This document shows positions 1 through 64,000 of a stretch of 64,000 bases of DNA, in pieces. A model generated the notes under the pieces. It was given only the letters and a program-made list of their open reading frames with translations. It ran no database searches and was not told the origin of the DNA. Within the stretch, counting starts at the first letter, position 1. Each line of letters opens with the position of its first letter. Source of the stretch: Barnesiella intestinihominis YIT 11860 (lineage in GTDB: Bacteria; Bacteroidota; Bacteroidia; Bacteroidales; Barnesiellaceae); contig NZ_JH815205.1 in NCBI RefSeq assembly GCF_000296465.1, positions 572,759 through 636,758 of the forward strand, written 5' to 3'. The position numbers were made by a program, and so were the translations under genes.

Positions 1-120
1 TTCGAAATCACCGATCGCTACACGGCCATCATGGAAAAAACGATTCTCAGGAATCCGTGGGCATGGTTGTGGACTCACAAACGTTGGAAATACAAACACG
101 AGGATTTTCCCGGTACATGA
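1..120 (+). CDS. Lipid A biosynthesis acyltransferase-like protein, C-terminal end (partial)
   Basis: Only the last 39 codons are in the window, in frame from base 1 to the TGA at 118-120. The translated end contains ITDRY...NPWAWLWTHKRWKY, which resembles the C-terminus of LpxL/HtrB-type acyltransferases, where a Trp-rich 'P..W.W.H+RWK' segment precedes the tail. Those enzymes add secondary acyl chains to lipid A at the inner membrane. The glycosyltransferase begins 1 base after the stop, so the two genes are probably cotranscribed. The call rests on this short tail alone. Confidence 0.6.
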   Translation, partial: FEITDRYTAIMEKTILRNPWAWLWTHKRWKYKHEDFPGT

Positions 121-121
121 T

Positions 122-1117
122 ATGAAAAAAATCGCTGTCATTATACTCAACTGGAATGGAGCGGATTTACTGCGTAAATTTCTTCCTTCGGTATGTGCCC
201 ATACCAATGCCGATATAGCCGATGTCATAGTCGTTGACAATGGTTCCGACGATAACTCGGTCGAAGTTCTCAAACAGGAATTTCCACAAGTTAAAACGCT
301 GCTATTCCCTCAAAATTACGGATTCGCCGCAGGCTACAACAAAGCGTTGGAGATGCTGGATTACAAATACGCCGTATTGCTTAACTCCGATGTCGAAACC
401 ACTCCACACTGGCTCGAACCTCTGTTGGAATTTGCGGAGGGCAATCTCGATGTAGCGGCTTGTCAACCCAAAATCAAGTCATTAAGGAAGCGTGAAGAAT
501 TCGAATACGCAGGTGCGGCCGGCGGATTTATCGATCGTTACGGTTACCCGTTCTGCCGGGGAAGAATTTTCAATACCCTCGAAACCGACCGGGGACAATA
601 CGACGATATATGCGACATCTTCTGGGCCAGTGGTGCGGCTCTTTTCGTCCGCTCTGAAATCTATAAAAAAGTCGGAGGATTAGATCCTTCATTCTTCGCG
701 CACATGGAAGAGATTGATCTTTGCTGGCGCATCCATCTCGCAGGATACCGCATCGCTGTCGTACCGCAAAGCACGGTCTATCACTTGGGAGGAGCATCAC
801 TCGATGCCGCCAATCCCCGGAAAACCTATCTCAACTTTCGCAATAACCTTTTAATGCTGCACAAGAACCTGCCCTGCAAAGAAGGGAAAAAGACGCTGTT
901 TGTCCGCAGGCTTTATGACACGCTGGCTTTTGTGCGATTCGCCCTTTTAGGACAGTTTTCCCATGCCCGTGCCATACTACGCGCCCACAACGACTTTCGG
1001 CAAATGCGTAAACGATACACCGAATTTCCGAATACCGATTTGTTAAAAACATTCCCCGAATCCGGGCGCAACATAACAATAGACTATTTTCTCAAAGGGA
1101 AAAAACGATTCCGATAA
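122..1117 (+). CDS. Family 2 glycosyltransferase (rhamnosyltransferase-like)
   Basis: 331 aa. The N-terminus (IILNWNG, residues 7-13) begins a GT-A fold, followed by VDNGSDDNS near 38-46 and LNSDVE near 87-92, which supplies the metal/nucleotide-sugar binding DxD-like site. A second acidic block (FFAHMEEIDLCWR, near 190-205) is typical of GT2 enzymes related to WbbL-type rhamnosyltransferases. No membrane span is evident, so it probably works at the cytoplasmic face on a lipid-linked or surface glycan acceptor. Donor and acceptor cannot be read from sequence. It starts 1 base after the preceding acyltransferase-like gene, which suggests a role in envelope glycan or LPS synthesis. It converges on sufS with only 9 bp between the stops and no visible terminator. 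Confidence 0.85.
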   Translation: MKKIAVIILNWNGADLLRKFLPSVCAHTNADIADVIVVDNGSDDNSVEVLKQEFPQVKTLLFPQNYGFAAGYNKALEMLDYKYAVLLNSDVETTPHWLEPLLEFAEGNLDVAACQPKIKSLRKREEFEYAGAAGGFIDRYGYPFCRGRIFNTLETDRGQYDDICDIFWASGAALFVRSEIYKKVGGLDPSFFAHMEEIDLCWRIHLAGYRIAVVPQSTVYHLGGASLDAANPRKTYLNFRNNLLMLHKNLPCKEGKKTLFVRRLYDTLAFVRFALLGQFSHARAILRAHNDFRQMRKRYTEFPNTDLLKTFPESGRNITIDYFLKGKKRFR

Positions 1118-1126
1118 AAACCGGTT

Positions 1127-2344
1127 CTACCGAAACATCTGAACGACACGCTTCACAGCCGCAACAAATGCTTCCGCTTCGGCTTTCGTATTATATGCGG
1201 CGAACGAGGCTCGCACTGTACCCTCGATACCGAGAGAGGTCATTAACGGTTGTGCACAATGATGCCCCGTGCGAACGGCAACACCCAGTTTATCGAGCAA
1301 CATACCCATATCGTAGTGGTGTATCCCGTCCACCAAAAACGAAATAACCGAACTTTTATGTTCCGAAGTACCGAATATACGCATACCTTCTATGTCTTGC
1401 AATCGATCGGTCGTATAACGCAACAATTCGTTTTCATGAGCGGCAATAGATTCCAATCCTATATGATCGACATAATCCAAAGCCGTCGCAAAAGCGCTCG
1501 TCCCCACATAGTCCGGTGTACCGGCCTCGAACTTGAAAGGCAACTCCCCGAAAGTCGTACCCGAAAAATCGACATGAGCGATCATCTCCCCGCCTCCTTG
1601 ATAAGGAGGCATGGCATCGAGCCACTTTTCTTTACCGTATAACACACCTATCCCCGTAGGTCCATATACTTTATGAGCCGAGAACACATAGAAATCGGCA
1701 TCGAGCTCCTGTACATTCACCCGCAAATGAGGTACGGCTTGTGCGCCGTCCACCAAGACAGGAACCCCCTGCGCATGAGCGTAAGCGATCATTTCACGCA
1801 CCGGATTAATCGTCCCCAATACATTCGAGACATGGGCGACACCGACCAAACGAGTATGCCCATTGAAAAGAGACTTATATGTATCGACGTTCAAATCTCC
1901 ACGTTCGTCGATGGGAACTACCCGGAGCTTGATATTGCGCCGGCGCTGCAAAAGTTGCCACGGCACGATATTGGCATGGTGTTCCATAACGGTGAGAATA
2001 ATCTCGTCGCCGTCGTGCAGGAACTCATCTCCAAAAGAAGAAGCCACCAAATTGATTGCCTCCGTTGTTCCTCTTGTAAAAATAACTTCCGAAGACGAAC
2101 CGGCCCCGATGAACTGTTGCACCCGACGGCGGGCAGCTTCGTGGGCATCGGTAGCCTCTTGGCTAAGCGTATGGACTCCACGATGCACGTTTGCATTTAC
2201 CCGATAGTAAGTATCGGCAATATGATCGACCACACACTTGGGAGTCTGAGACGTAGCGCCGTTATCCAAATAGATTAACGGTCGTCCCGAAATCTCCCGA
2301 CTCAGAATAGGAAAATCTTCCCTTATTTTTTCGACATCAAACAT
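1127..2344 (-). CDS. sufS: Cysteine desulfurase SufS
   Basis: 405 aa, the usual length for the SufS/CsdA group of class V aminotransferase-fold enzymes. It removes sulfur from cysteine and passes it on as a persulfide for Fe-S cluster assembly. Visible landmarks are the N-terminal YLDNGATSQTP, EHHANIVPW (121-129), the PLP lysine in SAHKVYGPTG (K225) and the active-site cysteine in RTGHHCAQP (C363). It is the last gene of the suf operon, 24 bp after sufD. No sufE or sufU gene follows inside the window, so the sulfur acceptor partner is not visible here. Confidence 0.97.
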   Translation of the reverse strand: MFDVEKIREDFPILSREISGRPLIYLDNGATSQTPKCVVDHIADTYYRVNANVHRGVHTLSQEATDAHEAARRRVQQFIGAGSSSEVIFTRGTTEAINLVASSFGDEFLHDGDEIILTVMEHHANIVPWQLLQRRRNIKLRVVPIDERGDLNVDTYKSLFNGHTRLVGVAHVSNVLGTINPVREMIAYAHAQGVPVLVDGAQAVPHLRVNVQELDADFYVFSAHKVYGPTGIGVLYGKEKWLDAMPPYQGGGEMIAHVDFSGTTFGELPFKFEAGTPDYVGTSAFATALDYVDHIGLESIAAHENELLRYTTDRLQDIEGMRIFGTSEHKSSVISFLVDGIHHYDMGMLLDKLGVAVRTGHHCAQPLMTSLGIEGTVRASFAAYNTKAEAEAFVAAVKRVVQMFR

Positions 2345-2368
2345 AACGGCACTCCTTTCTCATAAATC

Positions 2369-3718
2369 TTAATGACATGCTTGACAACCGGAGCATTTCG
2401 CCAACTCCCCACGGAACCTTTTCTCAACCAATTGGCGTAGCCGATCTTTCAAGGCATCGAGCCGTACCAACTCGATGACATCGTTGGTAAACGCAAACAT
2501 CAACAACATGCGAGCTTCGGACTCGGGAATACCGCGCGACCGCATATAAAACAAGGCATTTTGGTCGAGCTGACCGACCGTGGCTCCATGACTACACTTC
2601 ACATCGTCTGCATAAATTTCGAGTTGAGGTTTCGTGTACATTTTGGCGAGCGGGGATGCACACAAATTCTTATTACTCTGATAGGCTTCGGTTTTCTGCG
2701 CCCCGTGTCGAACCAATATGCGTCCACTGAACGAACCTCGCGCCGAATCGTTCAACACATATTTGAACAACTCGTTACTGTGGCAATGAGGCACGGCATG
2801 ATCTATATGCGTATACGTATCGACGACCTGTCCTTTATCGGCGATAGCCATACCGCATAGAGACAATTCGGCATGCTCTCCTTCAAAAGCCGAATAGTAA
2901 TTATTACGGGTTACTCCGTTATGCAATACGATACCATTGACCAATACGTTAGATCGTTCCCCTTGACGCACGAACACCGACGAAACTTTCGACGTATTCT
3001 CCGAGGACTCCTCTATATCGTAATAGTCGAACACAGCGTCGTCGTCCACGAATATCTCGCAAACTTGCGACGACAGGAATTTAACGGTGGCCTCGTCCGA
3101 GTGATCGCATACCAGCAATTTGGCCTGCGCCCGTTTTCCTACGACAATCAACAACCGGCGATTCACCATAAAATCGACATTGCCCCGAAGGATATTTACC
3201 AACTGTATAGGCTTTTCTACGATGACTCCGTCCGGAATATACAAAAAGAAACCGTCTTGGGCAAAAGCCGTGTTCAAGGCAACGGTCCCGTCTCGTTTCA
3301 TATCGGCGACCTTTCCGTAATAACGCGATACCAAATCGGGGTATTGCAAGGACATGTCACAAAGGCTGCCCACCAAAACGCCGTCAGGGAGTTTAGATGA
3401 TACCGGCTGAACCCGTTTGTAAAAAGAGTCATTGACAACGAAATAGAGCAACGTACTCAAATTAGGCACATCGCAACGAAACACTTCATAAGGATTGATC
3501 TCTATATCTATCCGACCCAGATTCAACCCGTAATCGGGAGAATAGACCGACTCTATATCTGTCCGCCGGTGTTCCTCGTCTTTCAAAGAGGGTAATCCCC
3601 GACTCTCCAACAAAGCCACAGCCTCTTCGCGCAACCCGTTCATCACTGCCGACGAATGGCTGTTTATCAAATTTTTTTGAGACCTATATAAATCTATATA
3701 TTGTTGTACTGCACCCAT
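2369..3718 (-). CDS. sufD: Fe-S cluster assembly scaffold protein SufD
   Basis: 449 aa, beta-helix protein of the SufBCD complex that builds Fe-S clusters in the cytosol. The C-terminal half has the SufB/SufD family signature: the run around YVLNDSARGSFSGRILV and HGATVGQLDQNALFYMRSRGI contains the conserved His and the glycine-rich turn. The chain ends in a short cysteine-rich tail (KCSGCQACH), which is not part of the beta-helix core. It lies 6 bp after sufC and 24 bp before sufS, consistent with one transcript. Confidence 0.95.
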   Translation of the reverse strand: MGAVQQYIDLYRSQKNLINSHSSAVMNGLREEAVALLESRGLPSLKDEEHRRTDIESVYSPDYGLNLGRIDIEINPYEVFRCDVPNLSTLLYFVVNDSFYKRVQPVSSKLPDGVLVGSLCDMSLQYPDLVSRYYGKVADMKRDGTVALNTAFAQDGFFLYIPDGVIVEKPIQLVNILRGNVDFMVNRRLLIVVGKRAQAKLLVCDHSDEATVKFLSSQVCEIFVDDDAVFDYYDIEESSENTSKVSSVFVRQGERSNVLVNGIVLHNGVTRNNYYSAFEGEHAELSLCGMAIADKGQVVDTYTHIDHAVPHCHSNELFKYVLNDSARGSFSGRILVRHGAQKTEAYQSNKNLCASPLAKMYTKPQLEIYADDVKCSHGATVGQLDQNALFYMRSRGIPESEARMLLMFAFTNDVIELVRLDALKDRLRQLVEKRFRGELAKCSGCQACH

Positions 3719-3724
3719 ATCGAC

Positions 3725-4480
3725 TTAAATTTCGCCCAACTCTTTTTTTATCCAGTCATACCCGCGCTCTTCCAATTCAAGAGCCAATTCGGGACCGCCC
3801 GATTTCACGATTCTCCCCTTATAGAGCACATGGACGAAATCGGGGGCAATATAGTCCAACAAACGTTGATAGTGTGTGATGACAATCGTCGCGTTCTTCT
3901 CGGACTTCAATTTATTCACACCACCGGCAACAATACGCAGGGCATCGATGTCCAGCCCGCTGTCGGTCTCATCGAGAATGGAAAGACGGGGTTCGAGCAT
4001 AGCCATCTGGAATATCTCGTTCCGTTTCTTTTCTCCACCCGAAAAACCCTCATTTACCGAGCGACCGGCCAGTTTATTATCCAACTCCACAATCTCCCGC
4101 TTTTCCCGCATAAGTTTCAAGAAATCGGTAGCCGACAATGGTTCAAGGCCTCTGTACTTGCGTTGCTCGTTCACAGCCGTGCGCATGAAATTAACCATAC
4201 TCACACCCGGTATCTCCACCGGATATTGAAAACTCAAAAATATACCTTCGTGAGAACGATCCTCGGGTGACAAAGCCAAAAGGTCTTTCCCATAAAACTC
4301 GACCGAGCCACGAGTCACCTCATAAGCCGGATTACCGGTCAATACGGCGGAAAGCGTACTTTTCCCCGAACCGTTAGGCCCCATAATCGCATGCACCTCG
4401 CCCGGTTTCACTTCGAGGTTTATCCCTTTCAATATCTCTTTGCCATTTATGCTGGCATGTAAATCTTCAATCTTCAACAT
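3725..4480 (-). CDS. sufC: Fe-S cluster assembly ATPase SufC
   Basis: 251 aa ABC-type ATPase that drives the SufBCD scaffold; it is soluble and transports nothing. Walker A is GPNGSGKST (34-42), the ABC signature is [10 protein letters not shown], and Walker B reads [12 protein letters not shown], the form typical of SufC. It starts 24 bp after the stop of the unusual secreted-protein gene and ends 6 bp before sufD. Confidence 0.97.
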
Positions 4481-4504
4481 AGATATTTCGTTTTATTCTT
4501 TTCT

Positions 4505-6430
4505 TTATTTATTCCCTGCCGTTACTGCGACTACTTGTCCCGCCACGACATATACACCACAAGGCAAATAGTCGGTATTCAAACCCTCAACTACATTCAT
4601 TATCTTCACTATTTGTCCCGTCACTTTGTAAACAGGCAACTGCATCGACCGATCACTTTGTACGAACAAACGTCCGTTTGCAGCGTACACTCGGCCCACC
4701 GAATGATCTGCCGGCGAATCCACTCCATCGACAATACGGTCAATATGCACCGGATAGCCGTCGTTTTCCCCGGGAATATATCCCCAATTCCGGCATGAAG
4801 TGCCACCTTTCATCGCATTATTATTCAACGCTTCCAAAAAACCGCTTCCGGCAGACTGCATCTCTGCTGTGCTATACGCAATACCGTTCTCGCCGACTTC
4901 TGTACCTTCTATGACTGCATCACTGTTATAATAACAAAAATGCACGTTCGACTCACTCAACCGGCACACCTTGACACCAGCGACATCGCTACATACATCG
5001 CCCGTCGAATAACTATTCCACAATAACTTATAAGCCTTTCCCACCAAGCCTCCAACGCTTCCCTGTGAAGAACCTTCCTCATCTATATGCGCATCGATTA
5101 AAGAGATATTTCCTCGATTATAGCTATTGTACACCGGTTCTTCACAATATCCGACCAGTCCACCTGCATAAATAGCATTCCAACGGGACGAAGATCGGGG
5201 AGCCGAACTTTCGATTTTCAAACCTCCACGATTCCAGCAATCTACAACCGGGCAATCTGTATTCTGACCCATCACTCCCCCGACCGACAACATCGAACCA
5301 TTCGATTTAACCTCGATCTCACCTTCGTTGCCACAAGTGTACAACGAATCGGTTTGCGAACTATTATAAAAGGAATAAGAGCAAACACCTCCTACCTGTA
5401 CTTCAAAACCATCGCTTTCACAAATCACGGAGTCCTTATTGAAACTGTACGTTATACCCACGCTCGCCGAGGAAACCCCGCCGACATAAGCACTCCCTTC
5501 ATGGGCATTCACCTTAACGACCGAATGGTTCTCGCAACTATCCACCCGGAATGAATAATTACTTGAAATTCCGCCCACCGACACACTTCCCGAAGTATTG
5601 CCCGACACGAAAATATTTCCCCGGTTCGTACAAGAGACAATACGATTCTCTTTACCATAAACCGGTCCGCATCTACCCACAAGACCCGACACCCTTATGT
5701 CGACCACATCACTGTGAACATCTACGGTCATATGCCCCTCATTGGAACAGCCGATGAGTTTCATATCATCGGCATGAGCCACAATTCCACTTACCGAACA
5801 GATGGTCTCATGGGTCTCGCTACCCCATATTACAGAAGTAACCACGACATCGGCTCGATTGACACAACGAATAAAACGGGACTCATCACCCACCGCCGCT
5901 ATCGCACCTATCTCCAAATCCAAGTCCCCGAAAGAAAAGTAATAGGTTCCGGATACTTCTACCCGGCAAGTCTCATCTAACGTCAAGTCCCTTATTTCGG
6001 CATTTCGAACCGTACCGAACAAACCGGCCACGACACGCTTGTAATCGTATCCTTCGCCTTCTTCTGCCGGCACGACCGTCAAACCGCTGATCTTATGACC
6101 GTCACCATCGAATACGCCGCTAAAATAACTACCAAACTGCTCGTTAACAGGTGTTATCCACTTATGTGCCGACATATCCATATCGGCCGCCAATCGAACG
6201 GTCTTGTTCGGATAATTCCACAGCGAACTTGTCATATATTCACCAAAAGCAGCGAACTCCTCGGGCGTGGAAATAATCATCACATCGTTATCGAAATTCT
6301 TGTCAAGCCATTCTTCATCGTAATTCCCTTCATCGAACCACGAGCCCTCTTGCGCCGAAACAGGAAAAACCTCCACAGCCAAAACACTCAATAACACAAT
6401 GAGAAAAAAACGATACGCAATCCTTTTCAT
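4505..6430 (-). CDS. Secreted GLUG-like repeat protein embedded in the suf operon
   Basis: 641 aa. A signal peptide covers about residues 1-27 (basic start, hydrophobic run, SAQ before the likely cut). Residues 104-117 (FSGVFDGDGHKISG) match the phrase that opens GLUG-type repeat regions. About eight imperfect repeats of 30-40 aa follow between roughly 213 and 480, each with a GG-[IVL]-[SVM] core followed by a C-x-N-x-G-like phrase. The last 60 residues (VYAANGRLFV...YKVTGQIVK...LPCGVYVV) resemble a C-terminal sorting-type beta domain. The protein is presumably exported and surface-bound or released; its ligand is unknown. It sits between sufB (18 bp gap) and sufC (24 bp gap) in the same orientation, so it should be cotranscribed with Fe-S assembly genes, with which it has no obvious link. 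Confidence 0.75.
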   Translation of the reverse strand: MKRIAYRFFLIVLLSVLAVEVFPVSAQEGSWFDEGNYDEEWLDKNFDNDVMIISTPEEFAAFGEYMTSSLWNYPNKTVRLAADMDMSAHKWITPVNEQFGSYFSGVFDGDGHKISGLTVVPAEEGEGYDYKRVVAGLFGTVRNAEIRDLTLDETCRVEVSGTYYFSFGDLDLEIGAIAAVGDESRFIRCVNRADVVVTSVIWGSETHETICSVSGIVAHADDMKLIGCSNEGHMTVDVHSDVVDIRVSGLVGRCGPVYGKENRIVSCTNRGNIFVSGNTSGSVSVGGISSNYSFRVDSCENHSVVKVNAHEGSAYVGGVSSASVGITYSFNKDSVICESDGFEVQVGGVCSYSFYNSSQTDSLYTCGNEGEIEVKSNGSMLSVGGVMGQNTDCPVVDCWNRGGLKIESSAPRSSSRWNAIYAGGLVGYCEEPVYNSYNRGNISLIDAHIDEEGSSQGSVGGLVGKAYKLLWNSYSTGDVCSDVAGVKVCRLSESNVHFCYYNSDAVIEGTEVGENGIAYSTAEMQSAGSGFLEALNNNAMKGGTSCRNWGYIPGENDGYPVHIDRIVDGVDSPADHSVGRVYAANGRLFVQSDRSMQLPVYKVTGQIVKIMNVVEGLNTDYLPCGVYVVAGQVVAVTAGNK

Positions 6431-6448
6431 ATCATTCTACTATTTTCC

Positions 6449-7900
6449 TTAACCTACCGAACCTTCCAACGAGATCTGCAATAGCTTTTGCGCTTCAACG
6501 GCAAACTCCATAGGCAGTTTATTCATCACCTCTTTGGCATATCCGTTCACGATAAGACCCACGGCATCCTCGGTAGGGATTCCACGCTGGTTACAATAGA
6601 ATATTTGGTCTTCATTGATTTTCGAAGTAGTCGCTTCATGCTCTACCACGGCCGAATCATTCAGAATCTCCATATACGGGAAAGTATGCGCCCCGCAATC
6701 GGAACTCAACAACAGACTGTCACACTGGGTAAAGTTCCTTGCATTCTCGGCACTCGGCAACACTTTCACGAGTCCTCGATAGCTATTCTGGCTACGACCC
6801 GCCGAAATACCCTTCGACACGATCGTACTGCGGGTGTTTTTCCCAATATGTATCATCTTCGTTCCCGTGTCGGCTTGTTGATAATTATTGGTAACAGCCA
6901 CCGAATAAAACTCCCCGACCGAATGATCGCCCGCCAGCACACAACTGGGATATTTCCAAGTAATGGCCGACCCCGTCTCCACCTGCGTCCAAGAGAGCTT
7001 AGAGTGATCGCCTTTGCACATGCCTCGCTTCGTCACGAAATTATAGATACCGCCTTTCCCGTCCTTGTCGCCCGGATACCAATTCTGCACGGTCGAATAT
7101 TTCACTTCGGCACGATCATGCACTACAATTTCCACGATAGCTGCGTGCAATTGATTCTCATCACGCATAGGAGCCGTACAACCTTCGAGATAGCTCACAT
7201 AGCTGTCGTCATCGGCAACAATCAATGTTCGTTCGAACTGTCCCGTATTAGCGGCGTTGATACGGAAATAGGTAGATAATTCCATAGGACACCGGACTCC
7301 TTTGGGGATATAAACGAACGAGCCGTCACTGAATACGGCCGAGTTAAGCGCTGCAAAAAAATTGTCCCGATACGAAACAACCGAGCCTAAATAACGTTTC
7401 ACCAAATCGGGATAATCTTTCACCGCCTCGCTGAACGAGCAGAAAATGACACCCAATTCGGCCAGTTTTTCCCGAAAAGTTGTCCGTACCGACACACTAT
7501 CCATCACCGCATCGACCGCTATACCCGACAGTTTCATCTGTTCTTCGAGCGAAATTCCCAGCTTGTCGAATGTCTTGCGTAGCTCAGGATCCACTTCATC
7601 GAGGCTTTTCGGAGCCTCTTTGGTCTTGGGAGCGGCATAATAACTGATAGCCTGATAGTCTATATCGGGAATATTCAAATGAGCCCAATGCGGCATTTCG
7701 AGCGTCTTCCAGTAAGCGTATGCTTTCAGACGGAATTCAAGTAACCATTCCGGCTCCTTTTTCTTCTCCGAAATATGGCGGATAATATCCTCGTTCAATC
7801 CGGTAGGAATAATATCTGTCTCTATATCGGTTACAAATCCGTATTTATAATCGTTAGTAGTAACGTCGTTTAATATTTCATTTGAATTATCCTGTTTCAT
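6449..7900 (-). CDS. sufB: Fe-S cluster assembly scaffold protein SufB
   Basis: 483 aa, typical of SufB. The SufBC2D complex assembles [4Fe-4S] clusters. The chain carries the family's conserved C-terminal blocks ([35 protein letters not shown], with the conserved His and Glu; [18 protein letters not shown]). It begins 2 bp downstream of the cvpA stop, so the two are probably translationally coupled. It is the first suf gene; the next gene downstream is the secreted repeat protein, not sufC. Confidence 0.97.
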
Positions 7901-7902
7901 TT

Positions 7903-8478
7903 TTAATCTGCTTTACAATTTTCACAACAGAGATACGGCTCGTTGCATATCGAATAAGGTATAAACAATCCCCTCGTCGGTTTGGTTTCCGAAACGAACT
8001 GCTCTTGTGCCCTCGAAAAGAGCAACGGAGCTACACGCAATGTATATCCATAGAACTGTGACGAAGCCGTCTCTTTTTCCGGAATCAGTTTACCCTTAGG
8101 ATCGATAATATGGACGAGATTAAGCACTATACTCAATATGACCAAATATTTGACGGCGCCGAACAAAGCCCCGGCCAATCTATCGAGCCACCCCAATGCC
8201 ACATGATGCGTAATGTGATGTATCAGCCTCATCAGTTGAACGCATATAATGTACACGATAAGGAACAATAACGAATATGCGATAACCCGGCTTACACCCT
8301 CGGGCAAATCGAACATCTCCCTCAACAACGCAGAGAACGAACTTCCGAAAAATCGGGCGACGACTATACCTGCGATAAACCCGCCCAACGAACCTACCTG
8401 ACGGATAACCCCTTTGATGAGTCCGTACAGAAAACCTATAACGGCGATCAATAGGATAGTAAAATCAACATAATTCAT
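7903..8478 (-). CDS. CvpA family membrane protein
   Basis: 191 aa. The N-terminus [22 protein letters not shown], with the G-x-x-x-G-rich second helix ([17 protein letters not shown]), is the CvpA signature. About four membrane helices lie within the first 130 residues; the tail is hydrophilic and ends CCENCKAD. The family is named for colicin V production, but its molecular role is poorly defined (envelope homeostasis has been proposed). It heads the suf transcription unit, with a TAATTTTG box 28 bp upstream of its start. Confidence 0.85.
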
Positions 8479-8505
8479 CTCTCACACTCCCGATTCTTAA
8501 CCCTG

Positions 8506-8513
8506 CAAAATTA
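8506..8513 (-). promoter_or_regulatory. -7 promoter element for cvpA-suf operon
   Basis: On the minus strand this reads TAATTTTG, an exact match to the Bacteroidetes TAnnTTTG box, about 28 bp before the cvpA start. No exact -33 TTTG is seen. It gives the suf operon its own start, separate from the infB terminator just downstream. Confidence 0.5.
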
Positions 8514-8566
8514 CTTTTTTATTTTGAATACTCCGTATTTCCGCCTTATTATCCGTCAAAGACGAT

Positions 8567-8598
8567 AACAAAGGCCACCCCGTACCTACGAGGCAGCC
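8567..8598 (-). terminator. Rho-independent terminator after infB
   Basis: On the minus strand GGCTGCCTCGT / ACGGGGTGGCC forms an 11-pair stem (three G-U pairs) around a 4-base loop, followed by a short T-rich run. It lies 28 bp after the infB stop and separates the rimP-nusA-infB unit from cvpA-suf. Confidence 0.65.
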
Positions 8599-8625
8599 TC
8601 TCTATTCCCGAAAAACGTTTCTTTC

Positions 8626-11535
8626 TTAAAGCGTCTTTTTCACTTCTACCTCTTCATAAGCCTCTACGAGATCGCCTATCTTAACATCGTTGTAGTTCGT
8701 GATGTTCAATCCGCATTCAAATCCCGTAGTCACCTCTTTAACATCGTCTTTGAAGCGTTTCAGAGAACCTAAATCTCCGCTATAAATCACGATACCGTCT
8801 CGTATCAAACGTATCTTGCTCGACCGTTTCAGCTTACCTTCCTTCACGATACAGCCGGCAACCGTACCGACTTTCGTAATATGATAAGTTTCCAAAACCT
8901 CGGCCGTACCCAATATCTCCTCTTTGATTTCGGGAGACAACATACCTTCCATAGCCGATTTAACCTCCTCGATAGCATCGTAGATGATCGAATAGAGACG
9001 TATATCGACTCCTTCTTTCTCGGCCAATCGGCGAGCAGCCACGGAGGGTCTCACTTGGAATCCGATGATAATAGCATTGGATGCGGCGGCCAACGTAATA
9101 TCCGATTCGGATATTTGTCCTACGGCCTTATGCAATACATTGATTTGTATTTCGGGGGTGGATAGTTTGATAAGCGAATCGCTCAAAGCCTCCACCGATC
9201 CGTCCACATCGCCCTTCACAACCAAATTCAACTCTTGGAAATTGCCGACAGCTATACGACGACCTATATCGTCGAGGGTCAATAACTTGTGAGTACGCAA
9301 GCCCAATTCACGTTGCAATTGTTCGCGTTTATTGGCAATCTCGCGTGCCTCTTGCTCCGTATCCATCACATGGAACACATCACCTGCCTGAGGAGCACCG
9401 TTCAAACCGAGAATCTGAACGGGAGCCGACGGACCGGCAACTTCGATACGGGCATTTCTTTCGTTGAACATAGCTTTTACCTTTCCGTGATTGGTTCCCG
9501 CCAACACGACATCGCCTTTATGCAAAGTCCCGTTTTGTACCAATACGGTAGCAACATATCCACGCCCTTTATCCAAAGTGGACTCGATAATCGAACCGGT
9601 AGCCCTCCGGTTGGGATTCGCTTTTAAGTCGAGCAATTCGGCCTCCAACAAAACCTTTTCCATCAATTCATGTACTCCGGTTCCTTTTTTAGCCGAAATC
9701 TCCTGCGACTGATATTTACCGCCCCAATCTTCTACGAGGTAGTTCATATTAGCCAACTCCTCTTTAATCTTGTCAGGATTGGCATTCGGCTTGTCAATCT
9801 TATTGATAGCGAACACAATGGGAACACCGGCTGCCGAAGCATGATTGATGGCCTCGACAGTTTGGGGCATTACATTGTCGTCGGCAGCGACGATAATAAT
9901 GGCGATATCGGTCATCTGAGCTCCGCGGGCACGCATAGCCGTAAATGCCTCGTGACCCGGAGTATCGAGGAAAGTGATACGACGTCCATCTTCCAATTTC
10001 ACATTATATGCACCGATATGCTGAGTGATACCTCCGGCTTCCCCGGCAATCACATTCGAATTGCGAATATAGTCGAGTAATGAAGTTTTACCATGATCCA
10101 CGTGTCCCATCACGGTCACGACAGGAGGACGAGATGTCAAATCTTCTTCCCTATCCTCTTCTTCATGAATAGCCTCGACCACCTCGGCACTTACATATTC
10201 GGTCTTAAAACCGAATTCTTCCGCAACGATATTGATCGTCTCGGCATCGAGACGCTGATTGATCGACACCATCATGCCGATACTCATACAGGTAGCGATA
10301 ACCTCGTTCACCTGAACATTCATCATCGAAGCCAAATCGTTTGCCGTAACAAACTCAGTCAGCTTCAACACTTTACTTTCAGCTTCCTCCATTTCGGCGA
10401 GCTCACGTTCGCGATTCGAGAAAGCCTCTCGTTTTTCTTTACGCCATTTAGCCGATTTCTTCTGTCCTTTTGTATTATTGGTGAGGCGAGCCAATGTTTC
10501 TTTTATCTGCTTTTGTACATCTTCTTCGCTCACCTCGGCCTTTATAGGACGTTGTTTTTGTTTATTCGGTCTATTTCCTCCGTTATTTTTACCATTTCCT
10601 CCACGGGAGGGTTGTCCACCCATCGATGAAATGCTTTTCGATATATCTACCTTTTCTTTACTGATTCGTTGACGCTTCCTACGTTCACCACCTTGCTGAT
10701 TAGTATCGTCACCGCCGGCAGCCTTGTGTGATTCTTGTCTCTGCTTCTCTTTACTCTCCCGCTCTTTACGTTTTTCCTCCTTCGTCTTTTTCTTCGGACG
10801 AGTTTGTTGATTCAACGCATCGAGATCTATTTTACCGACGACATTGATATTCGAGGTAAACGCCGGACGATTAATGGTAAACACCTCGTCTTCATGGGAT
10901 TCCTCAACTTCCTTTTTTTCTTTAACCTCTTGCTCGACAACCGCCTCTTTTACTTTCGGTTCAACTATTTGAGGTTCTGGTTTCGATTGAGAGACAACCT
11001 CTTGTTTAGGTTCGGCGACCAGCTTGTTCTCTTCTTCGGTAGGCTTCACTTCTTCACGGGCCGACACCGCCGGCTCTGGTTTTTCCTCTTTCGTTTTCAC
11101 TTCGACCTTGTTCTCCTCCGATTTAACCGGCTCTTTCTTCTCTACCGGATTTTCCTTTTTATGTTCGGACGACTTCGGACGATTCAAAGCGTCGAGATCT
11201 ATTTGACCGACCACTTTCGGGCGTTGTGTCTCGGGGATAATTGTTTTCAGCTCCTTCGGTTCTTCCTTTATTGCCGATGAAGAATTACCCTCCTCCGATT
11301 CGGTAGCCGATGTAGCCTTGCTCTTTTCCTTATGACGTTCAAGACTAATGCTCTCCGATTCGAGTTTCAAATTTTTGTCCTTACTGAACTCCTTGACAAG
11401 CAGTGCATACTGTTCGTCGGTTATCTTGGTGTTAGGGTTAGCTTCAACCGTAAAACCTTTCTTTTGAAGAAATTCGACCGCCGTCTGAATTCCTACATTC
11501 AAGTCTCTTGCTACTTTATTTAACCTTATCGACAT
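8626..11535 (-). CDS. infB: Translation initiation factor IF-2
   Basis: 969 aa from the ATG at 11535. The reading frame is open further upstream, but [15 protein letters not shown] is the standard IF2 N-terminus, so the later start is chosen. It brings initiator tRNA to the 30S subunit and promotes subunit joining with GTP. Order: short N-terminal IF2_N domain, a long charged low-complexity linker (roughly 60-375, Lys/Glu/Pro-rich with twice-repeated 'IDLDALN' phrases), a second IF2_N-like domain, then the GTPase with G1 GHVDHGKT (477-484), DTPGHEAF and NKID, and the beta-barrel and C-terminal domains. It follows nusA by 88 bp, as in many Bacteroidetes. Confidence 0.97.
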
Positions 11536-11623
11536 ACTCAGTTTTAGTTTATAAATAATGGAAGAATTAAAGATGCCTCCGACAAAGGCACAAAGGCCGC
11601 ATTGTATCGGTCCCGAAAACGAA

Positions 11624-12877
11624 TTACTCTTCAAACTCCGCTTTCAAAATAGCGAGAACTTCGTCCACGGTGTTCTCTTCGAGGTCGGCTTTCTCGATCA
11701 ATGTTTCACGAGGCAACGCAAGCACACTCTTCGCAGTGGCGCATCCGATACCTTTCAAGGCCTCAATCACCCAGTCGTCGATTTCGTCGCTGAATTCGTC
11801 GAGGTAAATGTCCTCCTCTTCTTCCTCGTCTATATCTCTGTAAACATCAATATTGTAACCCGTAAGCATGCAAGCCAACTTAATATTCAAGCCGCCTTTA
11901 CCGATAGCCAACGAGACCTCCTCGGGTTTAAGAAATACTTCTGCTTTCTTCTCCTCTTCATTCAACCGAATCGAAGAAATCTTAGCCGGACTCAAAGCGC
12001 GTTGTATAAACAGTGATGGATTAGCCGTGTAATTAATGACATCGATATTTTCATTGCGCAATTCCCGAACAATACCATGTATACGCGAACCTTTCACACC
12101 CACGCAAGCTCCTACCGGATCGATACGATCGTCATACGATTCAACGGCAATTTTAGCACGCTCTCCCGGAATACGGGCAATCGCCCTTATCAAAATCAAA
12201 CCATCGTGAATTTCGGGCACTTCGAGCTCGAAAAGACGGCGAAGAAATTCATTGGACGTGCGGGATACCAAAATTTTAGGATTATTGTTCTTGTTATCGA
12301 CTTCCAACACGACAGCCCGTACGGTCTCACCTTTCCGGTAAAAATCCGAAGGTATCTGTTCGGCTTTCGGCAGCAACAACTCATTACCGTCGTCATCGAT
12401 CAACAACATCTCCTTTTTCCAAATCTGGTAAACTTCGGCACTTACCAACTCGCCTATTTTATCTTTATATCTATTGTAAATGGCATCTTTTTGCAAATCG
12501 AGAATCTTCGAAGCCAGCGTTTGGCGCAAGTTCAAGATAGCTCGACGACCGAATTTCTCGAAATGCACCTCGTCGGTCATCTCCTCGCCGACCTCGAAAT
12601 CGGGGTCGGTTTTCCGAGCCTCCGACAAAGAAACCTGCAAATTACTGTCGGTCACCGCTCCGTCTTCCACAATCTCACGGTTACGCCATATTTCGAAATC
12701 CCCCTTCGTCGGATTCACGATTATATCGAAGTTTTCATCGGTCCCGAACATCTTTGCCAATACGTTGCGGAAAGATTCTTCCAGCACACTAATCATCGTA
12801 GTTATTTCGATGTTCTTCAACTCTTTGAACTCTGCAAAGGTATCGACCATGCTAACGGGTTCCTCTTTTTTTGCCAT
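11624..12877 (-). CDS. nusA: Transcription termination/antitermination factor NusA
   Basis: 417 aa. N-terminal RNA polymerase-binding domain (about 1-135), S1 domain (about 140-210, [17 protein letters not shown]...), then two KH domains containing [14 protein letters not shown] and the second-KH glycine loop [11 protein letters not shown]. The acidic end ([13 protein letters not shown]...) continues into a helix-hairpin-like region ([14 protein letters not shown]) and lacks the longer repeats of the E. coli protein. It modulates pausing, termination and antitermination. It starts 1 bp after the rimP stop, so the genes are coupled. Confidence 0.96.
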
Positions 12878-12878
12878 A

Positions 12879-13346
12879 TTATTTAAATCTGATTAGATAT
12901 TTTGTATATTTTACTTCATCATATCCAAAAGCGAGGTCTTCCTCGACCTCCACTTTTCGTTTACTGGTTTCGCTCTTTACTTTCTTGGTTATCGTCACGA
13001 CAAATTTCTCCGAATCGGCACTTTTCAATATCCCCGAAAGTTTCATGCCGTTTTTGGTCAACAATTCCACTTCCTTGCCTATATTTTTCTTGTACTGTCC
13101 GAGGACTTTGAACGGAGAGGTAATCCCTGCCGACCCAACCTCCAATTCATAATCTTCGACATCTCGGTCGAGCTTCGATTCCAAAAAACGATGTAACGCC
13201 ACGCAGCGATCTATATCCACACCCTCCTCGTTGTCTATTTCCACGACAATCACATTATCGGGTTTTACTTGTACATCGACTACGAAACAGTCGCTTCCGG
13301 TCAACCCTTCTTCAACAAATGCCTCTATTTCTTTTTTATCTATCAT
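12879..13346 (-). CDS. rimP: Ribosome maturation factor RimP
   Basis: 155 aa from the ATG at 13346 (MIDKKEIEAFVEEGL); the open frame upstream lacks family similarity. RimP acts in late assembly of the 30S subunit. The core phrase DRCVALHRFLESKLDRDVEDYELEVGSAGITSPF contains the conserved 'E-V-[GS]-S-[AP]-G' motif. It is first in the rimP-nusA-infB unit; a TATCTTTG box lies about 65 bp upstream on the minus strand. Confidence 0.93.
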   Translation of the reverse strand: MIDKKEIEAFVEEGLTGSDCFVVDVQVKPDNVIVVEIDNEEGVDIDRCVALHRFLESKLDRDVEDYELEVGSAGITSPFKVLGQYKKNIGKEVELLTKNGMKLSGILKSADSEKFVVTITKKVKSETSKRKVEVEEDLAFGYDEVKYTKYLIRFK

Positions 13347-13410
13347 AACGACTCTATGCAAAGAAAAAAACGAGGGGACATCATTGCCCCCTCTTCCATT
13401 CCAACCGCCA

Positions 13411-13418
13411 CAAAGATA
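13411..13418 (-). promoter_or_regulatory. -7 promoter element for rimP-nusA-infB
   Basis: Minus strand reads TATCTTTG, an exact TAnnTTTG match, giving a leader of about 55-60 nt before the rimP ATG. No clear -33 TTTG is visible. Confidence 0.45.
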
Positions 13419-13519
13419 GCACAATATTATATAATACGCAACTCCACAGATTCCCTACGAACCAAAATAGGATAATTCGCACCTAAAATTTAAATATTTT
13501 TCAACAAATATATTCTTAT

Positions 13520-14230
13520 TTAATATAATAAAAATACAAAAGAACGCAATTGTTTCCGCAACAAAAGTTCTCTGCCCCCACAATAACGATTACACAAAGC
13601 ATGAAACAATGGACTGTGATCCATATATTTTAGATGAGCGAGCTCATGGCAAATAACATAATCAATCAACTCTTCGGGTAGGTACATCAAATAAAACGAC
13701 AACTGTATCTCTCCCCGACGGGTACAATGCCCCAACTTTCGCCGCCCGCGACCTATCGTCACCGAAACCACTGGCAACCCCAATCTCGACGAGATTTGAT
13801 TCAGCCTCCGAGGTAAAACCTCTTGCGCTCTTCTGTAAACGAAACGCCCCACTCCCCGCGACAACGTTTTCCGTACATTCGTCTCATTCAAATCGATTCC
13901 CGGAGGACAAAACACCTGTAAACAATCACCCTCATACCGAAATAAAAACTTATTCGACACACCCGGCAATAAACATATATCTCCTCCATAGCAAGGAATA
14001 CTATCGCCCGTAGACAAAACTCGATTTTTCCGTATCGTCACGCTTCGAGACACCAACACCTTCAGTTTTTCACGGTTATCGTCCACTGCCGATTTCACCC
14101 GGTTTACAGCATATCCTTCCGGGCAAGTAATCTGCAAACCATTATCCTTTACTCTAAATATCAAACGGCACGCCCGACTATCCGAACGAATATAAATCTC
14201 CCCGAATTCCTCGTCTCGATAAACAAACAT
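13520..14230 (-). CDS. YgjP/DUF45-type (M48-like) metallopeptidase
   Basis: 236 aa. The zinc motif HELAH in VICHELAHLKYMDHSPLFH (about residues 194-212) has the two histidines, the catalytic Glu and a downstream His/Asp-containing helix typical of YgjP-like proteins. The N-terminal half is a beta-rich region with many Arg/Lys residues. No signal peptide, so probably cytoplasmic. Substrate unknown. It stands alone, with repeat DNA behind its start. Confidence 0.82.
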   Translation of the reverse strand: MFVYRDEEFGEIYIRSDSRACRLIFRVKDNGLQITCPEGYAVNRVKSAVDDNREKLKVLVSRSVTIRKNRVLSTGDSIPCYGGDICLLPGVSNKFLFRYEGDCLQVFCPPGIDLNETNVRKTLSRGVGRFVYRRAQEVLPRRLNQISSRLGLPVVSVTIGRGRRKLGHCTRRGEIQLSFYLMYLPEELIDYVICHELAHLKYMDHSPLFHALCNRYCGGRELLLRKQLRSFVFLLY

Positions 14231-14299
14231 CTACTTTCTCCTTTTCCATTTGCGAAGATAATGGAATTGGAACACATGAACAAAATCGAACAAAAATGA

Positions 14300-14790
14300 C
14301 TCGATCGATAATTAGTCGGGATATCGGCTTAATAGAAAATCAGAGGTGATTCTCTTTTAACTTCTCTCTTGTATTCACAGACAGATATGAAAAGGAATAT
14401 TCGAAGCGGCATTATAGTCCTCTTCCCTTCCGCGTTTCGTAGCCTTACGGGGTGTTTTGCAACGACAAAAATCGAAGCAGGGAAGAAAGCGAAATTCATA
14501 CCAATCTCTCCCACTGTGTTACGCAGAGATATAGCGGGAGTGCTCGAAAAGCGGAAGAGCTAAATCAAGAAAAACACAAAAAGGTGTTAACGACAGAATA
14601 CTATTAACCTCCTGCCCTGCGCACGCATATGCGACACCGGGGAGAAGTGTAAAATCTATCCTTATACCAAAAAAGAGAATATTCCTTTAACCACCCCACC
14701 TATACCCTGTGGCATTGCAAAGCACTCACTCCTCCACTGTGTTTTGTAACGCAAAATATAGGGGAGGTGACACGAAGTGACGGAGGGGTT
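14300..14790 (+). repeat. Family A intergenic repeat, copy 1 left part
   Basis: Hairpin-rich DNA with the family A modules: the opening phrase TCGATAATTAGT, CCGTAGCCTTACGG-type and TTTTGCAACGAC-type inner stems, a degenerate middle, and a closing module with TTTTGTAACGCAAAA inside an outer CCTC/GAGG stem ending GGAGGGGTTAAAT. It is interrupted at 14796 by a small transposon-like element; the family resumes after 14995. Short open frames here are by-products of the repeat. Confidence 0.75.
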
Positions 14791-14795
14791 AAATA

Positions 14796-14990
14796 AGAAG
14801 CTGTTTTAATTTATTGAGAAATAATATTATCATTGCAGGCAGGTATGTTTTCCGGCCATATTGAGCCCCTGTCTCGCATCTTGAATTCCTTGATTTTTGT
14901 CAATAGCCCGCTATTGACTGCATATCTCGGACTCCAATCTGCTGCAACATAGGTCTCAATCTGCCTCGGAATAAATTTAAAACAGCTTCT
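14796..14990. mobile_element. 195-bp MITE-like element with terminal inverted repeats
   Basis: Both ends read AGAAGCTGTTTTAA inward (14 of 14 bases; similarity continues as TTTATT after a one-base shift). AAATA flanks both sides (14791-14795 and 14991-14995), a probable 5-bp target duplication. The element lies inside a family A repeat whose closest relative at 21655-21700 is uninterrupted. Inside is a perfect palindrome TCAATAGCCCGCTATTGA. No transposase domain fits, so it is likely non-autonomous, moved by an enzyme encoded elsewhere. Confidence 0.7.
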
Positions 14991-14995
14991 AAATA

Positions 14996-15205
14996 TCCAC
15001 AACAGAGGAAACGGATCAAGGTATCGACACTCTCCCTCTGCTCATCGTAGATGAGATAGGGGGAGTGCCCGCAGGGCGAGGGGGTTAAACTCTCAAAAAC
15101 ATAATTTATTATCTTCTCAATCCTTCTCCGAAGAGCCTAAAATATAGCTACCGTCAAGCAATTCATCGCTAAAATTCATGTCTATCCCCGAATTCTCCAT
15201 TGAAT
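14996..15205 (+). repeat. Family A intergenic repeat, copy 1 right part
   Basis: Continues the family A unit after the inserted element. It contains the module CTCATCGTAGATGAG inside an outer ACTCTCCCT / AGGGGGAGT stem, then the conserved tail running through CAATCCTTCTCCGAAGAG and AATTCATCGCTAAAATTCAT. By eye it differs at only about ten positions in 190 from 21670-21858. Confidence 0.8.
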
Positions 15206-15330
15206 CCAAAAACGCTCTCCCCCACGAAAAGAATTGTCGGTAAAATCTATTTACCACCGGTTTCAAAAAAAATAGTATCGCTCCACAACAAAACCGAAAC
15301 AACACCCCATTAGTTAAAAAATCATATTTA

Positions 15331-15393
15331 TTTAGTACTATGCGATACAAACTACTAAATAATACCTATATTTGTGTTGTAAAAGGTACTAAA
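15331..15393 (+). promoter_or_regulatory. Promoter and probable self-operator of the padR gene
   Basis: TATATTTG at 15367-15374 is an exact -7 box. A dyad TTTAGTA (15331-15337) / TACTAAA (15353-15359) lies just upstream, and a third TACTAAA (15387-15393) ends one base before the ATG. PadR regulators bind dyads and often repress themselves; these half-sites flank the promoter and are the likely sites here. Confidence 0.5.
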
Positions 15394-15394
15394 C

Positions 15395-15721
15395 ATGAAT
15401 ACAGACAACGTTAAATCTCAGATGAGAAAAGGGATACTGGAATATTGTACCCTGTTGATCCTTCAAAAAAGAAGAGCCTATGTTTCTGATATTATCCAAT
15501 CGCTCAAAGAAGCGAAACTCATTGTAGTGGAGGGAACGCTATACCCGCTTCTCTCCCGCCTTAAAAACTCCGGATTACTTACTTACGTTTGGGAAGAATC
15601 CACGCAAGGTCCCCCGAGGAAGTATTATGAACTTACTCCCGAAGGAACTGTTTTTCTAAACGAACTCGACAACGCTTGGAAAGAATTGAATCAAGTCATC
15701 GACCACATCAAAGAACAATAA
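15395..15721 (+). CDS. PadR family transcriptional regulator
   Basis: 108 aa, a short PadR protein (N-terminal winged helix, no large C-terminal effector domain). Family landmarks: MRKGILEYCTLLIL (opening helix), LYPLLSRLKNSGLLTYVWEES and GPPRKYYELTPEG (wing). PadR proteins usually repress envelope-stress or drug-response genes. Here the gene precedes a PspC membrane protein by 17 bp, so it probably controls that gene and itself. A dyad and direct repeats around its promoter support autoregulation. Confidence 0.9.
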   Translation: MNTDNVKSQMRKGILEYCTLLILQKRRAYVSDIIQSLKEAKLIVVEGTLYPLLSRLKNSGLLTYVWEESTQGPPRKYYELTPEGTVFLNELDNAWKELNQVIDHIKEQ

Positions 15722-15738
15722 ACTAAATACACTTTTAT

Positions 15739-16803
15739 ATGAAAAAGACCGTAACCGTCAATCTCGACAAAACGATTTTCAATATCGACGACGATGCCTA
15801 TACCGTCCTCGAATCTTATTTAGAAGCACTACACGACCATTTCAAAAAAGAAGAAGGCGGGCAAGAAATCATGAACGACATCGAAAGCCGCATTTCCGAA
15901 CTTTTCAAGGAAAGGTTAGGGTTCGGCATGCAAGTAATCACCCTACAAGAGGTCAACGAAGTCATCGCCATAATGGGCCAACCGGACGAAATAGAAAACC
16001 CACTCGATTCGGGGACGGCTCCTGACAATAATGCAGATGGTGATAACTCTGGGCAAACGACCGATACTTCGAACAACGAATCTCATAAATCGACCAAACG
16101 GCTGTACCGCGACCCCGACAATCGCATATTAGGAGGTGTAGCATCCGGTATGGGCTACTATTTCGGTATAGACACGGTAGCCATTCGCGTCATCATGGTA
16201 TTGCTGTTACCCTTATGGGCTTCATCGGTATGGATATATCTGTTACTTTGGATATGTATTCCCGAAGCCCGCACGACCTCTCAAAAACTCGAAATGCGAG
16301 GTGAAACACCCACTGTCGACAATATCAAAAGAGCCGTAGAAGAAGAAAAAGAAAATGTCTCCCGAAACGGAGGTGTCGCCAATTCGATTTGGCGAAGCAT
16401 AGGGAGTATATTCCGTGGACTTTTCAAATTCATATTTATTTGTATCGGCGGGCTTATCGCCATATCCATTATCGGAGCCTTAGTTACCTGCATCATCAGT
16501 ATTCTAGGTTTCTTTTTCTTAGGAACAGCAACCATAACGACCCCTTTCTTCTCGATTTTTCCCGGAGGGATGCACGTTCTTAACGGACATTGGGAACTGG
16601 TTGTATTCACACTCTCGCTATTTTTTACTTTCGGTATCCCTCTGTATGCCATACTTCGAGCCGTATTAGGATCTATATTCCACTGGAAAGCCCAATCGTC
16701 GGCACTCAACATTTTCCTACTGGTTCTTTGGATACTTTCTCTGGTCGGGCTATTCGTCTCCACCTTCATTTACATTCCCGAATATCCATTATTAAACCTA
16801 TAA
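15739..16803 (+). CDS. PspC domain membrane protein
   Basis: 354 aa. Residues 1-90 form a soluble helical segment. Residues about 115-180 carry the PspC domain (KRLYRDPDNRILGGVASGMGYYFGID, then a hydrophobic helix and LLLWICIPEARTTSQ). At least four further membrane helices follow (about 220-260, 285-310, 325-350). PspC proteins sense or buffer inner-membrane stress. The pairing with an upstream PadR regulator (17 bp gap) is common in Bacteroidetes and suggests a membrane-stress response unit. The gene ends at a strong bidirectional terminator shared with nadK. Confidence 0.88.
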   Translation: MKKTVTVNLDKTIFNIDDDAYTVLESYLEALHDHFKKEEGGQEIMNDIESRISELFKERLGFGMQVITLQEVNEVIAIMGQPDEIENPLDSGTAPDNNADGDNSGQTTDTSNNESHKSTKRLYRDPDNRILGGVASGMGYYFGIDTVAIRVIMVLLLPLWASSVWIYLLLWICIPEARTTSQKLEMRGETPTVDNIKRAVEEEKENVSRNGGVANSIWRSIGSIFRGLFKFIFICIGGLIAISIIGALVTCIISILGFFFLGTATITTPFFSIFPGGMHVLNGHWELVVFTLSLFFTFGIPLYAILRAVLGSIFHWKAQSSALNIFLLVLWILSLVGLFVSTFIYIPEYPLLNL

Positions 16804-16822
16804 AGCTCCATAATTAGAAAGA

Positions 16823-16868
16823 GAACGCCACAAAACTGCCGGGAAACCCCAGTTTGTGGCGTTCTTGC
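16823..16868. terminator. Bidirectional terminator between pspC-type gene and nadK
   Basis: GAACGCCACAAAACTG and CAGTTTGTGGCGTTC form a long near-perfect stem with a loop of about 10 bases. It lies between two converging genes and has A/T-rich flanks, so it can serve both. Confidence 0.75.
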
Positions 16869-16885
16869 TTTATAGAAAAATCGGG

Positions 16886-17761
16886 TCACTCCCGTTTATC
16901 GACCCCCCACATCAATTTCGCGCGAAGCGTTGCCGAAAAACTATGCCCCAATCGTTTCACTACTTTTATGGAAAACGGAGCCTTTCGCAACACAACTTGC
17001 GAATCTGTATCCAACATAACCGAACGACCGTCGAGACTCAACAAATAACTATGGTTGCGGCTATCCACACGCAACGTAATATTCATATCGTCATTCACGA
17101 CCAACGGTCGAACCGTCAAACTGTGCGGCGCCACAGGCGAAATAACCCAATTGGCAGCCCGAGGCATAATAATAGGACCTCCTACACTCATCGAATAAGC
17201 GGTCGAGCCGGTAGGTGTCGCCACAATTAAACCATCGGCCTGATAGGTATTCAAATAACTATCTCCCACAGTCGTATGAATGGAAATCATCGATGAAGTA
17301 TCCTGCTTCAAGACAGCGACCTCATTAAGAGCATAAGGCCAAAAATTCTCCGACAAACCGTTAAACTCGACTTGAAGCAACGATCGCTCCTCTATTTTAT
17401 ACTTTCCCTCTAAAATTTCGTTCAATACCGGTTCTACTTCTTCGGCAGGGACATCGGCTAAAAAGCCCAGACGACCGATATTCACACCCAAAACAGGAAT
17501 ACCCCTGTCTCCTATTTTTTCAGCAGCCCGCAGAAAAGTACCGTCTCCGCCGATACTCAATGCCATATCGGCAGTATAATCGCCTCGACAATCGATCTCC
17601 CCGATTCTATGACAAACATCGGGAAATTCTTTCGATAAAAAATCATAAAAATCCCCGTGTGCTACAAGCTCCGCCTCGGTACGGGACAATGTCTGCAACA
17701 CATGCCGAATCTGTTCCGACCGAGATGGTTGATAAGTATGCCCGAATAATAAGATCCTCAT
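16886..17761 (-). CDS. nadK: NAD kinase
   Basis: 291 aa. It phosphorylates NAD to NADP with ATP or polyphosphate in the cytosol. The diagnostic GGDGT motif is at 71-75 (MALSIGGDGTFLRAA), followed by GVNIGRLGFLAD, the NEVAVLKQD block with the conserved NE pair, and TPTGSTAYSMSVGGPI, the glycine-rich substrate loop. It starts 11 bp after the CBS-domain gene, with which it forms a unit diverging from pdxJ. Confidence 0.96.
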   Translation of the reverse strand: MRILLFGHTYQPSRSEQIRHVLQTLSRTEAELVAHGDFYDFLSKEFPDVCHRIGEIDCRGDYTADMALSIGGDGTFLRAAEKIGDRGIPVLGVNIGRLGFLADVPAEEVEPVLNEILEGKYKIEERSLLQVEFNGLSENFWPYALNEVAVLKQDTSSMISIHTTVGDSYLNTYQADGLIVATPTGSTAYSMSVGGPIIMPRAANWVISPVAPHSLTVRPLVVNDDMNITLRVDSRNHSYLLSLDGRSVMLDTDSQVVLRKAPFSIKVVKRLGHSFSATLRAKLMWGVDKRE

Positions 17762-17772
17762 ATATTTCTACT

Positions 17773-18429
17773 TCACATTTCAAGATAATACATCAATTCT
17801 TTTATCCTTTGTTCTATCCGCTCGTCCATGACTCCATGCAACTGGTAACAACTCACTACCCGATAATCGAACCGCTCCAACGAACGAAGCACAGGGGTGG
17901 CATCTTCTCTGTCTATTCGCAAACAAGCCTTCCATATACCTGTTTTCTCATCGGGACGAATCATCAAATTCATCACTCGACAATCGTTATCCTCCACCAA
18001 TCGAGTCAACTCGGTAGCCGAATAATCTTCTCGCGGAATCTCCAATTCAATAATCGCTCCCGAAGAAGAGGTTTGGCACAAATGAGCGACCGCAACCAAA
18101 GCCGAATGAATGGATATCGCGCCCACATAATGGCGATCAGTCGTTACCACCGGAAGTATATCGTCGGAGTATTGAGCAAGTTGATTGACGACATCGAACA
18201 AATGGCTCTCTTCCCGAACAGACGGAGTACGCCAGTTTTCGCGCCCGATCTTTCCGGCTACATCGTCCCGAAGCAGCTCTTTCTCATGAACGACTCCGAC
18301 ATACGAGCCCTCGTCCACAATCGGCAAGCTCGACAATCCAGACATCTGCATCGTCGCCAACCCTTGTTTGACCGACATTCCCGGGGTTAAAAGAGGTATT
18401 TCGGGTGATATCATATCTTTTGCTTTCAT
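17773..18429 (-). CDS. CBS-pair and ACT-like domain protein
   Basis: 218 aa. Residues 1-125 hold two CBS motifs (MISPEIPLLTPGMSVKQGLATM; LPIVDEGSYVGVVHEKEL; then a second pair around DDILPVVTTDRHYVGAIS). The remainder (IELEIPREDYSATELTRLVEDNDCRV...) resembles an ACT-like regulatory fold. Such pairs bind adenine nucleotides, but the specific ligand is not shown. It is conserved beside nadK in Bacteroidetes and lies 11 bp upstream of it, which suggests a link to nucleotide sensing. A family B repeat supplies its promoter. Confidence 0.8.
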   Translation of the reverse strand: MKAKDMISPEIPLLTPGMSVKQGLATMQMSGLSSLPIVDEGSYVGVVHEKELLRDDVAGKIGRENWRTPSVREESHLFDVVNQLAQYSDDILPVVTTDRHYVGAISIHSALVAVAHLCQTSSSGAIIELEIPREDYSATELTRLVEDNDCRVMNLMIRPDEKTGIWKACLRIDREDATPVLRSLERFDYRVVSCYQLHGVMDERIEQRIKELMYYLEM

Positions 18430-18457
18430 TTTTTGCTCATATTTCTGTAATTCGTAT

Positions 18458-18465
18458 TATTTTTG
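18458..18465 (+). promoter_or_regulatory. Possible plus-strand -7 element before pdxJ
   Basis: TATTTTTG matches TAnnTTTG, with TTTG at 18432-18435 (22 bp spacer). It is about 380 bp upstream of pdxJ, so a long leader running through the family B repeats would be implied. Weak support. Confidence 0.25.
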
Positions 18466-18479
18466 CGGTAAAGATTATA

Positions 18480-18741
18480 CAAAAATAATGAAAGGTGTGT
18501 GCAGGATAAAACAAATCCGTTTGCTTTTTACGCCGGACTGCACCTTCTTTTCGCATTTTATGCAAATATAGTGAAAGGTGAGTGCAGAGACAAGAGGGAA
18601 TTATATTTCCGATTTGACTATGCCGAACCGAATTCTATATTCGTGTTTACAAATATAGTGAAAGATGAGTGCAAAGGCAAACGGAAATCACATTTCCGAC
18701 TTGGCTATGCCGAAACGAATCCTACACTATACAAATATAGG
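18480..18741 (-). repeat. Family B promoter-bearing repeat, three tandem units
   Basis: Three units start at 18480, 18563 and 18650 (spacings 83 and 87), and a fourth partial start occurs at 18732. Each begins with the plus-strand phrase CAAA(T/A)ATA-TGAAAG-TG(A/T)GTGCA-. On the minus strand this reads as a -7 box (TATATTTG or TATTTTTG) preceded in units 2 and 3 by a TTTG/CTTG at a 20-base spacing. The unit at 18480 lies about 50 bp before the CBS-nadK pair and probably drives it. Confidence 0.75.
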
Positions 18742-18843
18742 TATTTTCTCGGTGGGCAAACCCGTCGGATTGTTTGAGTTAAAATTATTACCGACAATAC
18801 CGAAGGTTTCAACACCAAAGTGCGATAAGGTTAATAAAGAGAA

Positions 18844-19557
18844 ATGACAAAATTAAGTGTAAATGTCAACAAAACAGCCACCTTGCGAAACGCAAGAGGC
18901 GGTAATATTCCAAACGTGTTAAAAGTCACTTTGGACTGTGAATCATTCGGAGCAGAAGGTATCACGGTTCACCCCCGTCCCGACGAACGCCACATACGTT
19001 ATGCCGATGTGTATGAATTAAGACCTGCTGTAAGCACCGAATTCAACATCGAAGGTTATCCCTCCGAAAAATTTCTCGACATGGTTCTCAAAGTGAAACC
19101 CACGCAAGTGACGCTCGTTCCCGATGCACACGATGTCATTACATCAAATGCAGGTTGGGACACCAAAAACAACTTCGATTTTCTTTCCAAAGTGGTCGAC
19201 CTTTGTAAATCAGCGAATATACGAACCTCTATTTTCGTAGAACCGGATTTAGAGATAGTCGAATACGCCGCAAAAACCGGAGCCGACCGTATCGAATTAT
19301 ATACCGAGCCCTATGCCGTTCGCTATCCACAAGATAAAGAAGATGCGATAAAACCATTCGTCGAAGCAGCCGAGCATGCACGCGGCTTGGGATTGGGCGT
19401 AAATGCCGGGCACGATTTAAGCCTTGAAAACCTCCGGTTCCTGCATGAAAGAATCCCTTTCCTAAGCGAAGTATCTATCGGGCATTGCCTCATCTGCGAC
19501 GCTCTGTATTTAGGTCTGCGGGAAACCATCAAACAATATAAAGAATGCCTGAAATAA
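18844..19557 (+). CDS. pdxJ: Pyridoxine 5'-phosphate synthase PdxJ
   Basis: 237 aa TIM-barrel enzyme that condenses 1-deoxyxylulose 5-phosphate with 3-amino-1-hydroxyacetone phosphate to give pyridoxine phosphate (DXP-dependent vitamin B6 route). Landmarks: [18 protein letters not shown], the [17 protein letters not shown] active-site block, [28 protein letters not shown] and the [11 protein letters not shown] loop. It stands 18 bp before the tolQ-like gene in the same direction and diverges from CBS-nadK. Confidence 0.96.
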
Positions 19558-19575
19558 TCCATTAAACCGAACGCC

Positions 19576-20280
19576 ATGAATTTATTGACATTGCTTTTGC
19601 AGACTACCGACACGCTTGTGACTCCCCCCGTTCTGACACCCACGGTCGAAACCGCAGGTGATTTGAACCTTTGGGAACTCGCCTGCAAGGGAGGAATCAT
19701 CATGATTCCCCTTTTGTTGCTCTCCTTGTTATCCATCTACATTTTCTTCGAAAGGCTGCAAGTCATCAGACGAGCCGCACGCGAAGACAATACGTTTATG
19801 GAACGGATCAAAGACTATATCCACGAAGGCGATATAGATAGCGCATTGAAACTCTGCAAAAAAACCAATACGCCCTATTCCCGACTTATCGCCAAAGGTA
19901 TCTCTCGCTTGGGTCGTCCCATGAACGATGTTTTAGTAGCCATCGAAAACGTGGGAAACATCGAGATCGCCAAACTCGAAAAAGGATTTCCGTGGTTAGC
20001 GACAACCGCCGCGGGAGCACCCATGTTGGGATTCCTCGGGACCGTCACTGGTATGGTGAGGGCTTTCTACAACATGGCATCGGCCGGAAACAATGCCGAT
20101 ATCTCCACGCTGTCGGGAGGTATCTATGAAGCACTGGTAACGACCGTAGCTGGTCTCATCGTCGGAATTATCGCACTCTTTGCCTATAACTATCTCGTAT
20201 CACGTGTAGACGGGGTGATGAATCAGTTGGAAGCGAAGACTATGGAATTTATGGATTTGCTCAACGAGCCGGCAGAATAA
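19576..20280 (+). CDS. MotA/TolQ/ExbB proton channel family protein
   Basis: 234 aa with three membrane helices (about 38-60, 137-160, 175-200). The conserved block ATTAAGAPMLGFLGTVTGMVRAFYNMA is the ExbB/TolQ signature. It forms the inner-membrane proton channel with the ExbD/TolR partner 9 bp downstream and powers the TonB protein after that. Sequence alone does not separate TolQ from ExbB; a TonB in third place favours an ExbB-type energiser. Confidence 0.92.
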   Translation: MNLLTLLLQTTDTLVTPPVLTPTVETAGDLNLWELACKGGIIMIPLLLLSLLSIYIFFERLQVIRRAAREDNTFMERIKDYIHEGDIDSALKLCKKTNTPYSRLIAKGISRLGRPMNDVLVAIENVGNIEIAKLEKGFPWLATTAAGAPMLGFLGTVTGMVRAFYNMASAGNNADISTLSGGIYEALVTTVAGLIVGIIALFAYNYLVSRVDGVMNQLEAKTMEFMDLLNEPAE

Positions 20281-20289
20281 CTCGGAATC

Positions 20290-20706
20290 ATGGCACTCAA
20301 ACGAAGACATAAAATAGACGCGACATTTAGTATGGCATCGATGACCGATGTCATATTCCTGTTGCTCATATTCTTCATGATCACCTCTACGATCGTCTTT
20401 CCCAACTCCATAAAGGTAAACCTTCCGCAAAGTAATCAGCAAGCGGCGGCCAAACCGCTCACACGGGTAACGATCGATGAAAATTTGAACTATTACATCG
20501 CTTTCGGAAACGAAGCGGCACAACCTGTCACATACGACCAACTGGTACAGAAATTGGCAGAAACCCCGCAACACGATACCGAGCGATTCGTCGCTCTTTA
20601 TGCCGACGAAACAGTCCCCTATCGCGAAATCGTCAAAATACTCAATATAGCCAACGACAACCGATTGAAAATGGTACTGGCCGCCAAGCCCGTACACAAC
20701 CCATAA
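20290..20706 (+). CDS. ExbD/TolR family protein
   Basis: 138 aa: short cytosolic head (RRHKIDATFSMASMTDVIF), one membrane helix (about 15-40) whose start holds the conserved Asp (MTDVIFLLLIFFMI) that carries protons, then a periplasmic domain. It works with the preceding channel protein to energise TonB-dependent outer-membrane uptake or envelope maintenance. Confidence 0.92.
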   Translation: MALKRRHKIDATFSMASMTDVIFLLLIFFMITSTIVFPNSIKVNLPQSNQQAAAKPLTRVTIDENLNYYIAFGNEAAQPVTYDQLVQKLAETPQHDTERFVALYADETVPYREIVKILNIANDNRLKMVLAAKPVHNP

Positions 20707-20722
20707 CCCTTTTCCGTTTTCC

Positions 20723-21469
20723 GTGGAACAACAGAAAAAAGATAAAATACTGGCACTTGTCACGACAATCGTCTTGCACATAGTCGTCCTGTTTGTCCTG
20801 TGGCTCACTTTCTTAGGAAAGGAACCCATCGGCACAGGTAGCGGCGTATTGGTACAAGTAGGTTTTGTAGACGAATCGGCAGGTATGTTCGAATCGAATG
20901 CCGATCGTCCCGAACAAACCGAGGCGGAACGTCCCCGTGAAAACGAAGATGAGCTACTGACTCAAACCGACGAGGAAAGCATACACATCGAAAAGAAAGA
21001 AGAAAAAAAAGATAAAACCATACAAGAGAATAAAAAAGACGAGCGCATAGCCAATCAAGTCAAAAATGCTTTCGGGAAAGGAGTTTCCAACGACGGCAGC
21101 AGAGGCGATAGCGACGAAGGAAGCGGCACGCAGGGCAACCCGTTCGGTAACTCTTCGACCGGCGAAATCACCGGCGTGGGGGGATATGGAGGATACAACC
21201 TCGGCGGACGTGGGCTCGTAGGTTCATTGCCATATCCCGAATACGACAACAGTAACGATGCCGGTATCATCGCCATATCCATAACCGTGGATCCGCAAGG
21301 AAAAGTCATCAATGCTATCGCTACGGTTAACGGCAGCAAAGGCACAGCATTCTCCAACCCGAAGTTGCGGGCATCCGCCGAAGCCGCCGCCCGCAAATCG
21401 CGATTCGAGCGCAGCACGAGTTCCTCCAATCAAACAGGAGTTATCATCTATATCTTCAAACAAAATTAA
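20723..21469 (+). CDS. TonB-like energy transducer
   Basis: 248 aa from a GTG start. One N-terminal membrane helix (about 10-32), a charged Glu/Lys-rich periplasmic linker (65-120) in place of the classic Pro-rich stretch, a Gly-rich region (130-170), and a C-terminal TonB-like fold (AIISITVDPQGKVINA... SAEAAARKSRFE... IIYIFKQN). It should transmit proton-motive energy from the two preceding proteins to outer-membrane receptors. It lies 16 bp after the ExbD/TolR gene and is followed by family A repeat DNA. Confidence 0.85.
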   Translation: MEQQKKDKILALVTTIVLHIVVLFVLWLTFLGKEPIGTGSGVLVQVGFVDESAGMFESNADRPEQTEAERPRENEDELLTQTDEESIHIEKKEEKKDKTIQENKKDERIANQVKNAFGKGVSNDGSRGDSDEGSGTQGNPFGNSSTGEITGVGGYGGYNLGGRGLVGSLPYPEYDNSNDAGIIAISITVDPQGKVINAIATVNGSKGTAFSNPKLRASAEAAARKSRFERSTSSSNQTGVIIYIFKQN

Positions 21470-21499
21470 GCACTTCTTTACTACGGAATTAAAGTCGAA

Positions 21500-21880
21500 A
21501 GGAAAAACCTCTCGACTCCTTTCCTCTTGTCCCTCGCACCTCCGGCTTGTCCCGTAGCATTACGAGACAGCCACTCACTCCTCCACTGCCGTGTCCCGTA
21601 GCATTACGGGGTGTTTTGCATCGCAAAACACAGGGGTGGTGTCCGAAGGACAGAGGGGTTAAATAAATATCCACAACAGAGGAAACGTATCAAGGTATCA
21701 ACACTCTCCCTCTGCTCATCGTAGATGAGATTGGGGGAGTGCCCACGGGGCGAGGGGGTTAAACTCTCAAAAACATAATTTATTATCTTCTCAATCCTTC
21801 TCCGAAGAGCCTGAAATGTAGCTATCGTCAAGCAATTCATCGTTAAAATTCATGTCTACCCCACAGTTTTCCTACTAAAC
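21500..21880 (+). repeat. Family A intergenic repeat, copy 2 (uninterrupted)
   Basis: Contains three branched-hairpin modules with inner stems CCGTAGCATTACGG, TTTTGCATCGCAAAA and CTCATCGTAGATGAG, and the conserved tail ending TTTTCCTACTAAA. It matches copy 1 but lacks the 195-bp insertion, so it gives the empty-site comparison. Located between converging genes. Confidence 0.8.
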
Positions 21881-21932
21881 TAAAAGAACAGTGCAATAAA
21901 CGTAGAAATAGCGAGAGAATAATTTACGCCGT

Positions 21933-22916
21933 CTAATACCCCAACGCTATATTATCGATCCAAAAAGTATTGCCCAATCCTCCTATATAGGCCGTTCCAC
22001 AAGTAGCCGAAGCCATTACCAACATGTGCGTTACCGGTTCGTCGGCTTCTCCCCAACCCACTTCGACCACCGGAACCATATCGCCTTTGCTGTTTCGGCA
22101 ATAATACGATTTATCTTCGGGAATAAGCCCCATATAAGATTTATAAAAAGGCTTATCGGTAATATCCCCGTAGTGAATAGGCACACTATGACCGTTAACC
22201 CAATCGGGTGTACTCTTTACATATCGTTCTCTCCCAGTGCCCACACGATGAGCGTACACATTTCCGTCCTCGTCTTCCCACCGGTGCTGCAACAAAATAT
22301 ATACTTCCGCGCTATCTCTTCCGGCCAACTGTTTCCGAGAACTGAATCCGGTCGATTCCGTACGGAAATCATCGGGCGAAGCCTTATATTTATAATCGAA
22401 AATCAATCGCACGGGACGTTTGGTGAACGGTATACCCATTTCCATTTTGCCATAGGGATTACTCGTCGAACGAATCGGCTCGTTCACCTCTCCTAAAAAA
22501 ATACTTCCGCTCACCAACACGTGAAGATTCATCATACCCAACACACGACAATCCTCTATGACGGTTTCCATACAAGCACATGTCCCGCCATTTTGACGTT
22601 TCTCCGGTCGTACGGTATTACTGGTTTTCACTATCCCCATTACATTCGCCATCACATTCGACGACGCCCAGGGAGAACCGCCCATGTTCCGATACGCTTT
22701 ATTCCCTTTGATATACTGTGTCGGAGCGATGGCGTATACAGTCTTCGTTTTTCCTCCCAACAAAGCAGATTCCTTGATTTCACGAGTTACCCAATGTTCA
22801 AAATCGCCGAAAGCTATCGGTTCCACATGTTGAGCCCTCAGACTCACCGGCTCCAAAAGACCGAGCAAAATAATAAACAAACTTAGTTTTCGCATCTTTT
22901 TCATCTTAATTTTCAC
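21933..22916 (-). CDS. PCMD-like secreted protein
   Basis: 327 aa with an N-terminal signal peptide (basic start, LSLFIILLGLLEPVSLRAQ). The body has features of the 'putative carbohydrate metabolism domain' family: an early GDFEHWV, an ETxI...GxLF-like core (SGSIFLGEVN), MGIPFTKRPVRLIFDYKYK, and a C-terminal jelly-roll end (GGLGNTFWIDNIAL). Function is unproven; the family is found with glycan or bile-exposed surface proteins of gut Bacteroidetes. It stands alone and diverges from the steroid-reductase-type operon. Three nearby Met codons leave the exact start uncertain by up to 7 residues. Confidence 0.68.
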   Translation of the reverse strand: MKIKMKKMRKLSLFIILLGLLEPVSLRAQHVEPIAFGDFEHWVTREIKESALLGGKTKTVYAIAPTQYIKGNKAYRNMGGSPWASSNVMANVMGIVKTSNTVRPEKRQNGGTCACMETVIEDCRVLGMMNLHVLVSGSIFLGEVNEPIRSTSNPYGKMEMGIPFTKRPVRLIFDYKYKASPDDFRTESTGFSSRKQLAGRDSAEVYILLQHRWEDEDGNVYAHRVGTGRERYVKSTPDWVNGHSVPIHYGDITDKPFYKSYMGLIPEDKSYYCRNSKGDMVPVVEVGWGEADEPVTHMLVMASATCGTAYIGGLGNTFWIDNIALGY

Positions 22917-22930
22917 AAAGTCAGACGTTA

Positions 22931-22938
22931 CAAAATTA
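22931..22938 (-). promoter_or_regulatory. -7 promoter element for PCMD-like gene
   Basis: Minus strand TAATTTTG, an exact TAnnTTTG match, 15-22 bp before the start codon. Confidence 0.45.
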
Positions 22939-23114
22939 AATCCTCCTTCGATTTATTGTGGACAATTATCTATTTTTAAATATTCACAGGTCCTCATTTT
23001 GTATAAAACCTTTCTATTCCGCTTTTTGTTCGAAACAAAAAATGTTTCTTTATGTAAAAATACAGAGGGTTTCAGAAAAGTATTTAAATCGGAAACGATC
23101 TCTTTAATTTTCAT

Positions 23115-23122
23115 TATTTTTG
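23115..23122 (+). promoter_or_regulatory. -7 promoter element for the steroid-reductase-type operon
   Basis: TATTTTTG matches TAnnTTTG. It gives a leader of about 120 nt before the ATG at 23251. No exact -33 TTTG is present. Apart from this box and the divergent one at 22931, the 334-bp gap 22917-23250 shows nothing further. Confidence 0.4.
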
Positions 23123-23250
23123 CAATATGTATGAAAATAGAAGCGGTTTAACACGAGAAAAAACATATTCGTCTTACTCGGCCCCTATCCCATCATGCGT
23201 TATTTTTGTAAAAACATTACTATTCATTTATCTTATATCGAAAAAACACA

Positions 23251-24024
23251 ATGGACACGGCTACATTCAATACATTCCTCGTCGTCATGGCCGTTACGGC
23301 ACTTATCGTTTTCATCGCGCTACATTTTATCAACGCGGGCTACGGTATGCTTTTCGATAAAAAATGGGGAGCATCACTTTCCAATCGCATAGGCTGGATC
23401 GTCATGGAAGCTCCGGTATTTATCGCCATGATTTTCTTATGGATTTTCGCCACCGACGAATACCGGTTCGACCCGATTCGAATCACATTCCTCGTCTTGT
23501 TTCAAATTCATTATTTCCAACGCTCTTTCATATTCCCCTTTCTCATTAAAGGGAATAGCCGCATGCCACTCAGTATCGTGAGTATGGGTATCATCTTCAA
23601 CCTGCTCAACGCACTCATGCAAGGAGGTTGGATCTTTTATATCTCACCCCTAGACTACTACACTGCCGAATGGTTCTATTCTCCGCAATTCATCATCGGA
23701 GTTATTATCTTCTTTGCGGGAATGTTTATCAACATTCAATCCGACTCCATTATACGCCACCTGCGCAAGCCCGGTGACCGACGGCATTACATACCGCAGG
23801 GAGGAATGTTCCGATGGGTATCGTCGGCAAACTATTTTGGAGAATGGCTCGAATGGGTAGGATTCGCTATCCTCACTTGGTCATGGGCCGGAGTCGTATT
23901 CGCTTGGTGGACATTCGCCAACCTCGCCCCACGGTCGGCGGCTCTTTACAAGCGATACAGCGAAGAGTTCGGAGAAGAATTTACAAAAGAAAAACGAAAA
24001 AAAATAATACCCTTCATCTATTGA
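23251..24024 (+). CDS. Steroid 5-alpha-reductase family membrane protein
   Basis: 257 aa with about six or seven membrane helices. It matches the SRD5A fold at several places: WIVMEAPVF (49-57), where E53 lies in the position of the catalytic Glu of the 'QELPSF' segment in human SRD5A2; HYFQRSFIFP (87-96), equal to the 'HYFHR' block; and SSANYFGEWLEWVG (191-204) with the 'N-[FY]-x-GE' motif that binds NADPH. The end, YKRYSEEFGEEFTKEKRKKIIPFIY, is the family's usual C-terminus. SRD5A enzymes reduce the C4-C5 double bond of 3-oxo-delta-4 steroids with NADPH; some relatives act on polyprenols or enoyl groups. It is followed 4 bp later by an ene-reductase and two dehydrogenases, which makes a steroid or bile acid substrate the best inference. 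Confidence 0.85.
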   Translation: MDTATFNTFLVVMAVTALIVFIALHFINAGYGMLFDKKWGASLSNRIGWIVMEAPVFIAMIFLWIFATDEYRFDPIRITFLVLFQIHYFQRSFIFPFLIKGNSRMPLSIVSMGIIFNLLNALMQGGWIFYISPLDYYTAEWFYSPQFIIGVIIFFAGMFINIQSDSIIRHLRKPGDRRHYIPQGGMFRWVSSANYFGEWLEWVGFAILTWSWAGVVFAWWTFANLAPRSAALYKRYSEEFGEEFTKEKRKKIIPFIY

Positions 24025-24028
24025 CAAC

Positions 24029-25276
24029 ATGGATAACGAATATTCCCAAAAACAGGCCATACTGTTCACTCCGGCTTCGATAGGCCCGATAACCCTGAGA
24101 AACCGCACAATCCGCTCAGCGGCGTTCGAAGGCATGTGCGACCATAACGCACCCACCGAAATGCTCTATGACTACCATCGCAGCGTAGCGGCAGGGGGTA
24201 TCGGTATGACCACATTGGCCTATGCTTCGGTAACCCGAAACGGGCTCTCGTTCAAACATCAATTATGGATGCGACCCGAAATCGTCAAACCGCTGCGACG
24301 CATTACAGATGCCATTCACGACGAGGGAGCCAAAGCCTCCATTCAACTTGGACATTGCGGCAATATGTCGCACCGCAGCACAGCCGGCCAGATTCCCATA
24401 TCGGCATCGACCGGATTCAACCTCTATTCCCCCACATTTGTGAGAGGAATGCGTAAAGACGAAATCAAGGAAGTCGCAAAAGCCTTTGGCACTGCCGTCA
24501 ATACAGCACGTGATGCCGGATTCGACGCAGTAGAAATCCATGCCGGACACGGTTATCTCATCAGCCAATTCCTGTCCCCGTACACCAACCGGCGGCATGA
24601 CGAATACGGAGGCTCGCTCGACAACCGCATGCGATTTATGCGCATGTGCATGGAAAATGTGATGAAAGCGGCCGGCAGCGATATGGCGGTAATCGTAAAA
24701 ACCAACATGAGAGACGGATTTAAGGGAGGAATCGAAATCGACGAAGGCATACTCATCGCACAAGAACTCGAACGCTTGGGAGCCCATGCCTTAGTATTGA
24801 GCGGAGGGTTCGTCAGCAAAGCCCCTATGTATGTCATGCGAGGCGAAATGCCCATTACCTCCATGACTTATTACATGAAAACATGGTGGCTAAAATACGG
24901 TGTCAAACTGGCCGGACGGTTCATGATACCCAAATCCCCGTTCCGAGAAGCCTATTTTCTGGACGATGCGCTCGAATTTAGAAAAGCATTGAAACTTCCC
25001 CTCATTTATGTGGGTGGTTTGGTTGCTCGTCCGACGATCGAAAAGGTGCTCGACCACGGATTCGAATTCGTACAAATGGGACGTGCGCTCATCAACGAAC
25101 CCGATTTTGTCAACCGCATGAAAAACGAAGGCGAAGAACGTTGCGGGTGCGATCATACGAACTATTGTATCGCCCGCATGTATTCCATCGAAATGGCTTG
25201 CCACAAACATTTGGAAGGACAGCTTCCCCCTTGTATCGCCCGGGAAATAGAGAAAATGCACCATGCCACGAAATAA
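24029..25276 (+). CDS. Old Yellow Enzyme family NADH:flavin oxidoreductase
   Basis: 415 aa TIM-barrel flavoprotein. Landmarks: LFTPASIGPITLRNRTIRSA, QLGHCGNMSHRS (about 106-117), HAGHGYLISQFLSPYTNRR (171-189) with the substrate-anion pair H171/H174 and nearby tyrosine Y176, DEYGGSLDNRMRF, and GGL...DFVQMGRALINEPD. Cysteines at 372, 374, 380 and 391 resemble the [4Fe-4S] site of the BaiCD/2,4-dienoyl-CoA reductase group, but the chain ends 24 residues later, without the C-terminal FAD/NAD(P)H domain of those 640-670 aa enzymes. It reduces activated C=C bonds; in this setting a 3-oxo-delta-4 (5-beta) or other steroid double bond is plausible. The next gene overlaps its end by 14 bp. Confidence 0.85.
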   Translation: MDNEYSQKQAILFTPASIGPITLRNRTIRSAAFEGMCDHNAPTEMLYDYHRSVAAGGIGMTTLAYASVTRNGLSFKHQLWMRPEIVKPLRRITDAIHDEGAKASIQLGHCGNMSHRSTAGQIPISASTGFNLYSPTFVRGMRKDEIKEVAKAFGTAVNTARDAGFDAVEIHAGHGYLISQFLSPYTNRRHDEYGGSLDNRMRFMRMCMENVMKAAGSDMAVIVKTNMRDGFKGGIEIDEGILIAQELERLGAHALVLSGGFVSKAPMYVMRGEMPITSMTYYMKTWWLKYGVKLAGRFMIPKSPFREAYFLDDALEFRKALKLPLIYVGGLVARPTIEKVLDHGFEFVQMGRALINEPDFVNRMKNEGEERCGCDHTNYCIARMYSIEMACHKHLEGQLPPCIAREIEKMHHATK

Positions 25277-26060
25277 AGATCTTTCGGCATACACGGCTCT
25301 CGTCACCGGAGCGAGTTCGGGAATCGGACTCGAATATGCCCGACAGCTAGCTGCGCAGGGAGCTAATTTGGTGATGGTGAGTATCGACCGGGAAGACCTC
25401 GATCGGGAAGCAAAAAAGATTGTCGACACCAGTGGCGTATCGGTCGAAACCATTTGCATGGATTTAGCCCAACCCGATGCGGCAAACAAACTTTACGACC
25501 ACTGCCGACAAAAAGGAATACAAATAGAGATTCTCATCAACAATGCAGGCATATTCTCTTTTCAGGAAATAACACGCACCGATCCGAAGAAGATAGAAAC
25601 GATGCTCCAACTGCACATCGGTACAATCACTCGCCTGTCCCGCCTCTTTGCCGCAGACATGTGCAACAGGAAACACGGATACATACTCAACATGTCCTCT
25701 TTATCCTGTTGGACGCCCTATCCCGGCATAGCGCTCTACACAGCGACCAAAGCCTATATCAGAGTGTTCACTCGGGCTTTGGGCTACGAATTGCGCGACT
25801 ACGGAGTCGTAGCCACAGTCGTTTGTCCCGGAGGCGTTGCCACCGGATTATACGGATTAAAACCCGGGCTACTGAAATTGGGAGTTCGGTTAGGAGTCCT
25901 TATGACAACCGAGCGCTTGGTTCGCAAAGCATTAAAAGCCCTGTTCCGAGGCAAAAAACAACTTATCCCCGGAGTATTCAACCGTCTGCTGATTCCTTTG
26001 GCATCTGTCATGCCCACCTCCATACGGCTATTTGTCAAACACCGTCTGCTCGATGAATAA
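25263..26060 (+). CDS. Short-chain dehydrogenase (hydroxysteroid dehydrogenase candidate)
   Basis: 265 aa. Classical SDR: cofactor loop TGASSGIG (15-22), NNAG (93-96), and catalytic S145/S146, Y159 and K163 (in the YTATK block). The C-terminal basic/hydrophobic region (GLKPGLLKLGVRLGVL...PLASVMPTSIRLFVKHRL) may touch the membrane, as in the 17-beta-HSD12/DltE-like branch. The Asp/Arg pattern after the second strand (SIDRED) does not settle NADH versus NADPH. It starts inside the previous gene (14 bp overlap) and its last 8 bp overlap the next one. A hydroxysteroid or bile acid keto/hydroxyl step is inferred from context; other alcohols are possible. Confidence 0.83.
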   Translation: MPRNKDLSAYTALVTGASSGIGLEYARQLAAQGANLVMVSIDREDLDREAKKIVDTSGVSVETICMDLAQPDAANKLYDHCRQKGIQIEILINNAGIFSFQEITRTDPKKIETMLQLHIGTITRLSRLFAADMCNRKHGYILNMSSLSCWTPYPGIALYTATKAYIRVFTRALGYELRDYGVVATVVCPGGVATGLYGLKPGLLKLGVRLGVLMTTERLVRKALKALFRGKKQLIPGVFNRLLIPLASVMPTSIRLFVKHRLLDE

Positions 26061-26895
26061 AGATTATTACATAGTTACCGGAGCAAACGGTAGCATAGGA
26101 CAAGCCATTACCGAAGCTCTCGCTGCCCAAAACCTCCCGGTCGTCATGGGCTGCCGGAACATAGCCAAATCACAACCCATCAGACAACGAATCATAGAGA
26201 AAACCGGTAATTCCGATATTCTCCTCTTGCCGCTCGACCTTGCCTCATTCCAGTCCATATCCCATTTTTGTAAACAACTGGCAGAAACGGGTATCTCCAT
26301 AAAAGCACTCGTTAATAATGCAGGAGTCATGTGCAAGGACTTCGGTAAAACCGTCGACGGATTCGAAACCTCGATAGGCGTCAACTACATAGGAACCGTT
26401 TTTCTCACCGAGTCGCTAATACCGCTCATGCACCCGGGGAGCCGCATTGTCATGACCACTTCGTTAACCCGATATATCGGGAAAATAGATTCCTCTTTTT
26501 TCTCCGACTCACCCCGAACCTACAAACGATTCAAGGCATACGGAAAATCGAAACTCGCCCTCACCATGTACACGGCACATTTGTCCACGAAAATTCGAGA
26601 TAAAGGAATATCGGTAAATGCGGCCGACCCCGGTATCGTCGATTCTGACATGATCACCATGCATTCTTGGGTCGATCCGTTAGCCAATCTTTTTTTTCGA
26701 CCCTTTATCAGCTCACCCCGAAAAGGAGCGATCGGAGCGATCTATGCAGCGAGTGCGCCGGATACGGATAACATTACAGGCGAAATTTTCACAAAACACC
26801 GCCATACCCCTATCCCAGCTAAATGGAGAAAGTCTCGGCAAGCCCTATGGTTGCAAAACGAAACCGAAAAAATAATAGCCGGTATTAGGTCGTAA
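26053..26895 (+). CDS. Short-chain dehydrogenase (retinol dehydrogenase-like)
   Basis: 280 aa from the ATG at 26053, which overlaps the preceding stop (ATGAATAA). An upstream in-frame Met at 26032 is possible but less compact. SDR landmarks: TGANGSIG (9-16), NNAG (88-91), S137, Y163 and K167 (YGKSK). The region around GCRNIAKS and the C-terminal WVDPLANLFFRPF resemble eukaryotic-type retinol/steroid dehydrogenase-like SDRs. A second oxidoreductase of this type in one operon suits sequential 3-keto and other keto reductions of a steroid. This is inference; the substrate is not visible. Confidence 0.82.
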   Translation: MNKDYYIVTGANGSIGQAITEALAAQNLPVVMGCRNIAKSQPIRQRIIEKTGNSDILLLPLDLASFQSISHFCKQLAETGISIKALVNNAGVMCKDFGKTVDGFETSIGVNYIGTVFLTESLIPLMHPGSRIVMTTSLTRYIGKIDSSFFSDSPRTYKRFKAYGKSKLALTMYTAHLSTKIRDKGISVNAADPGIVDSDMITMHSWVDPLANLFFRPFISSPRKGAIGAIYAASAPDTDNITGEIFTKHRHTPIPAKWRKSRQALWLQNETEKIIAGIRS

Positions 26896-27117
26896 AACGC
26901 CCTTGCTTCCGACTGAAAATATAAAATTATACAAGACTTGTATTTTCTTATTAACTCGCCGCAACCGCCTATTAGACATAGTCACGAATGGTAATATAGG
27001 CATAATAATATGACAATTATCCAGATACGGAAAGTCTCATCTATCGACATACCTCTATTTAATCATATTTTTATAAACGACCCCCCTTTTTTCAGCACGC
27101 AGAATAAGAATTATAAT

Positions 27118-27148
27118 TTTGTTTTTAATTCCGAAAACACTACCTTTG
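27118..27148 (+). promoter_or_regulatory. Promoter of candidate small RNA
   Basis: TTTG (27118-27121), 19-base spacer, TACCTTTG (27141-27148): a full consensus Bacteroidetes promoter with no gene on the same strand downstream. Predicted start about 27153-27156. Confidence 0.6.
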
Positions 27149-27152
27149 CCGA

Positions 27153-27316
27153 GTATTCAGATTTACATTTTCTCTTGTTTCAAGGGAAAAAGAAACAAGA
27201 GACATCTTTGATATTACGAACAAGTTCTGCCGGAAAAAACAACGATGTGAATCGTTATACTATCAGTCCCCTTTTTTTATGATATCGAGATTCCGGCAGA
27301 ACTTTCCTTTTTTATA
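27153..27316 (+). ncRNA. Candidate free-standing small RNA
   Basis: About 160 nt following a consensus promoter. Hairpin I: TCTCTTGTTTC (27171-27181) pairs perfectly with GAAACAAGAGA (27192-27202). The long terminal stem is AAGTTCTGCCGGAA (27222-27235) with TTCCGGCAGAACTT (27291-27304), enclosing a small perfect hairpin AACGAT-GTGA-ATCGTT (27241-27256). A T-rich run follows (27305-27315). The closest downstream gene, fba, is on the other strand, so this is not a leader. It does not look like 6S RNA, tmRNA, SRP RNA or RNase P. Family unknown. Confidence 0.55.
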
Positions 27317-27424
27317 TCCTTAGACCAAACAAATAAATATTGACCTCTCTGCACACGGTGCAAGAGATGTCATCAACAAACACAATCTTGCCTTTATCGA
27401 GTTTTACCGGAAAGCAATAAAGCA

Positions 27425-27765
27425 CAATAACAATTCAACCTTCTCCCCTGTGTTTCCGTAAGGAAATATAGGGGAGAGACCGAAGGAACGGTAGTTCCTA
27501 AGGAGAGGGGTTGAAAGATCGTTTATTTTGCTTATGCTGGTCTTCTTAACCCCTCTGTTTTCAACCCCCTCGCCTTGCAGGCACTCCCCCTATCTCATCT
27601 GCGATGAGCAGAGGGTGAGGATTGAAAGTATCACTTTGAACCGTTTTATCCCTTCGGAACTTTATGGGGTATTCTCCTCCCCTGCCGTGTCCCGTAGCAT
27701 TACGGGGTGTGGCAATAGGGGAGACACCGAAGAAACGGCAGTTTCTGAGGAGAGGGGTTAAATGA
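27425..27765 (-). repeat. Family A intergenic repeat, copy 3 (inverted)
   Basis: The same modules as the other copies but in reverse orientation: the tail-side module (GAGTGCC-type with CTCATCTGCGATGAG) precedes CCGTAGCATTACGG and GAAACGGCAGTTTC modules and ends in GAGAGGGGTT. A TTTCCGTAAGGAAA inner hairpin is found at its left end. Sits between converging genes. Confidence 0.75.
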
Positions 27766-27836
27766 TATATAAAAACACTGCTCCTTCTGATTTCCTACCG
27801 AACCTATTTAAATTAACCTCATTTTTATCACCTAAA

Positions 27837-27875
27837 AACAAAAACCGCCGAGCTCGTTCAGAACTCGGCGGCATT
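27837..27875 (-). terminator. Rho-independent terminator after fba
   Basis: Minus strand GCCGCCGAGTTC / GAGCTCGGCGGT forms a strong GC-rich stem (core CCGCCGAG / CTCGGCGG) with a run of Ts after it. It lies 24 bp past the fba stop. Confidence 0.85.
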
Positions 27876-27898
27876 ATGTATGTAATCAAATCCTTCAA

Positions 27899-28897
27899 TT
27901 ACAATTTACCGGCACTGCCCAATACATTTTCAATTTTGTGCTTGTACAATTTTTCCATGTTGTCACGAGCCGGGCCCAAATATTTACGAGGATCGAATTC
28001 TGCGGGTTTCGTCGCAAACACCTCGCGGATAGCGGCTGTCATAGCCAAACGGCTGTCCGAATCGATGTTGATTTTACAAACGGCCGATTTAGCTGCTTTA
28101 CGCAATTCCTCTTCGGGAATACCGATAGCGGCATCCAATTTCCCTCCGTATTTGTTGATCGTATCAACCTCTTCTTGGGGTACAGAAGACGAGCCGTGCA
28201 ATACGATGGGGAAGCCCGGAAGTTTTTCCATAACGGCATCCAATACGTCGAATGCCAAAGGAGGAGGAACCAAACGACCCGTCTTAGGATCTACATGACA
28301 TTGTTCGGGTTTGAATTTATAAGCTCCGTGAGAAGTACCGATAGAGATAGCCAAAGAATCGCAACCTGTGCGAGTAGCGAAATCGATTACTTCTTCGGGG
28401 TCGGTATAAGTGTGATGTTCTGCACTTACCTCGTCTTCTACACCGGCAAGTACACCCAGCTCACCTTCTACCGTTACATCGAATTGGTGAGCATAGTCCA
28501 CTACTTTCTTAGTCAGAGCTACATTCTCTTCGTAAGGCAAGTGAGAACCGTCGATCATTACCGAAGAAAATCCCATATCGATACAAGATTTGCACAATTC
28601 GAACGAATCGCCGTGATCGAGGTGCAGAACGATTTGAGGATGTTCGCAGCCCAACTCTTTGGCATATTCCACTGCACCCTGTGCCATATAACGAAGCAAT
28701 GTTTGGTTGGCATAGTTACGAGCGCCTTTCGAAACTTGGAGAATTACCGGCGATTTGGTTTCAACAGAAGCCTTGACAATAGCCTGTAACTGTTCCATAT
28801 TGTTAAAGTTGAAAGCGGGAATTGCATAACCGCCTTTGATAGCCTTAGCAAACATCTCTTTGGTGTTTACCAATCCTAATTCTTTGTAGCTTACCAT
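27899..28897 (-). CDS. fba: Class II fructose-bisphosphate aldolase
   Basis: 332 aa from the ATG at 28897 (MVSYKELGLVNTKEMFAKA); the open frame extends 19 codons upstream without family similarity. It cleaves fructose 1,6-bisphosphate reversibly in glycolysis and gluconeogenesis using zinc. The active-site block VLHLDHGDSFE gives D94 (acid) and H95 (zinc ligand). Later landmarks are GFSSVMIDGSHLPYEEN, VEGELGVLAGVED, and the SIGTSHGAYKF and VLHGSSSVPQE phosphate loops. It is monocistronic with its own terminator. Confidence 0.96.
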   Translation of the reverse strand: MVSYKELGLVNTKEMFAKAIKGGYAIPAFNFNNMEQLQAIVKASVETKSPVILQVSKGARNYANQTLLRYMAQGAVEYAKELGCEHPQIVLHLDHGDSFELCKSCIDMGFSSVMIDGSHLPYEENVALTKKVVDYAHQFDVTVEGELGVLAGVEDEVSAEHHTYTDPEEVIDFATRTGCDSLAISIGTSHGAYKFKPEQCHVDPKTGRLVPPPLAFDVLDAVMEKLPGFPIVLHGSSSVPQEEVDTINKYGGKLDAAIGIPEEELRKAAKSAVCKINIDSDSRLAMTAAIREVFATKPAEFDPRKYLGPARDNMEKLYKHKIENVLGSAGKL

Positions 28898-29002
28898 CTT
28901 ATAATAAATTAATGTTAGTAATTCCTCTTGTGAAAAGATTGCGAACAAAATCAATAGGACTTTTTCTTATTAACTAGTCCGGCTTGTTTTCGACAATCGT
29001 TG

Positions 29003-29010
29003 CAAAGATA
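29003..29010 (-). promoter_or_regulatory. -7 promoter element for fba
   Basis: Minus strand TATCTTTG, an exact TAnnTTTG match, about 106 bp before the fba ATG. The 394-bp gap to speA otherwise holds only AT-rich sequence and the opposing box at 29235. Confidence 0.45.
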
Positions 29011-29234
29011 AACATTTTTGCCGACTCCCTTTATCAACAAGTATAAAAAACATGCATACCGCATACTTTTTTACTAATTTTACATAACGGAAAATGTGGC
29101 ATTCCACTCTCTTTATATCGATATAACCTGCAAAATGTTCAATAAATATACTCAGAAAAAGGTTAAATCTTTGTACAATCGCACATTATTGCATTTTGAA
29201 ACCGTTTCTGCTTTCTCTATTCAATTATTATCTG

Positions 29235-29242
29235 TACTTTTG
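29235..29242 (+). promoter_or_regulatory. -7 promoter element for speA
   Basis: TACTTTTG, an exact TAnnTTTG match, about 50 bp before the speA ATG. No clean -33 TTTG is visible. Confidence 0.45.
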
Positions 29243-29291
29243 CCCTCCGTATATTTTTTATAACCCCTTAAATTCAATTCGTTTATAAAAA

Positions 29292-31190
29292 ATGAGAAAA
29301 TGGCGTATTGAGGACTCCGCCGAACTATATAACATCAACGGGTGGGGCCTGAAATATTTTTCGATCAACGACAAAGGGCACGTCGCTGTAACGCCCCGGG
29401 AGGGAAGCGCATCGGTCGATTTGAAAGAATTAATGGACGAGTTACAAGTCCGCGATGTCACATCGCCCGTATTGTTGCGTTTTCCCGATATTCTCGATAA
29501 TCGTATCGAGAAAATATCCAAATGTTTTCAACAAGCGGCCGACGAATATGGTTACACGGCCAAAAACTTCATCATCTACCCCATCAAGGTCAACCAAATG
29601 CGACAGGTGGTGGAAGAAATCGTCAGTCACGGTAAAAAATTCAACATCGGCTTGGAAGCGGGTTCCAAACCCGAATTGCATGCTGTATTGGCAATCAACA
29701 CCGATGAAAACTCGCTCATCATCTGTAACGGATACAAAGATGAAAACTACGTCGAACTGGCGCTTTTGGCTCAAAAGATGGGACGGCGCATCTTCCTTGT
29801 CGTGGAAAAACTGAACGAACTACGTCTCATAGCCGATATTTCCAAACGCTTGAAAATACGTCCGAACATCGGGATTCGCATCAAACTGGCAAGTTCAGGC
29901 AGCGGCAAATGGGAAGAAAGCGGAGGTGACGGAAGCAAATTCGGGCTCAATTCCAGCGAATTGTTAGAAGCTCTCGATTTCTTGGAAAAAGCCAAGATGA
30001 CCGATTGCCTCAAACTGATACACTTCCACATCGGCAGCCAAATCACAAAAATACGCCGCATCAAAAATGCACTCAAAGAAGCCTCGCAATTTTATGTCCA
30101 GCTCCAAAACATGGGATTCCACGTAGAGTTTGTCGATATCGGCGGAGGCTTGGGTGTCGATTACGACGGAACCCGTTCCTCATCGAGCGAGAGCAGTATG
30201 AACTATTCTATACAGGAGTATGTCAACGACTCCGTCTCGGCGTTGGTCGATGCTTGCGCTAAAAACAATTTGCCGCAACCGAACATCATCACCGAGTCGG
30301 GACGATCGCTTACTGCCCATCATTCCGTACTAGTATTCGAAGTACTGGAAACTACCTCGCTCCCGATATGGGACGAGAAAGAAGAACTCGGTGAAAATCC
30401 TCACGAACTGGTAGACGAGCTCTATAAAATATGGGACAACATGAATCAACCCCGGTTGCTCGAATCGTGGCATGATGCCCTGCAAATCCGGGAAGAAGCG
30501 CTCGACCTGTTCGGGTTGGGTCTGCTCGACTTACGTACCCGTGCCCAGATAGAGCAACTATTCTGGTCTGTGGCTCGCGAAGTGAACGAAATCGCCTCCG
30601 ACATGAAGCATGCTCCCGAAGAACTTCGGAAAATCTCCAAACTTCTGCCCGACAAGTATTTCTGCAACTTCTCTCTGTTCCAGTCGTTACCAGATTCATG
30701 GTCGATCGACCAACTTTTCCCCATCATGCCCATCAGTCGGCTCGACGAGCGCCCCGACCGCACGGCAACCATACAAGACATTACTTGCGATTCCGACGGA
30801 AAAATCAATAATTTCATCTCGTCGCACGGAGCGAACTCGCACCTTGCCGTACATGCGCTCAACAACAAGGAGCCCTATTACATAGGCGTATTCCTCGTGG
30901 GAGCCTATCAAGAGATATTGGGAGATATGCACAACCTCTTCGGTGACACGAATGCCGTGCACGTCAGCGTGTACAAAGACCGCTACGAAATAGACCAAGT
31001 CATCGATGGCGAGACGGTGGCCGAAGTCCTCGACTACGTGCAGTTCTCACCCAAGAAACTGGTTCGCAGTGTGGAAACATGGGTAACCTCGTCTATGAAA
31101 GCCGGCATCATCACTCCCGAAGAAGGTAGAGAATTTCTCTCCAACTACCGATCGGGTTTGTACGGATATACCTATTTAGAAAACGACTAA
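29292..31190 (+). CDS. speA: Biosynthetic arginine decarboxylase
   Basis: 632 aa, the usual length of SpeA. It decarboxylates arginine to agmatine with PLP, the first step towards putrescine and spermidine. PLP lysine K99 lies in [19 protein letters not shown] and [14 protein letters not shown] form the barrel's phosphate loop; [14 protein letters not shown] and the C-terminal [14 protein letters not shown] block (with the catalytic acidic and His residues) follow. Monocistronic, ending at a hairpin at 31199-31234. No speB or speC gene is in the window. Confidence 0.96.
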
Positions 31191-31198
31191 CTTTTCAC

Positions 31199-31234
31199 AT
31201 GGATTATCGGGACACGAGTTTCCCGGTAATCCAT
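31199..31234 (+). terminator. Hairpin downstream of speA
   Basis: ATGGATTATCGGGA and TCCCGGTAATCCAT pair almost fully (one G-U pair) around a loop of about 8 bases, 8 bp after the speA stop. Its T tract is weak, so it may act as a terminator or as a 3'-end stabiliser. It also argues against starting truA at 31199. Confidence 0.55.
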
Positions 31235-31246
31235 TCCTATTTAAAA

Positions 31247-32002
31247 ATGCAACGCTATTTCATCTACCTCTCTTTCAACGGTGCGCAGTATCATGGCTGG
31301 CAAATACAGCCCAATGGAATCACTGTGCAAGAAGTCCTTGAAAAAGCGTTAGCCACATTGCTCCGCCGTGAAACTCCGGTGACAGGAGCGGGACGAACCG
31401 ACGCCGGCGTCAACGCCCGACTCATGGTTGCCCACTTCGACGCTCCAATACCCCTCGACAATCCGACCGAAACGGCCGACAAACTCAATCGTATTCTGCC
31501 GCCCGACATAGCTGTCTACGAAATACGTCCCGTCATTGCCGAAGCACACAGTCGATTCGATGCTTTGAGTCGCACCTACAAATACTACATAATAGATCAC
31601 AAATCACCATTTATCGAATCCTTCGCCTGCCGTTATCGGGGAGATCTCGACTTCGACAAAATGAATACGGCGGCCGAACAGCTCTACCGATATACCGATT
31701 TCACCAGTTTTAGCAAACTGCATACCGATGTTAAAACCAATAATTGCCGAGTGACATTCGCCCGCTGGGAACCCGAAGGCGAACGACAGGTATTTACCAT
31801 CACTGCCGACCGCTTCCTCCGTAACATGGTGCGGGCCATCGTAGGAACGCTGCTCGATGTAGGACGGGGAAAACTTTCGGTGGAGGACTTCTGCCATATC
31901 ATCGAGCAAAAAAACCGTTGCGCCGCTGGAACTTCGGTCCCCGGCAAAGCGCTCTTTCTTCACGACATCGTTTACCCCGACCACATTTTCCTACCCCGTT
32001 AA
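31247..32002 (+). CDS. truA: tRNA pseudouridine synthase TruA
   Basis: 251 aa from the ATG at 31247 ([12 protein letters not shown]...). The frame is open from 31199, but that ATG lies inside the speA hairpin. TruA converts U38-U40 of many tRNAs. The catalytic Asp is D52 in [13 protein letters not shown]. Further landmarks are [16 protein letters not shown] and [20 protein letters not shown]. It ends 17 bp before an acetyltransferase gene on the same strand. Confidence 0.93.
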
Positions 32003-32019
32003 CCACCCTCTCACATCTT

Positions 32020-32463
32020 GTGGAAATCAAACACATCACACAAAACAAGGCCGACTTCCTCGACCTGCTTTTATTGGCCGACGAAAACGAAACTATGATA
32101 GCCCGCTATCTCGACCGCGGCGAAATGTTCGCATTGTATGATGACGATTTGAAAAGTATCTGTGTTATCACACAAGAAGGGAAAAATCTTTACGAAATTA
32201 AAAATCTGGCCACCTATCCGCCATTCCAACGACAAGGATATGCCCGTCGGCTAATCGAATACATAGAAAATCGCTACAACGCACCCGGCACGATACTGCA
32301 AGTCGGCACAGGTGACTCGCCTCTCACGATACCCTTTTACGTGCATTGTGGGTTCCGCTACTCCCATCGTATTCCTCGTTTCTTTACCGACAATTATCCG
32401 CACCCCATCTTCGAAGGAGGGAAACAGCTCGTCGATATGATCTATTTGAGAAAAGAACTCTGA
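32020..32463 (+). CDS. GNAT family N-acetyltransferase
   Basis: 147 aa from a GTG start at 32020; the frame is open upstream but overlaps truA. GNAT core: CVITQEGKNLYEIKNLATYPPFQRQGYARRLIEYI, with the acetyl-CoA loop QRQGYA, followed by a C-terminal YVHCGFRYSHRI block. Substrate unknown. Small GNATs of this shape are common and widespread in Bacteroidetes. It lies 17 bp after truA and converges with lgt. Confidence 0.82.
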   Translation: MEIKHITQNKADFLDLLLLADENETMIARYLDRGEMFALYDDDLKSICVITQEGKNLYEIKNLATYPPFQRQGYARRLIEYIENRYNAPGTILQVGTGDSPLTIPFYVHCGFRYSHRIPRFFTDNYPHPIFEGGKQLVDMIYLRKEL

Positions 32464-32508
32464 GAATTTCTTTCGAAATTTCCCGGACAACGACTCTTGC
32501 GCGACCAC

Positions 32509-33333
32509 CTATCGAACCGCTTTCTTCCACTTCGTGATTACGAAATATAACCCCAACAAGACAAACGGAATACTCAATATCTGCCCCATATCGATAGGCA
32601 ACACGTTCTCGAAATCCACCTGCCGCTCTTTCAAAAATTCGATAAAGAAGCGGGACAAAAATATCAAAGTAATACACAATCCGAAGTAAAAACCTCGTCC
32701 GTAATTATCCTTTTTATATCGAGCGACCCCGACCATAATCAAGAAAAACAGAAAATAAGCGATAGTCTCGTACAACTGAGCCGGGTGACGAGGGAGCATA
32801 TCCACACGCTCGAATACAAAAGCCCACGGCACATTGGTAGGCAAACCTATAATTTCGGAATTCATCAAGTTGGCAAGCCGTATGAAACCCGCCGCCAACG
32901 GTGCGGCGATACCCATCATATCGAGAATATCGAGATAATGAATCTTGGTCTTGCGACAAAATATAGCAAGGGCTATAATCAACCCCAACGTTCCACCATG
33001 ACTTGCCAATCCCGCATATCCCGTAAACTTCCAATCGCCATCGGGATAAAAGTGTACCGGCAAAACGATTTCCAACGGGTGACTCAGGTAATAGTCAGGC
33101 TCATAAAACAAACAATGTCCCAACCGTGCCCCGATAAAAATACCTAAGAAACTGTATAAAAACAAATTCTGAAACGTATCGACAGGTAAACCCTTCGATT
33201 GATACAATTTATAAACCACCTGACTGCCCGCCAAAATGGCGATAAACCAAAAAATACTGTACCAACGTATCGCAATACCGGCAATCGAAAACAATATGGG
33301 ATCGGGATTCCAATGGATATATAGCAACTCCAT
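32509..33333 (-). CDS. lgt: Prolipoprotein diacylglyceryl transferase
   Basis: 274 aa inner-membrane protein with about seven helices. It transfers diacylglycerol from phosphatidylglycerol to the lipobox cysteine of prolipoproteins. Landmarks: IRWYSIFWFIAILAG, GARLGHCLFYEPDYY, the HGGTLG motif (H112), and AAGFIRLANLMNSEIIG with the essential Arg/Asn stretch. The C-terminus ends in a basic tail. It stands alone. Confidence 0.95.
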   Translation of the reverse strand: MELLYIHWNPDPILFSIAGIAIRWYSIFWFIAILAGSQVVYKLYQSKGLPVDTFQNLFLYSFLGIFIGARLGHCLFYEPDYYLSHPLEIVLPVHFYPDGDWKFTGYAGLASHGGTLGLIIALAIFCRKTKIHYLDILDMMGIAAPLAAGFIRLANLMNSEIIGLPTNVPWAFVFERVDMLPRHPAQLYETIAYFLFFLIMVGVARYKKDNYGRGFYFGLCITLIFLSRFFIEFLKERQVDFENVLPIDMGQILSIPFVLLGLYFVITKWKKAVR

Positions 33334-33542
33334 AATTTACAATGATATATATTAAAAAATAGTACAAGCCGAGAGTGGAAACAAATTCACTTGGTTACAC
33401 CGGGGCACAGTCTATTTTCGTAAAATGCAAAGATAACGCAAGGCACGAAAAGGGCAAAACGGACTTGTTCATTTTTTATTTCGAATCACTACCTATCTGC
33501 AACAGACTTTTCAAAAAACAACACAAACAAAGTCCTAATCTA

Positions 33543-33593
33543 CCATCTTCTGCCTCTTTCCCAATCTCATCGGAAATAAGCAGGAGAAGATGG
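33543..33593. repeat. Degenerate family A-like hairpin
   Basis: CCATCTTCT (33543-33551) and AGAAGATGG (33585-33593) are a perfect 9-bp inverted repeat enclosing a TTTCC / GGAAA inner stem and a CTCATC phrase, resembling a decayed family A module. Nothing else is seen in 33334-33645. Confidence 0.35.
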
Positions 33594-33645
33594 GGTGAAG
33601 AGACCCATTCAGTCAGACACCCGTTCCACTTACACCAAACATCTA

Positions 33646-33676
33646 TTTGTAAAAATTAAAACAGTTTCTAACTTTG
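33646..33676 (+). promoter_or_regulatory. Promoter of the EamA transporter gene
   Basis: TTTG (33646-33649), 19-base spacer, TAACTTTG (33669-33676): full consensus, about 37 bp before the ATG. Confidence 0.6.
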
Positions 33677-33712
33677 CAGGCGATTTACAGATATAACTAA
33701 AAGATACAAAAG

Positions 33713-34615
33713 ATGTGGTTATCACTCGCTTTTCTCTCGGCTTTCCTATTAGGCTGTTACGAAGTCTGTAAAAAGAAATCGCTCGACAACAACGCTGTCA
33801 TTCCTGTACTCTTTCTCAATACCTGTTTTTGCAGTCTGTTGTTCCTCCCGTGTATTGTCCTTTCCTACGGGTTTCCCGAACTTATGCGAAATTCACTCTT
33901 CTATGTGCCCCCTTCCACCGGTCACGAGCATATTTATATCATAGGCAAAGCGGCGCTCGTCCTCACATCATGGACTTGTGCCTATTTCGCCACCAAACAT
34001 TTGCCCATCACCATAGCCGGGCCAATCAAGGCTTCCCAACCCATTCTCACACTCATAGGAGCATTACTCATCTTCGGCGAGCAACTGAATCTCTACCAAT
34101 GGATCGGAGTTATTCTGGCAATCGTCTCGTTCATTATGCTATCCTTCTCCGGAAGAAAAGAAGGTATCAATTTCAAACACAATATCTGGATTCTCTTTAT
34201 AGTCCTCGCCACAATCACCGGTGCGGCCAGCGGGTTGTACGACAAATATCTCATGTCGCACGGCTTCGACCGAATGACCGTACAAGTATGGTACTCCTAC
34301 TATCAAATGGCGATGATGACCGTTATTCTCTTTGTATTATGGTATCCCAAACGTAAGCATACCACACCTTTTGTTTGGAAACCCTCTATCTTTTTCATCT
34401 CCTTGTTTCTCGTTTGTGCCGACTTCGTATATTTCTACGCCCTCAGCTACCCCGACTCCATGATTTCTATCGTCTCTATGGTACGTCGCAGCAGTGTCGT
34501 CGTCAGCTTCATAGCCGGCGCATTCCTGTTCCGAGAAAAAAATATCCGTAGCAAATCATTCGATTTGATACTCGTCCTATTGGGTATGTTCTTCCTTTAT
34601 CTCGGCACAAAATAA
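33713..34615 (+). CDS. EamA (DMT superfamily) transporter
   Basis: 300 aa with ten likely membrane helices in two repeated halves of five, the EamA duplication. The first half ends with PITIAGPIKASQPILTLIGALLIFGEQL, the second with SMISIVSMVRRSSVVVSFIAGAFLFREKN; both end in the conserved 'G-x-x-[LF]-[FL]-x-E' exit helix. The substrate is not predictable: drug, metabolite and nucleotide-sugar exporters all share this fold. Own promoter; a weak terminator follows. Confidence 0.85.
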   Translation: MWLSLAFLSAFLLGCYEVCKKKSLDNNAVIPVLFLNTCFCSLLFLPCIVLSYGFPELMRNSLFYVPPSTGHEHIYIIGKAALVLTSWTCAYFATKHLPITIAGPIKASQPILTLIGALLIFGEQLNLYQWIGVILAIVSFIMLSFSGRKEGINFKHNIWILFIVLATITGAASGLYDKYLMSHGFDRMTVQVWYSYYQMAMMTVILFVLWYPKRKHTTPFVWKPSIFFISLFLVCADFVYFYALSYPDSMISIVSMVRRSSVVVSFIAGAFLFREKNIRSKSFDLILVLLGMFFLYLGTK

Positions 34616-34617
34616 AA

Positions 34618-34647
34618 GGCGGTAACAATATTTACGGCTGTTTTTTT
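34618..34647 (+). terminator. Terminator-like hairpin after the EamA gene
   Basis: An imperfect stem (GGCGGTAA with TTACGGCT, one internal mismatch) followed by seven Ts. It overlaps the -33 element of the next gene. Confidence 0.4.
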
Positions 34648-34677
34648 GGCTCACAGAAGCAAATATGATTACTTTTG
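34645..34677 (+). promoter_or_regulatory. Promoter of the DUF3256 gene
   Basis: TTTG (34645-34648), 21-base spacer, TACTTTTG (34670-34677). It starts about 15 bp before the ATG at 34693, which leaves a very short leader. Confidence 0.5.
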
Positions 34678-34692
34678 TGTCAAACGATCGTT

Positions 34693-35325
34693 ATGAAACT
34701 AAGGAATCTGTTATTCTGTTTATGCTCGATAGTCACCTTGACATCATCGGCAATAGAACCGGTAGCGCAATTATTCATTGCCATGCCCGACTCGCTCGTC
34801 CCCTCTATCGAAATAAACCGTAGGAAGGACTTGATCGATTTGATGCACGCCGGACAGAAAGCCGAGATTGTCACGAAACTAGGCGGTAAAGCCGAGATGA
34901 CACTGCTACAAGACAGCCTGCTCTCGATCGACCTGTCGAAACGCAGTAAAATGGAAATACGGTGGTATGATACAACCGGCAACGATACGATTATCGCTCT
35001 TGTCAATACGGTATATGCCCCGGCGGGAGACAGTCGCATACGGTTTTTCGACACTGCATGGAAGGAACTCCCCGCTTCGGAACGCATTCGCCAGATACGA
35101 CGGGAAGAGTTTTTCCAATTCCCCGATAGCTTGACAAAGGCAAAAAAAGAAGACTTGTTACGTCCGGTAGACATTTTCCTTGTGGAGTACAACTTCGCTA
35201 CCGACGGTTCTCTATGTGCCCGGCAGTCATGGGCAAACTATCTAGACAAAGAATCATCCGATCGTATCGAACCCTATCTGCAAGATTCAATCGTGTTGCA
35301 TTGGAACGGAAAAAGATTCAAATAA
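34693..35325 (+). CDS. DUF3256 family exported protein
   Basis: 210 aa from the ATG at 34693 (MKLRNLLFCLCSIVTLTSSA, a signal peptide ending near residue 20). The start at 34675 would lie inside the promoter. The body, with FIAMPDSLVPSIEINRRKDLIDL and repeated short strands ending LQDSIVLHWNGKRFK, is characteristic of DUF3256, a Bacteroidetes-limited family of unknown role. It is probably periplasmic. Confidence 0.75.
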   Translation: MKLRNLLFCLCSIVTLTSSAIEPVAQLFIAMPDSLVPSIEINRRKDLIDLMHAGQKAEIVTKLGGKAEMTLLQDSLLSIDLSKRSKMEIRWYDTTGNDTIIALVNTVYAPAGDSRIRFFDTAWKELPASERIRQIRREEFFQFPDSLTKAKKEDLLRPVDIFLVEYNFATDGSLCARQSWANYLDKESSDRIEPYLQDSIVLHWNGKRFK

Positions 35326-35394
35326 AACAACCTCACTTTCCTGAACAGAATCAGATTCAATCGCAGCGATAATCATCTTATATCATCAGAGACC

Positions 35395-35960
35395 AAACGG
35401 GCTCAGTCGATAATTAGTAGGGATTGACCTTGTATATTCCAACCCCTCTCCTCAGAAACCGTTGTTTCTTCGATGTCTCCCCTATACGGCTAACACCACA
35501 CAGGGGAGAAGGGTAAATACAATCTCCATCTCATTCTCCAAAATAATGCGGCAGAGGGGAAACTCTTCCCTTACCGTTTCTCGCAACCCTATGGAGTATA
35601 TGTCGCCAAACAAAATATAGGAAGAGGGGACACGTAGTGACGGAAGAATCGGAAAACAGAAAGGTATTAACCTCCTGCCCTGCGCACGCACGTGCGATAG
35701 GGGAGGTGCGGAGGGGTTCAAAAACACCCGCAGCAAAGGGAACGGATTAGGGCATCCCCCTCTCCCCCTGCCGTGTCCCGTAGCTTTACGGGGTGTTCCC
35801 ATAAAGGGATACAAGGAGAGTACCCGCAGGGCGAGGGGATTAAACTTTCAAAAAGCAATATATTGTCTTTCTCAATTCTTCTCCGAAGATATCCGGAATG
35901 AGGTTGTCGACAGAGATTCATCTCTAAAATCCAAGTCTATCCTCACAAATTTTCTACTAA
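35395..35960 (+). repeat. Family A intergenic repeat, copy 4
   Basis: Opens with TCGATAATTAGTAGGGATTG, carries CTCAGAAACCGTTGTTTCTTCG and CCGTAGCTTTACGG modules, and closes with the conserved tail through CTCAATTCTTCTCCGAAG and TTTTCTACTAAA. It fills the gap between two converging genes. Confidence 0.75.
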
Positions 35961-35966
35961 ATCACA

Positions 35967-36001
35967 AAACGGGGTTACCTGTAAAGGTAACCCCGTTTAA
36001 T
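35967..36001. terminator. Bidirectional terminator after asnS
   Basis: AAACGGGGTTACC and GGTAACCCCGTTT form a perfect 13-bp stem around TGTAAA, with T-rich DNA on the asnS side. Confidence 0.8.
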
Positions 36002-36018
36002 TATACAAAAAAACCTCT

Positions 36019-37416
36019 TTAAAACTCTGCGTTTTTCGGTGTACGAGGGAACGGTATCACGTCGCGGATATTGGTCATACCCGTAACGAACAACAGCAAC
36101 CGTTCGAATCCGAGCCCGAAACCCGAGTGGGGAGCCGTACCGAAACGGCGGGTATCGAGATACCACCACATATCCTTCATCGGGATATGCAACTCTTCGA
36201 TACGAGCAAGCAACTTATCATAATTTTCCTCACGCTGCGAACCTCCGATAATCTCGCCGATACGGGGGAACAGCACGTCCATCGCCCGAACCGTCTTGCC
36301 ATCGTCGTTCATTTTCATATAAAAAGCCTTTATCTCTTTCGGATAATCGGTGAGGATAACCGGTTTCTTGAAATGTTCCTCTACCAAGAAACGCTCATGT
36401 TCGCTCTGCAAATCGGCGCCCCAATAGACTGGATATTCGAATTTATGGCCCGACTCTTCCAAAATTTTTACACCCTCGGTGTACGGCAACCGCACAAAAT
36501 CGTTATCCACGACGAACTTCAATCGGTCGATCAATTCCTTGTCGTACATTTGGCATAAAAATTCGAGGTCGTCCTGACAGTGATCGAGCGCATAACGAAT
36601 CAGGTATTTGAGGAAATCCTCCGCCAAATCCATGTTCTCTCCGATTTCATTGAAAGCGACTTCCGGCTCTACCATCCAAAACTCGGCCAAGTGACGCGGT
36701 GTATTCGAATTCTCGGCGCGGAACGTAGGGCCGAACGTATAAATCGCGCCCAAAGACATCGCACCCAATTCACCTTCGAGCTGTCCCGATACAGTGAGGC
36801 TGGTAGGTTTGCCGAAGAAATCCTCGCTATAATCCACCGCTCCGTCCTCGGTCTTAGGTACTTGGTTCAAGTCGAGAGTCGTTACTTGAAACATAGCTCC
36901 TGCACCTTCGCAGTCGCTACCCGTAATTAACGGAGTATTCAAATAGAAAAATCCCCGATCGTTGAAATATTTGTGAATGGCATAAGCCATATTGTGACGG
37001 ATACGCAACACTGCTCCAAATGTATTCGTACGAGGACGCAAATGTGCGATTTCCCGTAAAAATTCCAGCGTATGCCCTTTCTTCTGCAACGGATATACAT
37101 CGGGGTCGGCGCCGCCGTAAAGCTCTATGCTATCGGCCTGTATCTCGGCCTGCTGACCTTTACCTTGCGACTCCACCAATGTACCGATGACACTAATACA
37201 AGCACCGGTCGTTATCGGTTTCATCTCCGCTTCCGAAAATTTGGAGAGGTCCACCACGACCTGTATATTTTTAATGGTAGAACCGTCGTTCACGGCAATA
37301 AAATTCACATTTTTATTGCCACGGCGCGTACGCACCCAACCCTTTACATTTACTTTTGTCCCGTAAAGAGATGCATCAAATGCATCGACGACTTTGGTTC
37401 TTTTCATTGTTTCCAT
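36019..37416 (-). CDS. asnS: Asparaginyl-tRNA synthetase
   Basis: 465 aa class II synthetase. N-terminal OB-fold anticodon domain ([25 protein letters not shown], about 19-43), then the catalytic core with motif 2-like [21 protein letters not shown] and motif 3 [16 protein letters not shown] near the C-terminus. It charges tRNA-Asn; length and motifs favour AsnRS over AspRS. Monocistronic with a strong terminator. A second Met three codons in is an alternative start. Confidence 0.95.
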
Positions 37417-37491
37417 ACTTTCCTATATAATTGTACACTTTTTTAAGCATCGCCCCATACGGAGAACCGTTCGGGACGTGATAAACATTTC

Positions 37492-38742
37492 TTATTCGAA
37501 TGAACCCATCTGCAACATGTTCACCTCTTGCTGAGTGAGGTAACGCCAACGCCCCCGTTGCAAGTTCTTCTTGGTAAGCCCAGCGAAATAAACCCGGTCG
37601 AGTTTAACCACACGATACCCTAAGGCTTCGAAAATACGACGCACGATACGATTCCGACCCGAATGAATCTCGATACCCACTTGGTTCATATCCGTCTCGT
37701 TGGCATAACTTACGGCATCGGGCTGTATAGGGCCGTCTTCCAATTCTATACCATCGGCGATTCGTTGCATATCCTCCTCGCTCACATCTCGGTCGAGCCA
37801 CACATGGTATATCTTTTTCTTGATAAACTTCGGGTGCGTCAGTTTCGATGCAAGGTCGCCATCGTTCGTCAGCAGTAACACACCGGTCGTGTTGCGGTCG
37901 AGACGTCCCACCGGATAAATACGTTCGGTACAAGCGTTACGCACGATATCCATCACCGTGAGTCGTCCTTGTGGATCGTCCGATGTAGTCACACAATCCT
38001 TAGGTTTATTCAACAATACGTAAATCTTACGTTCCAAAGTCACCACCTTGCCACGGAATGTCACCGTATCATTACGGGTAATCTTCGTTCCCAGTTCGGT
38101 CACGGCAACCCCGTTGACCAACACTTCTCCGGCTTGAATAAATTCGTCGGCCTCACGACGGGAACAGATCCCTGCATTAGCCATAAATTTATTCAGACGA
38201 ATCGGTTCATTCGGATCCACCTCTGGCAATTCATATTCGATGCGCTGCGGGCGGCTGAACACCTTATTATTCCGACGCGATTGCTGGCGATTCTGATTAT
38301 ATCCTCCGCGATTATTATACCCCCGGTTATTATATCCGCCCGGGCGATTGTTTTGCTTCGGATAACGAGGTCTCTCGCTTTCTCCATAAGGCTGCTGAAA
38401 CCCCTCTCCCACTTCGTTATTACGATTATAATCCTGATTATACCTCGGAGTATTGTTGTAGTTATTGTTCCGACGGTTGTTTCCGTAATTGCCCTGACGG
38501 TTATTACTATACCCTCCCTGACGATTACCATAGTTGTTAGGACGCTCGTTACCGTAAGAACGATTTCCTCCATCTCCATAGTTATTGCGGGGATAGTATG
38601 GTCTTTCCGCATTCGCACTGTACGAGGAGTGTCCCTCTTCTCCTCCATTTCTTCTGTACTCTACTTTTTCATATCGCTCGGTCGCACCTTCGCGGTTCGA
38701 CATTCCGATGCGCGGACGCTTAGCTCTTTTTTCGCTTTCCAT
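37492..38742 (-). CDS. RluB/RsuA-type pseudouridine synthase with Asn/Gly/Arg-rich N-terminus
   Basis: 416 aa. Residues about 30-165 are a low-complexity stretch rich in Asn, Gly, Arg, Tyr and Gln (for example NYGNRQGGYSNN). From about 180 the normal enzyme follows: S4 domain (IRLNKFMANAGICSRREADEFIQAG), the catalytic block PVGRLDRNTTGVLLLTNDGDLA with its Asp, and RQVR-like NRIVRRIFEALGYRVVKLDR. It isomerises uridine in rRNA, probably 23S if RluB-like. The tail probably gives extra RNA binding. Repeat DNA lies upstream. Confidence 0.9.
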   Translation of the reverse strand: MESEKRAKRPRIGMSNREGATERYEKVEYRRNGGEEGHSSYSANAERPYYPRNNYGDGGNRSYGNERPNNYGNRQGGYSNNRQGNYGNNRRNNNYNNTPRYNQDYNRNNEVGEGFQQPYGESERPRYPKQNNRPGGYNNRGYNNRGGYNQNRQQSRRNNKVFSRPQRIEYELPEVDPNEPIRLNKFMANAGICSRREADEFIQAGEVLVNGVAVTELGTKITRNDTVTFRGKVVTLERKIYVLLNKPKDCVTTSDDPQGRLTVMDIVRNACTERIYPVGRLDRNTTGVLLLTNDGDLASKLTHPKFIKKKIYHVWLDRDVSEEDMQRIADGIELEDGPIQPDAVSYANETDMNQVGIEIHSGRNRIVRRIFEALGYRVVKLDRVYFAGLTKKNLQRGRWRYLTQQEVNMLQMGSFE

Positions 38743-39039
38743 AGAAATTGTTTGTAATTAAAAATACAAGCCTCTCGGCCTATTAAAAAACATCTGTTAT
38801 AAATGATAGTTATTTTTTCTCATAAACAAAAATTAGTGCAAACCGAAAGTAAAAACAAATTTACTATCGAGCCGCAGCCTATGTTTGTAAACACGTTGCA
38901 AAGATACGAAGGATTTTTCATTTTGCTTCTATTACAATCGAATAAGTTGTTATTTTCTGCTTAAAAAAACAAAAGCTCGGGCCTTTTGTTCGTCCGGCTT
39001 GCAAAGAATCTGCCTTACAACCGTTCAAAGCAACAAATA

Positions 39040-39600
39040 CATACTCAATACGGGAATCAGTGGGGTTGTCCTTGCATATTTACCCCCCTCCTCAGAAACG
39101 ACTGTTTCTTCGGCCTCTCCCCTATCGCTATACGACACAGAGGAGAAGGGTAAAATCTATCCCTGTGCCGAAATGAGAATTACCATTTTAATCTTTTCTT
39201 CCTATTGTATCTATGTGGCATTGCCGGACATTTCAGCCCCTTTTTTTTTAGAACAGTGAGGAATTGGAGTGAGATTATTAAAACCTCTTCCCTGCCGTGT
39301 CCCGTAGTATTATGGGGTGTTTTGCGACAGCAAAATATAGAGGCGGTGTCCGAAGGACAGAGGGGTTAAATAAAATTATCCGCAACAGAGGAAACATATC
39401 AAAGTATCAACACCCTACCTCTGTTCATCGCAGATGAGATAGGGGGAGTGCCCGAAAGGCAAGGGGATTAAGCCTTCAAAAACATAATACATTATCTTTC
39501 TCAATCCTTCATCGAAGAGATCGAACTGTTGCTATTGTCAAGAATTTCATCGCTAAAATTCATGTCTATTCCTTCTGATTTTCTACTGAACCCAATACAG
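39040..39600 (+). repeat. Family A intergenic repeat, copy 5
   Basis: Begins with a degenerate opening (ATCAGTGGGGTTGTCCTTG), carries CTCAGAAACGACTGTTTCTTCG, CCGTAGTATTATGG and CTCATCTGCGATGAG-type modules (here as TTCATCGCAGATGAG), and ends in the tail through AATTTCATCGCTAAAATTCAT and TTTTCTACTGAA. It lies between co-directional genes. Other parts of 38743-39709 are AT-rich with no supported feature. Confidence 0.7.
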
Positions 39601-39709
39601 AACCGGCATGCGATAAACGTCGAAGGAGAATAAGAGGTTCTCTTATTCTCCTTCGGTTACAAGTCTCATTTCTATTTTTCATCTAATCTTGCGAGGCTTC
39701 CCCACCTCA

Positions 39710-41053
39710 TCAAAACCCGGTATATGAGTGAGGAGTTATCTTTCGTAATTCCTCTTTTACCGATTCCGAAACATCGAGCGTATCGATAAATTCCCGTATG
39801 GAGTCGGCATTAATTACCGTATTCGTCCGTGTCAAAGCCTTCAAAGTCTCGTACGGATGAGGATAACCCTCCCTCCGCAAAATCGTCTGGATACCTTCGG
39901 CTACCACATTCCACATCTGATCGAGATCGCGATATATAGCCGGTTCGTTCAGTAACAATTTATTCAAGCCCTTGATTGTACTATGGAAGGCAATCAACGT
40001 ATGAGCCAAAGGAACACCCACATTCCGCAACACGGTCGAATCGGTCAAGTCGCGTTGCAAGCGCGAAACCGGCAACTTCGAAGACAAGTGGTCCAGTATG
40101 GCATTGGCTATTCCGAGATTCCCCTCCGAATTTTCATAATCGATGGGGTTCACCTTGTGAGGCATTGCCGACGAACCCACTTCTCCCGCTTTGATTTTCT
40201 GCTTGAAATACTCCATAGAAATGTATTGCCAGAAGTCCCGGTCGAGATCTATCACAATCGTGTTGATACGACGCAAAGCATCGAACAGAGCGGCGAGATT
40301 GTCATAATTCGAAATTTGAGTGGTCCACTCCTCCCGGTCTATCCCCAACCGCTCCTTCAAAAATCTATTCCCGAATGCCGGCCAATCGATATCGGGACAA
40401 GCAAAACGATGAGCATTGAAATTACCGGTAGCTCCTCCGAACTTACCGCTCACCGGAACCGATTCGAGCAAAGCCATCTGCCGTTCCAACCGATAGCCAA
40501 ATACCCGTATCTCTTTCCCCAGACGGGTGGGCGATGCCGGCTGCCCGTGAGTTTTGGCAAGCATGGGAATATCTTTCCATTCCTCGGCATACCGGTTGAT
40601 AATAGCCAGCATATCTTTCAACACTGGGAAATAACAATCGTGCAAAGCCTCTTTCAACAAAAGAGGAACCGACGTATTATTAATATCCTGTGAAGTCAAC
40701 CCGAAATGGATAAACTCTTTATAAGCCTCCAAATGCAATTCGTCGAATTTCTCTTTAATAAAATACTCGACAGCCTTCACATCATGATTAGTAACAGACT
40801 CTATCGACTTCACTTTTTCGGCATCGGCCTCCGTAAAATCGGTATATATCTTGCGCAACGCCGGGAATAAATCAGGATTTACCTCCGAGAGCTGAGGCAA
40901 CGGCAATTCGCACAATGCAATGAAATACTCGATTTCGACCCGTACCCTATACCGGATAAGTGCCCATTCCGAAAAATAAAGCGACAAATTTTCCACCTTA
41001 TTGCGATAGCGGCCATCGACAGGAGATATAGCCGTGAGTGATGATAATTCCAT
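39710..41053 (-). CDS. purB: Adenylosuccinate lyase
   Basis: 447 aa. It acts twice in purine synthesis: SAICAR to AICAR, and adenylosuccinate to AMP. The signature loop SSAMPHKVNP (294-303), the base-side histidine in AKTHGQPASPTRLG (H169) and the TSQDINNT block are present. This length and start (MELSSLTAISPVDGRY) fit the E. coli-like PurB group. Monocistronic; a -7 box lies 24-31 bp upstream. Confidence 0.96.
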   Translation of the reverse strand: MELSSLTAISPVDGRYRNKVENLSLYFSEWALIRYRVRVEIEYFIALCELPLPQLSEVNPDLFPALRKIYTDFTEADAEKVKSIESVTNHDVKAVEYFIKEKFDELHLEAYKEFIHFGLTSQDINNTSVPLLLKEALHDCYFPVLKDMLAIINRYAEEWKDIPMLAKTHGQPASPTRLGKEIRVFGYRLERQMALLESVPVSGKFGGATGNFNAHRFACPDIDWPAFGNRFLKERLGIDREEWTTQISNYDNLAALFDALRRINTIVIDLDRDFWQYISMEYFKQKIKAGEVGSSAMPHKVNPIDYENSEGNLGIANAILDHLSSKLPVSRLQRDLTDSTVLRNVGVPLAHTLIAFHSTIKGLNKLLLNEPAIYRDLDQMWNVVAEGIQTILRREGYPHPYETLKALTRTNTVINADSIREFIDTLDVSESVKEELRKITPHSYTGF

Positions 41054-41076
41054 AGTCTTTTATTTGAAATAGAGTA

Positions 41077-41084
41077 CAAAAATA
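41077..41084 (-). promoter_or_regulatory. -7 promoter element for purB
   Basis: Minus strand TATTTTTG, an exact TAnnTTTG match, 24-31 bp before the start. Confidence 0.4.
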
Positions 41085-41126
41085 CGATTTCCCCGGCAAT
41101 TTTTACACAATAATTTCATTTTTTGT

Positions 41127-41156
41127 TTTGCAGATAAAAAAATAGTATTACCTTTG
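41127..41156 (+). promoter_or_regulatory. Promoter of the tandem tRNA-Val genes
   Basis: TTTG (41127-41130), 18-base spacer, TACCTTTG (41149-41156); first tRNA starts 24 bp later. Confidence 0.55.
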
Positions 41157-41179
41157 CAACGCTTTTCGGCAAACTATCC

Positions 41180-41254
41180 GGGCGTTTAGCTCAGCTGGTT
41201 TAGAGCATCTGCCTTACAAGCAGAGGGTCGGCGGTTCGAATCCGTCAACGCCCA
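41180..41254 (+). tRNA. tRNA-Val (anticodon TAC), first copy
   Basis: 75 nt. The acceptor stem GGGCGTT/AACGCCC pairs fully; the anticodon loop CTTACAA gives TAC; the T-arm has GGTTCGAATCC. The CCA end is not encoded (A-CTA). Identical to the copy at 41299. Confidence 0.95.
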
Positions 41255-41298
41255 CTATCCCGGATAAAACCCTGTGGGGCGAAAGCCTACGAAAACAC

Positions 41299-41373
41299 GG
41301 GCGTTTAGCTCAGCTGGTTTAGAGCATCTGCCTTACAAGCAGAGGGTCGGCGGTTCGAATCCGTCAACGCCCA
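41299..41373 (+). tRNA. tRNA-Val (anticodon TAC), second copy
   Basis: 75 nt, base for base the same as the tRNA at 41180, 44 bp downstream, and likely cotranscribed with it. A terminator follows at 41402-41439. Confidence 0.95.
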
Positions 41374-41401
41374 CTATCCCAAAAACAACTATATATGTCC
41401 G

Positions 41402-41439
41402 CACTTGTAAGAATTAGTCTTGCAGGTGTTTTTTGTTTT
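41402..41439 (+). terminator. Terminator after the tRNA-Val pair
   Basis: CACTTGTAAG and CTTGCAGGTG form a 10-pair stem (two G-U pairs) with a 7-base loop, followed by TTTTTTGTTTT. Confidence 0.75.
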
Positions 41440-41509
41440 ATGGCAAAGCCTACTCTTTACCATACATACAGAGGATGCAGCCTACCATTTGCATATTAGG
41501 CAAAAAAAT

Positions 41510-41640
41510 GGGTCAGTAAAAATTTAGTGGGGATTATCCTTGTATATTTTCTCCCATATATAGCTAACACAGTTCTCCGTAATACTACGGGATATAGGGG
41601 GAGGGAGATACATCACTCTGTTCCTGTTATCGAATTTTTA
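41510..41640 (+). repeat. Family A intergenic repeat, copy 6 (short)
   Basis: Opening phrase (AATTTAGTGGGGATTATCCTTG), one module with CCGTAATACTACGG inside, and an ACTCTGTTCCTGTTATCGAA end shared with copy 8. Between two converging tRNA units. Confidence 0.6.
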
Positions 41641-41641
41641 C

Positions 41642-41670
41642 AAAAAAAACGCCTGCATTTCTGCAAGCGC
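41642..41670 (-). terminator. Terminator after tRNA-Lys
   Basis: Minus strand CGCTTGCA-GAAA-TGCAGGCG (one G-T pair) followed by a run of eight Ts. Confidence 0.8.
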
Positions 41671-41675
41671 TTCTG

Positions 41676-41748
41676 TGACCCCGGAGGGACTCGAACCCTC
41701 GACCCAATGATTAAGAGTCATTTGCTCTACCAACTGAGCTACGGAGTC
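41676..41748 (-). tRNA. tRNA-Lys (anticodon CTT)
   Basis: 73 nt. Acceptor stem GACTCCG/CGGGGTC (one G-T pair), D-loop AGCTCAGTTGGTAGAGC, anticodon loop CTCTTAA giving CTT, T-arm GGTTCGAGTCC. No encoded CCA. Confidence 0.93.
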
Positions 41749-41860
41749 GACTTCTTAAATGGAACGGGTGCAAAGGTAACTCTTTTCGAGAAACCGGCAA
41801 ACGATTATTCAAAAAAATTTCTCGCAACCACTATTTTTGACACTCCGGCAAACGATTCGG

Positions 41861-42721
41861 CTATCCAAGACAGTCATCTTCTCCCGAAACCGCACTTTCC
41901 CAATCCATTCTTTCCGACTCTTCAAACGTATAAAGCTCCGATGGGTGATTACGGGTAAGTGCCACCAACTCCACATCTTTACCCACTCGTATGCCTTCCT
42001 CGTAAAGTCGGTTTTCCACCGTCTTATAAGCCAGTTCAGGGTGATTGTTATCCCCGCTGAGATGACATAGAAAAATATTTCGCAAAGCCGGCGTATAGAT
42101 TCGAGCCAAATATTCGGCCGTACGGGCATTGTCCATATGGCCGCTATCGGCAAGAATACGTCTCTGCAAATGAAGAGGATAAGAACCGTTACGCAACATC
42201 GCCTCATCGTAATTCGATTCGATGACCAGATAATTAGCTTGCCGCAAATATTTATCTGCCGTAGGGGTGATATGCCCCAAATCGGTCGCAAAAGCAAAAT
42301 ACAAATTCCCGTAAGAAATAAAAAAGCCTACGTTGTCGCTCCCGTCATGGGGTACTTCGAAGGCTGTAATCGTAAAATCCTTGATCTTGAACGGAATCTC
42401 TTTTACAATAGGCCGATGAGCGCTGTAAATTTTATCGACCATACAATAATTACGATTCATTCCGTTCTTGATGGCCTCGGTGGTATAAATGGGTATGCCG
42501 TATTTTTCGCCTAATGTCCCTGCCGCCTTGATATGGTCGGCATGGTCGTGGGTAATGCACAAAGCAACGATTTTTTCAAAAGGGATACCATACTCTTTCA
42601 AAACCTTCTTGATCGTCCGCACACCCTTGCCGGCATCGATCAGTATGCCATACTCCTCGTTTCCCAGATAATAACAATTGCCGCTACTGCCGCTGGCAAG
42701 GCTTAGAAATTGTAAGCTCAT
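41861..42721 (-). CDS. Metallo-beta-lactamase fold hydrolase, WalJ/YycJ-like
   Basis: 286 aa from the ATG at 42721 (MSLQFLSLASGSSGNCYYLG, the family's standard start). The metal-binding motif THDHADH gives H58, H60, D62 and H63. Downstream ligands are in the DLGHITP and ESNYDE...HLSGDNNHPE blocks. Members of this group are thought to act on nucleic acids (a 5'-3' exonuclease-like role is suggested for YycJ/WalJ), but the substrate is not visible. The C-terminus overlaps no other gene; family A repeat follows its start side. Confidence 0.85.
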   Translation of the reverse strand: MSLQFLSLASGSSGNCYYLGNEEYGILIDAGKGVRTIKKVLKEYGIPFEKIVALCITHDHADHIKAAGTLGEKYGIPIYTTEAIKNGMNRNYCMVDKIYSAHRPIVKEIPFKIKDFTITAFEVPHDGSDNVGFFISYGNLYFAFATDLGHITPTADKYLRQANYLVIESNYDEAMLRNGSYPLHLQRRILADSGHMDNARTAEYLARIYTPALRNIFLCHLSGDNNHPELAYKTVENRLYEEGIRVGKDVELVALTRNHPSELYTFEESERMDWESAVSGEDDCLG

Positions 42722-42834
42722 ATCCTTTTTTCTCCTCGGGGCACAAAGATAGCTTTTTAACGGCACAATTGAAAATTATCGAAGGTAAGATATTTAGAAT
42801 CCGTTTAAATTTCTTCGATCTCCGACGAAGCACA

Positions 42835-43075
42835 AAGGCAAAAAAACGATTCTGCCAATAGAGATTGTCCTTTAACTCCTCCCCTGCCGTGTCCCGTAGC
42901 CTTACGGGGTGTTTTACAACGCAAAATATAGAGGAGGTGTCCACAAGACGGAGGGGTTGAAAAGAATAACCACAGCAGAGAGAGCGGATTAGGGCATCCC
43001 CCCTCTTCCCCGTATTTCCGCAAGGAAATATAAGGGGGAATACCCGCAAGGCGAGGGGTTAAACTCTATAATCAA
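42835..43075 (+). repeat. Family A intergenic repeat, copy 7
   Basis: Contains CCGTAGCCTTACGG, TTTTACAACGCAAAA and TTTCCGCAAGGAAA modules between CCTC/GAGG outer stems. Between two co-directional genes. Confidence 0.7.
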
Positions 43076-43086
43076 AGGGAAAAACC

Positions 43087-43794
43087 CTACTTATAAAGTA
43101 AAAAAATGGCAGGGGTTTTCTGATAATCATACTTCGTCTTCGCCCACTCACCCAACGAGAGCGTACGAATACTTTCATCAGGGCAAGAAATATCCGCCGC
43201 CACGCACAACCTCGTATGGGGGCGACAGGCACGCACCAAATCCTCTATCATCTTATGATTACGATAAGGCGTTTCGATAAATATCTGCGTCTGCCCCTCG
43301 GCATATACCCGTTGTTCGAGCTGCTTGATTCTCTTTATCCGTTCTCCCGCCTCGATAGGCAGATAACCCTGAAAAGCGAAACTCTGCCCGTTGAATCCCG
43401 AAGCCATCAGCGACATCAATATCGACGAAGGGCCCACCAATGGAACCACAGGCAAATGTTCCCGCTGGGCAATCGCCACCACATCGGCCCCCGGGTCGGC
43501 CACAGCCGGGCAACCGGCCTCCGAAATCACGCCTGTCGCATATCCCTGCCGCAACGGTTCGAGAAATCCCGACACCTCCGTCGCCTCCGTGTGACGGTTC
43601 AATTCATAAAACGTCAAGTCGTCGATACAAATATCGGGATTCGATTTTTTGAGAAACCGTCGGGCCGAACGCACATTCTCTACGATAAAGTGACGTATCC
43701 CGGCTATTACTTCGCGGTTATAAGAAGGTAGCACCTGCTCGACTGGTGTATCGCCCAGAGGAACAGGAATCAGATATAATGCGGTTTTGAGCAT
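43087..43794 (-). CDS. RsmI-like tetrapyrrole-fold methyltransferase
   Basis: 235 aa from the ATG at 43794. The family fold shows in LYLIPVPLGD, FIVENVRSARRFLKK, VISEAGCPAVADPGADVVAIAQ and GPSSILMSLMASGFNGQSFAFQGYLP. RsmI methylates the 2'-O of C1402 in 16S rRNA; the bacterial RsmI is usually 270-290 aa, and this shorter form is common in Bacteroidetes, where its target is less certain. SAM-dependent, cytoplasmic. Confidence 0.8.
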   Translation of the reverse strand: MLKTALYLIPVPLGDTPVEQVLPSYNREVIAGIRHFIVENVRSARRFLKKSNPDICIDDLTFYELNRHTEATEVSGFLEPLRQGYATGVISEAGCPAVADPGADVVAIAQREHLPVVPLVGPSSILMSLMASGFNGQSFAFQGYLPIEAGERIKRIKQLEQRVYAEGQTQIFIETPYRNHKMIEDLVRACRPHTRLCVAADISCPDESIRTLSLGEWAKTKYDYQKTPAIFLLYK

Positions 43795-43835
43795 ACAAAT
43801 TCGATTTATCGGCAAAACCCATTTTCACCGTTCGA

Positions 43836-43853
43836 CAAAAATAGGTATTTTTG
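43836..43853. promoter_or_regulatory. Palindromic pair of divergent -7 elements
   Basis: CAAAAATA-GG-TATTTTTG. The left half is a minus-strand TATTTTTG facing the RsmI-like gene (ATG at 43794); the right half is a plus-strand TATTTTTG facing the RNA methyltransferase (ATG at 43879). The two -7 boxes are 2 bp apart. Confidence 0.55.
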
Positions 43854-43878
43854 CCCAAAGAGAAAAACAGAAACTGTT

Positions 43879-45303
43879 ATGACAGACCTGCCTGCCCCAT
43901 TTATCGAACGCACCCGCCGATTACTCGGCGACGACTATCCCCGCTTTGCCGAGTCGCTCGAATCGGAATCTCCGACAAGCATACGGCTCAACCCTTTGAA
44001 AAGCACTCCGACAGGCACGATAGGCGATCCGGTTCTCTGGGCTCGACATGGGTTCTATCTCTCTTCCCGGCCAACGTTTACCTTCGACCCCCGGCTTCAC
44101 GCCGGAGTCTACTACGTACAAGAAGCGGCATCGATGTTCCTCAATCGGGTAATACGGCAATACGTTCATGAGCCGGTCCGTTATCTCGACCTTTGTGCCG
44201 CTCCCGGCGGAAAATCGACCGATGCCGTTGCGTCGCTCCCGGTCGGCAGTTTAATCGTCAGCAACGAAGTCATACCCAACCGGGCGCATATCCTCGCCGA
44301 AAACATTGTCAAATGGGGATCGCCCTATTGCATAGTCACCCGCAACGAAGCCTCGGCATTCGGCGCACTCGAAAAATACTTCGACATCATTGCCGCCGAT
44401 GTCCCTTGTTCGGGAGAAGGCATGTTCCGCAAAGACCCCGCCGCCATCACCGAGTGGTCTGCGGCGAATGTGGCGCATTGCGCCGAACGACAGCGCACCA
44501 TTCTCACCGATGTGTGGAATGCTCTACGCCCCGGCGGATTGTTCATTTACAGCACCTGTACCTACAACACCGAAGAAAACGAGGAGATGATCGGTTTCCT
44601 CCGAAAAAAGTTCGGGGCCATACCTCTCACAGTCGATATCGACCCAGCTTGGAACATAACGCCTGCACTCGTTGGCGATCTGCCCGCCTATCGCTTCATG
44701 CCCCACCGTACCCGGGGCGAAGGTCTCTTTATGGCAATCCTTCGGAAACCGGGCGAACCCGGTGAAACTCGACGAGTGGCTCTCCTCTCGACAGCCGAAA
44801 AGACAGAGAAACGCAACAAAAAAAATAAAACACCCCGAATAGCTATACCCGATGAATGGAGGCTTCTCGTTGCCAACCCCGACCGCTATACATTCATATC
44901 CGACGAAGAGAAAATTATCGCTATCCCGGCCGAGTATACAACCGATTATAAACTCCTCAACCGGCATCTCGACCTGTTGCATGCCGGTATCACCGTAGCC
45001 ACGCTCAAAGGAAAAGACTACGTGCCGCATATCTCGCTGGCACTCTCCACAGCCTTCGATACGAACCAAGTCGTCCACTACGAGGCCTCCCTCGACACAG
45101 CCCTCGCCTACCTCCGACGAGAAAGCCTCTTCCTGCCCACCGACTTACCCCGAGGATATATACTTGTCACCTATGAAGGATTTCCCCTCGGCTGGGCAAA
45201 ACATCTTGGCAACCGAACCAACAACCTCTACCCGCAAGAGTGGAGAATCCGTAGCGGATATACGCCCGATACTCCGTTCGAATTGAACATCGCACCGAAA
45301 TAA
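43879..45303 (+). CDS. RsmF/RsmB-type rRNA (cytosine-C5) methyltransferase
   Basis: 474 aa NOL1/NOP2/Sun family enzyme. The SAM site is LDLCAAPGGKST (103-114). The two catalytic cysteines are C177 (DVPCSGEGMFRKDP) and C227 (IYSTCTYNTEENE). A C-terminal domain (about 310-474) with an RsmF-like tail follows, including KGKDYVPHISLAL and LPRGYILVTYEGFPLGWAKHLGNR. The combination of core plus PUA-like end matches RsmF (C1407-type) better than RsmB, but the target base is inferred. Confidence 0.9.
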   Translation: MTDLPAPFIERTRRLLGDDYPRFAESLESESPTSIRLNPLKSTPTGTIGDPVLWARHGFYLSSRPTFTFDPRLHAGVYYVQEAASMFLNRVIRQYVHEPVRYLDLCAAPGGKSTDAVASLPVGSLIVSNEVIPNRAHILAENIVKWGSPYCIVTRNEASAFGALEKYFDIIAADVPCSGEGMFRKDPAAITEWSAANVAHCAERQRTILTDVWNALRPGGLFIYSTCTYNTEENEEMIGFLRKKFGAIPLTVDIDPAWNITPALVGDLPAYRFMPHRTRGEGLFMAILRKPGEPGETRRVALLSTAEKTEKRNKKNKTPRIAIPDEWRLLVANPDRYTFISDEEKIIAIPAEYTTDYKLLNRHLDLLHAGITVATLKGKDYVPHISLALSTAFDTNQVVHYEASLDTALAYLRRESLFLPTDLPRGYILVTYEGFPLGWAKHLGNRTNNLYPQEWRIRSGYTPDTPFELNIAPK

Positions 45304-45309
45304 CGACAT

Positions 45310-45500
45310 AAATCTTCTCTCGGACTTCCCCTCTGGCACTGCGTGCCACCTCCCCTATTGCTGACGCCACAAAGAGGAGGAGGAAAACACATACCTCTCT
45401 GTTCCTGTCATCAAAAGTATTAACACTTCTCCCCTGTGTTTTGCACAGCAAAATATAAAGGAGAGACAGAGGAGCGGTAGCGACGATGAGAGGGGTTAGA
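45310..45500 (+). repeat. Family A intergenic repeat, copy 8
   Basis: GGCACTGCGTGCC and TTTTGCACAGCAAAA inner stems, and a CTCTGTTCCTGTCATC phrase shared with copy 6. Ends in GAGAGGGGTT. The gap 45304-45668 otherwise shows nothing supported. Confidence 0.65.
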
Positions 45501-45668
45501 AATACTACATCATTCTTGCTTATGGTATTGAAAAACGACATCTCATCAGTCTGCTTCTATCGGACATATCCCTTCCTCCCTACTTTTACCCGATACCGAT
45601 CGGGTAAAAAAATTCAATCATGCCATAAAATGCGAATGCCCCGACCATACATTTGCCTCAAAAAAAGT

Positions 45669-46121
45669 ATGGAAACACAAGAACAGAAATTCACCCGGGA
45701 ACTGGCAAATAGCCGTATGCAAATAGAACTGTTACGCAATCAAGTATTGCTGCGTTATTACGCACAATTGCTCGAACTCGATATTATGCAGCATCCCAAA
45801 GAAGTGAAAACGCTCATGAGCAGCATTAACACCCTCGAACGTTATGCTCGCAAATACACCCCCAAAGACTCTGCCGAGGTTACTCCCGTCTCTAACGAAA
45901 TCCAACCGATGACAAACGGGAAAGAAACGGCAACAAACACAGTTCCACACGAAGGAGAAAAAACCGAAACTATTGAACCGAAAAAAATACAGAATACGGC
46001 TGTCGCAAAACCCACCCCACATACGCCGGTCGAACCGCCACACCTCTCATCAGTGACAAATTTCCCCGAAGGAATAAAGATAAAGAAAGTTGTCCATCGA
46101 AGTAAAACACACCGAAAATAA
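45669..46121 (+). CDS. Small coiled-coil protein of unknown function
   Basis: 150 aa from the ATG at 45669 (METQEQKFTREL); the frame is open upstream but passes through the repeat. Residues 1-65 are a strongly helical, coiled-coil-like run (SRMQIELLRNQVLLRYYAQLLEL); the rest is a Thr/Pro/Glu-rich disordered stretch, ending in basic residues (KIKKVVHRSKTHRK). No recognised domain and no signal peptide. Its coding status rests on length and composition. Confidence 0.5.
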   Translation: METQEQKFTRELANSRMQIELLRNQVLLRYYAQLLELDIMQHPKEVKTLMSSINTLERYARKYTPKDSAEVTPVSNEIQPMTNGKETATNTVPHEGEKTETIEPKKIQNTAVAKPTPHTPVEPPHLSSVTNFPEGIKIKKVVHRSKTHRK

Positions 46122-46240
46122 CCTCCGGGGGAAACACAAAGTCGATTTTTCGACCACACGGTCGTCTCCGGCATCAATTTTCATATATTTAAACTTACCG
46201 AATACAAAAAGCACATTCGATATAAAAATAAATAAACTTG

Positions 46241-46271
46241 TTTGTTCTGCGCTCGACTTTCATTATATTTG
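46241..46271 (+). promoter_or_regulatory. Promoter of glgB (family B derived)
   Basis: TTTG (46241-46244), 19-base spacer, TATATTTG (46264-46271): full consensus. The spacer phrase CTGCGCTCGACTTTCATTA closely follows the family B spacer (CTGCGCTCTCCTTTCACTA in the copy at 63932-63964). A leader of about 130 nt with a GCACG/CGTGC stem follows. Confidence 0.6.
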
Positions 46272-46408
46272 CACGTGATGCAAAGGAAATCGAGCCCGGC
46301 CGTGCAAAAAATTTTCACATCGGGTCATTTGTTTTTTCTTTGTACAGAAACAACGGGCAGAAGCAGTAACTGCATCGCTCTTTATATTCCTCCTTAAAAT
46401 ACAGCCCT

Positions 46409-48499
46409 ATGAAAACTCTGAAACTGATAAAAAACGACCCGTGGCTGGCTCCCTATAAACAGGCTATCGAAGGCCGGCACAATCGTGCCGTGGAAAAAAT
46501 TTCGGAACTAACCGGAGGAACAGGAAACCTTTCCGATTTTGCCGACGGCTATCTTTACTTCGGATTACATAAAGAAAACGGCCACTGGGTATTTCGGGAG
46601 TGGGCGCCCAATGCCAATGCTATCTATTTGATAGGAAACTTCTCGAACTGGAAAGAACGCCCCGAATATCGGTTATTAGCCATCGGCAGAGGAGTATGGG
46701 AAATAAAACTTCCACTCGATACGTTACACCATCTCGACTTTTACAAACTATCTGTACACTGGCCCGGAGGACAAGGAGAACGCATTCCGGCTTGGGCCAC
46801 GAGAGTCGTGCAAGACCCCGAAACATATATCTTCTCGGCACAAATTTGGGATCCCGAAAAGCCTTTCGTTTTTTCAAAAAAGCCGTTTCGCCCCCAAACC
46901 TCCCCGCTGCTGATTTACGAATGTCACATCGGTATGGCGCAACAAGAAGAAAAAGTTGGCAGTTATACCGAATTTAAAGAAAAGATACTTCCCCGCATTG
47001 TTGCCGACGGATACAACGCCATACAAATCATGGCTATACAAGAGCACCCCTATTACGGTTCTTTCGGGTATCACGTATCCAGTTTCTTCGCCCCGTCGTC
47101 CCGCTTCGGGACACCCGACGAATTGAAATCGCTCATCGACGAAGCTCATAAAATGGGAATAGCCGTCATTATGGACATCGTACACTCTCACGCTGTCAAG
47201 AACGAAGTCGAAGGGTTAGGTCGATTCGATGGCTCGTACAACCAATACTTTTACGGCGACCACCGGCGAGAGCACCCCGCTTGGGACTCTTTGTGTTTCG
47301 ACTATGGAAAAAACGATGTAATCCACTTCTTGCTCTCCAACTGCAAATACTGGCTCGACGAATTCAGGTTCGATGGTTTCCGGTTCGACGGCGTCACCTC
47401 GATGCTCTATTACAACCACGGTTTGGGACAGGCTTTCGGTTCGTACGACGACTATTACAACGGAGGGCAGGACGACAACGCCATCGTTTATCTCACTCTG
47501 GCCAATGAACTCATTCACCAAGTAAATCCGCGGGCGATAACCATCGCCGAAGAAATGAGCGGAATGCCGGGATTAGCAGCGAAATTCAACGACGGAGGAA
47601 TAGGGTTCGATTACCGAATGGCTATGGGAATACCCGATTTCTGGATAAAGACCATTAAAGAGAAAAAAGACGAGGACTGGAAACCCACGGCCATATTTTG
47701 GGAACTGACCAATCGGCGTTCCGATGAAAAGACCATCAATTATGCCGAGAGCCACGACCAAGCACTGGTCGGCGATAAAACCATTATTTTCCGGCTCATC
47801 GACGACGTCATGTATTGGCACATGAGCAAGGGAGATACCAATCTGATCGTAGATCGAGGCATGGCCCTGCATAAAATGATACGGCTGGTAACCCTCTCGA
47901 CCATCAACGGCGGTTACCTCAACTTCATGGGAAATGAATTCGGCCACCCCGAATGGATCGATTTTCCGCGTCAAGGAAACGGCTGGTCCTATAAATACGC
48001 CCGTCGGCAATGGGACCTCGTAGACCGAAACGATTTGAAATATCAATACCTCGGAGCCTTCGACGAAGCCATGATTCACATCATAAGCCAAAAGAAAAAA
48101 TTCGAACGAACCCCTATTGTCAAACTCTGTGAAAACGACGGAGACCAAGTACTCGCATTCCTGCGCGACGATCTGCTTTTCGTATTCAACTTCCACCCGT
48201 TCAAATCCTTCAACGGATACGGCATTTTGGCCCCGACAGGAGAATACGAACACATACTCAGTAGCGACGATCCTGCATTCGGAGGATACGGACTCATCGA
48301 TATGAAAGTGAAACACCTCACCCGACACGATCCGTTATTCGAAAAAGACAACAAAGAATGGCTCATGCTCTACCTCCCGGCACGGACAGCTCAGATTTTA
48401 AGATGGAAAAAGCCCGAACCCGGAGAAACGAAGAATGCAAGTAAATCGAAAAAATCGGCAGGTTCGATAAAAAAAGAGAATAAAAGCAAAAAGAAATAG
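46409..48499 (+). CDS. glgB: 1,4-alpha-glucan branching enzyme (GH13_8 type)
   Basis: 696 aa. It makes alpha-1,6 branches in glycogen. CBM48 domain at about 50-150 (FREWAPNANAIYLIGNFSNW), then a GH13 barrel with nucleophile D327 in FRFDGV, acid/base E381 in AEEMSGMP, and D449 in ESHDQ; an all-beta C-domain and a Lys-rich tail (about 675-696) follow. The barrel resembles the eukaryote-like branching enzymes rather than the 720-730 aa E. coli-like GlgB. No glgA or glgC lies next to it. A consensus promoter and a long structured leader stand before it. Confidence 0.95.
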   Translation: MKTLKLIKNDPWLAPYKQAIEGRHNRAVEKISELTGGTGNLSDFADGYLYFGLHKENGHWVFREWAPNANAIYLIGNFSNWKERPEYRLLAIGRGVWEIKLPLDTLHHLDFYKLSVHWPGGQGERIPAWATRVVQDPETYIFSAQIWDPEKPFVFSKKPFRPQTSPLLIYECHIGMAQQEEKVGSYTEFKEKILPRIVADGYNAIQIMAIQEHPYYGSFGYHVSSFFAPSSRFGTPDELKSLIDEAHKMGIAVIMDIVHSHAVKNEVEGLGRFDGSYNQYFYGDHRREHPAWDSLCFDYGKNDVIHFLLSNCKYWLDEFRFDGFRFDGVTSMLYYNHGLGQAFGSYDDYYNGGQDDNAIVYLTLANELIHQVNPRAITIAEEMSGMPGLAAKFNDGGIGFDYRMAMGIPDFWIKTIKEKKDEDWKPTAIFWELTNRRSDEKTINYAESHDQALVGDKTIIFRLIDDVMYWHMSKGDTNLIVDRGMALHKMIRLVTLSTINGGYLNFMGNEFGHPEWIDFPRQGNGWSYKYARRQWDLVDRNDLKYQYLGAFDEAMIHIISQKKKFERTPIVKLCENDGDQVLAFLRDDLLFVFNFHPFKSFNGYGILAPTGEYEHILSSDDPAFGGYGLIDMKVKHLTRHDPLFEKDNKEWLMLYLPARTAQILRWKKPEPGETKNASKSKKSAGSIKKENKSKKK

Positions 48500-48609
48500 T
48501 CCATCGACAATCCGTTTAGATATGGAAAAGCGTAATAAATGCAAAGCTCGAAATGCAGTAATTCACACAATTGGCATTTATTAAGTAGTAATCTTTCATT
48601 CGGAAGCTC

Positions 48610-49080
48610 ATGAAAAAAATACTTGGAACGCTACTGATACTCACAAATATCGTGATATTCTCCGGTTGTACTTTTATTAACGAAGAAGAAAAATTCAATC
48701 CGGTCGCTTTGAAAATCGAAAGTACAGATTTGGCACAAACGACCCGAGACGAATATACGATACCGGCGGGAGGAGGGCAGCTAACTGTTTATAGTGCAGA
48801 AGAAAAAAATCCTTTTTGCCTCGTCAACTGGTTCGAAGTAAACGGTGTGGAATGCTACCTGAACGGAGTAGAAAATGATTTATACAACGACAGGGCAGAC
48901 TATTCCTACGACTGGGGAGAAATTATCATCTCATCGGCCACTCTACCGGTCAAAAACAATATTACAATTCGTCCGAATCTTTCCGGGAAAGAGAGGAAAA
49001 TTCGCATAGGACTCAACTGTTTCAAATACGATTATAGAATTCTGGATATAATCCAACGTTCTAATGAAAGCAAACCTTAA
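48610..49080 (+). CDS. Putative lipoprotein
   Basis: 156 aa. The N-terminus is a lipoprotein signal: basic start, hydrophobic ILGTLLILTNIVIF, lipobox SGC, with C20 as the modified residue. The rest is a small, strand-rich domain (SGKERKIRIGLNCFKY) reminiscent of BACON-type domains of Bacteroidetes surface proteins, though the match is weak. Alone on its strand, 110 bp after glgB. Function unknown. Confidence 0.6.
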   Translation: MKKILGTLLILTNIVIFSGCTFINEEEKFNPVALKIESTDLAQTTRDEYTIPAGGGQLTVYSAEEKNPFCLVNWFEVNGVECYLNGVENDLYNDRADYSYDWGEIIISSATLPVKNNITIRPNLSGKERKIRIGLNCFKYDYRILDIIQRSNESKP

Positions 49081-49315
49081 CGAGCTTTACAAAATCGAGT
49101 TACGACGAAGATAGTCTATTGAGAAAGCCATGATACCGAAAGTAATCGAACAATTACCGAGGACATTTTTGCCTCTTACAGAATCTCCTGCTCGAATTTC
49201 CGGCACTCCACCGACGAAAATCGAAGAAAAGAAACAAGATAGATACATGTTTGTAACGCTTCTGTAACATCAATATCGTTTCTTTGCGAGTGAAAAAACA
49301 TGCAAATTGGACATT

Positions 49316-51562
49316 ATGGAAACGTTCTATCTGATCATCGTTATTTTTATCTTTCTCATCGCCATTTTCGATTTATCGGTGGGAGTCAGTAACGATGCCG
49401 TCAACTTCCTCAATTCGGCTATCGGGGCAAAAGCAGCCCCCTTCAAAGTAATTATGGCGGTCGCCGCAATAGGAATCTTTGTAGGAGCCTCCATGTCGAA
49501 CGGTATGATGGATATCGCACGGCATGGAATATATCAGCCCCAATATTTCTACATGAACGAAATCATGAGTATCTTGTTGGCGGTCATGCTCACAGATGTA
49601 GTTTTACTCGACATATTCAATACGATGGGACTTCCCACATCGACCACCGTATCGATGATATTCGCATTGTTAGGCGGCACATTTGCTTTGGCTATCGTGA
49701 AAACGATAAATAGCGCAGGAGCCTTGCAAATGGGAGACCTCATCAATACAGACAAAGCTCTGCAAGTAATCGTAGCCATTTTCGTATCCGTAGCCATCGC
49801 CTTCTTCTTTGGTGTTTTGGTACAATACATCGCCCGCTTGATTTTCAAATTCAATTACCAGAAACAGTTAAAATACTTCGGTGCGCTGTTCGGCGGATTC
49901 GCGGCTACCTCCATCATCTATTTCATACTTATCAAGGGATTAAAAGAGTCCACGCTGATGACTCCCGAAAACCGCCAATGGATTCACGACAACACACAAA
50001 TACTTTTAGGCTGTTGCTTCCTATGCACGACAATACTCATGCAAGTACTCATGTGGTGTCGCATAAACATTTTGAAAATAGTCGTCTTGTTGGGAACTTT
50101 TGCTCTGGCATTAGCTTTTGCGGGAAATGACTTAGTCAACTTTATCGGTATGCCTTTGGCCGGTTATTCGACCTACCACGACTACATCGCCAACAGCAAC
50201 GGCGTCAGTCCCGATCAGTACTTGATGACCTCTCTTCTCGATTCGGCTTCAACGCCTTCCATATTCCTCATCGGTTCAGGTATAATTATGGTTGTCGCCC
50301 TGCTCACCTCCAAAAAAGCACATAACGTAATCAAAACCTCTCTCGACCTATCCCGTCAGGAAGCCGGAGAAGAAAGTTTCGGGACTTCTCCCATCGCTCG
50401 TAAATTGGTGCGCATGACAACAAATACATCTTCTTTTATTGTCAATAACATACCGCCCAAAGCCAGAACTTGGCTCAACGCCCGATTCGACAAAGACGAA
50501 GTCATACTCGAACACGGTGCGGCATTCGACTTAATTAGAGCCTCGGTAAATTTGGTGCTTGCCAGCTTGTTGATCGCATTGGGAACCTCGTTGAAACTAC
50601 CCCTATCCACTACCTATGTCACCTTTATGGTTGCTATGGGTACGTCTCTTGCCGACAAGGCTTGGGGACGCGATAGTGCCGTTTACCGTATCACCGGAGT
50701 CATCTCCGTTATCGGAGGTTGGTTTCTCACGGCCGGAGCCGCTTTTTTGATTTGTTTTACAGTGACGATGATTGTCTATTTCGGAGGTAGTATCGCTATT
50801 ATCCTGTTGGGAGCATTAGCCGCTTATATGCTCATACACAGCCAAATATCATACAATAAAAAACTAAAACAAGAAAAAAACAGCTCGCTGGCACAACAGA
50901 TGGTCGCCAACAAAGACAAGCAAGAAGCACTTGTCTTATTGAGAAAATTCAGCCGGGAAGAATTCGCCAAAGTCCTCGAATGGAGTGCCGACCTATATCA
51001 TCGAGTCACCACCGGTTTCCTCAACGAAAGTTACAGAACCCTGCGCAAAGCGATGGGCGATATAGAAACGGAACGGCGATACTTCAAACAAGTAAAACGT
51101 TTGGGAACCATAGGAGTCTCCCACTTGAATGACAAAGTAGGATTAGAAAAAGGTCTCTATTATTTTCAAGGGAACGATTTCTCTTACGACATTATCCACT
51201 CCATAAAAAGGACCTGCGAACCTTGTTTGGAACATACCGACAATAATTTCAATCCTTTGGAGCAAAGTCAGAAAGACAGCTTTGGAGAGATAGCGCAATC
51301 GATCGTATCGTTCTTGGAGGAAAGCCGGCAATCGATCGAAAAAGATGCGTTCGGAGATCTTGCCGCCCTCTACAATCAAGGGAATATACTCATCAATCAA
51401 TTAGGTGTACTCAAACGGGAAGAAATACGTCACATGCGGGAACAAGTCTCCTACATCAAAGTAGGAATCGTTTACCTCACTGTCATTCAAGAATCCCAAA
51501 ATGTAGTAGCTTATACGATAAACCTGTTGAAAATGAATCAAAAATTTCAGGAAGGGAATTAA
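49316..51562 (+). CDS. Pit-family inorganic phosphate transporter, with extra C-terminal region
   Basis: 748 aa from the ATG at 49316 (METFYLIIVIF); a TTG three codons earlier is less likely. The two halves of the Pit fold show the repeated signature: GVSNDAVNFLNSAIG (about 25-39) and GNDLVNFIGMPLAGY (about 268-282). A hydrophilic loop around 340-410 separates further helices (VNLVLASLLIALGTSLKLPLSTTYVTFMVAMG). From about 540 to the end there is a long helical cytosolic domain, plausibly PhoU/DUF47-like. It moves phosphate, probably with a cation. The extra domain would be regulatory. The 5' gap 49081-49315 holds nothing else. Confidence 0.88.
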   Translation: METFYLIIVIFIFLIAIFDLSVGVSNDAVNFLNSAIGAKAAPFKVIMAVAAIGIFVGASMSNGMMDIARHGIYQPQYFYMNEIMSILLAVMLTDVVLLDIFNTMGLPTSTTVSMIFALLGGTFALAIVKTINSAGALQMGDLINTDKALQVIVAIFVSVAIAFFFGVLVQYIARLIFKFNYQKQLKYFGALFGGFAATSIIYFILIKGLKESTLMTPENRQWIHDNTQILLGCCFLCTTILMQVLMWCRINILKIVVLLGTFALALAFAGNDLVNFIGMPLAGYSTYHDYIANSNGVSPDQYLMTSLLDSASTPSIFLIGSGIIMVVALLTSKKAHNVIKTSLDLSRQEAGEESFGTSPIARKLVRMTTNTSSFIVNNIPPKARTWLNARFDKDEVILEHGAAFDLIRASVNLVLASLLIALGTSLKLPLSTTYVTFMVAMGTSLADKAWGRDSAVYRITGVISVIGGWFLTAGAAFLICFTVTMIVYFGGSIAIILLGALAAYMLIHSQISYNKKLKQEKNSSLAQQMVANKDKQEALVLLRKFSREEFAKVLEWSADLYHRVTTGFLNESYRTLRKAMGDIETERRYFKQVKRLGTIGVSHLNDKVGLEKGLYYFQGNDFSYDIIHSIKRTCEPCLEHTDNNFNPLEQSQKDSFGEIAQSIVSFLEESRQSIEKDAFGDLAALYNQGNILINQLGVLKREEIRHMREQVSYIKVGIVYLTVIQESQNVVAYTINLLKMNQKFQEGN

Positions 51563-51694
51563 CAATCATATAAAGTCTCAATTTGCATCTTTTAATTTTT
51601 GAGAACTTGGGTTGCCTTTTGCGGGAGTAAAGGGCAACTCTCTTTTTATAGACAAAAATAGGGCTTATCATTTCTGAATATGCCCTATCGGTTA

Positions 51695-52075
51695 TAACGA
51701 CTCTGTCGATAATTTAGCAAGGATATGACTCCGTGGTAAATCAGGAGGAGTTATGTTTTTTACCCATCTAACCCCTCTCCTCAGAAACTGTCGTTTCTGA
51801 GGTCTCTCCCCTATTGCTAACGCAACTCCCCGAATGCTACGGAACACGGCAAGGGAGAAGGGTAAATGTAATCCTTCTCTTTCGATAAAATAATGTGGCA
51901 GAAAGGTATTAAACCTCCTCTGTGTGGAGCAGCCATATAGGGAAGGTGGCACGCAGTGACGGAGGGGTTAAAATCCGCAACAGAGGAATCGTATCAACCT
52001 CATCGATGAGTCCGAAATGTGATTATTTACAAAGAATTCATCTCTAAAATTCAAGTCTATCCCCACGGGGGCTAC
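51695..52075 (+). repeat. Family A intergenic repeat, copy 9
   Basis: Opens with GTCGATAATTTAGCAAGGATAT, has the perfect hairpin CTCAGAAACTGTCGTTTCTGAG, and ends in the tail through AATTCATCTCTAAAATTCAAG. Between converging genes; the rest of 51563-52099 is short AT-rich flank. Confidence 0.75.
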
Positions 52076-52099
52076 CGAATCTTACGCTTCGATTTCGTT

Positions 52100-52579
52100 T
52101 TATTTTTCTTCATGAGGAACGATACGAATCCCCACGTCGGAGATACCTCTGATACGATCGTCCCGCATAGCTTGTTGCACAGTGAAGACATGTTCCTTCT
52201 CGCCCGAAAAGCGGAAATCGTCATTCAGCAAAACCTCCTGCTGATAATAAGAGCCCCAACCTCCGCCCGACCATCGTCCGAACTCATCGGCCAATTCACA
52301 ATTTACCGTATCGGTTTTCAAAACTCCGCCCTCGTCGTTGTAAGAAACGAAAAGCCACAAATTCCTATACGTATAATCTCCGTTATGCCGCAGAAACAAA
52401 TAGACATCATACCGGTTCACGGTATCGGGAACTTCCGGTGTAAAGCGTTGTACGTCCCGTTTGAACCAGCCGTTTTTAGGAAGGGTATTAAACTCGTTAT
52501 ACACATCGGTTCGCCCGCAGGAGACCGTGCCTCCCAGTAAAAGACAAACGATACCTGTATTTACCAAGTTCCTCCACAT
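52100..52579 (-). CDS. gldH: GldH family lipoprotein
   Basis: 159 aa. Lipobox TVSC places the lipidated cysteine at about residue 21. The body matches GldH: YNEFNTLPKNGWFKRDVQRFTPEVPDTVNRYDVYLFLRHNGDYTYRNLWLFV, then LADEFGRWSGGGWGSYYQQEVLL. GldH belongs to the gliding/Type IX secretion gene set of Bacteroidetes, but homologues are also kept in non-gliding gut species, where the role is unsettled. It begins 8 bp after the RicT-like gene, so the two are probably cotranscribed. Confidence 0.88.
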   Translation of the reverse strand: MWRNLVNTGIVCLLLGGTVSCGRTDVYNEFNTLPKNGWFKRDVQRFTPEVPDTVNRYDVYLFLRHNGDYTYRNLWLFVSYNDEGGVLKTDTVNCELADEFGRWSGGGWGSYYQQEVLLNDDFRFSGEKEHVFTVQQAMRDDRIRGISDVGIRIVPHEEK

Positions 52580-52587
52580 ACGCCCAT

Positions 52588-53892
52588 CTATTCTTTCTTA
52601 TCGGAAGCGGCAGGTTTAGACGAAATGTTTTCACTACCGTTGCGAGCAGCCACCGTATGGTTGCCATTGTCATTTCCGCCCTTTTTATTTCCATCACGGG
52701 AAGCCTTGTTCTGGTTCCGATTGTTATTATTAGAACGGTTATTCCGTTCGCCCGACTGTTGACGACGGTTGTTATTACCTCCGTTATTATTCCGTTTTTT
52801 ATTTTTCTTCGCCTTATCGAAGCGAGTCAAACTATCTTGTCCCACCACGTCTTCGAAATCGCGACGTTCGGGAGCACGAGCTCCTGCTTCCGACTCCAAT
52901 GTATCGGGCTTTATTCCTTTCTTATTCAAAGCGATTACCTCGAATACCCTATCGGCAGAAATCGTTACCAAATTGGCGGCAATAGACTTATCGGTCGAAT
53001 AAGTCATCTCACGTTTGAAAATATCGGTTTTGAAGTGATAATAGGTATTCATCTTCGTTTCCAACGGAATCTCTCGCGATGGTAACCGCTTCTGGGCTTC
53101 CACGTATGCATCGGCCTCATAATTCAAGCAACATTTCAATTTGGCACATTGTCCGGCCAACTTTTGAGGATTGAGGGCTATATCTTGGAAACGGGCAGCA
53201 CTGGTCGCTACCGAGACAAAGTTGGTCATCCAACCCGAACAGCACAATTGACGGCCACAGGGTCCCAAGCCCCCGATACGTCCGGCCTCCTGACGCGCCC
53301 CGATCTGCTTCATCTCGATACGCACCCTGAACGCTTCGGCCAACACTTTAATCAACTGGCGAAAATCGACCCGCTCGTCGGCAATGTAATAGAAGATGGC
53401 CTTATTACCGTCTCCCTGATATTCGACATCGCCGATCTTCATATTCAAATGCAAATCTTCGGCAATCTTGCGGGCTCGAATCATCGTATCATGCTCTTTC
53501 GCCTTAGCTTCTTCGAATTTTTCCAAGTCATTGGGTTTGGCTTTCCGATAGACACGCTTTAACTCAGGATTATCGATCTTTACATTGTTCTTTTTCATCT
53601 GTATCAAGACCAAACGCCCGGTGAGAGTAACCTCACCGATATCATGACCGGGCGAAGCCTCGACAGCGACCAAATCGCCGGGAGCGAGTTTGATATGAGT
53701 TGTATTACGGTAATATCCTTTTCGGGTATTTTTGAAACGCACCTCGACCAAATCGGTATCGTCGTGCGATTCGGGAATATCGGACAGCCAGTCGTAGACT
53801 TCCAATTTCGCACCTTTCCGACGACAAGCGCACGGGTCGAGTTGTGTTTTTTCCGACGGATTCATCGTATTGTTATCGTTTGTATTATCCAT
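52588..53892 (-). CDS. RicT-like PSP1-domain protein with Asn/Arg-rich C-terminus
   Basis: 434 aa. The PSP1 C-terminal domain region (about 60-265) contains VEVRFKNTRKGYYRN, ARQEAGRIGGLGPCGRQLCCSGWM and QCAKLKCCLNYEADAY, i.e. the conserved cysteine set that in RicT-like proteins helps bind Fe-S clusters. From about 340 on it is low-complexity (NNNGGNNNRRQQ and similar), very rich in Asn, Arg and Lys. RicT proteins, with RicA and RicF in Bacillus, affect RNA processing through RNase Y. An rny gene sits just upstream in the same orientation, so a link to RNase Y is a reasonable inference. RicA and RicF are not in the window. Confidence 0.82.
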   Translation of the reverse strand: MDNTNDNNTMNPSEKTQLDPCACRRKGAKLEVYDWLSDIPESHDDTDLVEVRFKNTRKGYYRNTTHIKLAPGDLVAVEASPGHDIGEVTLTGRLVLIQMKKNNVKIDNPELKRVYRKAKPNDLEKFEEAKAKEHDTMIRARKIAEDLHLNMKIGDVEYQGDGNKAIFYYIADERVDFRQLIKVLAEAFRVRIEMKQIGARQEAGRIGGLGPCGRQLCCSGWMTNFVSVATSAARFQDIALNPQKLAGQCAKLKCCLNYEADAYVEAQKRLPSREIPLETKMNTYYHFKTDIFKREMTYSTDKSIAANLVTISADRVFEVIALNKKGIKPDTLESEAGARAPERRDFEDVVGQDSLTRFDKAKKNKKRNNNGGNNNRRQQSGERNNRSNNNNRNQNKASRDGNKKGGNDNGNHTVAARNGSENISSKPAASDKKE

Positions 53893-54006
53893 TTCGAATT
53901 TGTCGTTAACAAGAACAAAGCCATAGATCGTACACGAATTTCATTCGGGTAACGCCCTACGGCCTCGTCATTCGTTTTTAAAGTGGAGCGGTATGGCGTC
54001 TCCTTG

Positions 54007-55548
54007 TTATTTGGCGAAACTTACAGCCCGAGTTTCCCGGATAACGGTAATCTTCACCTGACCGGGATAAGTCATCTCGTCTTGAATACGTTTTGCAATT
54101 TCAGTCGACAAGTTTTCGGTTTCGGCATCGCCTATCTTGTCGGCTCCGACAATCACTCGCAATTCACGGCCGGCCTGTATGGCATAAGTCTTCAACACGC
54201 CCGGATAAGACAGAGCCAACTGTTCGAGATCGTTCAACCGTTTGATGTAAGCCTCAACGATTTCGCGACGGGCGCCGGGACGAGCTCCCGAAATAGCATC
54301 GCACACTTGTACGATAGGAGCCAACAGACTGGTCATTTCGGTTTCGTCGTGGTGAGCTCCGATAGCATTACAAATGTCGGGCTTTTCCTTATATTTCTCC
54401 GCCAACTTCATGCCTAGCAACGCATGCGGCAATTCGGGTTCCTCATCGGGCACTTTACCTATATCGTGCAACAAACCGGCCCGACGGGCTTTCTTGGGAT
54501 TCAAACCGAGTTCCGAAGCCATAACGGCACAAAGGTTCGCCGTTTCACGAGAGTGTTGCAGCAAGTTCTGCCCGTAGGAAGAACGGTATTTCATTTTACC
54601 CACCAGACGAATCAATTCGGGATGCAGACCGTGCACGCCTAAATCAATGGCAGTGCGTTTACCGGTCTCGATGATTTCTTCCTCGATCTGTTTACGCACT
54701 TTGGCAACCACCTCTTCGATACGTGCCGGGTGGATTCGGCCGTCGGTTACCAACTGATGCAAGGCCAAACGGGCGATTTCACGGCGAACGGGATCAAAAG
54801 CCGAAAGCACAATGGCTTCGGGGGTATCGTCCACGATAATTTCCACCCCGGTAGCCGCTTCGAGAGCTCGGATATTACGACCTTCACGCCCGATAATCCG
54901 GCCCTTGATTTCATCGGATTCGATATGGAATACCGTAACCGAGTTTTCGATAGCCGTTTCGGTCGCTACCCGTTGGATACTTTGTATCACGATACGTTTC
55001 GCTTCCTTGTTGGCCGTCATTTTGGCATCGTCCATGATGTCGTTGATATAAGAAGCTGCCTGCGTCTTGGCTTCTTCCTTCAAAGATTCTACCAAACGTT
55101 CTTTCGCTTCTTCGGCAGAGATTCCCGAAAGGTGTTCAAGCCGTTCCACTTCGGACTTATGGAGTTTTTCCAGTTCTTGTTTTTTCTTCTCTACCATTTC
55201 GAGCTGAGTATCGAGGTTGGCGCGAATGGCATCGGTCTCACTTTTCTTCTTTTGCAGATCTTGTTGCTGCTGGGAAAGCTGCATTTCCCGTTGTTTCAGT
55301 TTAGCCTCGGCCGACTGTATCTTGGCATTGCGGGCATTCGCCTGCTTTTCCATTTCGGCTTTCATGTGGATAAACTTCTCTTTCACTTCGAGCAGCTTGT
55401 TTTTCTTAATTACTTCGGCTTCTTTTTCGGCCTCTTCCAAAATCGTTTTCGACCGAGTCGCCAGCAGATAGCGGTTCACCAAAAAGACAACAAGCCCCCC
55501 TATGACCAAACCGCCAATTACTGAAAAAATCAATAGTATGTAATTCAT
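54007..55548 (-). CDS. rny: Ribonuclease Y
   Basis: 513 aa. One N-terminal membrane helix (about 4-25), a long coiled coil (about 35-190), a KH domain ([12 protein letters not shown], about 217-228), and an HD domain with H332, the HD pair H361/D362 in LLHDIGK, and AHHDE (399-402). It is a membrane-anchored endoribonuclease that begins mRNA decay. Following gene is the RicT-like protein (114 bp later). A terminator-like hairpin precedes it. Confidence 0.96.
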
Positions 55549-55566
55549 CTTTTCTAAATTATAGTT

Positions 55567-55615
55567 ATAAAAAAAGCACTACCAACCTGTCCTTTCGAAG
55601 GACCTGTCGCAGTGC
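55567..55615 (-). terminator. Hairpin between zapA and rny
   Basis: On the minus strand an outer GCACT/AGTGC stem and an inner GTCCTT/AAGGAC stem enclose a loop, with GACAGGT occurring twice, followed by seven Ts. It terminates zapA, or lies in the rny leader as an attenuator. Confidence 0.6.
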
Positions 55616-55641
55616 AGGAATTATCTCTCTTTTCCGTACCG

Positions 55642-55953
55642 TTATTCTCCGGTATGTCCGTCTAATATCTTCGCAGCCTCGGCTTCAAGTTTTCTTAAAT
55701 CGGCCAGCAAGGTTTTACGGTCTTGTACCATTTCACAGTACAATCGAGCCATCTCTACCGCCACCATCGCCATCATAGATTCCGAATCCATCAATCCGTC
55801 TTTATACTTGTCCTTATAAAAAGCCCAACGCTTGTTGAACAAGTCGGCAGCATCTCTCCAATATTTTTCGTCCGCTCCATAATCGACCCGCAAGGCTAAC
55901 GGGGTTTTCAGATCGGCGATCCTCAGAGTTATTTTTAATTTATCATCGTTCAT
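55642..55953 (-). CDS. zapA: Cell division protein ZapA
   Basis: 103 aa from the ATG at 55953 (MNDDKLKITLRIADL). It is an FtsZ-ring accessory protein with an N-terminal globular part (KITLRIADLKTPLALRV) and a C-terminal coiled coil (VEMARLYCEMVQDRKTLLADLRKLEAEAAKIL). Length fits the family. It lies 5 bp after the small coiled-coil gene and is followed by a hairpin, then rny. The frame extends 10 codons upstream but would overlap the preceding gene. Confidence 0.82.
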   Translation of the reverse strand: MNDDKLKITLRIADLKTPLALRVDYGADEKYWRDAADLFNKRWAFYKDKYKDGLMDSESMMAMVAVEMARLYCEMVQDRKTLLADLRKLEAEAAKILDGHTGE

Positions 55954-55958
55954 AGCAT

Positions 55959-56255
55959 CTATTCGTTCAAGAGTGAGATGCATTTATCGATTTCCCGCAC
56001 TAATCTGGCAAACCTGACTTTTGTTTCTTCGGTACTCGAACCATCTTGCCCCGCAACCGTCTTCGAGAGTTTCAAATTTCCATATCTTTTCTCCAACTCT
56101 TCGTACTTACTTTGCAAAGCTTGCATCTCTTGTTTCTGATGCATCAACTGCTCTTTCAAAATACCGTTTTCGTTCTCGAAAGCCTTACATAAATCACTCA
56201 TAGCATGAAACTTAGCAATCAGTGAATCTATTATGTCTTTCGAACTTCCGGCCAT
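55959..56255 (-). CDS. Small coiled-coil protein upstream of zapA (ZapB-like position)
   Basis: 98 aa, almost entirely helical. The coiled coil about 18-70 (FENENGILKEQLMHQKQEMQALQSKYEELEKRY) is the main feature. Bacteroidetes often carry such a gene just before zapA, and a role at the division ring is inferred from this pairing only; sequence alone does not show homology to E. coli ZapB. Confidence 0.6.
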   Translation of the reverse strand: MAGSSKDIIDSLIAKFHAMSDLCKAFENENGILKEQLMHQKQEMQALQSKYEELEKRYGNLKLSKTVAGQDGSSTEETKVRFARLVREIDKCISLLNE

Positions 56256-56275
56256 TATCCCACCAAATTTCTATA

Positions 56276-56283
56276 CAAATATA
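56276..56283 (-). promoter_or_regulatory. -7 promoter element for the zapB-like/zapA pair
   Basis: Minus strand TATATTTG, an exact TAnnTTTG match, 21-28 bp before the start. The plus-strand sequence around it shares CAAATATAGGTATTT with the end of the family B array at 18732. Confidence 0.5.
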
Positions 56284-56415
56284 GGTATTTCCCGCCAAAA
56301 GCTGTAACATCGACCCAATTATTTCTTTTTTTCTCTCTTTTATTACAAATTTTAAATTTATTTATCTCTTATCGCCATACAACGATATAGAAAGAAATCA
56401 ATCAAAAACAGCTGT

Positions 56416-57945
56416 TCAAAACTGGGAGTAAATGAAAGGAACCAGTTCGCTCGAACGCACCTGCAAAACAAAGAAGAGTACCAGCGCCAGAATAGCTGCC
56501 TTAACTACCAGCGGCGACCACGAAAGCTCGCGTTGCAGCCACTGCGACCAGCGATGCGGGGCAAAATGGAGCAGATAACCGACTACCAAAGCCACGAATA
56601 TAACGGCGTATCCCGACACGAAGGAGGGAATGGCTTCGGGACGGAAGTTGGTGAATATCTGGGTTAATATCTGTCCGGCAACATCAAGAGAAGGCGACCG
56701 AAAGAATATCCAGCCGGCGGCCACAACATGGAACGTGAGCAAAACATGAAAGAAATGGCGGATAATACCCGGGCGATCGTCTTTCGCCACAGGGAATATA
56801 CGCCGATAAACTTTATGGACAATCAACAAAACGCCATGCCAAGCACCCCATATCACAAAAAGCCACGAAGCTCCATGCCAAAGTCCACCCAGCACCATAG
56901 TTATGAACAAATTGAAATAGGTACGGATTTTGCCTCGACGATTCCCGCCCAAAGATATATAGAGATAGTCTCGCAACCAACTCGACAAAGAGATATGCCA
57001 GCGACGCCAGAACTCGGTAATAGAACCCGACTTATAGGGAGAATCGAAATTGATTTTAAAACGATACCCCATAAGCAAGGCTATGCCGATAGCCATATCG
57101 GAATAACCCGAAAAATCACAGTATATCTGCAAGGTATAGCCATAGACACCCATAAGATTCTCGAATCCGGTATAGAGCATGGGATTGTCAAAAATGCGGT
57201 CTACGAAATTGACACTAATGTAGTCGGAGATAACTACCTTTTTAATCAACCCGCACATGACGAGAAAAAGACCTTCGCCCAACAGCATAGGTGTAATCTC
57301 CAACGGACGGTGTATCTGAGGGACAAAGTCTTTCGCCCGAACTACGGGACCCGCCGCCAACGGAGGGAAAAACGAGAGGTAAAAAACATAATCTCTCAAA
57401 CTCGTCACCGGGGACATTTGCCGCCGATACACATCTATAATATAGCTCAACGAACGGAAAGTGAAAAAAGAGATACCGATGGGCAACACAATATCCAACG
57501 GCTCGAAAGGCTCACGGGTGAAATCGGCAATCGTACCCAGTAACAAGTTGGTGTATTTGAAATAACAGAGCATCCCCAAATTGACCGCCATGCTCATCAA
57601 AACGAAAAATCGACGCATCCATTTCCACGAAACCCAACCTAAAAGCCTCCCCAACGAATAGTCCGAAAGGGCGACGAAAAGCAACAACAGGAAACACAGC
57701 CCACTCGATTTATAATAGAAATAGAGAGAAAAAAGTATCACGAAGTAGATACGCAAAGTATCGCGCCTCGCCAACAACCTGTATATCCAGACAAATCCGA
57801 CGAAAAGAAACAGAAACAATCCGGTATTGAACATGAGCGGATTCTGCCCGTCATAAACGAATAAATCCACGACTTTCGATACGTCGATACTTTCCCAAAA
57901 GGAGATCGCACCGGTCTTTATATTATTGAGCCACTCTATCCACAT
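56416..57945 (-). CDS. MBOAT family O-acyltransferase (AlgI/DltB-like)
   Basis: 509 aa, about ten membrane helices. The MBOAT hallmarks are EFWRRWHISLSSWLRDYLYISLGG (311-334) and GGLWHGASW (353-361), in which H357 is the catalytic histidine. It moves acyl, usually acetyl, groups across the inner membrane to a partner that places them on an extracytoplasmic glycan. Its start overlaps the SGNH gene by 23 bp. With two SGNH hydrolases upstream it makes up an AlgI-AlgJ/X-like or PatA-PatB-like acetylation operon; the glycan target is unknown. Confidence 0.9.
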   Translation of the reverse strand: MWIEWLNNIKTGAISFWESIDVSKVVDLFVYDGQNPLMFNTGLFLFLFVGFVWIYRLLARRDTLRIYFVILFSLYFYYKSSGLCFLLLLFVALSDYSLGRLLGWVSWKWMRRFFVLMSMAVNLGMLCYFKYTNLLLGTIADFTREPFEPLDIVLPIGISFFTFRSLSYIIDVYRRQMSPVTSLRDYVFYLSFFPPLAAGPVVRAKDFVPQIHRPLEITPMLLGEGLFLVMCGLIKKVVISDYISVNFVDRIFDNPMLYTGFENLMGVYGYTLQIYCDFSGYSDMAIGIALLMGYRFKINFDSPYKSGSITEFWRRWHISLSSWLRDYLYISLGGNRRGKIRTYFNLFITMVLGGLWHGASWLFVIWGAWHGVLLIVHKVYRRIFPVAKDDRPGIIRHFFHVLLTFHVVAAGWIFFRSPSLDVAGQILTQIFTNFRPEAIPSFVSGYAVIFVALVVGYLLHFAPHRWSQWLQRELSWSPLVVKAAILALVLFFVLQVRSSELVPFIYSQF

Positions 57946-59191
57946 ATTCCTGATAAGCTTTCATAAGAGCACGATACAACATTTCGCCCTGCACCCGATA
58001 GCCCGTCTCGGTGCAATGGGTACGGTCATAGGCCATGAACCCGGCCTTCCGCCATTGCGAGGACGAACCTTCGCCTCCGGCAATTTCGTACCAATCCCAA
58101 CAAGCCAGCCGATGCTCCACCGCATAGGAACGAATCGTTTCCCGAACGAGCTTTACCCGAGCATTCGGCGTATAATAAACTCTACGTTTTTTATTTACGC
58201 GACGCACCCGACGCCGAGCACATTCGGCCGGAGTAGTCAGCAAAATTTGAGCCTGCGGACAATCTTTTCGCAAAGACGAAACGACGGTATCGATCTGTTT
58301 ATATAACTCGTCGCGGGTCAAAGAGGTGGAAAACGACTCATTCGTACCCAACGACAAAACAATAAGCGACGGCGAGAGTGCTGCCACCTGCTCGGAAAAG
58401 CCGGGAATGGCAGCATAACTACTGTAAAAAGCCCCGTTGTTACCGATAGTGTGATAAAGAATTCCGCTCTCACCGGTTTCAAGGCTCGCTCCATAAATGG
58501 CCAAAGGCGTCTCTTTCGAGACGGCTTCTCCCGTAAGATGAACGCTACACACGGACTCCTCCCACGAAAAATGGGTCAAAAAAGGTAATAGGGTTTCTCC
58601 CTCGACCAAAAAAGGTTCTGAAATTACTCCCGGAAAAGAGTCGACCGGCGCATGGAACAAACGAACTTTCTTGAAACCGGCACAGTCATCGGTCTTACTA
58701 AGCGTGGAAACCGTCAAATCAATGCGACCGTTACGGGGTACAATAGCTATACCGCCTACTCCCGGTGTATAGTTACTATACTTCCGCCCTACACAACGAG
58801 AAAAATTCCAACTTCCGTCCGCCACGACCGAATAATCTCTCGGTTCATTGGTCTTCGCTAACTTCAAAGGAACGACCAACCCACGCCCTGCATCCCCGAA
58901 CCTTCGCTGCAACGGTAATCGGACAGCCTCGGTGAGAAACCCTGCCTGAACATGCGAATCGCCGATATGAACCATCGCCACTACCCGAGGAACAGTATCC
59001 GTGTCGTTCTGCAACCGTACCATTCCATCGAACAGAGCCGACCAATCGGCATCGTTAAACTCGATAACGTTTTTCTCTTTTTTCAAAAAAGAGGGTACAG
59101 TAACCGTGTCGCCTGTCAGCTGTGCACAAAGTTGCACTGCCAGCACTGCGACAACGAAGAAAAACCCTATTACCGACAAACGAAATTTCAT
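57923..59191 (-). CDS. SGNH/GDSL hydrolase, acetylation-operon partner 1
   Basis: 422 aa. N-terminal hydrophobic signal/anchor (FFFVVAVLAVQLCAQL). Block I is HIGDSHVQAGF, with S79 the probable nucleophile; a middle block follows around LVVLSLGTNESF; block V is DRTHCTETGYRV, giving the Asp-His pair. In AlgJ/AlgX- and PatB-type proteins this fold transfers acetyl from the membrane MBOAT to sugar. It overlaps the next gene by 23 bp and the previous one by 4 bp, so the three are tightly coupled. Confidence 0.82.
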   Translation of the reverse strand: MKFRLSVIGFFFVVAVLAVQLCAQLTGDTVTVPSFLKKEKNVIEFNDADWSALFDGMVRLQNDTDTVPRVVAMVHIGDSHVQAGFLTEAVRLPLQRRFGDAGRGLVVPLKLAKTNEPRDYSVVADGSWNFSRCVGRKYSNYTPGVGGIAIVPRNGRIDLTVSTLSKTDDCAGFKKVRLFHAPVDSFPGVISEPFLVEGETLLPFLTHFSWEESVCSVHLTGEAVSKETPLAIYGASLETGESGILYHTIGNNGAFYSSYAAIPGFSEQVAALSPSLIVLSLGTNESFSTSLTRDELYKQIDTVVSSLRKDCPQAQILLTTPAECARRRVRRVNKKRRVYYTPNARVKLVRETIRSYAVEHRLACWDWYEIAGGEGSSSQWRKAGFMAYDRTHCTETGYRVQGEMLYRALMKAYQEYVDRVAQ

Positions 59192-60693
59192 AAGCCTTCC
59201 CGATTCATTTCATACTCCAACGACTTGACAAACTCGGTCGCCAATCGTTTACCGCCTTTATGGTTAATGTGCGTATAGTCTTTATTCGCCTGCCCGTTAG
59301 CGACATAATCGAGCATCCCGTTGTGCCCTCCCATCGCCTCGTATGTATCCCAAAAAACGACACCAGCACTTCGTGCCGCACGACGTTGCGCTTCGGAAAG
59401 AGCGACTACCGCCGGCATCGTAACGAAAGCCCCGTTCGCTTTGCGACTGCGATCACCTACTCCCATCAATATAATATCGGTATGCGGATAGCACTCCCGC
59501 AAGTGACGAATGACTTCTGTCATCTTACGGGCATAAGACCCGTAATGCAAAATTTCGGGAGTCATCACATTCAGTCCGTATTGCAACACAATGGCATCGT
59601 AGGGAACGATACTATCCATCTGAACCACCCTTTCCCGGGACAACGCCCCGAGCGAAAGACCCGAATAACCACGAGTCGATATATTATCGACAGCAATGCC
59701 CTGCACATCGTCCAGCCACACGCCTATGGCTGCAAATCCCGGTGTATTTCCCACCCTTACTTGAAAACGTGGGGTTTGCCCCTCTACCGCCAAAGATTGA
59801 ACCTCATGAGAACCCGCAACGGGAAAAACCTGCCATTCGCCATCGGCTATTTTCAACTCGACCGAGCAATCCTGCCGGGCGATAAATACGAACCGAGACA
59901 GTGCCCAACTATCGGCATGTTCTATTTTCGTAGTTCCTCTATATTGAGCCGTAGCACCCTCCAACGGTACGAAATACTGCTGCTGCAAAGTCATGACCTT
60001 CCAGTCGACTTCTTTGGGTTTCAATACACTATGCACTTCCCAACCTTCGCCCGACTGTACGACCGACCGACGAAATCCGGGAAAATCGGAATGCATAGAC
60101 ACGTATCCCACACCACTCCCACCATACCGGGATTGCAACAAACTTCGCACGTCTTGCGTGAATATATCGGCCTCGATAAACGAATCGCCCAAAAATGCCA
60201 AACGCACGGGACGTCCCAATGAGGCTCGTTCCTTCAAGGACGAGAGAAGATGAGACAAACCATTTTTCCCCGGCGAGAAATCTTCGAACAAAACCACATC
60301 GCCGTCCCGTCGGGGAAGATTCCCGACCTCTGCCGTATCGGACGAAATATTCGTTACGAGAAGAGTGTCGGCTGTTTCTTGTACCCTTATCGTATCGGGC
60401 ACGACTTGTCGATTTTGCGGTTCATCTTTCTCCACAGAGGAAAGAGAGTCCCCCCCCTCGTTCAACCACTCCGTTCCCTCCTCCTGCCACTCTGCATCAC
60501 CCGGCAAATCCAAATCTTGCTCATCGACACGGATATCGGAAAAGAGATCGACAGGTTTCGTCGCGAATCCACCCCACTCCAAAACAGGCAACTGAGTCAG
60601 GAGAAACAGAAAAACGAGAGAGAGCACCAACAGAGCAACCACATGCCCGTCTTTGTATTTAGAGGAATTATTCCCTTGCTTTTTATTCTTCAC
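59188..60693 (-). CDS. SGNH/GDSL-like hydrolase, acetylation-operon partner 2
   Basis: 501 aa. An N-terminal membrane helix (about 18-38; VALLVLSLVFLFLLTQLPVL) follows a basic start, and then comes a Glu/Asp-rich linker (about 50-130). Block I is FLGDSFIEADIF; block V is DYTHINHKGGKRLA, with the Asp/His pair. It is larger than partner 1. Its ATG-TGA junction overlaps the next gene by 4 bp (59188-59191), so it heads the operon. The promoter lies in family B-type repeat DNA upstream. Confidence 0.8.
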   Translation of the reverse strand: MKNKKQGNNSSKYKDGHVVALLVLSLVFLFLLTQLPVLEWGGFATKPVDLFSDIRVDEQDLDLPGDAEWQEEGTEWLNEGGDSLSSVEKDEPQNRQVVPDTIRVQETADTLLVTNISSDTAEVGNLPRRDGDVVLFEDFSPGKNGLSHLLSSLKERASLGRPVRLAFLGDSFIEADIFTQDVRSLLQSRYGGSGVGYVSMHSDFPGFRRSVVQSGEGWEVHSVLKPKEVDWKVMTLQQQYFVPLEGATAQYRGTTKIEHADSWALSRFVFIARQDCSVELKIADGEWQVFPVAGSHEVQSLAVEGQTPRFQVRVGNTPGFAAIGVWLDDVQGIAVDNISTRGYSGLSLGALSRERVVQMDSIVPYDAIVLQYGLNVMTPEILHYGSYARKMTEVIRHLRECYPHTDIILMGVGDRSRKANGAFVTMPAVVALSEAQRRAARSAGVVFWDTYEAMGGHNGMLDYVANGQANKDYTHINHKGGKRLATEFVKSLEYEMNREGL

Positions 60694-60715
60694 TTCGGCT
60701 ATTCAAATGAGACTA

Positions 60716-60870
60716 CAAAAATAGAGAAAGGAGAGTGGAGAAAAAAGAACTCGCCCTATTTTTCTACCAAGCTACCTTCCATTTCCGCATTTCACACAAA
60801 AATAGGGAAAGATTTATATCTACGAACGATTCCTTCCAAATTTCACTCGTCCCATTCACATTTCTTACAG
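60716..60870 (-). repeat. Family B-like repeat, two units, with operon promoter
   Basis: Two CAAAAATAG-GAAAG starts at 60716 and 60797, 81 bp apart, matching the family B period. Read on the minus strand the first unit gives TATTTTTG (60716-60723), about 23 bp before the start of the SGNH-SGNH-MBOAT operon. The second unit is more diverged. Confidence 0.5.
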
Positions 60871-60912
60871 TTCTCTCCCTCCTCATGATTTTTTCAAGAA
60901 ACAACTATCCTA

Positions 60913-60944
60913 TTTGCTTTTTTCAGATTTTTTTTCTAATTTAG
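60913..60944 (+). promoter_or_regulatory. Promoter of cls
   Basis: TTTG (60913-60916), 20-base spacer, TAATTTAG (60937-60944), one base from consensus. The ATG at 60953 is only 8 bp after the -7 box, so the transcript would be nearly leaderless. Confidence 0.45.
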
Positions 60945-60952
60945 CTTTCGGA

Positions 60953-62398
60953 ATGTTGACACTCGCCCTATTACCGCCTATCAACGACTGGGTATACATC
61001 GTGGTCTATACGATATATGCCATTACCATACTGGGTACGATCGTGATAATCATCACAGAGAATCGCAATCCGGTAAAAAGTTTGGCATGGGTACTCGTAT
61101 TGGCATTTCTTCCCATCGTAGGATTGGTTTTCTATATTTTTTTCGGGCAGAATTTCAAGGCGAAAAGAATGGTTTCCCGACGCATAAAGAGGAAATTACG
61201 AAAGCGGGATTATCATTCGATCGTCAATATCGACAGTCTTCCACTGAACGAGGAGAGCAAGCAAGAGATAAGATTGTGCCACAGTTTGTGCAGTGTACCG
61301 TATTATTCGGGAAGCCACGTGAAGATATTCACTTCGGGAGAAGACAAATTCAAACACTACCTGCAAGATTTGGAGATTGCCCAAGAGTATATCCATATCC
61401 AATATTACATCTTCGAGGACGATAAACTCGGCAACCGAGTCAAGGAGGTTTTGCTTCGATGCGCCCGCCGAGGCATACAAATAAGAATCCTATACGACGA
61501 TGTGGGTTGTTGGTCGGTGAAAAAACGATTTTTCAAAGAGATGCAGGATGCAGGAATCGCCGTACGTCCTTTCCTTGAAATCACGTTTCCCCAACTCGCC
61601 AGCCGAATCAATTACCGGAACCACCGCAAAATAACGGTCATCGATGGAAAAATAGGCTACATAGGAGGCATGAATATCGCCGACCGCTATGTCGAAGGGA
61701 CCAAATGGGGAACGTGGCGCGACACACATTTGCGCATCGAGGGGCCTGCGGTAAGAGGATTACAATTGTTGTTCGCCGTCGATTGGAGCTACGAATGCAA
61801 AGAGGTTCTTTCGGATTCCCGATTTTTTCCACCGGTAGCAGACAAAGGGAAAAGCGGCATACAAATCGCTCCGGGCGGCCCCATAGGGGAATGGTCGAAC
61901 ATCGCCATGCTTTTCTTGAAAGCGATTACCAATGCTAAAAAAAACGTATATATACAAACGCCTTATTTCCTGCCTACCGAAAGTTTGGTGAAAGCCTTGC
62001 AAACCGCAGCTCTCGCCAAAGTGGACGTGCGGCTAATGATACCGGAACGGTCGGACTCGACGGTATTGCGTTTTGCATCGTTTTCTTACATAACGGAAAT
62101 GTTACGCGCCGGGGTAAAAGTTTACTTTTACCAACCGGGCATACTTCATTCCAAGACGATCATCATAGACGACGAGTTATGTTCGGTAGGCTCTACCAAC
62201 TTCGACTTTCGCAGCTTCGAACACAATTTCGAAGCCAACGCTTTCATTTATGACCGAGAGGTCAACAGTGAAATGAAACGTATTTTCTTGGAGGACCAGC
62301 AACAATGTCGTCGCATTATCCAACACTATTGGCGACACCGTCCCCTCTATCAAAAAGGGATAGAGTCTATCATGAGGTTATTGAGCCCTGTATTATAA
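60953..62398 (+). CDS. cls: Cardiolipin synthase
   Basis: 481 aa from the ATG at 60953, the first ATG in the frame (an earlier TTG at 60914 lies within the promoter). Two N-terminal membrane helices (about 12-37 and 44-65) precede two phospholipase D HKD motifs: NHRKITVIDG (H224, K226, D231) and LHSKTIIIDD (H399, K401, D406). It joins two phosphatidylglycerols into cardiolipin and glycerol at the inner membrane. Its last 6 bp overlap the convergent helicase gene. Confidence 0.94.
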   Translation: MLTLALLPPINDWVYIVVYTIYAITILGTIVIIITENRNPVKSLAWVLVLAFLPIVGLVFYIFFGQNFKAKRMVSRRIKRKLRKRDYHSIVNIDSLPLNEESKQEIRLCHSLCSVPYYSGSHVKIFTSGEDKFKHYLQDLEIAQEYIHIQYYIFEDDKLGNRVKEVLLRCARRGIQIRILYDDVGCWSVKKRFFKEMQDAGIAVRPFLEITFPQLASRINYRNHRKITVIDGKIGYIGGMNIADRYVEGTKWGTWRDTHLRIEGPAVRGLQLLFAVDWSYECKEVLSDSRFFPPVADKGKSGIQIAPGGPIGEWSNIAMLFLKAITNAKKNVYIQTPYFLPTESLVKALQTAALAKVDVRLMIPERSDSTVLRFASFSYITEMLRAGVKVYFYQPGILHSKTIIIDDELCSVGSTNFDFRSFEHNFEANAFIYDREVNSEMKRIFLEDQQQCRRIIQHYWRHRPLYQKGIESIMRLLSPVL

Positions 62399-63820
62399 AG
62401 ACGACTCCCGAAACTCTTCGCTCATATTGACCAGCCATATCTTCTCGGTCGCCCGGGTGAAAGCCGTATAAAGCCAACGATAGAAATCGAGCGAAACCGC
62501 ACCCTGAGGGATATACCCCATATCGACATAGACATGTTTCCACTGACCGCCTTGCGCTTTGTGACAAGTTACCCCATAGGCATATTTTACTTGCAAAGCG
62601 TTGAACCACGGATCGGTTTTCAGCCGTTTCATTTTTTCTCTCTTTGTCGTAACGTCATAATAGTCGGCCAAGACTTGCGCAAAAAGAGTCTCCTGCTGTT
62701 CCCTTGTCAGAGAAGGGGACTCACTGGTAAGGGTATCCAATAGAATCTTAGCTTCCATCTCGACTTCCAAATCGGGGAAATAAAGCTGTACATCGGCAAA
62801 GCAGAAACCATACATATCGGTACGTTTAAGTACTCGCACGACACGGGCCACATCGCCGTTAGCGATGAAATCGACCTCTTTATAGTCCTTTCCCCAGAAA
62901 TAGTTATTCTTGGCGACCAACAACAGATCGCCTGCGGTAAGCTCCTCTTCCCGATAGAGTATCTGGTTACGAATCCCCTGATTGAATATATTGGCCCGTT
63001 TATTGGAACGAGTGACGACAATCGTTTCGTCGAGTCCGACACGGTCGTAAGAGTCGGATATACGTTCTACCAAATACTCTCCGCTAAGAGCCTCGACATC
63101 GGGAAACCCATTCACCCGCAAGCAGGGTCGGGGCAATGGCGCTTCTTCCATACATTCCCGCAAACGGGTGGCATTATAGAGGATTCCCGATTCGGCAGCC
63201 TGCCGAGCGACCTCCCGCAATTCATATTCCACGACATTCAATCCGTAACCGCCCATAACGGCGGCATCCAAAGCCGGACTACGCTCCTGACCCACCGGAG
63301 GCAGCTGTGCAGTATCGCCCAACAAAATCAACCGACAATGCTCGCCTGAATAGACATACTCGACCAAATCGTCGAGCAGCCTCCCGGAACCGTAAACCGC
63401 CCCTTCACCCACCGAGTTGGCAATCATGGAGGCCTCGTCGACAATAAACAGCGTGTGTTTCGCCAGATTTTCCCCGATAAGAAATCCTTCCATATCGGGC
63501 GAATAGCTCTTTTGCCGATATATCCTCCGATGAATCGTATAGGCCGAGTGACGAGCATACCGAGAAAACACCTTAGCCGCACGCCCCGTAGGAGCCAGCA
63601 ATACCACCTTGCTCTGCAACTGTGTCAATGCTTTTACCAAAGCTCCCACCAGTGAGGTTTTACCAGTTCCCGCATATCCCCGTAGCAGGAACAACGAGTC
63701 GTCCCGTCCGTCGAGGACAAAAGCGGCTAGCTGCTGCAACAACTCACTCTGTTCGCGATTCGGTTCGTACGGCAAACAACTTTCTATCTGTTGGACAAGC
63801 AGGTCGGTAATCATGTGCAA
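62393..63820 (-). CDS. RecD-like ATP-dependent DNA helicase
   Basis: 475 aa. Superfamily 1 helicase: Walker A GYAGTGKTSLV (48-58), a second motif LAPTGRAAKVFSR (75-87), the DEAS box at 128-131, and the C-terminal TCHKAQGGQW with the UvrD-like end YTAFTRATEKIWLVN. It lacks the long N-terminal part of RecD2, as is usual for the short Bacteroidetes form. Probably 5'-3' DNA unwinding in repair or recombination; partners unknown. A second Met two codons inside is an alternative start. Confidence 0.88.
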   Translation of the reverse strand: MHMITDLLVQQIESCLPYEPNREQSELLQQLAAFVLDGRDDSLFLLRGYAGTGKTSLVGALVKALTQLQSKVVLLAPTGRAAKVFSRYARHSAYTIHRRIYRQKSYSPDMEGFLIGENLAKHTLFIVDEASMIANSVGEGAVYGSGRLLDDLVEYVYSGEHCRLILLGDTAQLPPVGQERSPALDAAVMGGYGLNVVEYELREVARQAAESGILYNATRLRECMEEAPLPRPCLRVNGFPDVEALSGEYLVERISDSYDRVGLDETIVVTRSNKRANIFNQGIRNQILYREEELTAGDLLLVAKNNYFWGKDYKEVDFIANGDVARVVRVLKRTDMYGFCFADVQLYFPDLEVEMEAKILLDTLTSESPSLTREQQETLFAQVLADYYDVTTKREKMKRLKTDPWFNALQVKYAYGVTCHKAQGGQWKHVYVDMGYIPQGAVSLDFYRWLYTAFTRATEKIWLVNMSEEFRESSL

Positions 63821-63837
63821 TCGGTTAAAGCATACTG

Positions 63838-63845
63838 CAAAAATA
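63838..63845 (-). promoter_or_regulatory. -7 promoter element for the RecD-like helicase
   Basis: Minus strand TATTTTTG, an exact TAnnTTTG match, about 18 bp before the start. Confidence 0.4.
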
Positions 63846-63905
63846 ACGTTTCCCGGTTTCTTTACCTACATTTGTATAGGATAAAATACCAGAGTATTTT
63901 TGTAA

Positions 63906-64000
63906 GCATAGTCAAGCCGAAAATGTAATTTTCGCTTGCCTCTGCGCTCTCCTTTCACTATATTTGTAGAATATCGGAGGCGGTTCGGCATAGTCAAGCC
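63906..64000 (+). repeat. Family B promoter-bearing repeat, continuing past the window
   Basis: GCATAGTCAAGCC at 63906-63918 recurs at 63988-64000 (82-bp period), so a tandem array continues off the right edge. In between, CTTG, a 20-base spacer and TATATTTG form a plus-strand promoter. Its complement matches the array at 18563-18730 closely (ACTATGCCGAA..., GTGAAAGG-GAG-GCAGAG). Confidence 0.7.

Follow-up and report, generated by a model that had tools for sequence, protein, structure and literature searches.

What do the four enzymes encoded side by side at this locus of Barnesiella intestinihominis do together, and on which substrates? The window, the whole stretch of DNA analysed here, is 64 kb long, and its ORF list contains four co-directional ORFs on the + strand at 23251-26895, in the order 5AR, OYE, SDRa and SDRb, with spacing of +4, -14 and -8 bp. 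5AR (23251..24024, 257 aa) is a membrane reductase of the SRD5A/Steroid_dh family (PF02544) and a predicted 5alpha-reductase of 3-oxo-delta4 steroids. OYE (24029..25276, 415 aa) is a flavin ene-oxidoreductase (PF00724), predicted to have the 5beta-reductase/dehydrogenase (5BR) role. SDRa (25263..26060, 265 aa) is a classical short-chain dehydrogenase (adh_short) and the predicted second 3-hydroxysteroid dehydrogenase, and SDRb (26053..26895, 280 aa) is a retinol-dehydrogenase-12-like SDR (adh_short), likely a 3beta-HSDH. For SDRb, the ORF list opens at an upstream TTG (26032); the ATG at 26053, which agrees with the relatives, was chosen as the start.

The four family assignments are far beyond chance, as the Pfam bit scores are well above the curated cut-offs (Steroid_dh for 5AR, 147.3 against 22.6; Oxidored_FMN for OYE, 190.9 against 27; adh_short for SDRa and SDRb, 147.2 and 90.7 against 26.6). 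The gene order, spacing and families of the original prediction are thus borne out by the ORF coordinates and Pfam. The residues that it had named are also in place, namely the E53, HYFQR and N-Y-F-G-E segments of 5AR and intact Ser-Tyr-Lys sites in both SDRs (S145-Y159-K163 in SDRa, S137-Y163-K167 in SDRb). The catalytic residues are conserved among relatives, and so is the gene neighbourhood (see below). By sequence, the four genes are a longer version of the gene set reported from related gut bacteria, and their products likely remodel ring A of bile acids or of other steroids. More specifically, the operon-like set likely turns bent 3alpha,5beta bile acids or similar steroids into the flat 3beta,5alpha (isoallo) form, a reading to which we give a probability of about 0.55.

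The stretches upstream of 5AR were aligned for the window and four related loci (L002, L003, L004 and L085). A promoter-like element, TATTTTTG (23115..23122, + strand), is found at the aligned position as TAT[T/C]TTTG in all five sequences, and presumably corresponds to the Bacteroidales -7 motif. No -33 element was seen by eye in these five stretches.

The sequence of 5AR matches PbSRD5A (7c83) with 182 bits and human SRD5A2 (7bw1) with 138 bits, compared to 40 bits for very-long-chain enoyl-CoA reductase. As it scores higher to the steroid reductases, 5AR does not fall in the enoyl-CoA branch, one of the placements (beside the polyprenol branch) that the original prediction had named as evidence against itself. 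The catalytic Glu57 and Tyr91 of human SRD5A2 correspond to E53 and Y88, which are kept in 201/201 aligned rows. Seven of the eight NADPH contacts (N160, D164, R171, N193, E197, R227, H231 and Y235) are also kept. The exception is H231, which is L232 in the window 5AR and Ile or Leu in 199/201 rows. This change was considered as a sign of NADH use and dropped, since human SRD5A2 tolerates H231A.

There is a second departure, in the QEY signature. Gln56 is replaced by Met (M52) in the window 5AR and in 201/201 rows, and the Q56A/L mutations abolish the activity of human SRD5A2 (PMC7815742). The replacement counts against the main reading, yet all Bacteroidales rows examined carry Met at this position, including 28/28 further rows. 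Met is not a mark of the cluster enzymes only, as the distant Bacteroidales SRD5A proteins (L107-L113) have it as well, while retaining His at position 231. As it lacks the Gln, 5AR is classified here as a Bacteroidota-type SRD5A relative and not as a QEY enzyme.

These two substitutions, together with the lack of any NCBIfam match to 5AR at E 0.001 and a comparison set that holds no SRD5A3, would be compatible with a 5AR-like protein that reduces another lipid (of polyprenol or enoyl type) in an operon for lipid metabolism. We consider this very improbable. Besides its greater similarity to SRD5A than to enoyl-CoA reductase and the tolerance of H231A, 5AR is often paired with OYE and SDRs, and disruption of the 5AR of P. 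merdae removes the allo products, according to the available text of PMC10382948. The steroid reading is supported by this disruption, by the recurring adjacency of 5AR and OYE, by the fit of the families and by the position of 5AR nearest to the steroid reductases.

OYE has a Cys-rich C-terminal extension but is without an FAD/NAD domain. H171, H174 and Y176 are kept in 96/96 rows, as are C380 and C391 in the extension, with C374 and H376 in 95/96. The predicted structure matches 2-naphthoyl-CoA reductase and TMADH as far as residue 414, and its alignments to the two top-ranking structures stop at position 454 of a 664-residue chain (6qkg) and 438 of a 729-residue chain (2tmd). The putative Fe-S site is modelled poorly (pLDDT below 50 for residues 381-385), and this low confidence weighs against the main reading. 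Identity with BaiCD was rejected, the NCBIfam model NF041087 giving 187 bits against a cut-off of 825; the model has 642 positions and OYE 415 residues, with the best matching stretch at 4-261 and a second stretch also passing. BaiCD, BaiH and 3beta-HSDHs are absent among the 50 structure matches listed for each search; these lists report fold likeness only, and the absence excludes nothing.

Both SDRs show the classical features of the family, with the glycine-rich NAD(P) motif, NNAG and Ser-Tyr-Lys. With the window included, the Ser, Tyr and Lys are kept in 70, 75 and 75 of 75 rows for SDRa, and in 45, 45 and 45 of 45 rows for SDRb. Extra SDRa-like copies are located elsewhere in some genomes (G003, G081, G106 and G113), which counts against the main reading. 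Three observations on SDRb also stand against it: its identity between the window and the Parabacteroides-containing family is only 40%, genes resembling SDRb are found without a 5AR nearby as well (41% in G108, for example), and SDRb matches are present in two Rikenellaceae loci (L007 and L013).

The neighbourhood was compared in 80 loci, the best matches to the window 5AR in the named collection, some of them clipped by contig ends. OYE lies downstream of 5AR on the same strand in 77 of them, SDRa is found in 68 (in two of them upstream), and SDRb in 26. Within the order, a strong 5AR (above 290 bits) is present in 20 of 149 genomes, the window's own included, and a comparison of coordinates places it beside OYE in 16 of the 20. 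The Parabacteroides-containing family has 14 5AR loci in 78 genomes. All 14 have SDRb downstream and none has SDRa there; 11 are arranged as 5AR-OYE-SDRb, and the absence of OYE from the other three is a further point against the main reading.

The two SDR types were then counted. Among 113 5AR loci above 250 bits, the 97 with at least 4.5 kb downstream were retained (16 left out), and removal of three duplicates gives 94. These loci are not a random sample, having been picked by likeness to the window 5AR, with one family added on purpose. L013, with its SDRb match in pieces, was tallied as the four-gene type, L060 and L072, with SDRa upstream, as SDRb only, and L146 is below the 5AR score threshold and was left out of the tree. 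Both SDRs are present in the window and in 24/94 loci, while 42/94 have only SDRa after 5AR and OYE, and 14/94 only SDRb. Most relatives examined hold one of the two SDR types, and the Barnesiella window holds both. In the tree, a 27-row Rikenellaceae clade retains SDRa.

Whole genomes were searched as well. SDRa is absent, at E 1e-20, from 10 of the 12 genomes of the Parabacteroides-containing family that were searched (the 14 5AR genomes less G164 and G154). SDRb is absent, at E 1e-15, from all 10 genomes behind SDRa-only Rikenellaceae loci, which are of unstated completeness and include several MAGs, and was found in both four-gene control genomes.

This distribution, set beside the species listed in the review PMC12692668, suggests which SDR is the 3beta-HSDH. 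In the available part of its table, P. merdae is under 3beta-HSDH, and A. onderdonkii is under 5AR and absent under 3beta-HSDH. SDRb is therefore likely the stronger candidate for the 3beta-HSDH, which would leave SDRa as the additional enzyme, as judged from gene distribution. The original prediction had taken the second, retinol-dehydrogenase-like SDR for an extra step; the family likeness holds, but the roles are probably reversed, as the Parabacteroides-containing family keeps SDRb beside 5AR, mostly in genomes lacking SDRa.

The opposite assignment, with SDRa as the 3beta-HSDH and SDRb as the extra enzyme on steroids, or with the two as interchangeable 3-oxo reductases that replace one another, seems unlikely to us. 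It would fit the larger number of SDRa-only loci in this non-random sample, and also P. goldsteinii, a possible SDRb carrier that the same part of the table has under 5AR (product 3-oxoalloLCA) and not under 3beta-HSDH. That entry may count against SDRb as the 3beta-HSDH: should P. goldsteinii have an SDRb, as its sampled family members do, the presence of SDRb would not by itself predict this activity. The listing of P. distasonis under 3beta-HSDH is a further point against the main reading. However, Alistipes too has a 5AR entry in the reviews and no 3beta-HSDH entry, and SDRb is absent from all 10 SDRa-only Rikenellaceae genomes searched. Moreover, the 24 loci that retain both SDRs disfavour pure interchangeability.

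With SDRb as the likely 3beta-HSDH, a four-step route can be proposed. A 3-hydroxysteroid dehydrogenase, most likely SDRa, would exchange the 3-hydroxyl of a 5beta steroid for a 3-oxo group. OYE would then, by means of FMN, take hydrogen from (or add it to) the C4-C5 bond on the 5beta side, giving the 3-oxo-delta4 compound. Its electrons would be exchanged, by way of a predicted Fe-S site at the C-terminus, with an external partner, which is proposed because the FAD/NAD domain is missing. The membrane 5AR would use NADPH to reduce the 3-oxo-delta4 compound to the 3-oxo-5alpha form, with E53 and Y88 on the C3 carbonyl, and SDRb would reduce this to the 3beta-alcohol. The net conversion would be redox-neutral. 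A more speculative extension, which we think unlikely to hold in full, would make Barnesiella a double epimerase, with two opposite 3-hydroxysteroid dehydrogenases, an Fe-S-fed 5beta dehydrogenase and a Met-type 5AR converting lithocholic-type (3alpha,5beta) to isoallo (3beta,5alpha) compounds in one cell at no net redox cost. With a single SDR end each, most members of Alistipes and Parabacteroides would then either halt at the 3-oxo stage or join the route there.

In favour of the main reading, the genome encodes two CBAH (bile-salt-hydrolase family) proteins elsewhere. On the other hand, six of the 80 loci (L012, L014, L036, L040, L057 and L072) have titles that name metagenomes of the rumen, abomasum, reticulum or omasum, forestomach or stomach compartments upstream of the bile duct, and this counts against the main reading. 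Four more (L031, L033, L052 and L071) are titled 'RUG' MAGs, a label that we take to mean rumen. As these forestomach relatives carry the set, a role in bile acids only is argued against. The native substrates could instead be steroids from the diet or from plants, or else further 3-oxo-delta4 sterols, with bile acids incidental; this is possible but doubtful, since habitat labels of MAGs do not show the site of gene expression, and activity on 3-oxo-delta4-LCA is reported for P. merdae, O. laneus and B. dorei in the available text of PMC10382948.

If the isoallo reading holds, the Barnesiella locus would be an added candidate in a still-growing list of gut bacteria completing this route. Reported effects of isoalloLCA are the promotion of regulatory T cells and, in the available text of PMC10382948, the inhibition of Gram-positive pathogens. 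The gene distribution offers a genotype rule, by which SDRb would predict 3beta-OH (isoallo) products and SDRa alone 3-oxo-allo products. For enzymology, the locus presents a 5AR family lacking a Gln that human SRD5A2 is held to require, and an OYE whose chain stops after an Fe-S-like segment.

The SDRa/SDRb distribution was not found in print, and nothing on Barnesiella with this operon appears among the papers listed in the literature searches (in one of them, 20 of 37 matches); PMC10798360 and PMC11594618, which both contain the word Barnesiella, lie outside that negative. The original prediction had held that the set, order and overlaps might not have been described in this organism. The core set is already described: according to the available parts of PMC10382948 and PMC12697870, Bacteroidota have a gene cluster for isoallo-bile acids that encodes a 5alpha-reductase, an NADH:flavin oxidoreductase and a 3beta-HSDH. 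The likening to known gut Bacteroidales steroid and bile-acid enzymes fits this cluster as the reviews describe it. As in P. merdae and relatives, of the same phylum, 5AR, a flavin ene-oxidoreductase and an SDR are clustered in the window, and the Parabacteroides-family loci found here are mostly 5AR-OYE-SDRb, the published proteins being matched by description and not by sequence. The window differs in carrying both SDR types, in a four-gene set with overlaps. The clostridial BaiP/BaiJ with BaiA1 convert 3-oxo-delta4 intermediates to allo (5alpha) bile acids, the predicted role of the window set as well; however, the available text of PMC9645264 separates BaiP/BaiJ from the membrane-associated Bacteroidetes 5alpha-reductases, and the window 5AR is of the SRD5A type. 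The catalytic pair of Glu and Tyr is shared with human SRD5A2 and PbSRD5A, as are seven of the NADPH contacts, while Gln56 is replaced by Met and His231 by Leu. Like the window OYE, BaiCD and the 5beta-reductases of the steroid-hormone clade (ci2350; PMC11722256, as far as available) are OYE-family ene-reductases with Tyr at the catalytic position; the window OYE is set apart by its YqjM-like H-x2-H-x-Y site, its missing FAD/NAD domain and its low score to the BaiCD model.

The four genes of the operon (23251–26895) lie on the forward strand and encode an SRD5A-family reductase (5AR, 23251–24024, Pfam Steroid_dh), a flavin ene-oxidoreductase (OYE, 24029–25276, Oxidored_FMN), and two SDRs (both adh_short), SDRa (25263–26060) and the retinol dehydrogenase-12-like SDRb (26053–26895). 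The SDR residues are retained in both. ORF calling gives gaps of +4, −14 and −8 bp between successive genes, and together with the Pfam search it bears out the coordinates, motifs and spacing of the original prediction. The operon is real and conserved and belongs to a known kind of steroid/bile-acid operon; the functions of its individual genes are predictions.

The operon is flanked by reverse-strand genes for a PCMD-domain protein upstream (21933–22916) and a class-II fructose-bisphosphate aldolase downstream (27899–28954). Between the operon and the divergent PCMD-domain gene, the intergenic stretch (22916–23251) is partly conserved among the Barnesiella-group sequences compared. The TATTTTTG element (23115–23122), which we take to be a Bacteroidales −7 box, lies within an aligned block common to the window and four relatives. 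The CAAAATTA block, one of the conserved stretches, would be a −7 motif on the opposite strand. The genome (3.44 Mb in 5 contigs) has one Steroid_dh match, one OYE match and two CBAH-family matches.

The 5AR scores 182 bits against PbSRD5A and 138 against human SRD5A2, compared to 40 against enoyl-CoA reductase, and placement in an enoyl-CoA branch, which would have spoken against a steroid role, is therefore not supported. Glu57 and Tyr91, reference residues from passages of PMC7815742, are retained in all 201 5AR rows compared. These rows are the window's own, those of 80 loci and those of 120 database proteins, with overlap between the loci and the database set. Gln56 is Met in all 201 rows and in 28 of 28 additional Bacteroidales rows; the published QEY signature thus has Met in place of its Gln in the Bacteroidales SRD5A-family proteins examined. 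The His231 position is Ile or Leu in 199 of the 201 rows, and mostly Ile, Leu or Val in the cluster-associated clade. His231 is retained in seven distant Bacteroidales SRD5A proteins (L107–L113), separated from that clade in the tree with 100/100 support. The Met at Gln56 is the noteworthy departure, because in human SRD5A2 the Q56A/L mutants are dead and H231A is active (passages of PMC7815742). In OYE, residues 264–310, after the seventh strand, are less well modelled (pLDDT below 50 at 264–271); this segment could be a substrate lid.

The four-gene form unites two SDR types that are mostly apart among the relatives examined. Of the 80 loci in the named collection, some truncated at contig ends, 77 have a same-strand OYE downstream of 5AR, 68 contain SDRa and 26 contain SDRb. 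SDRa is upstream, not downstream, of 5AR in two loci (L060 and L072). A further count covered 94 non-duplicate loci for which at least 4.5 kb of downstream sequence was available, so its proportions are those of a chosen sample. Of these loci, 42 combine 5AR and OYE with SDRa alone, 24 carry the two SDRs in order (in one of them SDRb is in pieces), 14 are of the SDRb-only type, and 14 are arranged otherwise. These labels are strongly clustered on the 5AR tree, with 18 changes versus 52.6 after shuffling (0 of 200 shuffles as low). The closest 5AR loci in the collection (two Barnesiella records and one uncultured Bacteroidales, 86–88% identity) form a single clade with the window and one further same-genus genome (100/99).

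A Rikenellaceae clade of 27 rows carries SDRa throughout (100/94). SDRb is absent from all 10 tested genomes behind SDRa-only Rikenellaceae loci (E 1e-15) and present in both four-gene controls. Two other Rikenellaceae loci, L007 and L013, carry SDRb matches; that of L013, a MAG, is in two separate pieces, and its gene looks broken. In L139, L140, L142 and L007, SDRb follows 5AR with no OYE match between the two.

The Parabacteroides-containing family has 5AR in 14 of 78 sampled genomes, with SDRb downstream in 14/14 and OYE in 11/14. SDRa is found at none of these 14 loci, save weak cross-matches to the SDRb gene, and is absent genome-wide from 10 of the 12 genomes searched (E 1e-20); the other two have a match (G187, 41%; G151, 33%). 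The family is probably Tannerellaceae, as names near its proteins are mostly of this kind: five in one search, all Parabacteroides or Tannerellaceae, and in a second, three of the same five plus one lower-identity Candidatus Caccoplasma. One Parabacteroides record annotates SDRb as retinol dehydrogenase-12, and the family's SDRb has the window SDRb (40%) as its sole match in the window's genome. SDRb-like genes distant from any 5AR (G108, 41%; G001 and G120, on other contigs) and second SDRa-like copies (G003, G081, G106 and G113) count against a tight link.

Titles of six of the 80 loci (L012, L014, L036, L040, L057 and L072) name rumen, reticulum, omasum or abomasum. These are sites where one would not expect bile acids, and the native substrates, at least for part of the family, may therefore be plant or other steroids.

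The SDRb model (pLDDT 92.2, 24 sequences) has LPOR and 3rd5 as its nearest folds among the matches listed, followed by further SDRs, carbonyl reductases and a 20β-HSDH among them, a likeness of fold only.

In passages of one review (PMC10382948), a predicted 3β-HSDH and an NADH:flavin oxidoreductase are clustered with the 5AR gene in P. merdae. The review also credits P. merdae, O. laneus and B. dorei with converting 3-oxo-Δ4-LCA (lithocholic acid) to isoalloLCA and a further twenty Bacteroidota strains with producing 3-oxo-alloLCA, and says that allo products stop on 5AR disruption. Part of a second review (PMC12697870) points to gene clusters of Bacteroidetes for this isoallo route. A table in PMC12692668 lists conversion of 3-oxo-Δ4-LCA to 3-oxoalloLCA for P. 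goldsteinii, B. theta and A. onderdonkii, and 3β-HSDH for O. laneus, Odoribacteraceae, P. distasonis and P. merdae. An excerpt of PMC12789469 has Alistipes and B. dorei under 5AR, not 3β-HSD, and P. merdae under both. The species lists in the latter two sources are examples, not full tests, and P. goldsteinii, which is of the SDRb-carrying family yet is listed for 5AR alone, is a warning here. We assign the predicted 3β-HSDH role of the set to SDRb, because Alistipes has SDRa and P. merdae belongs to the SDRb family.
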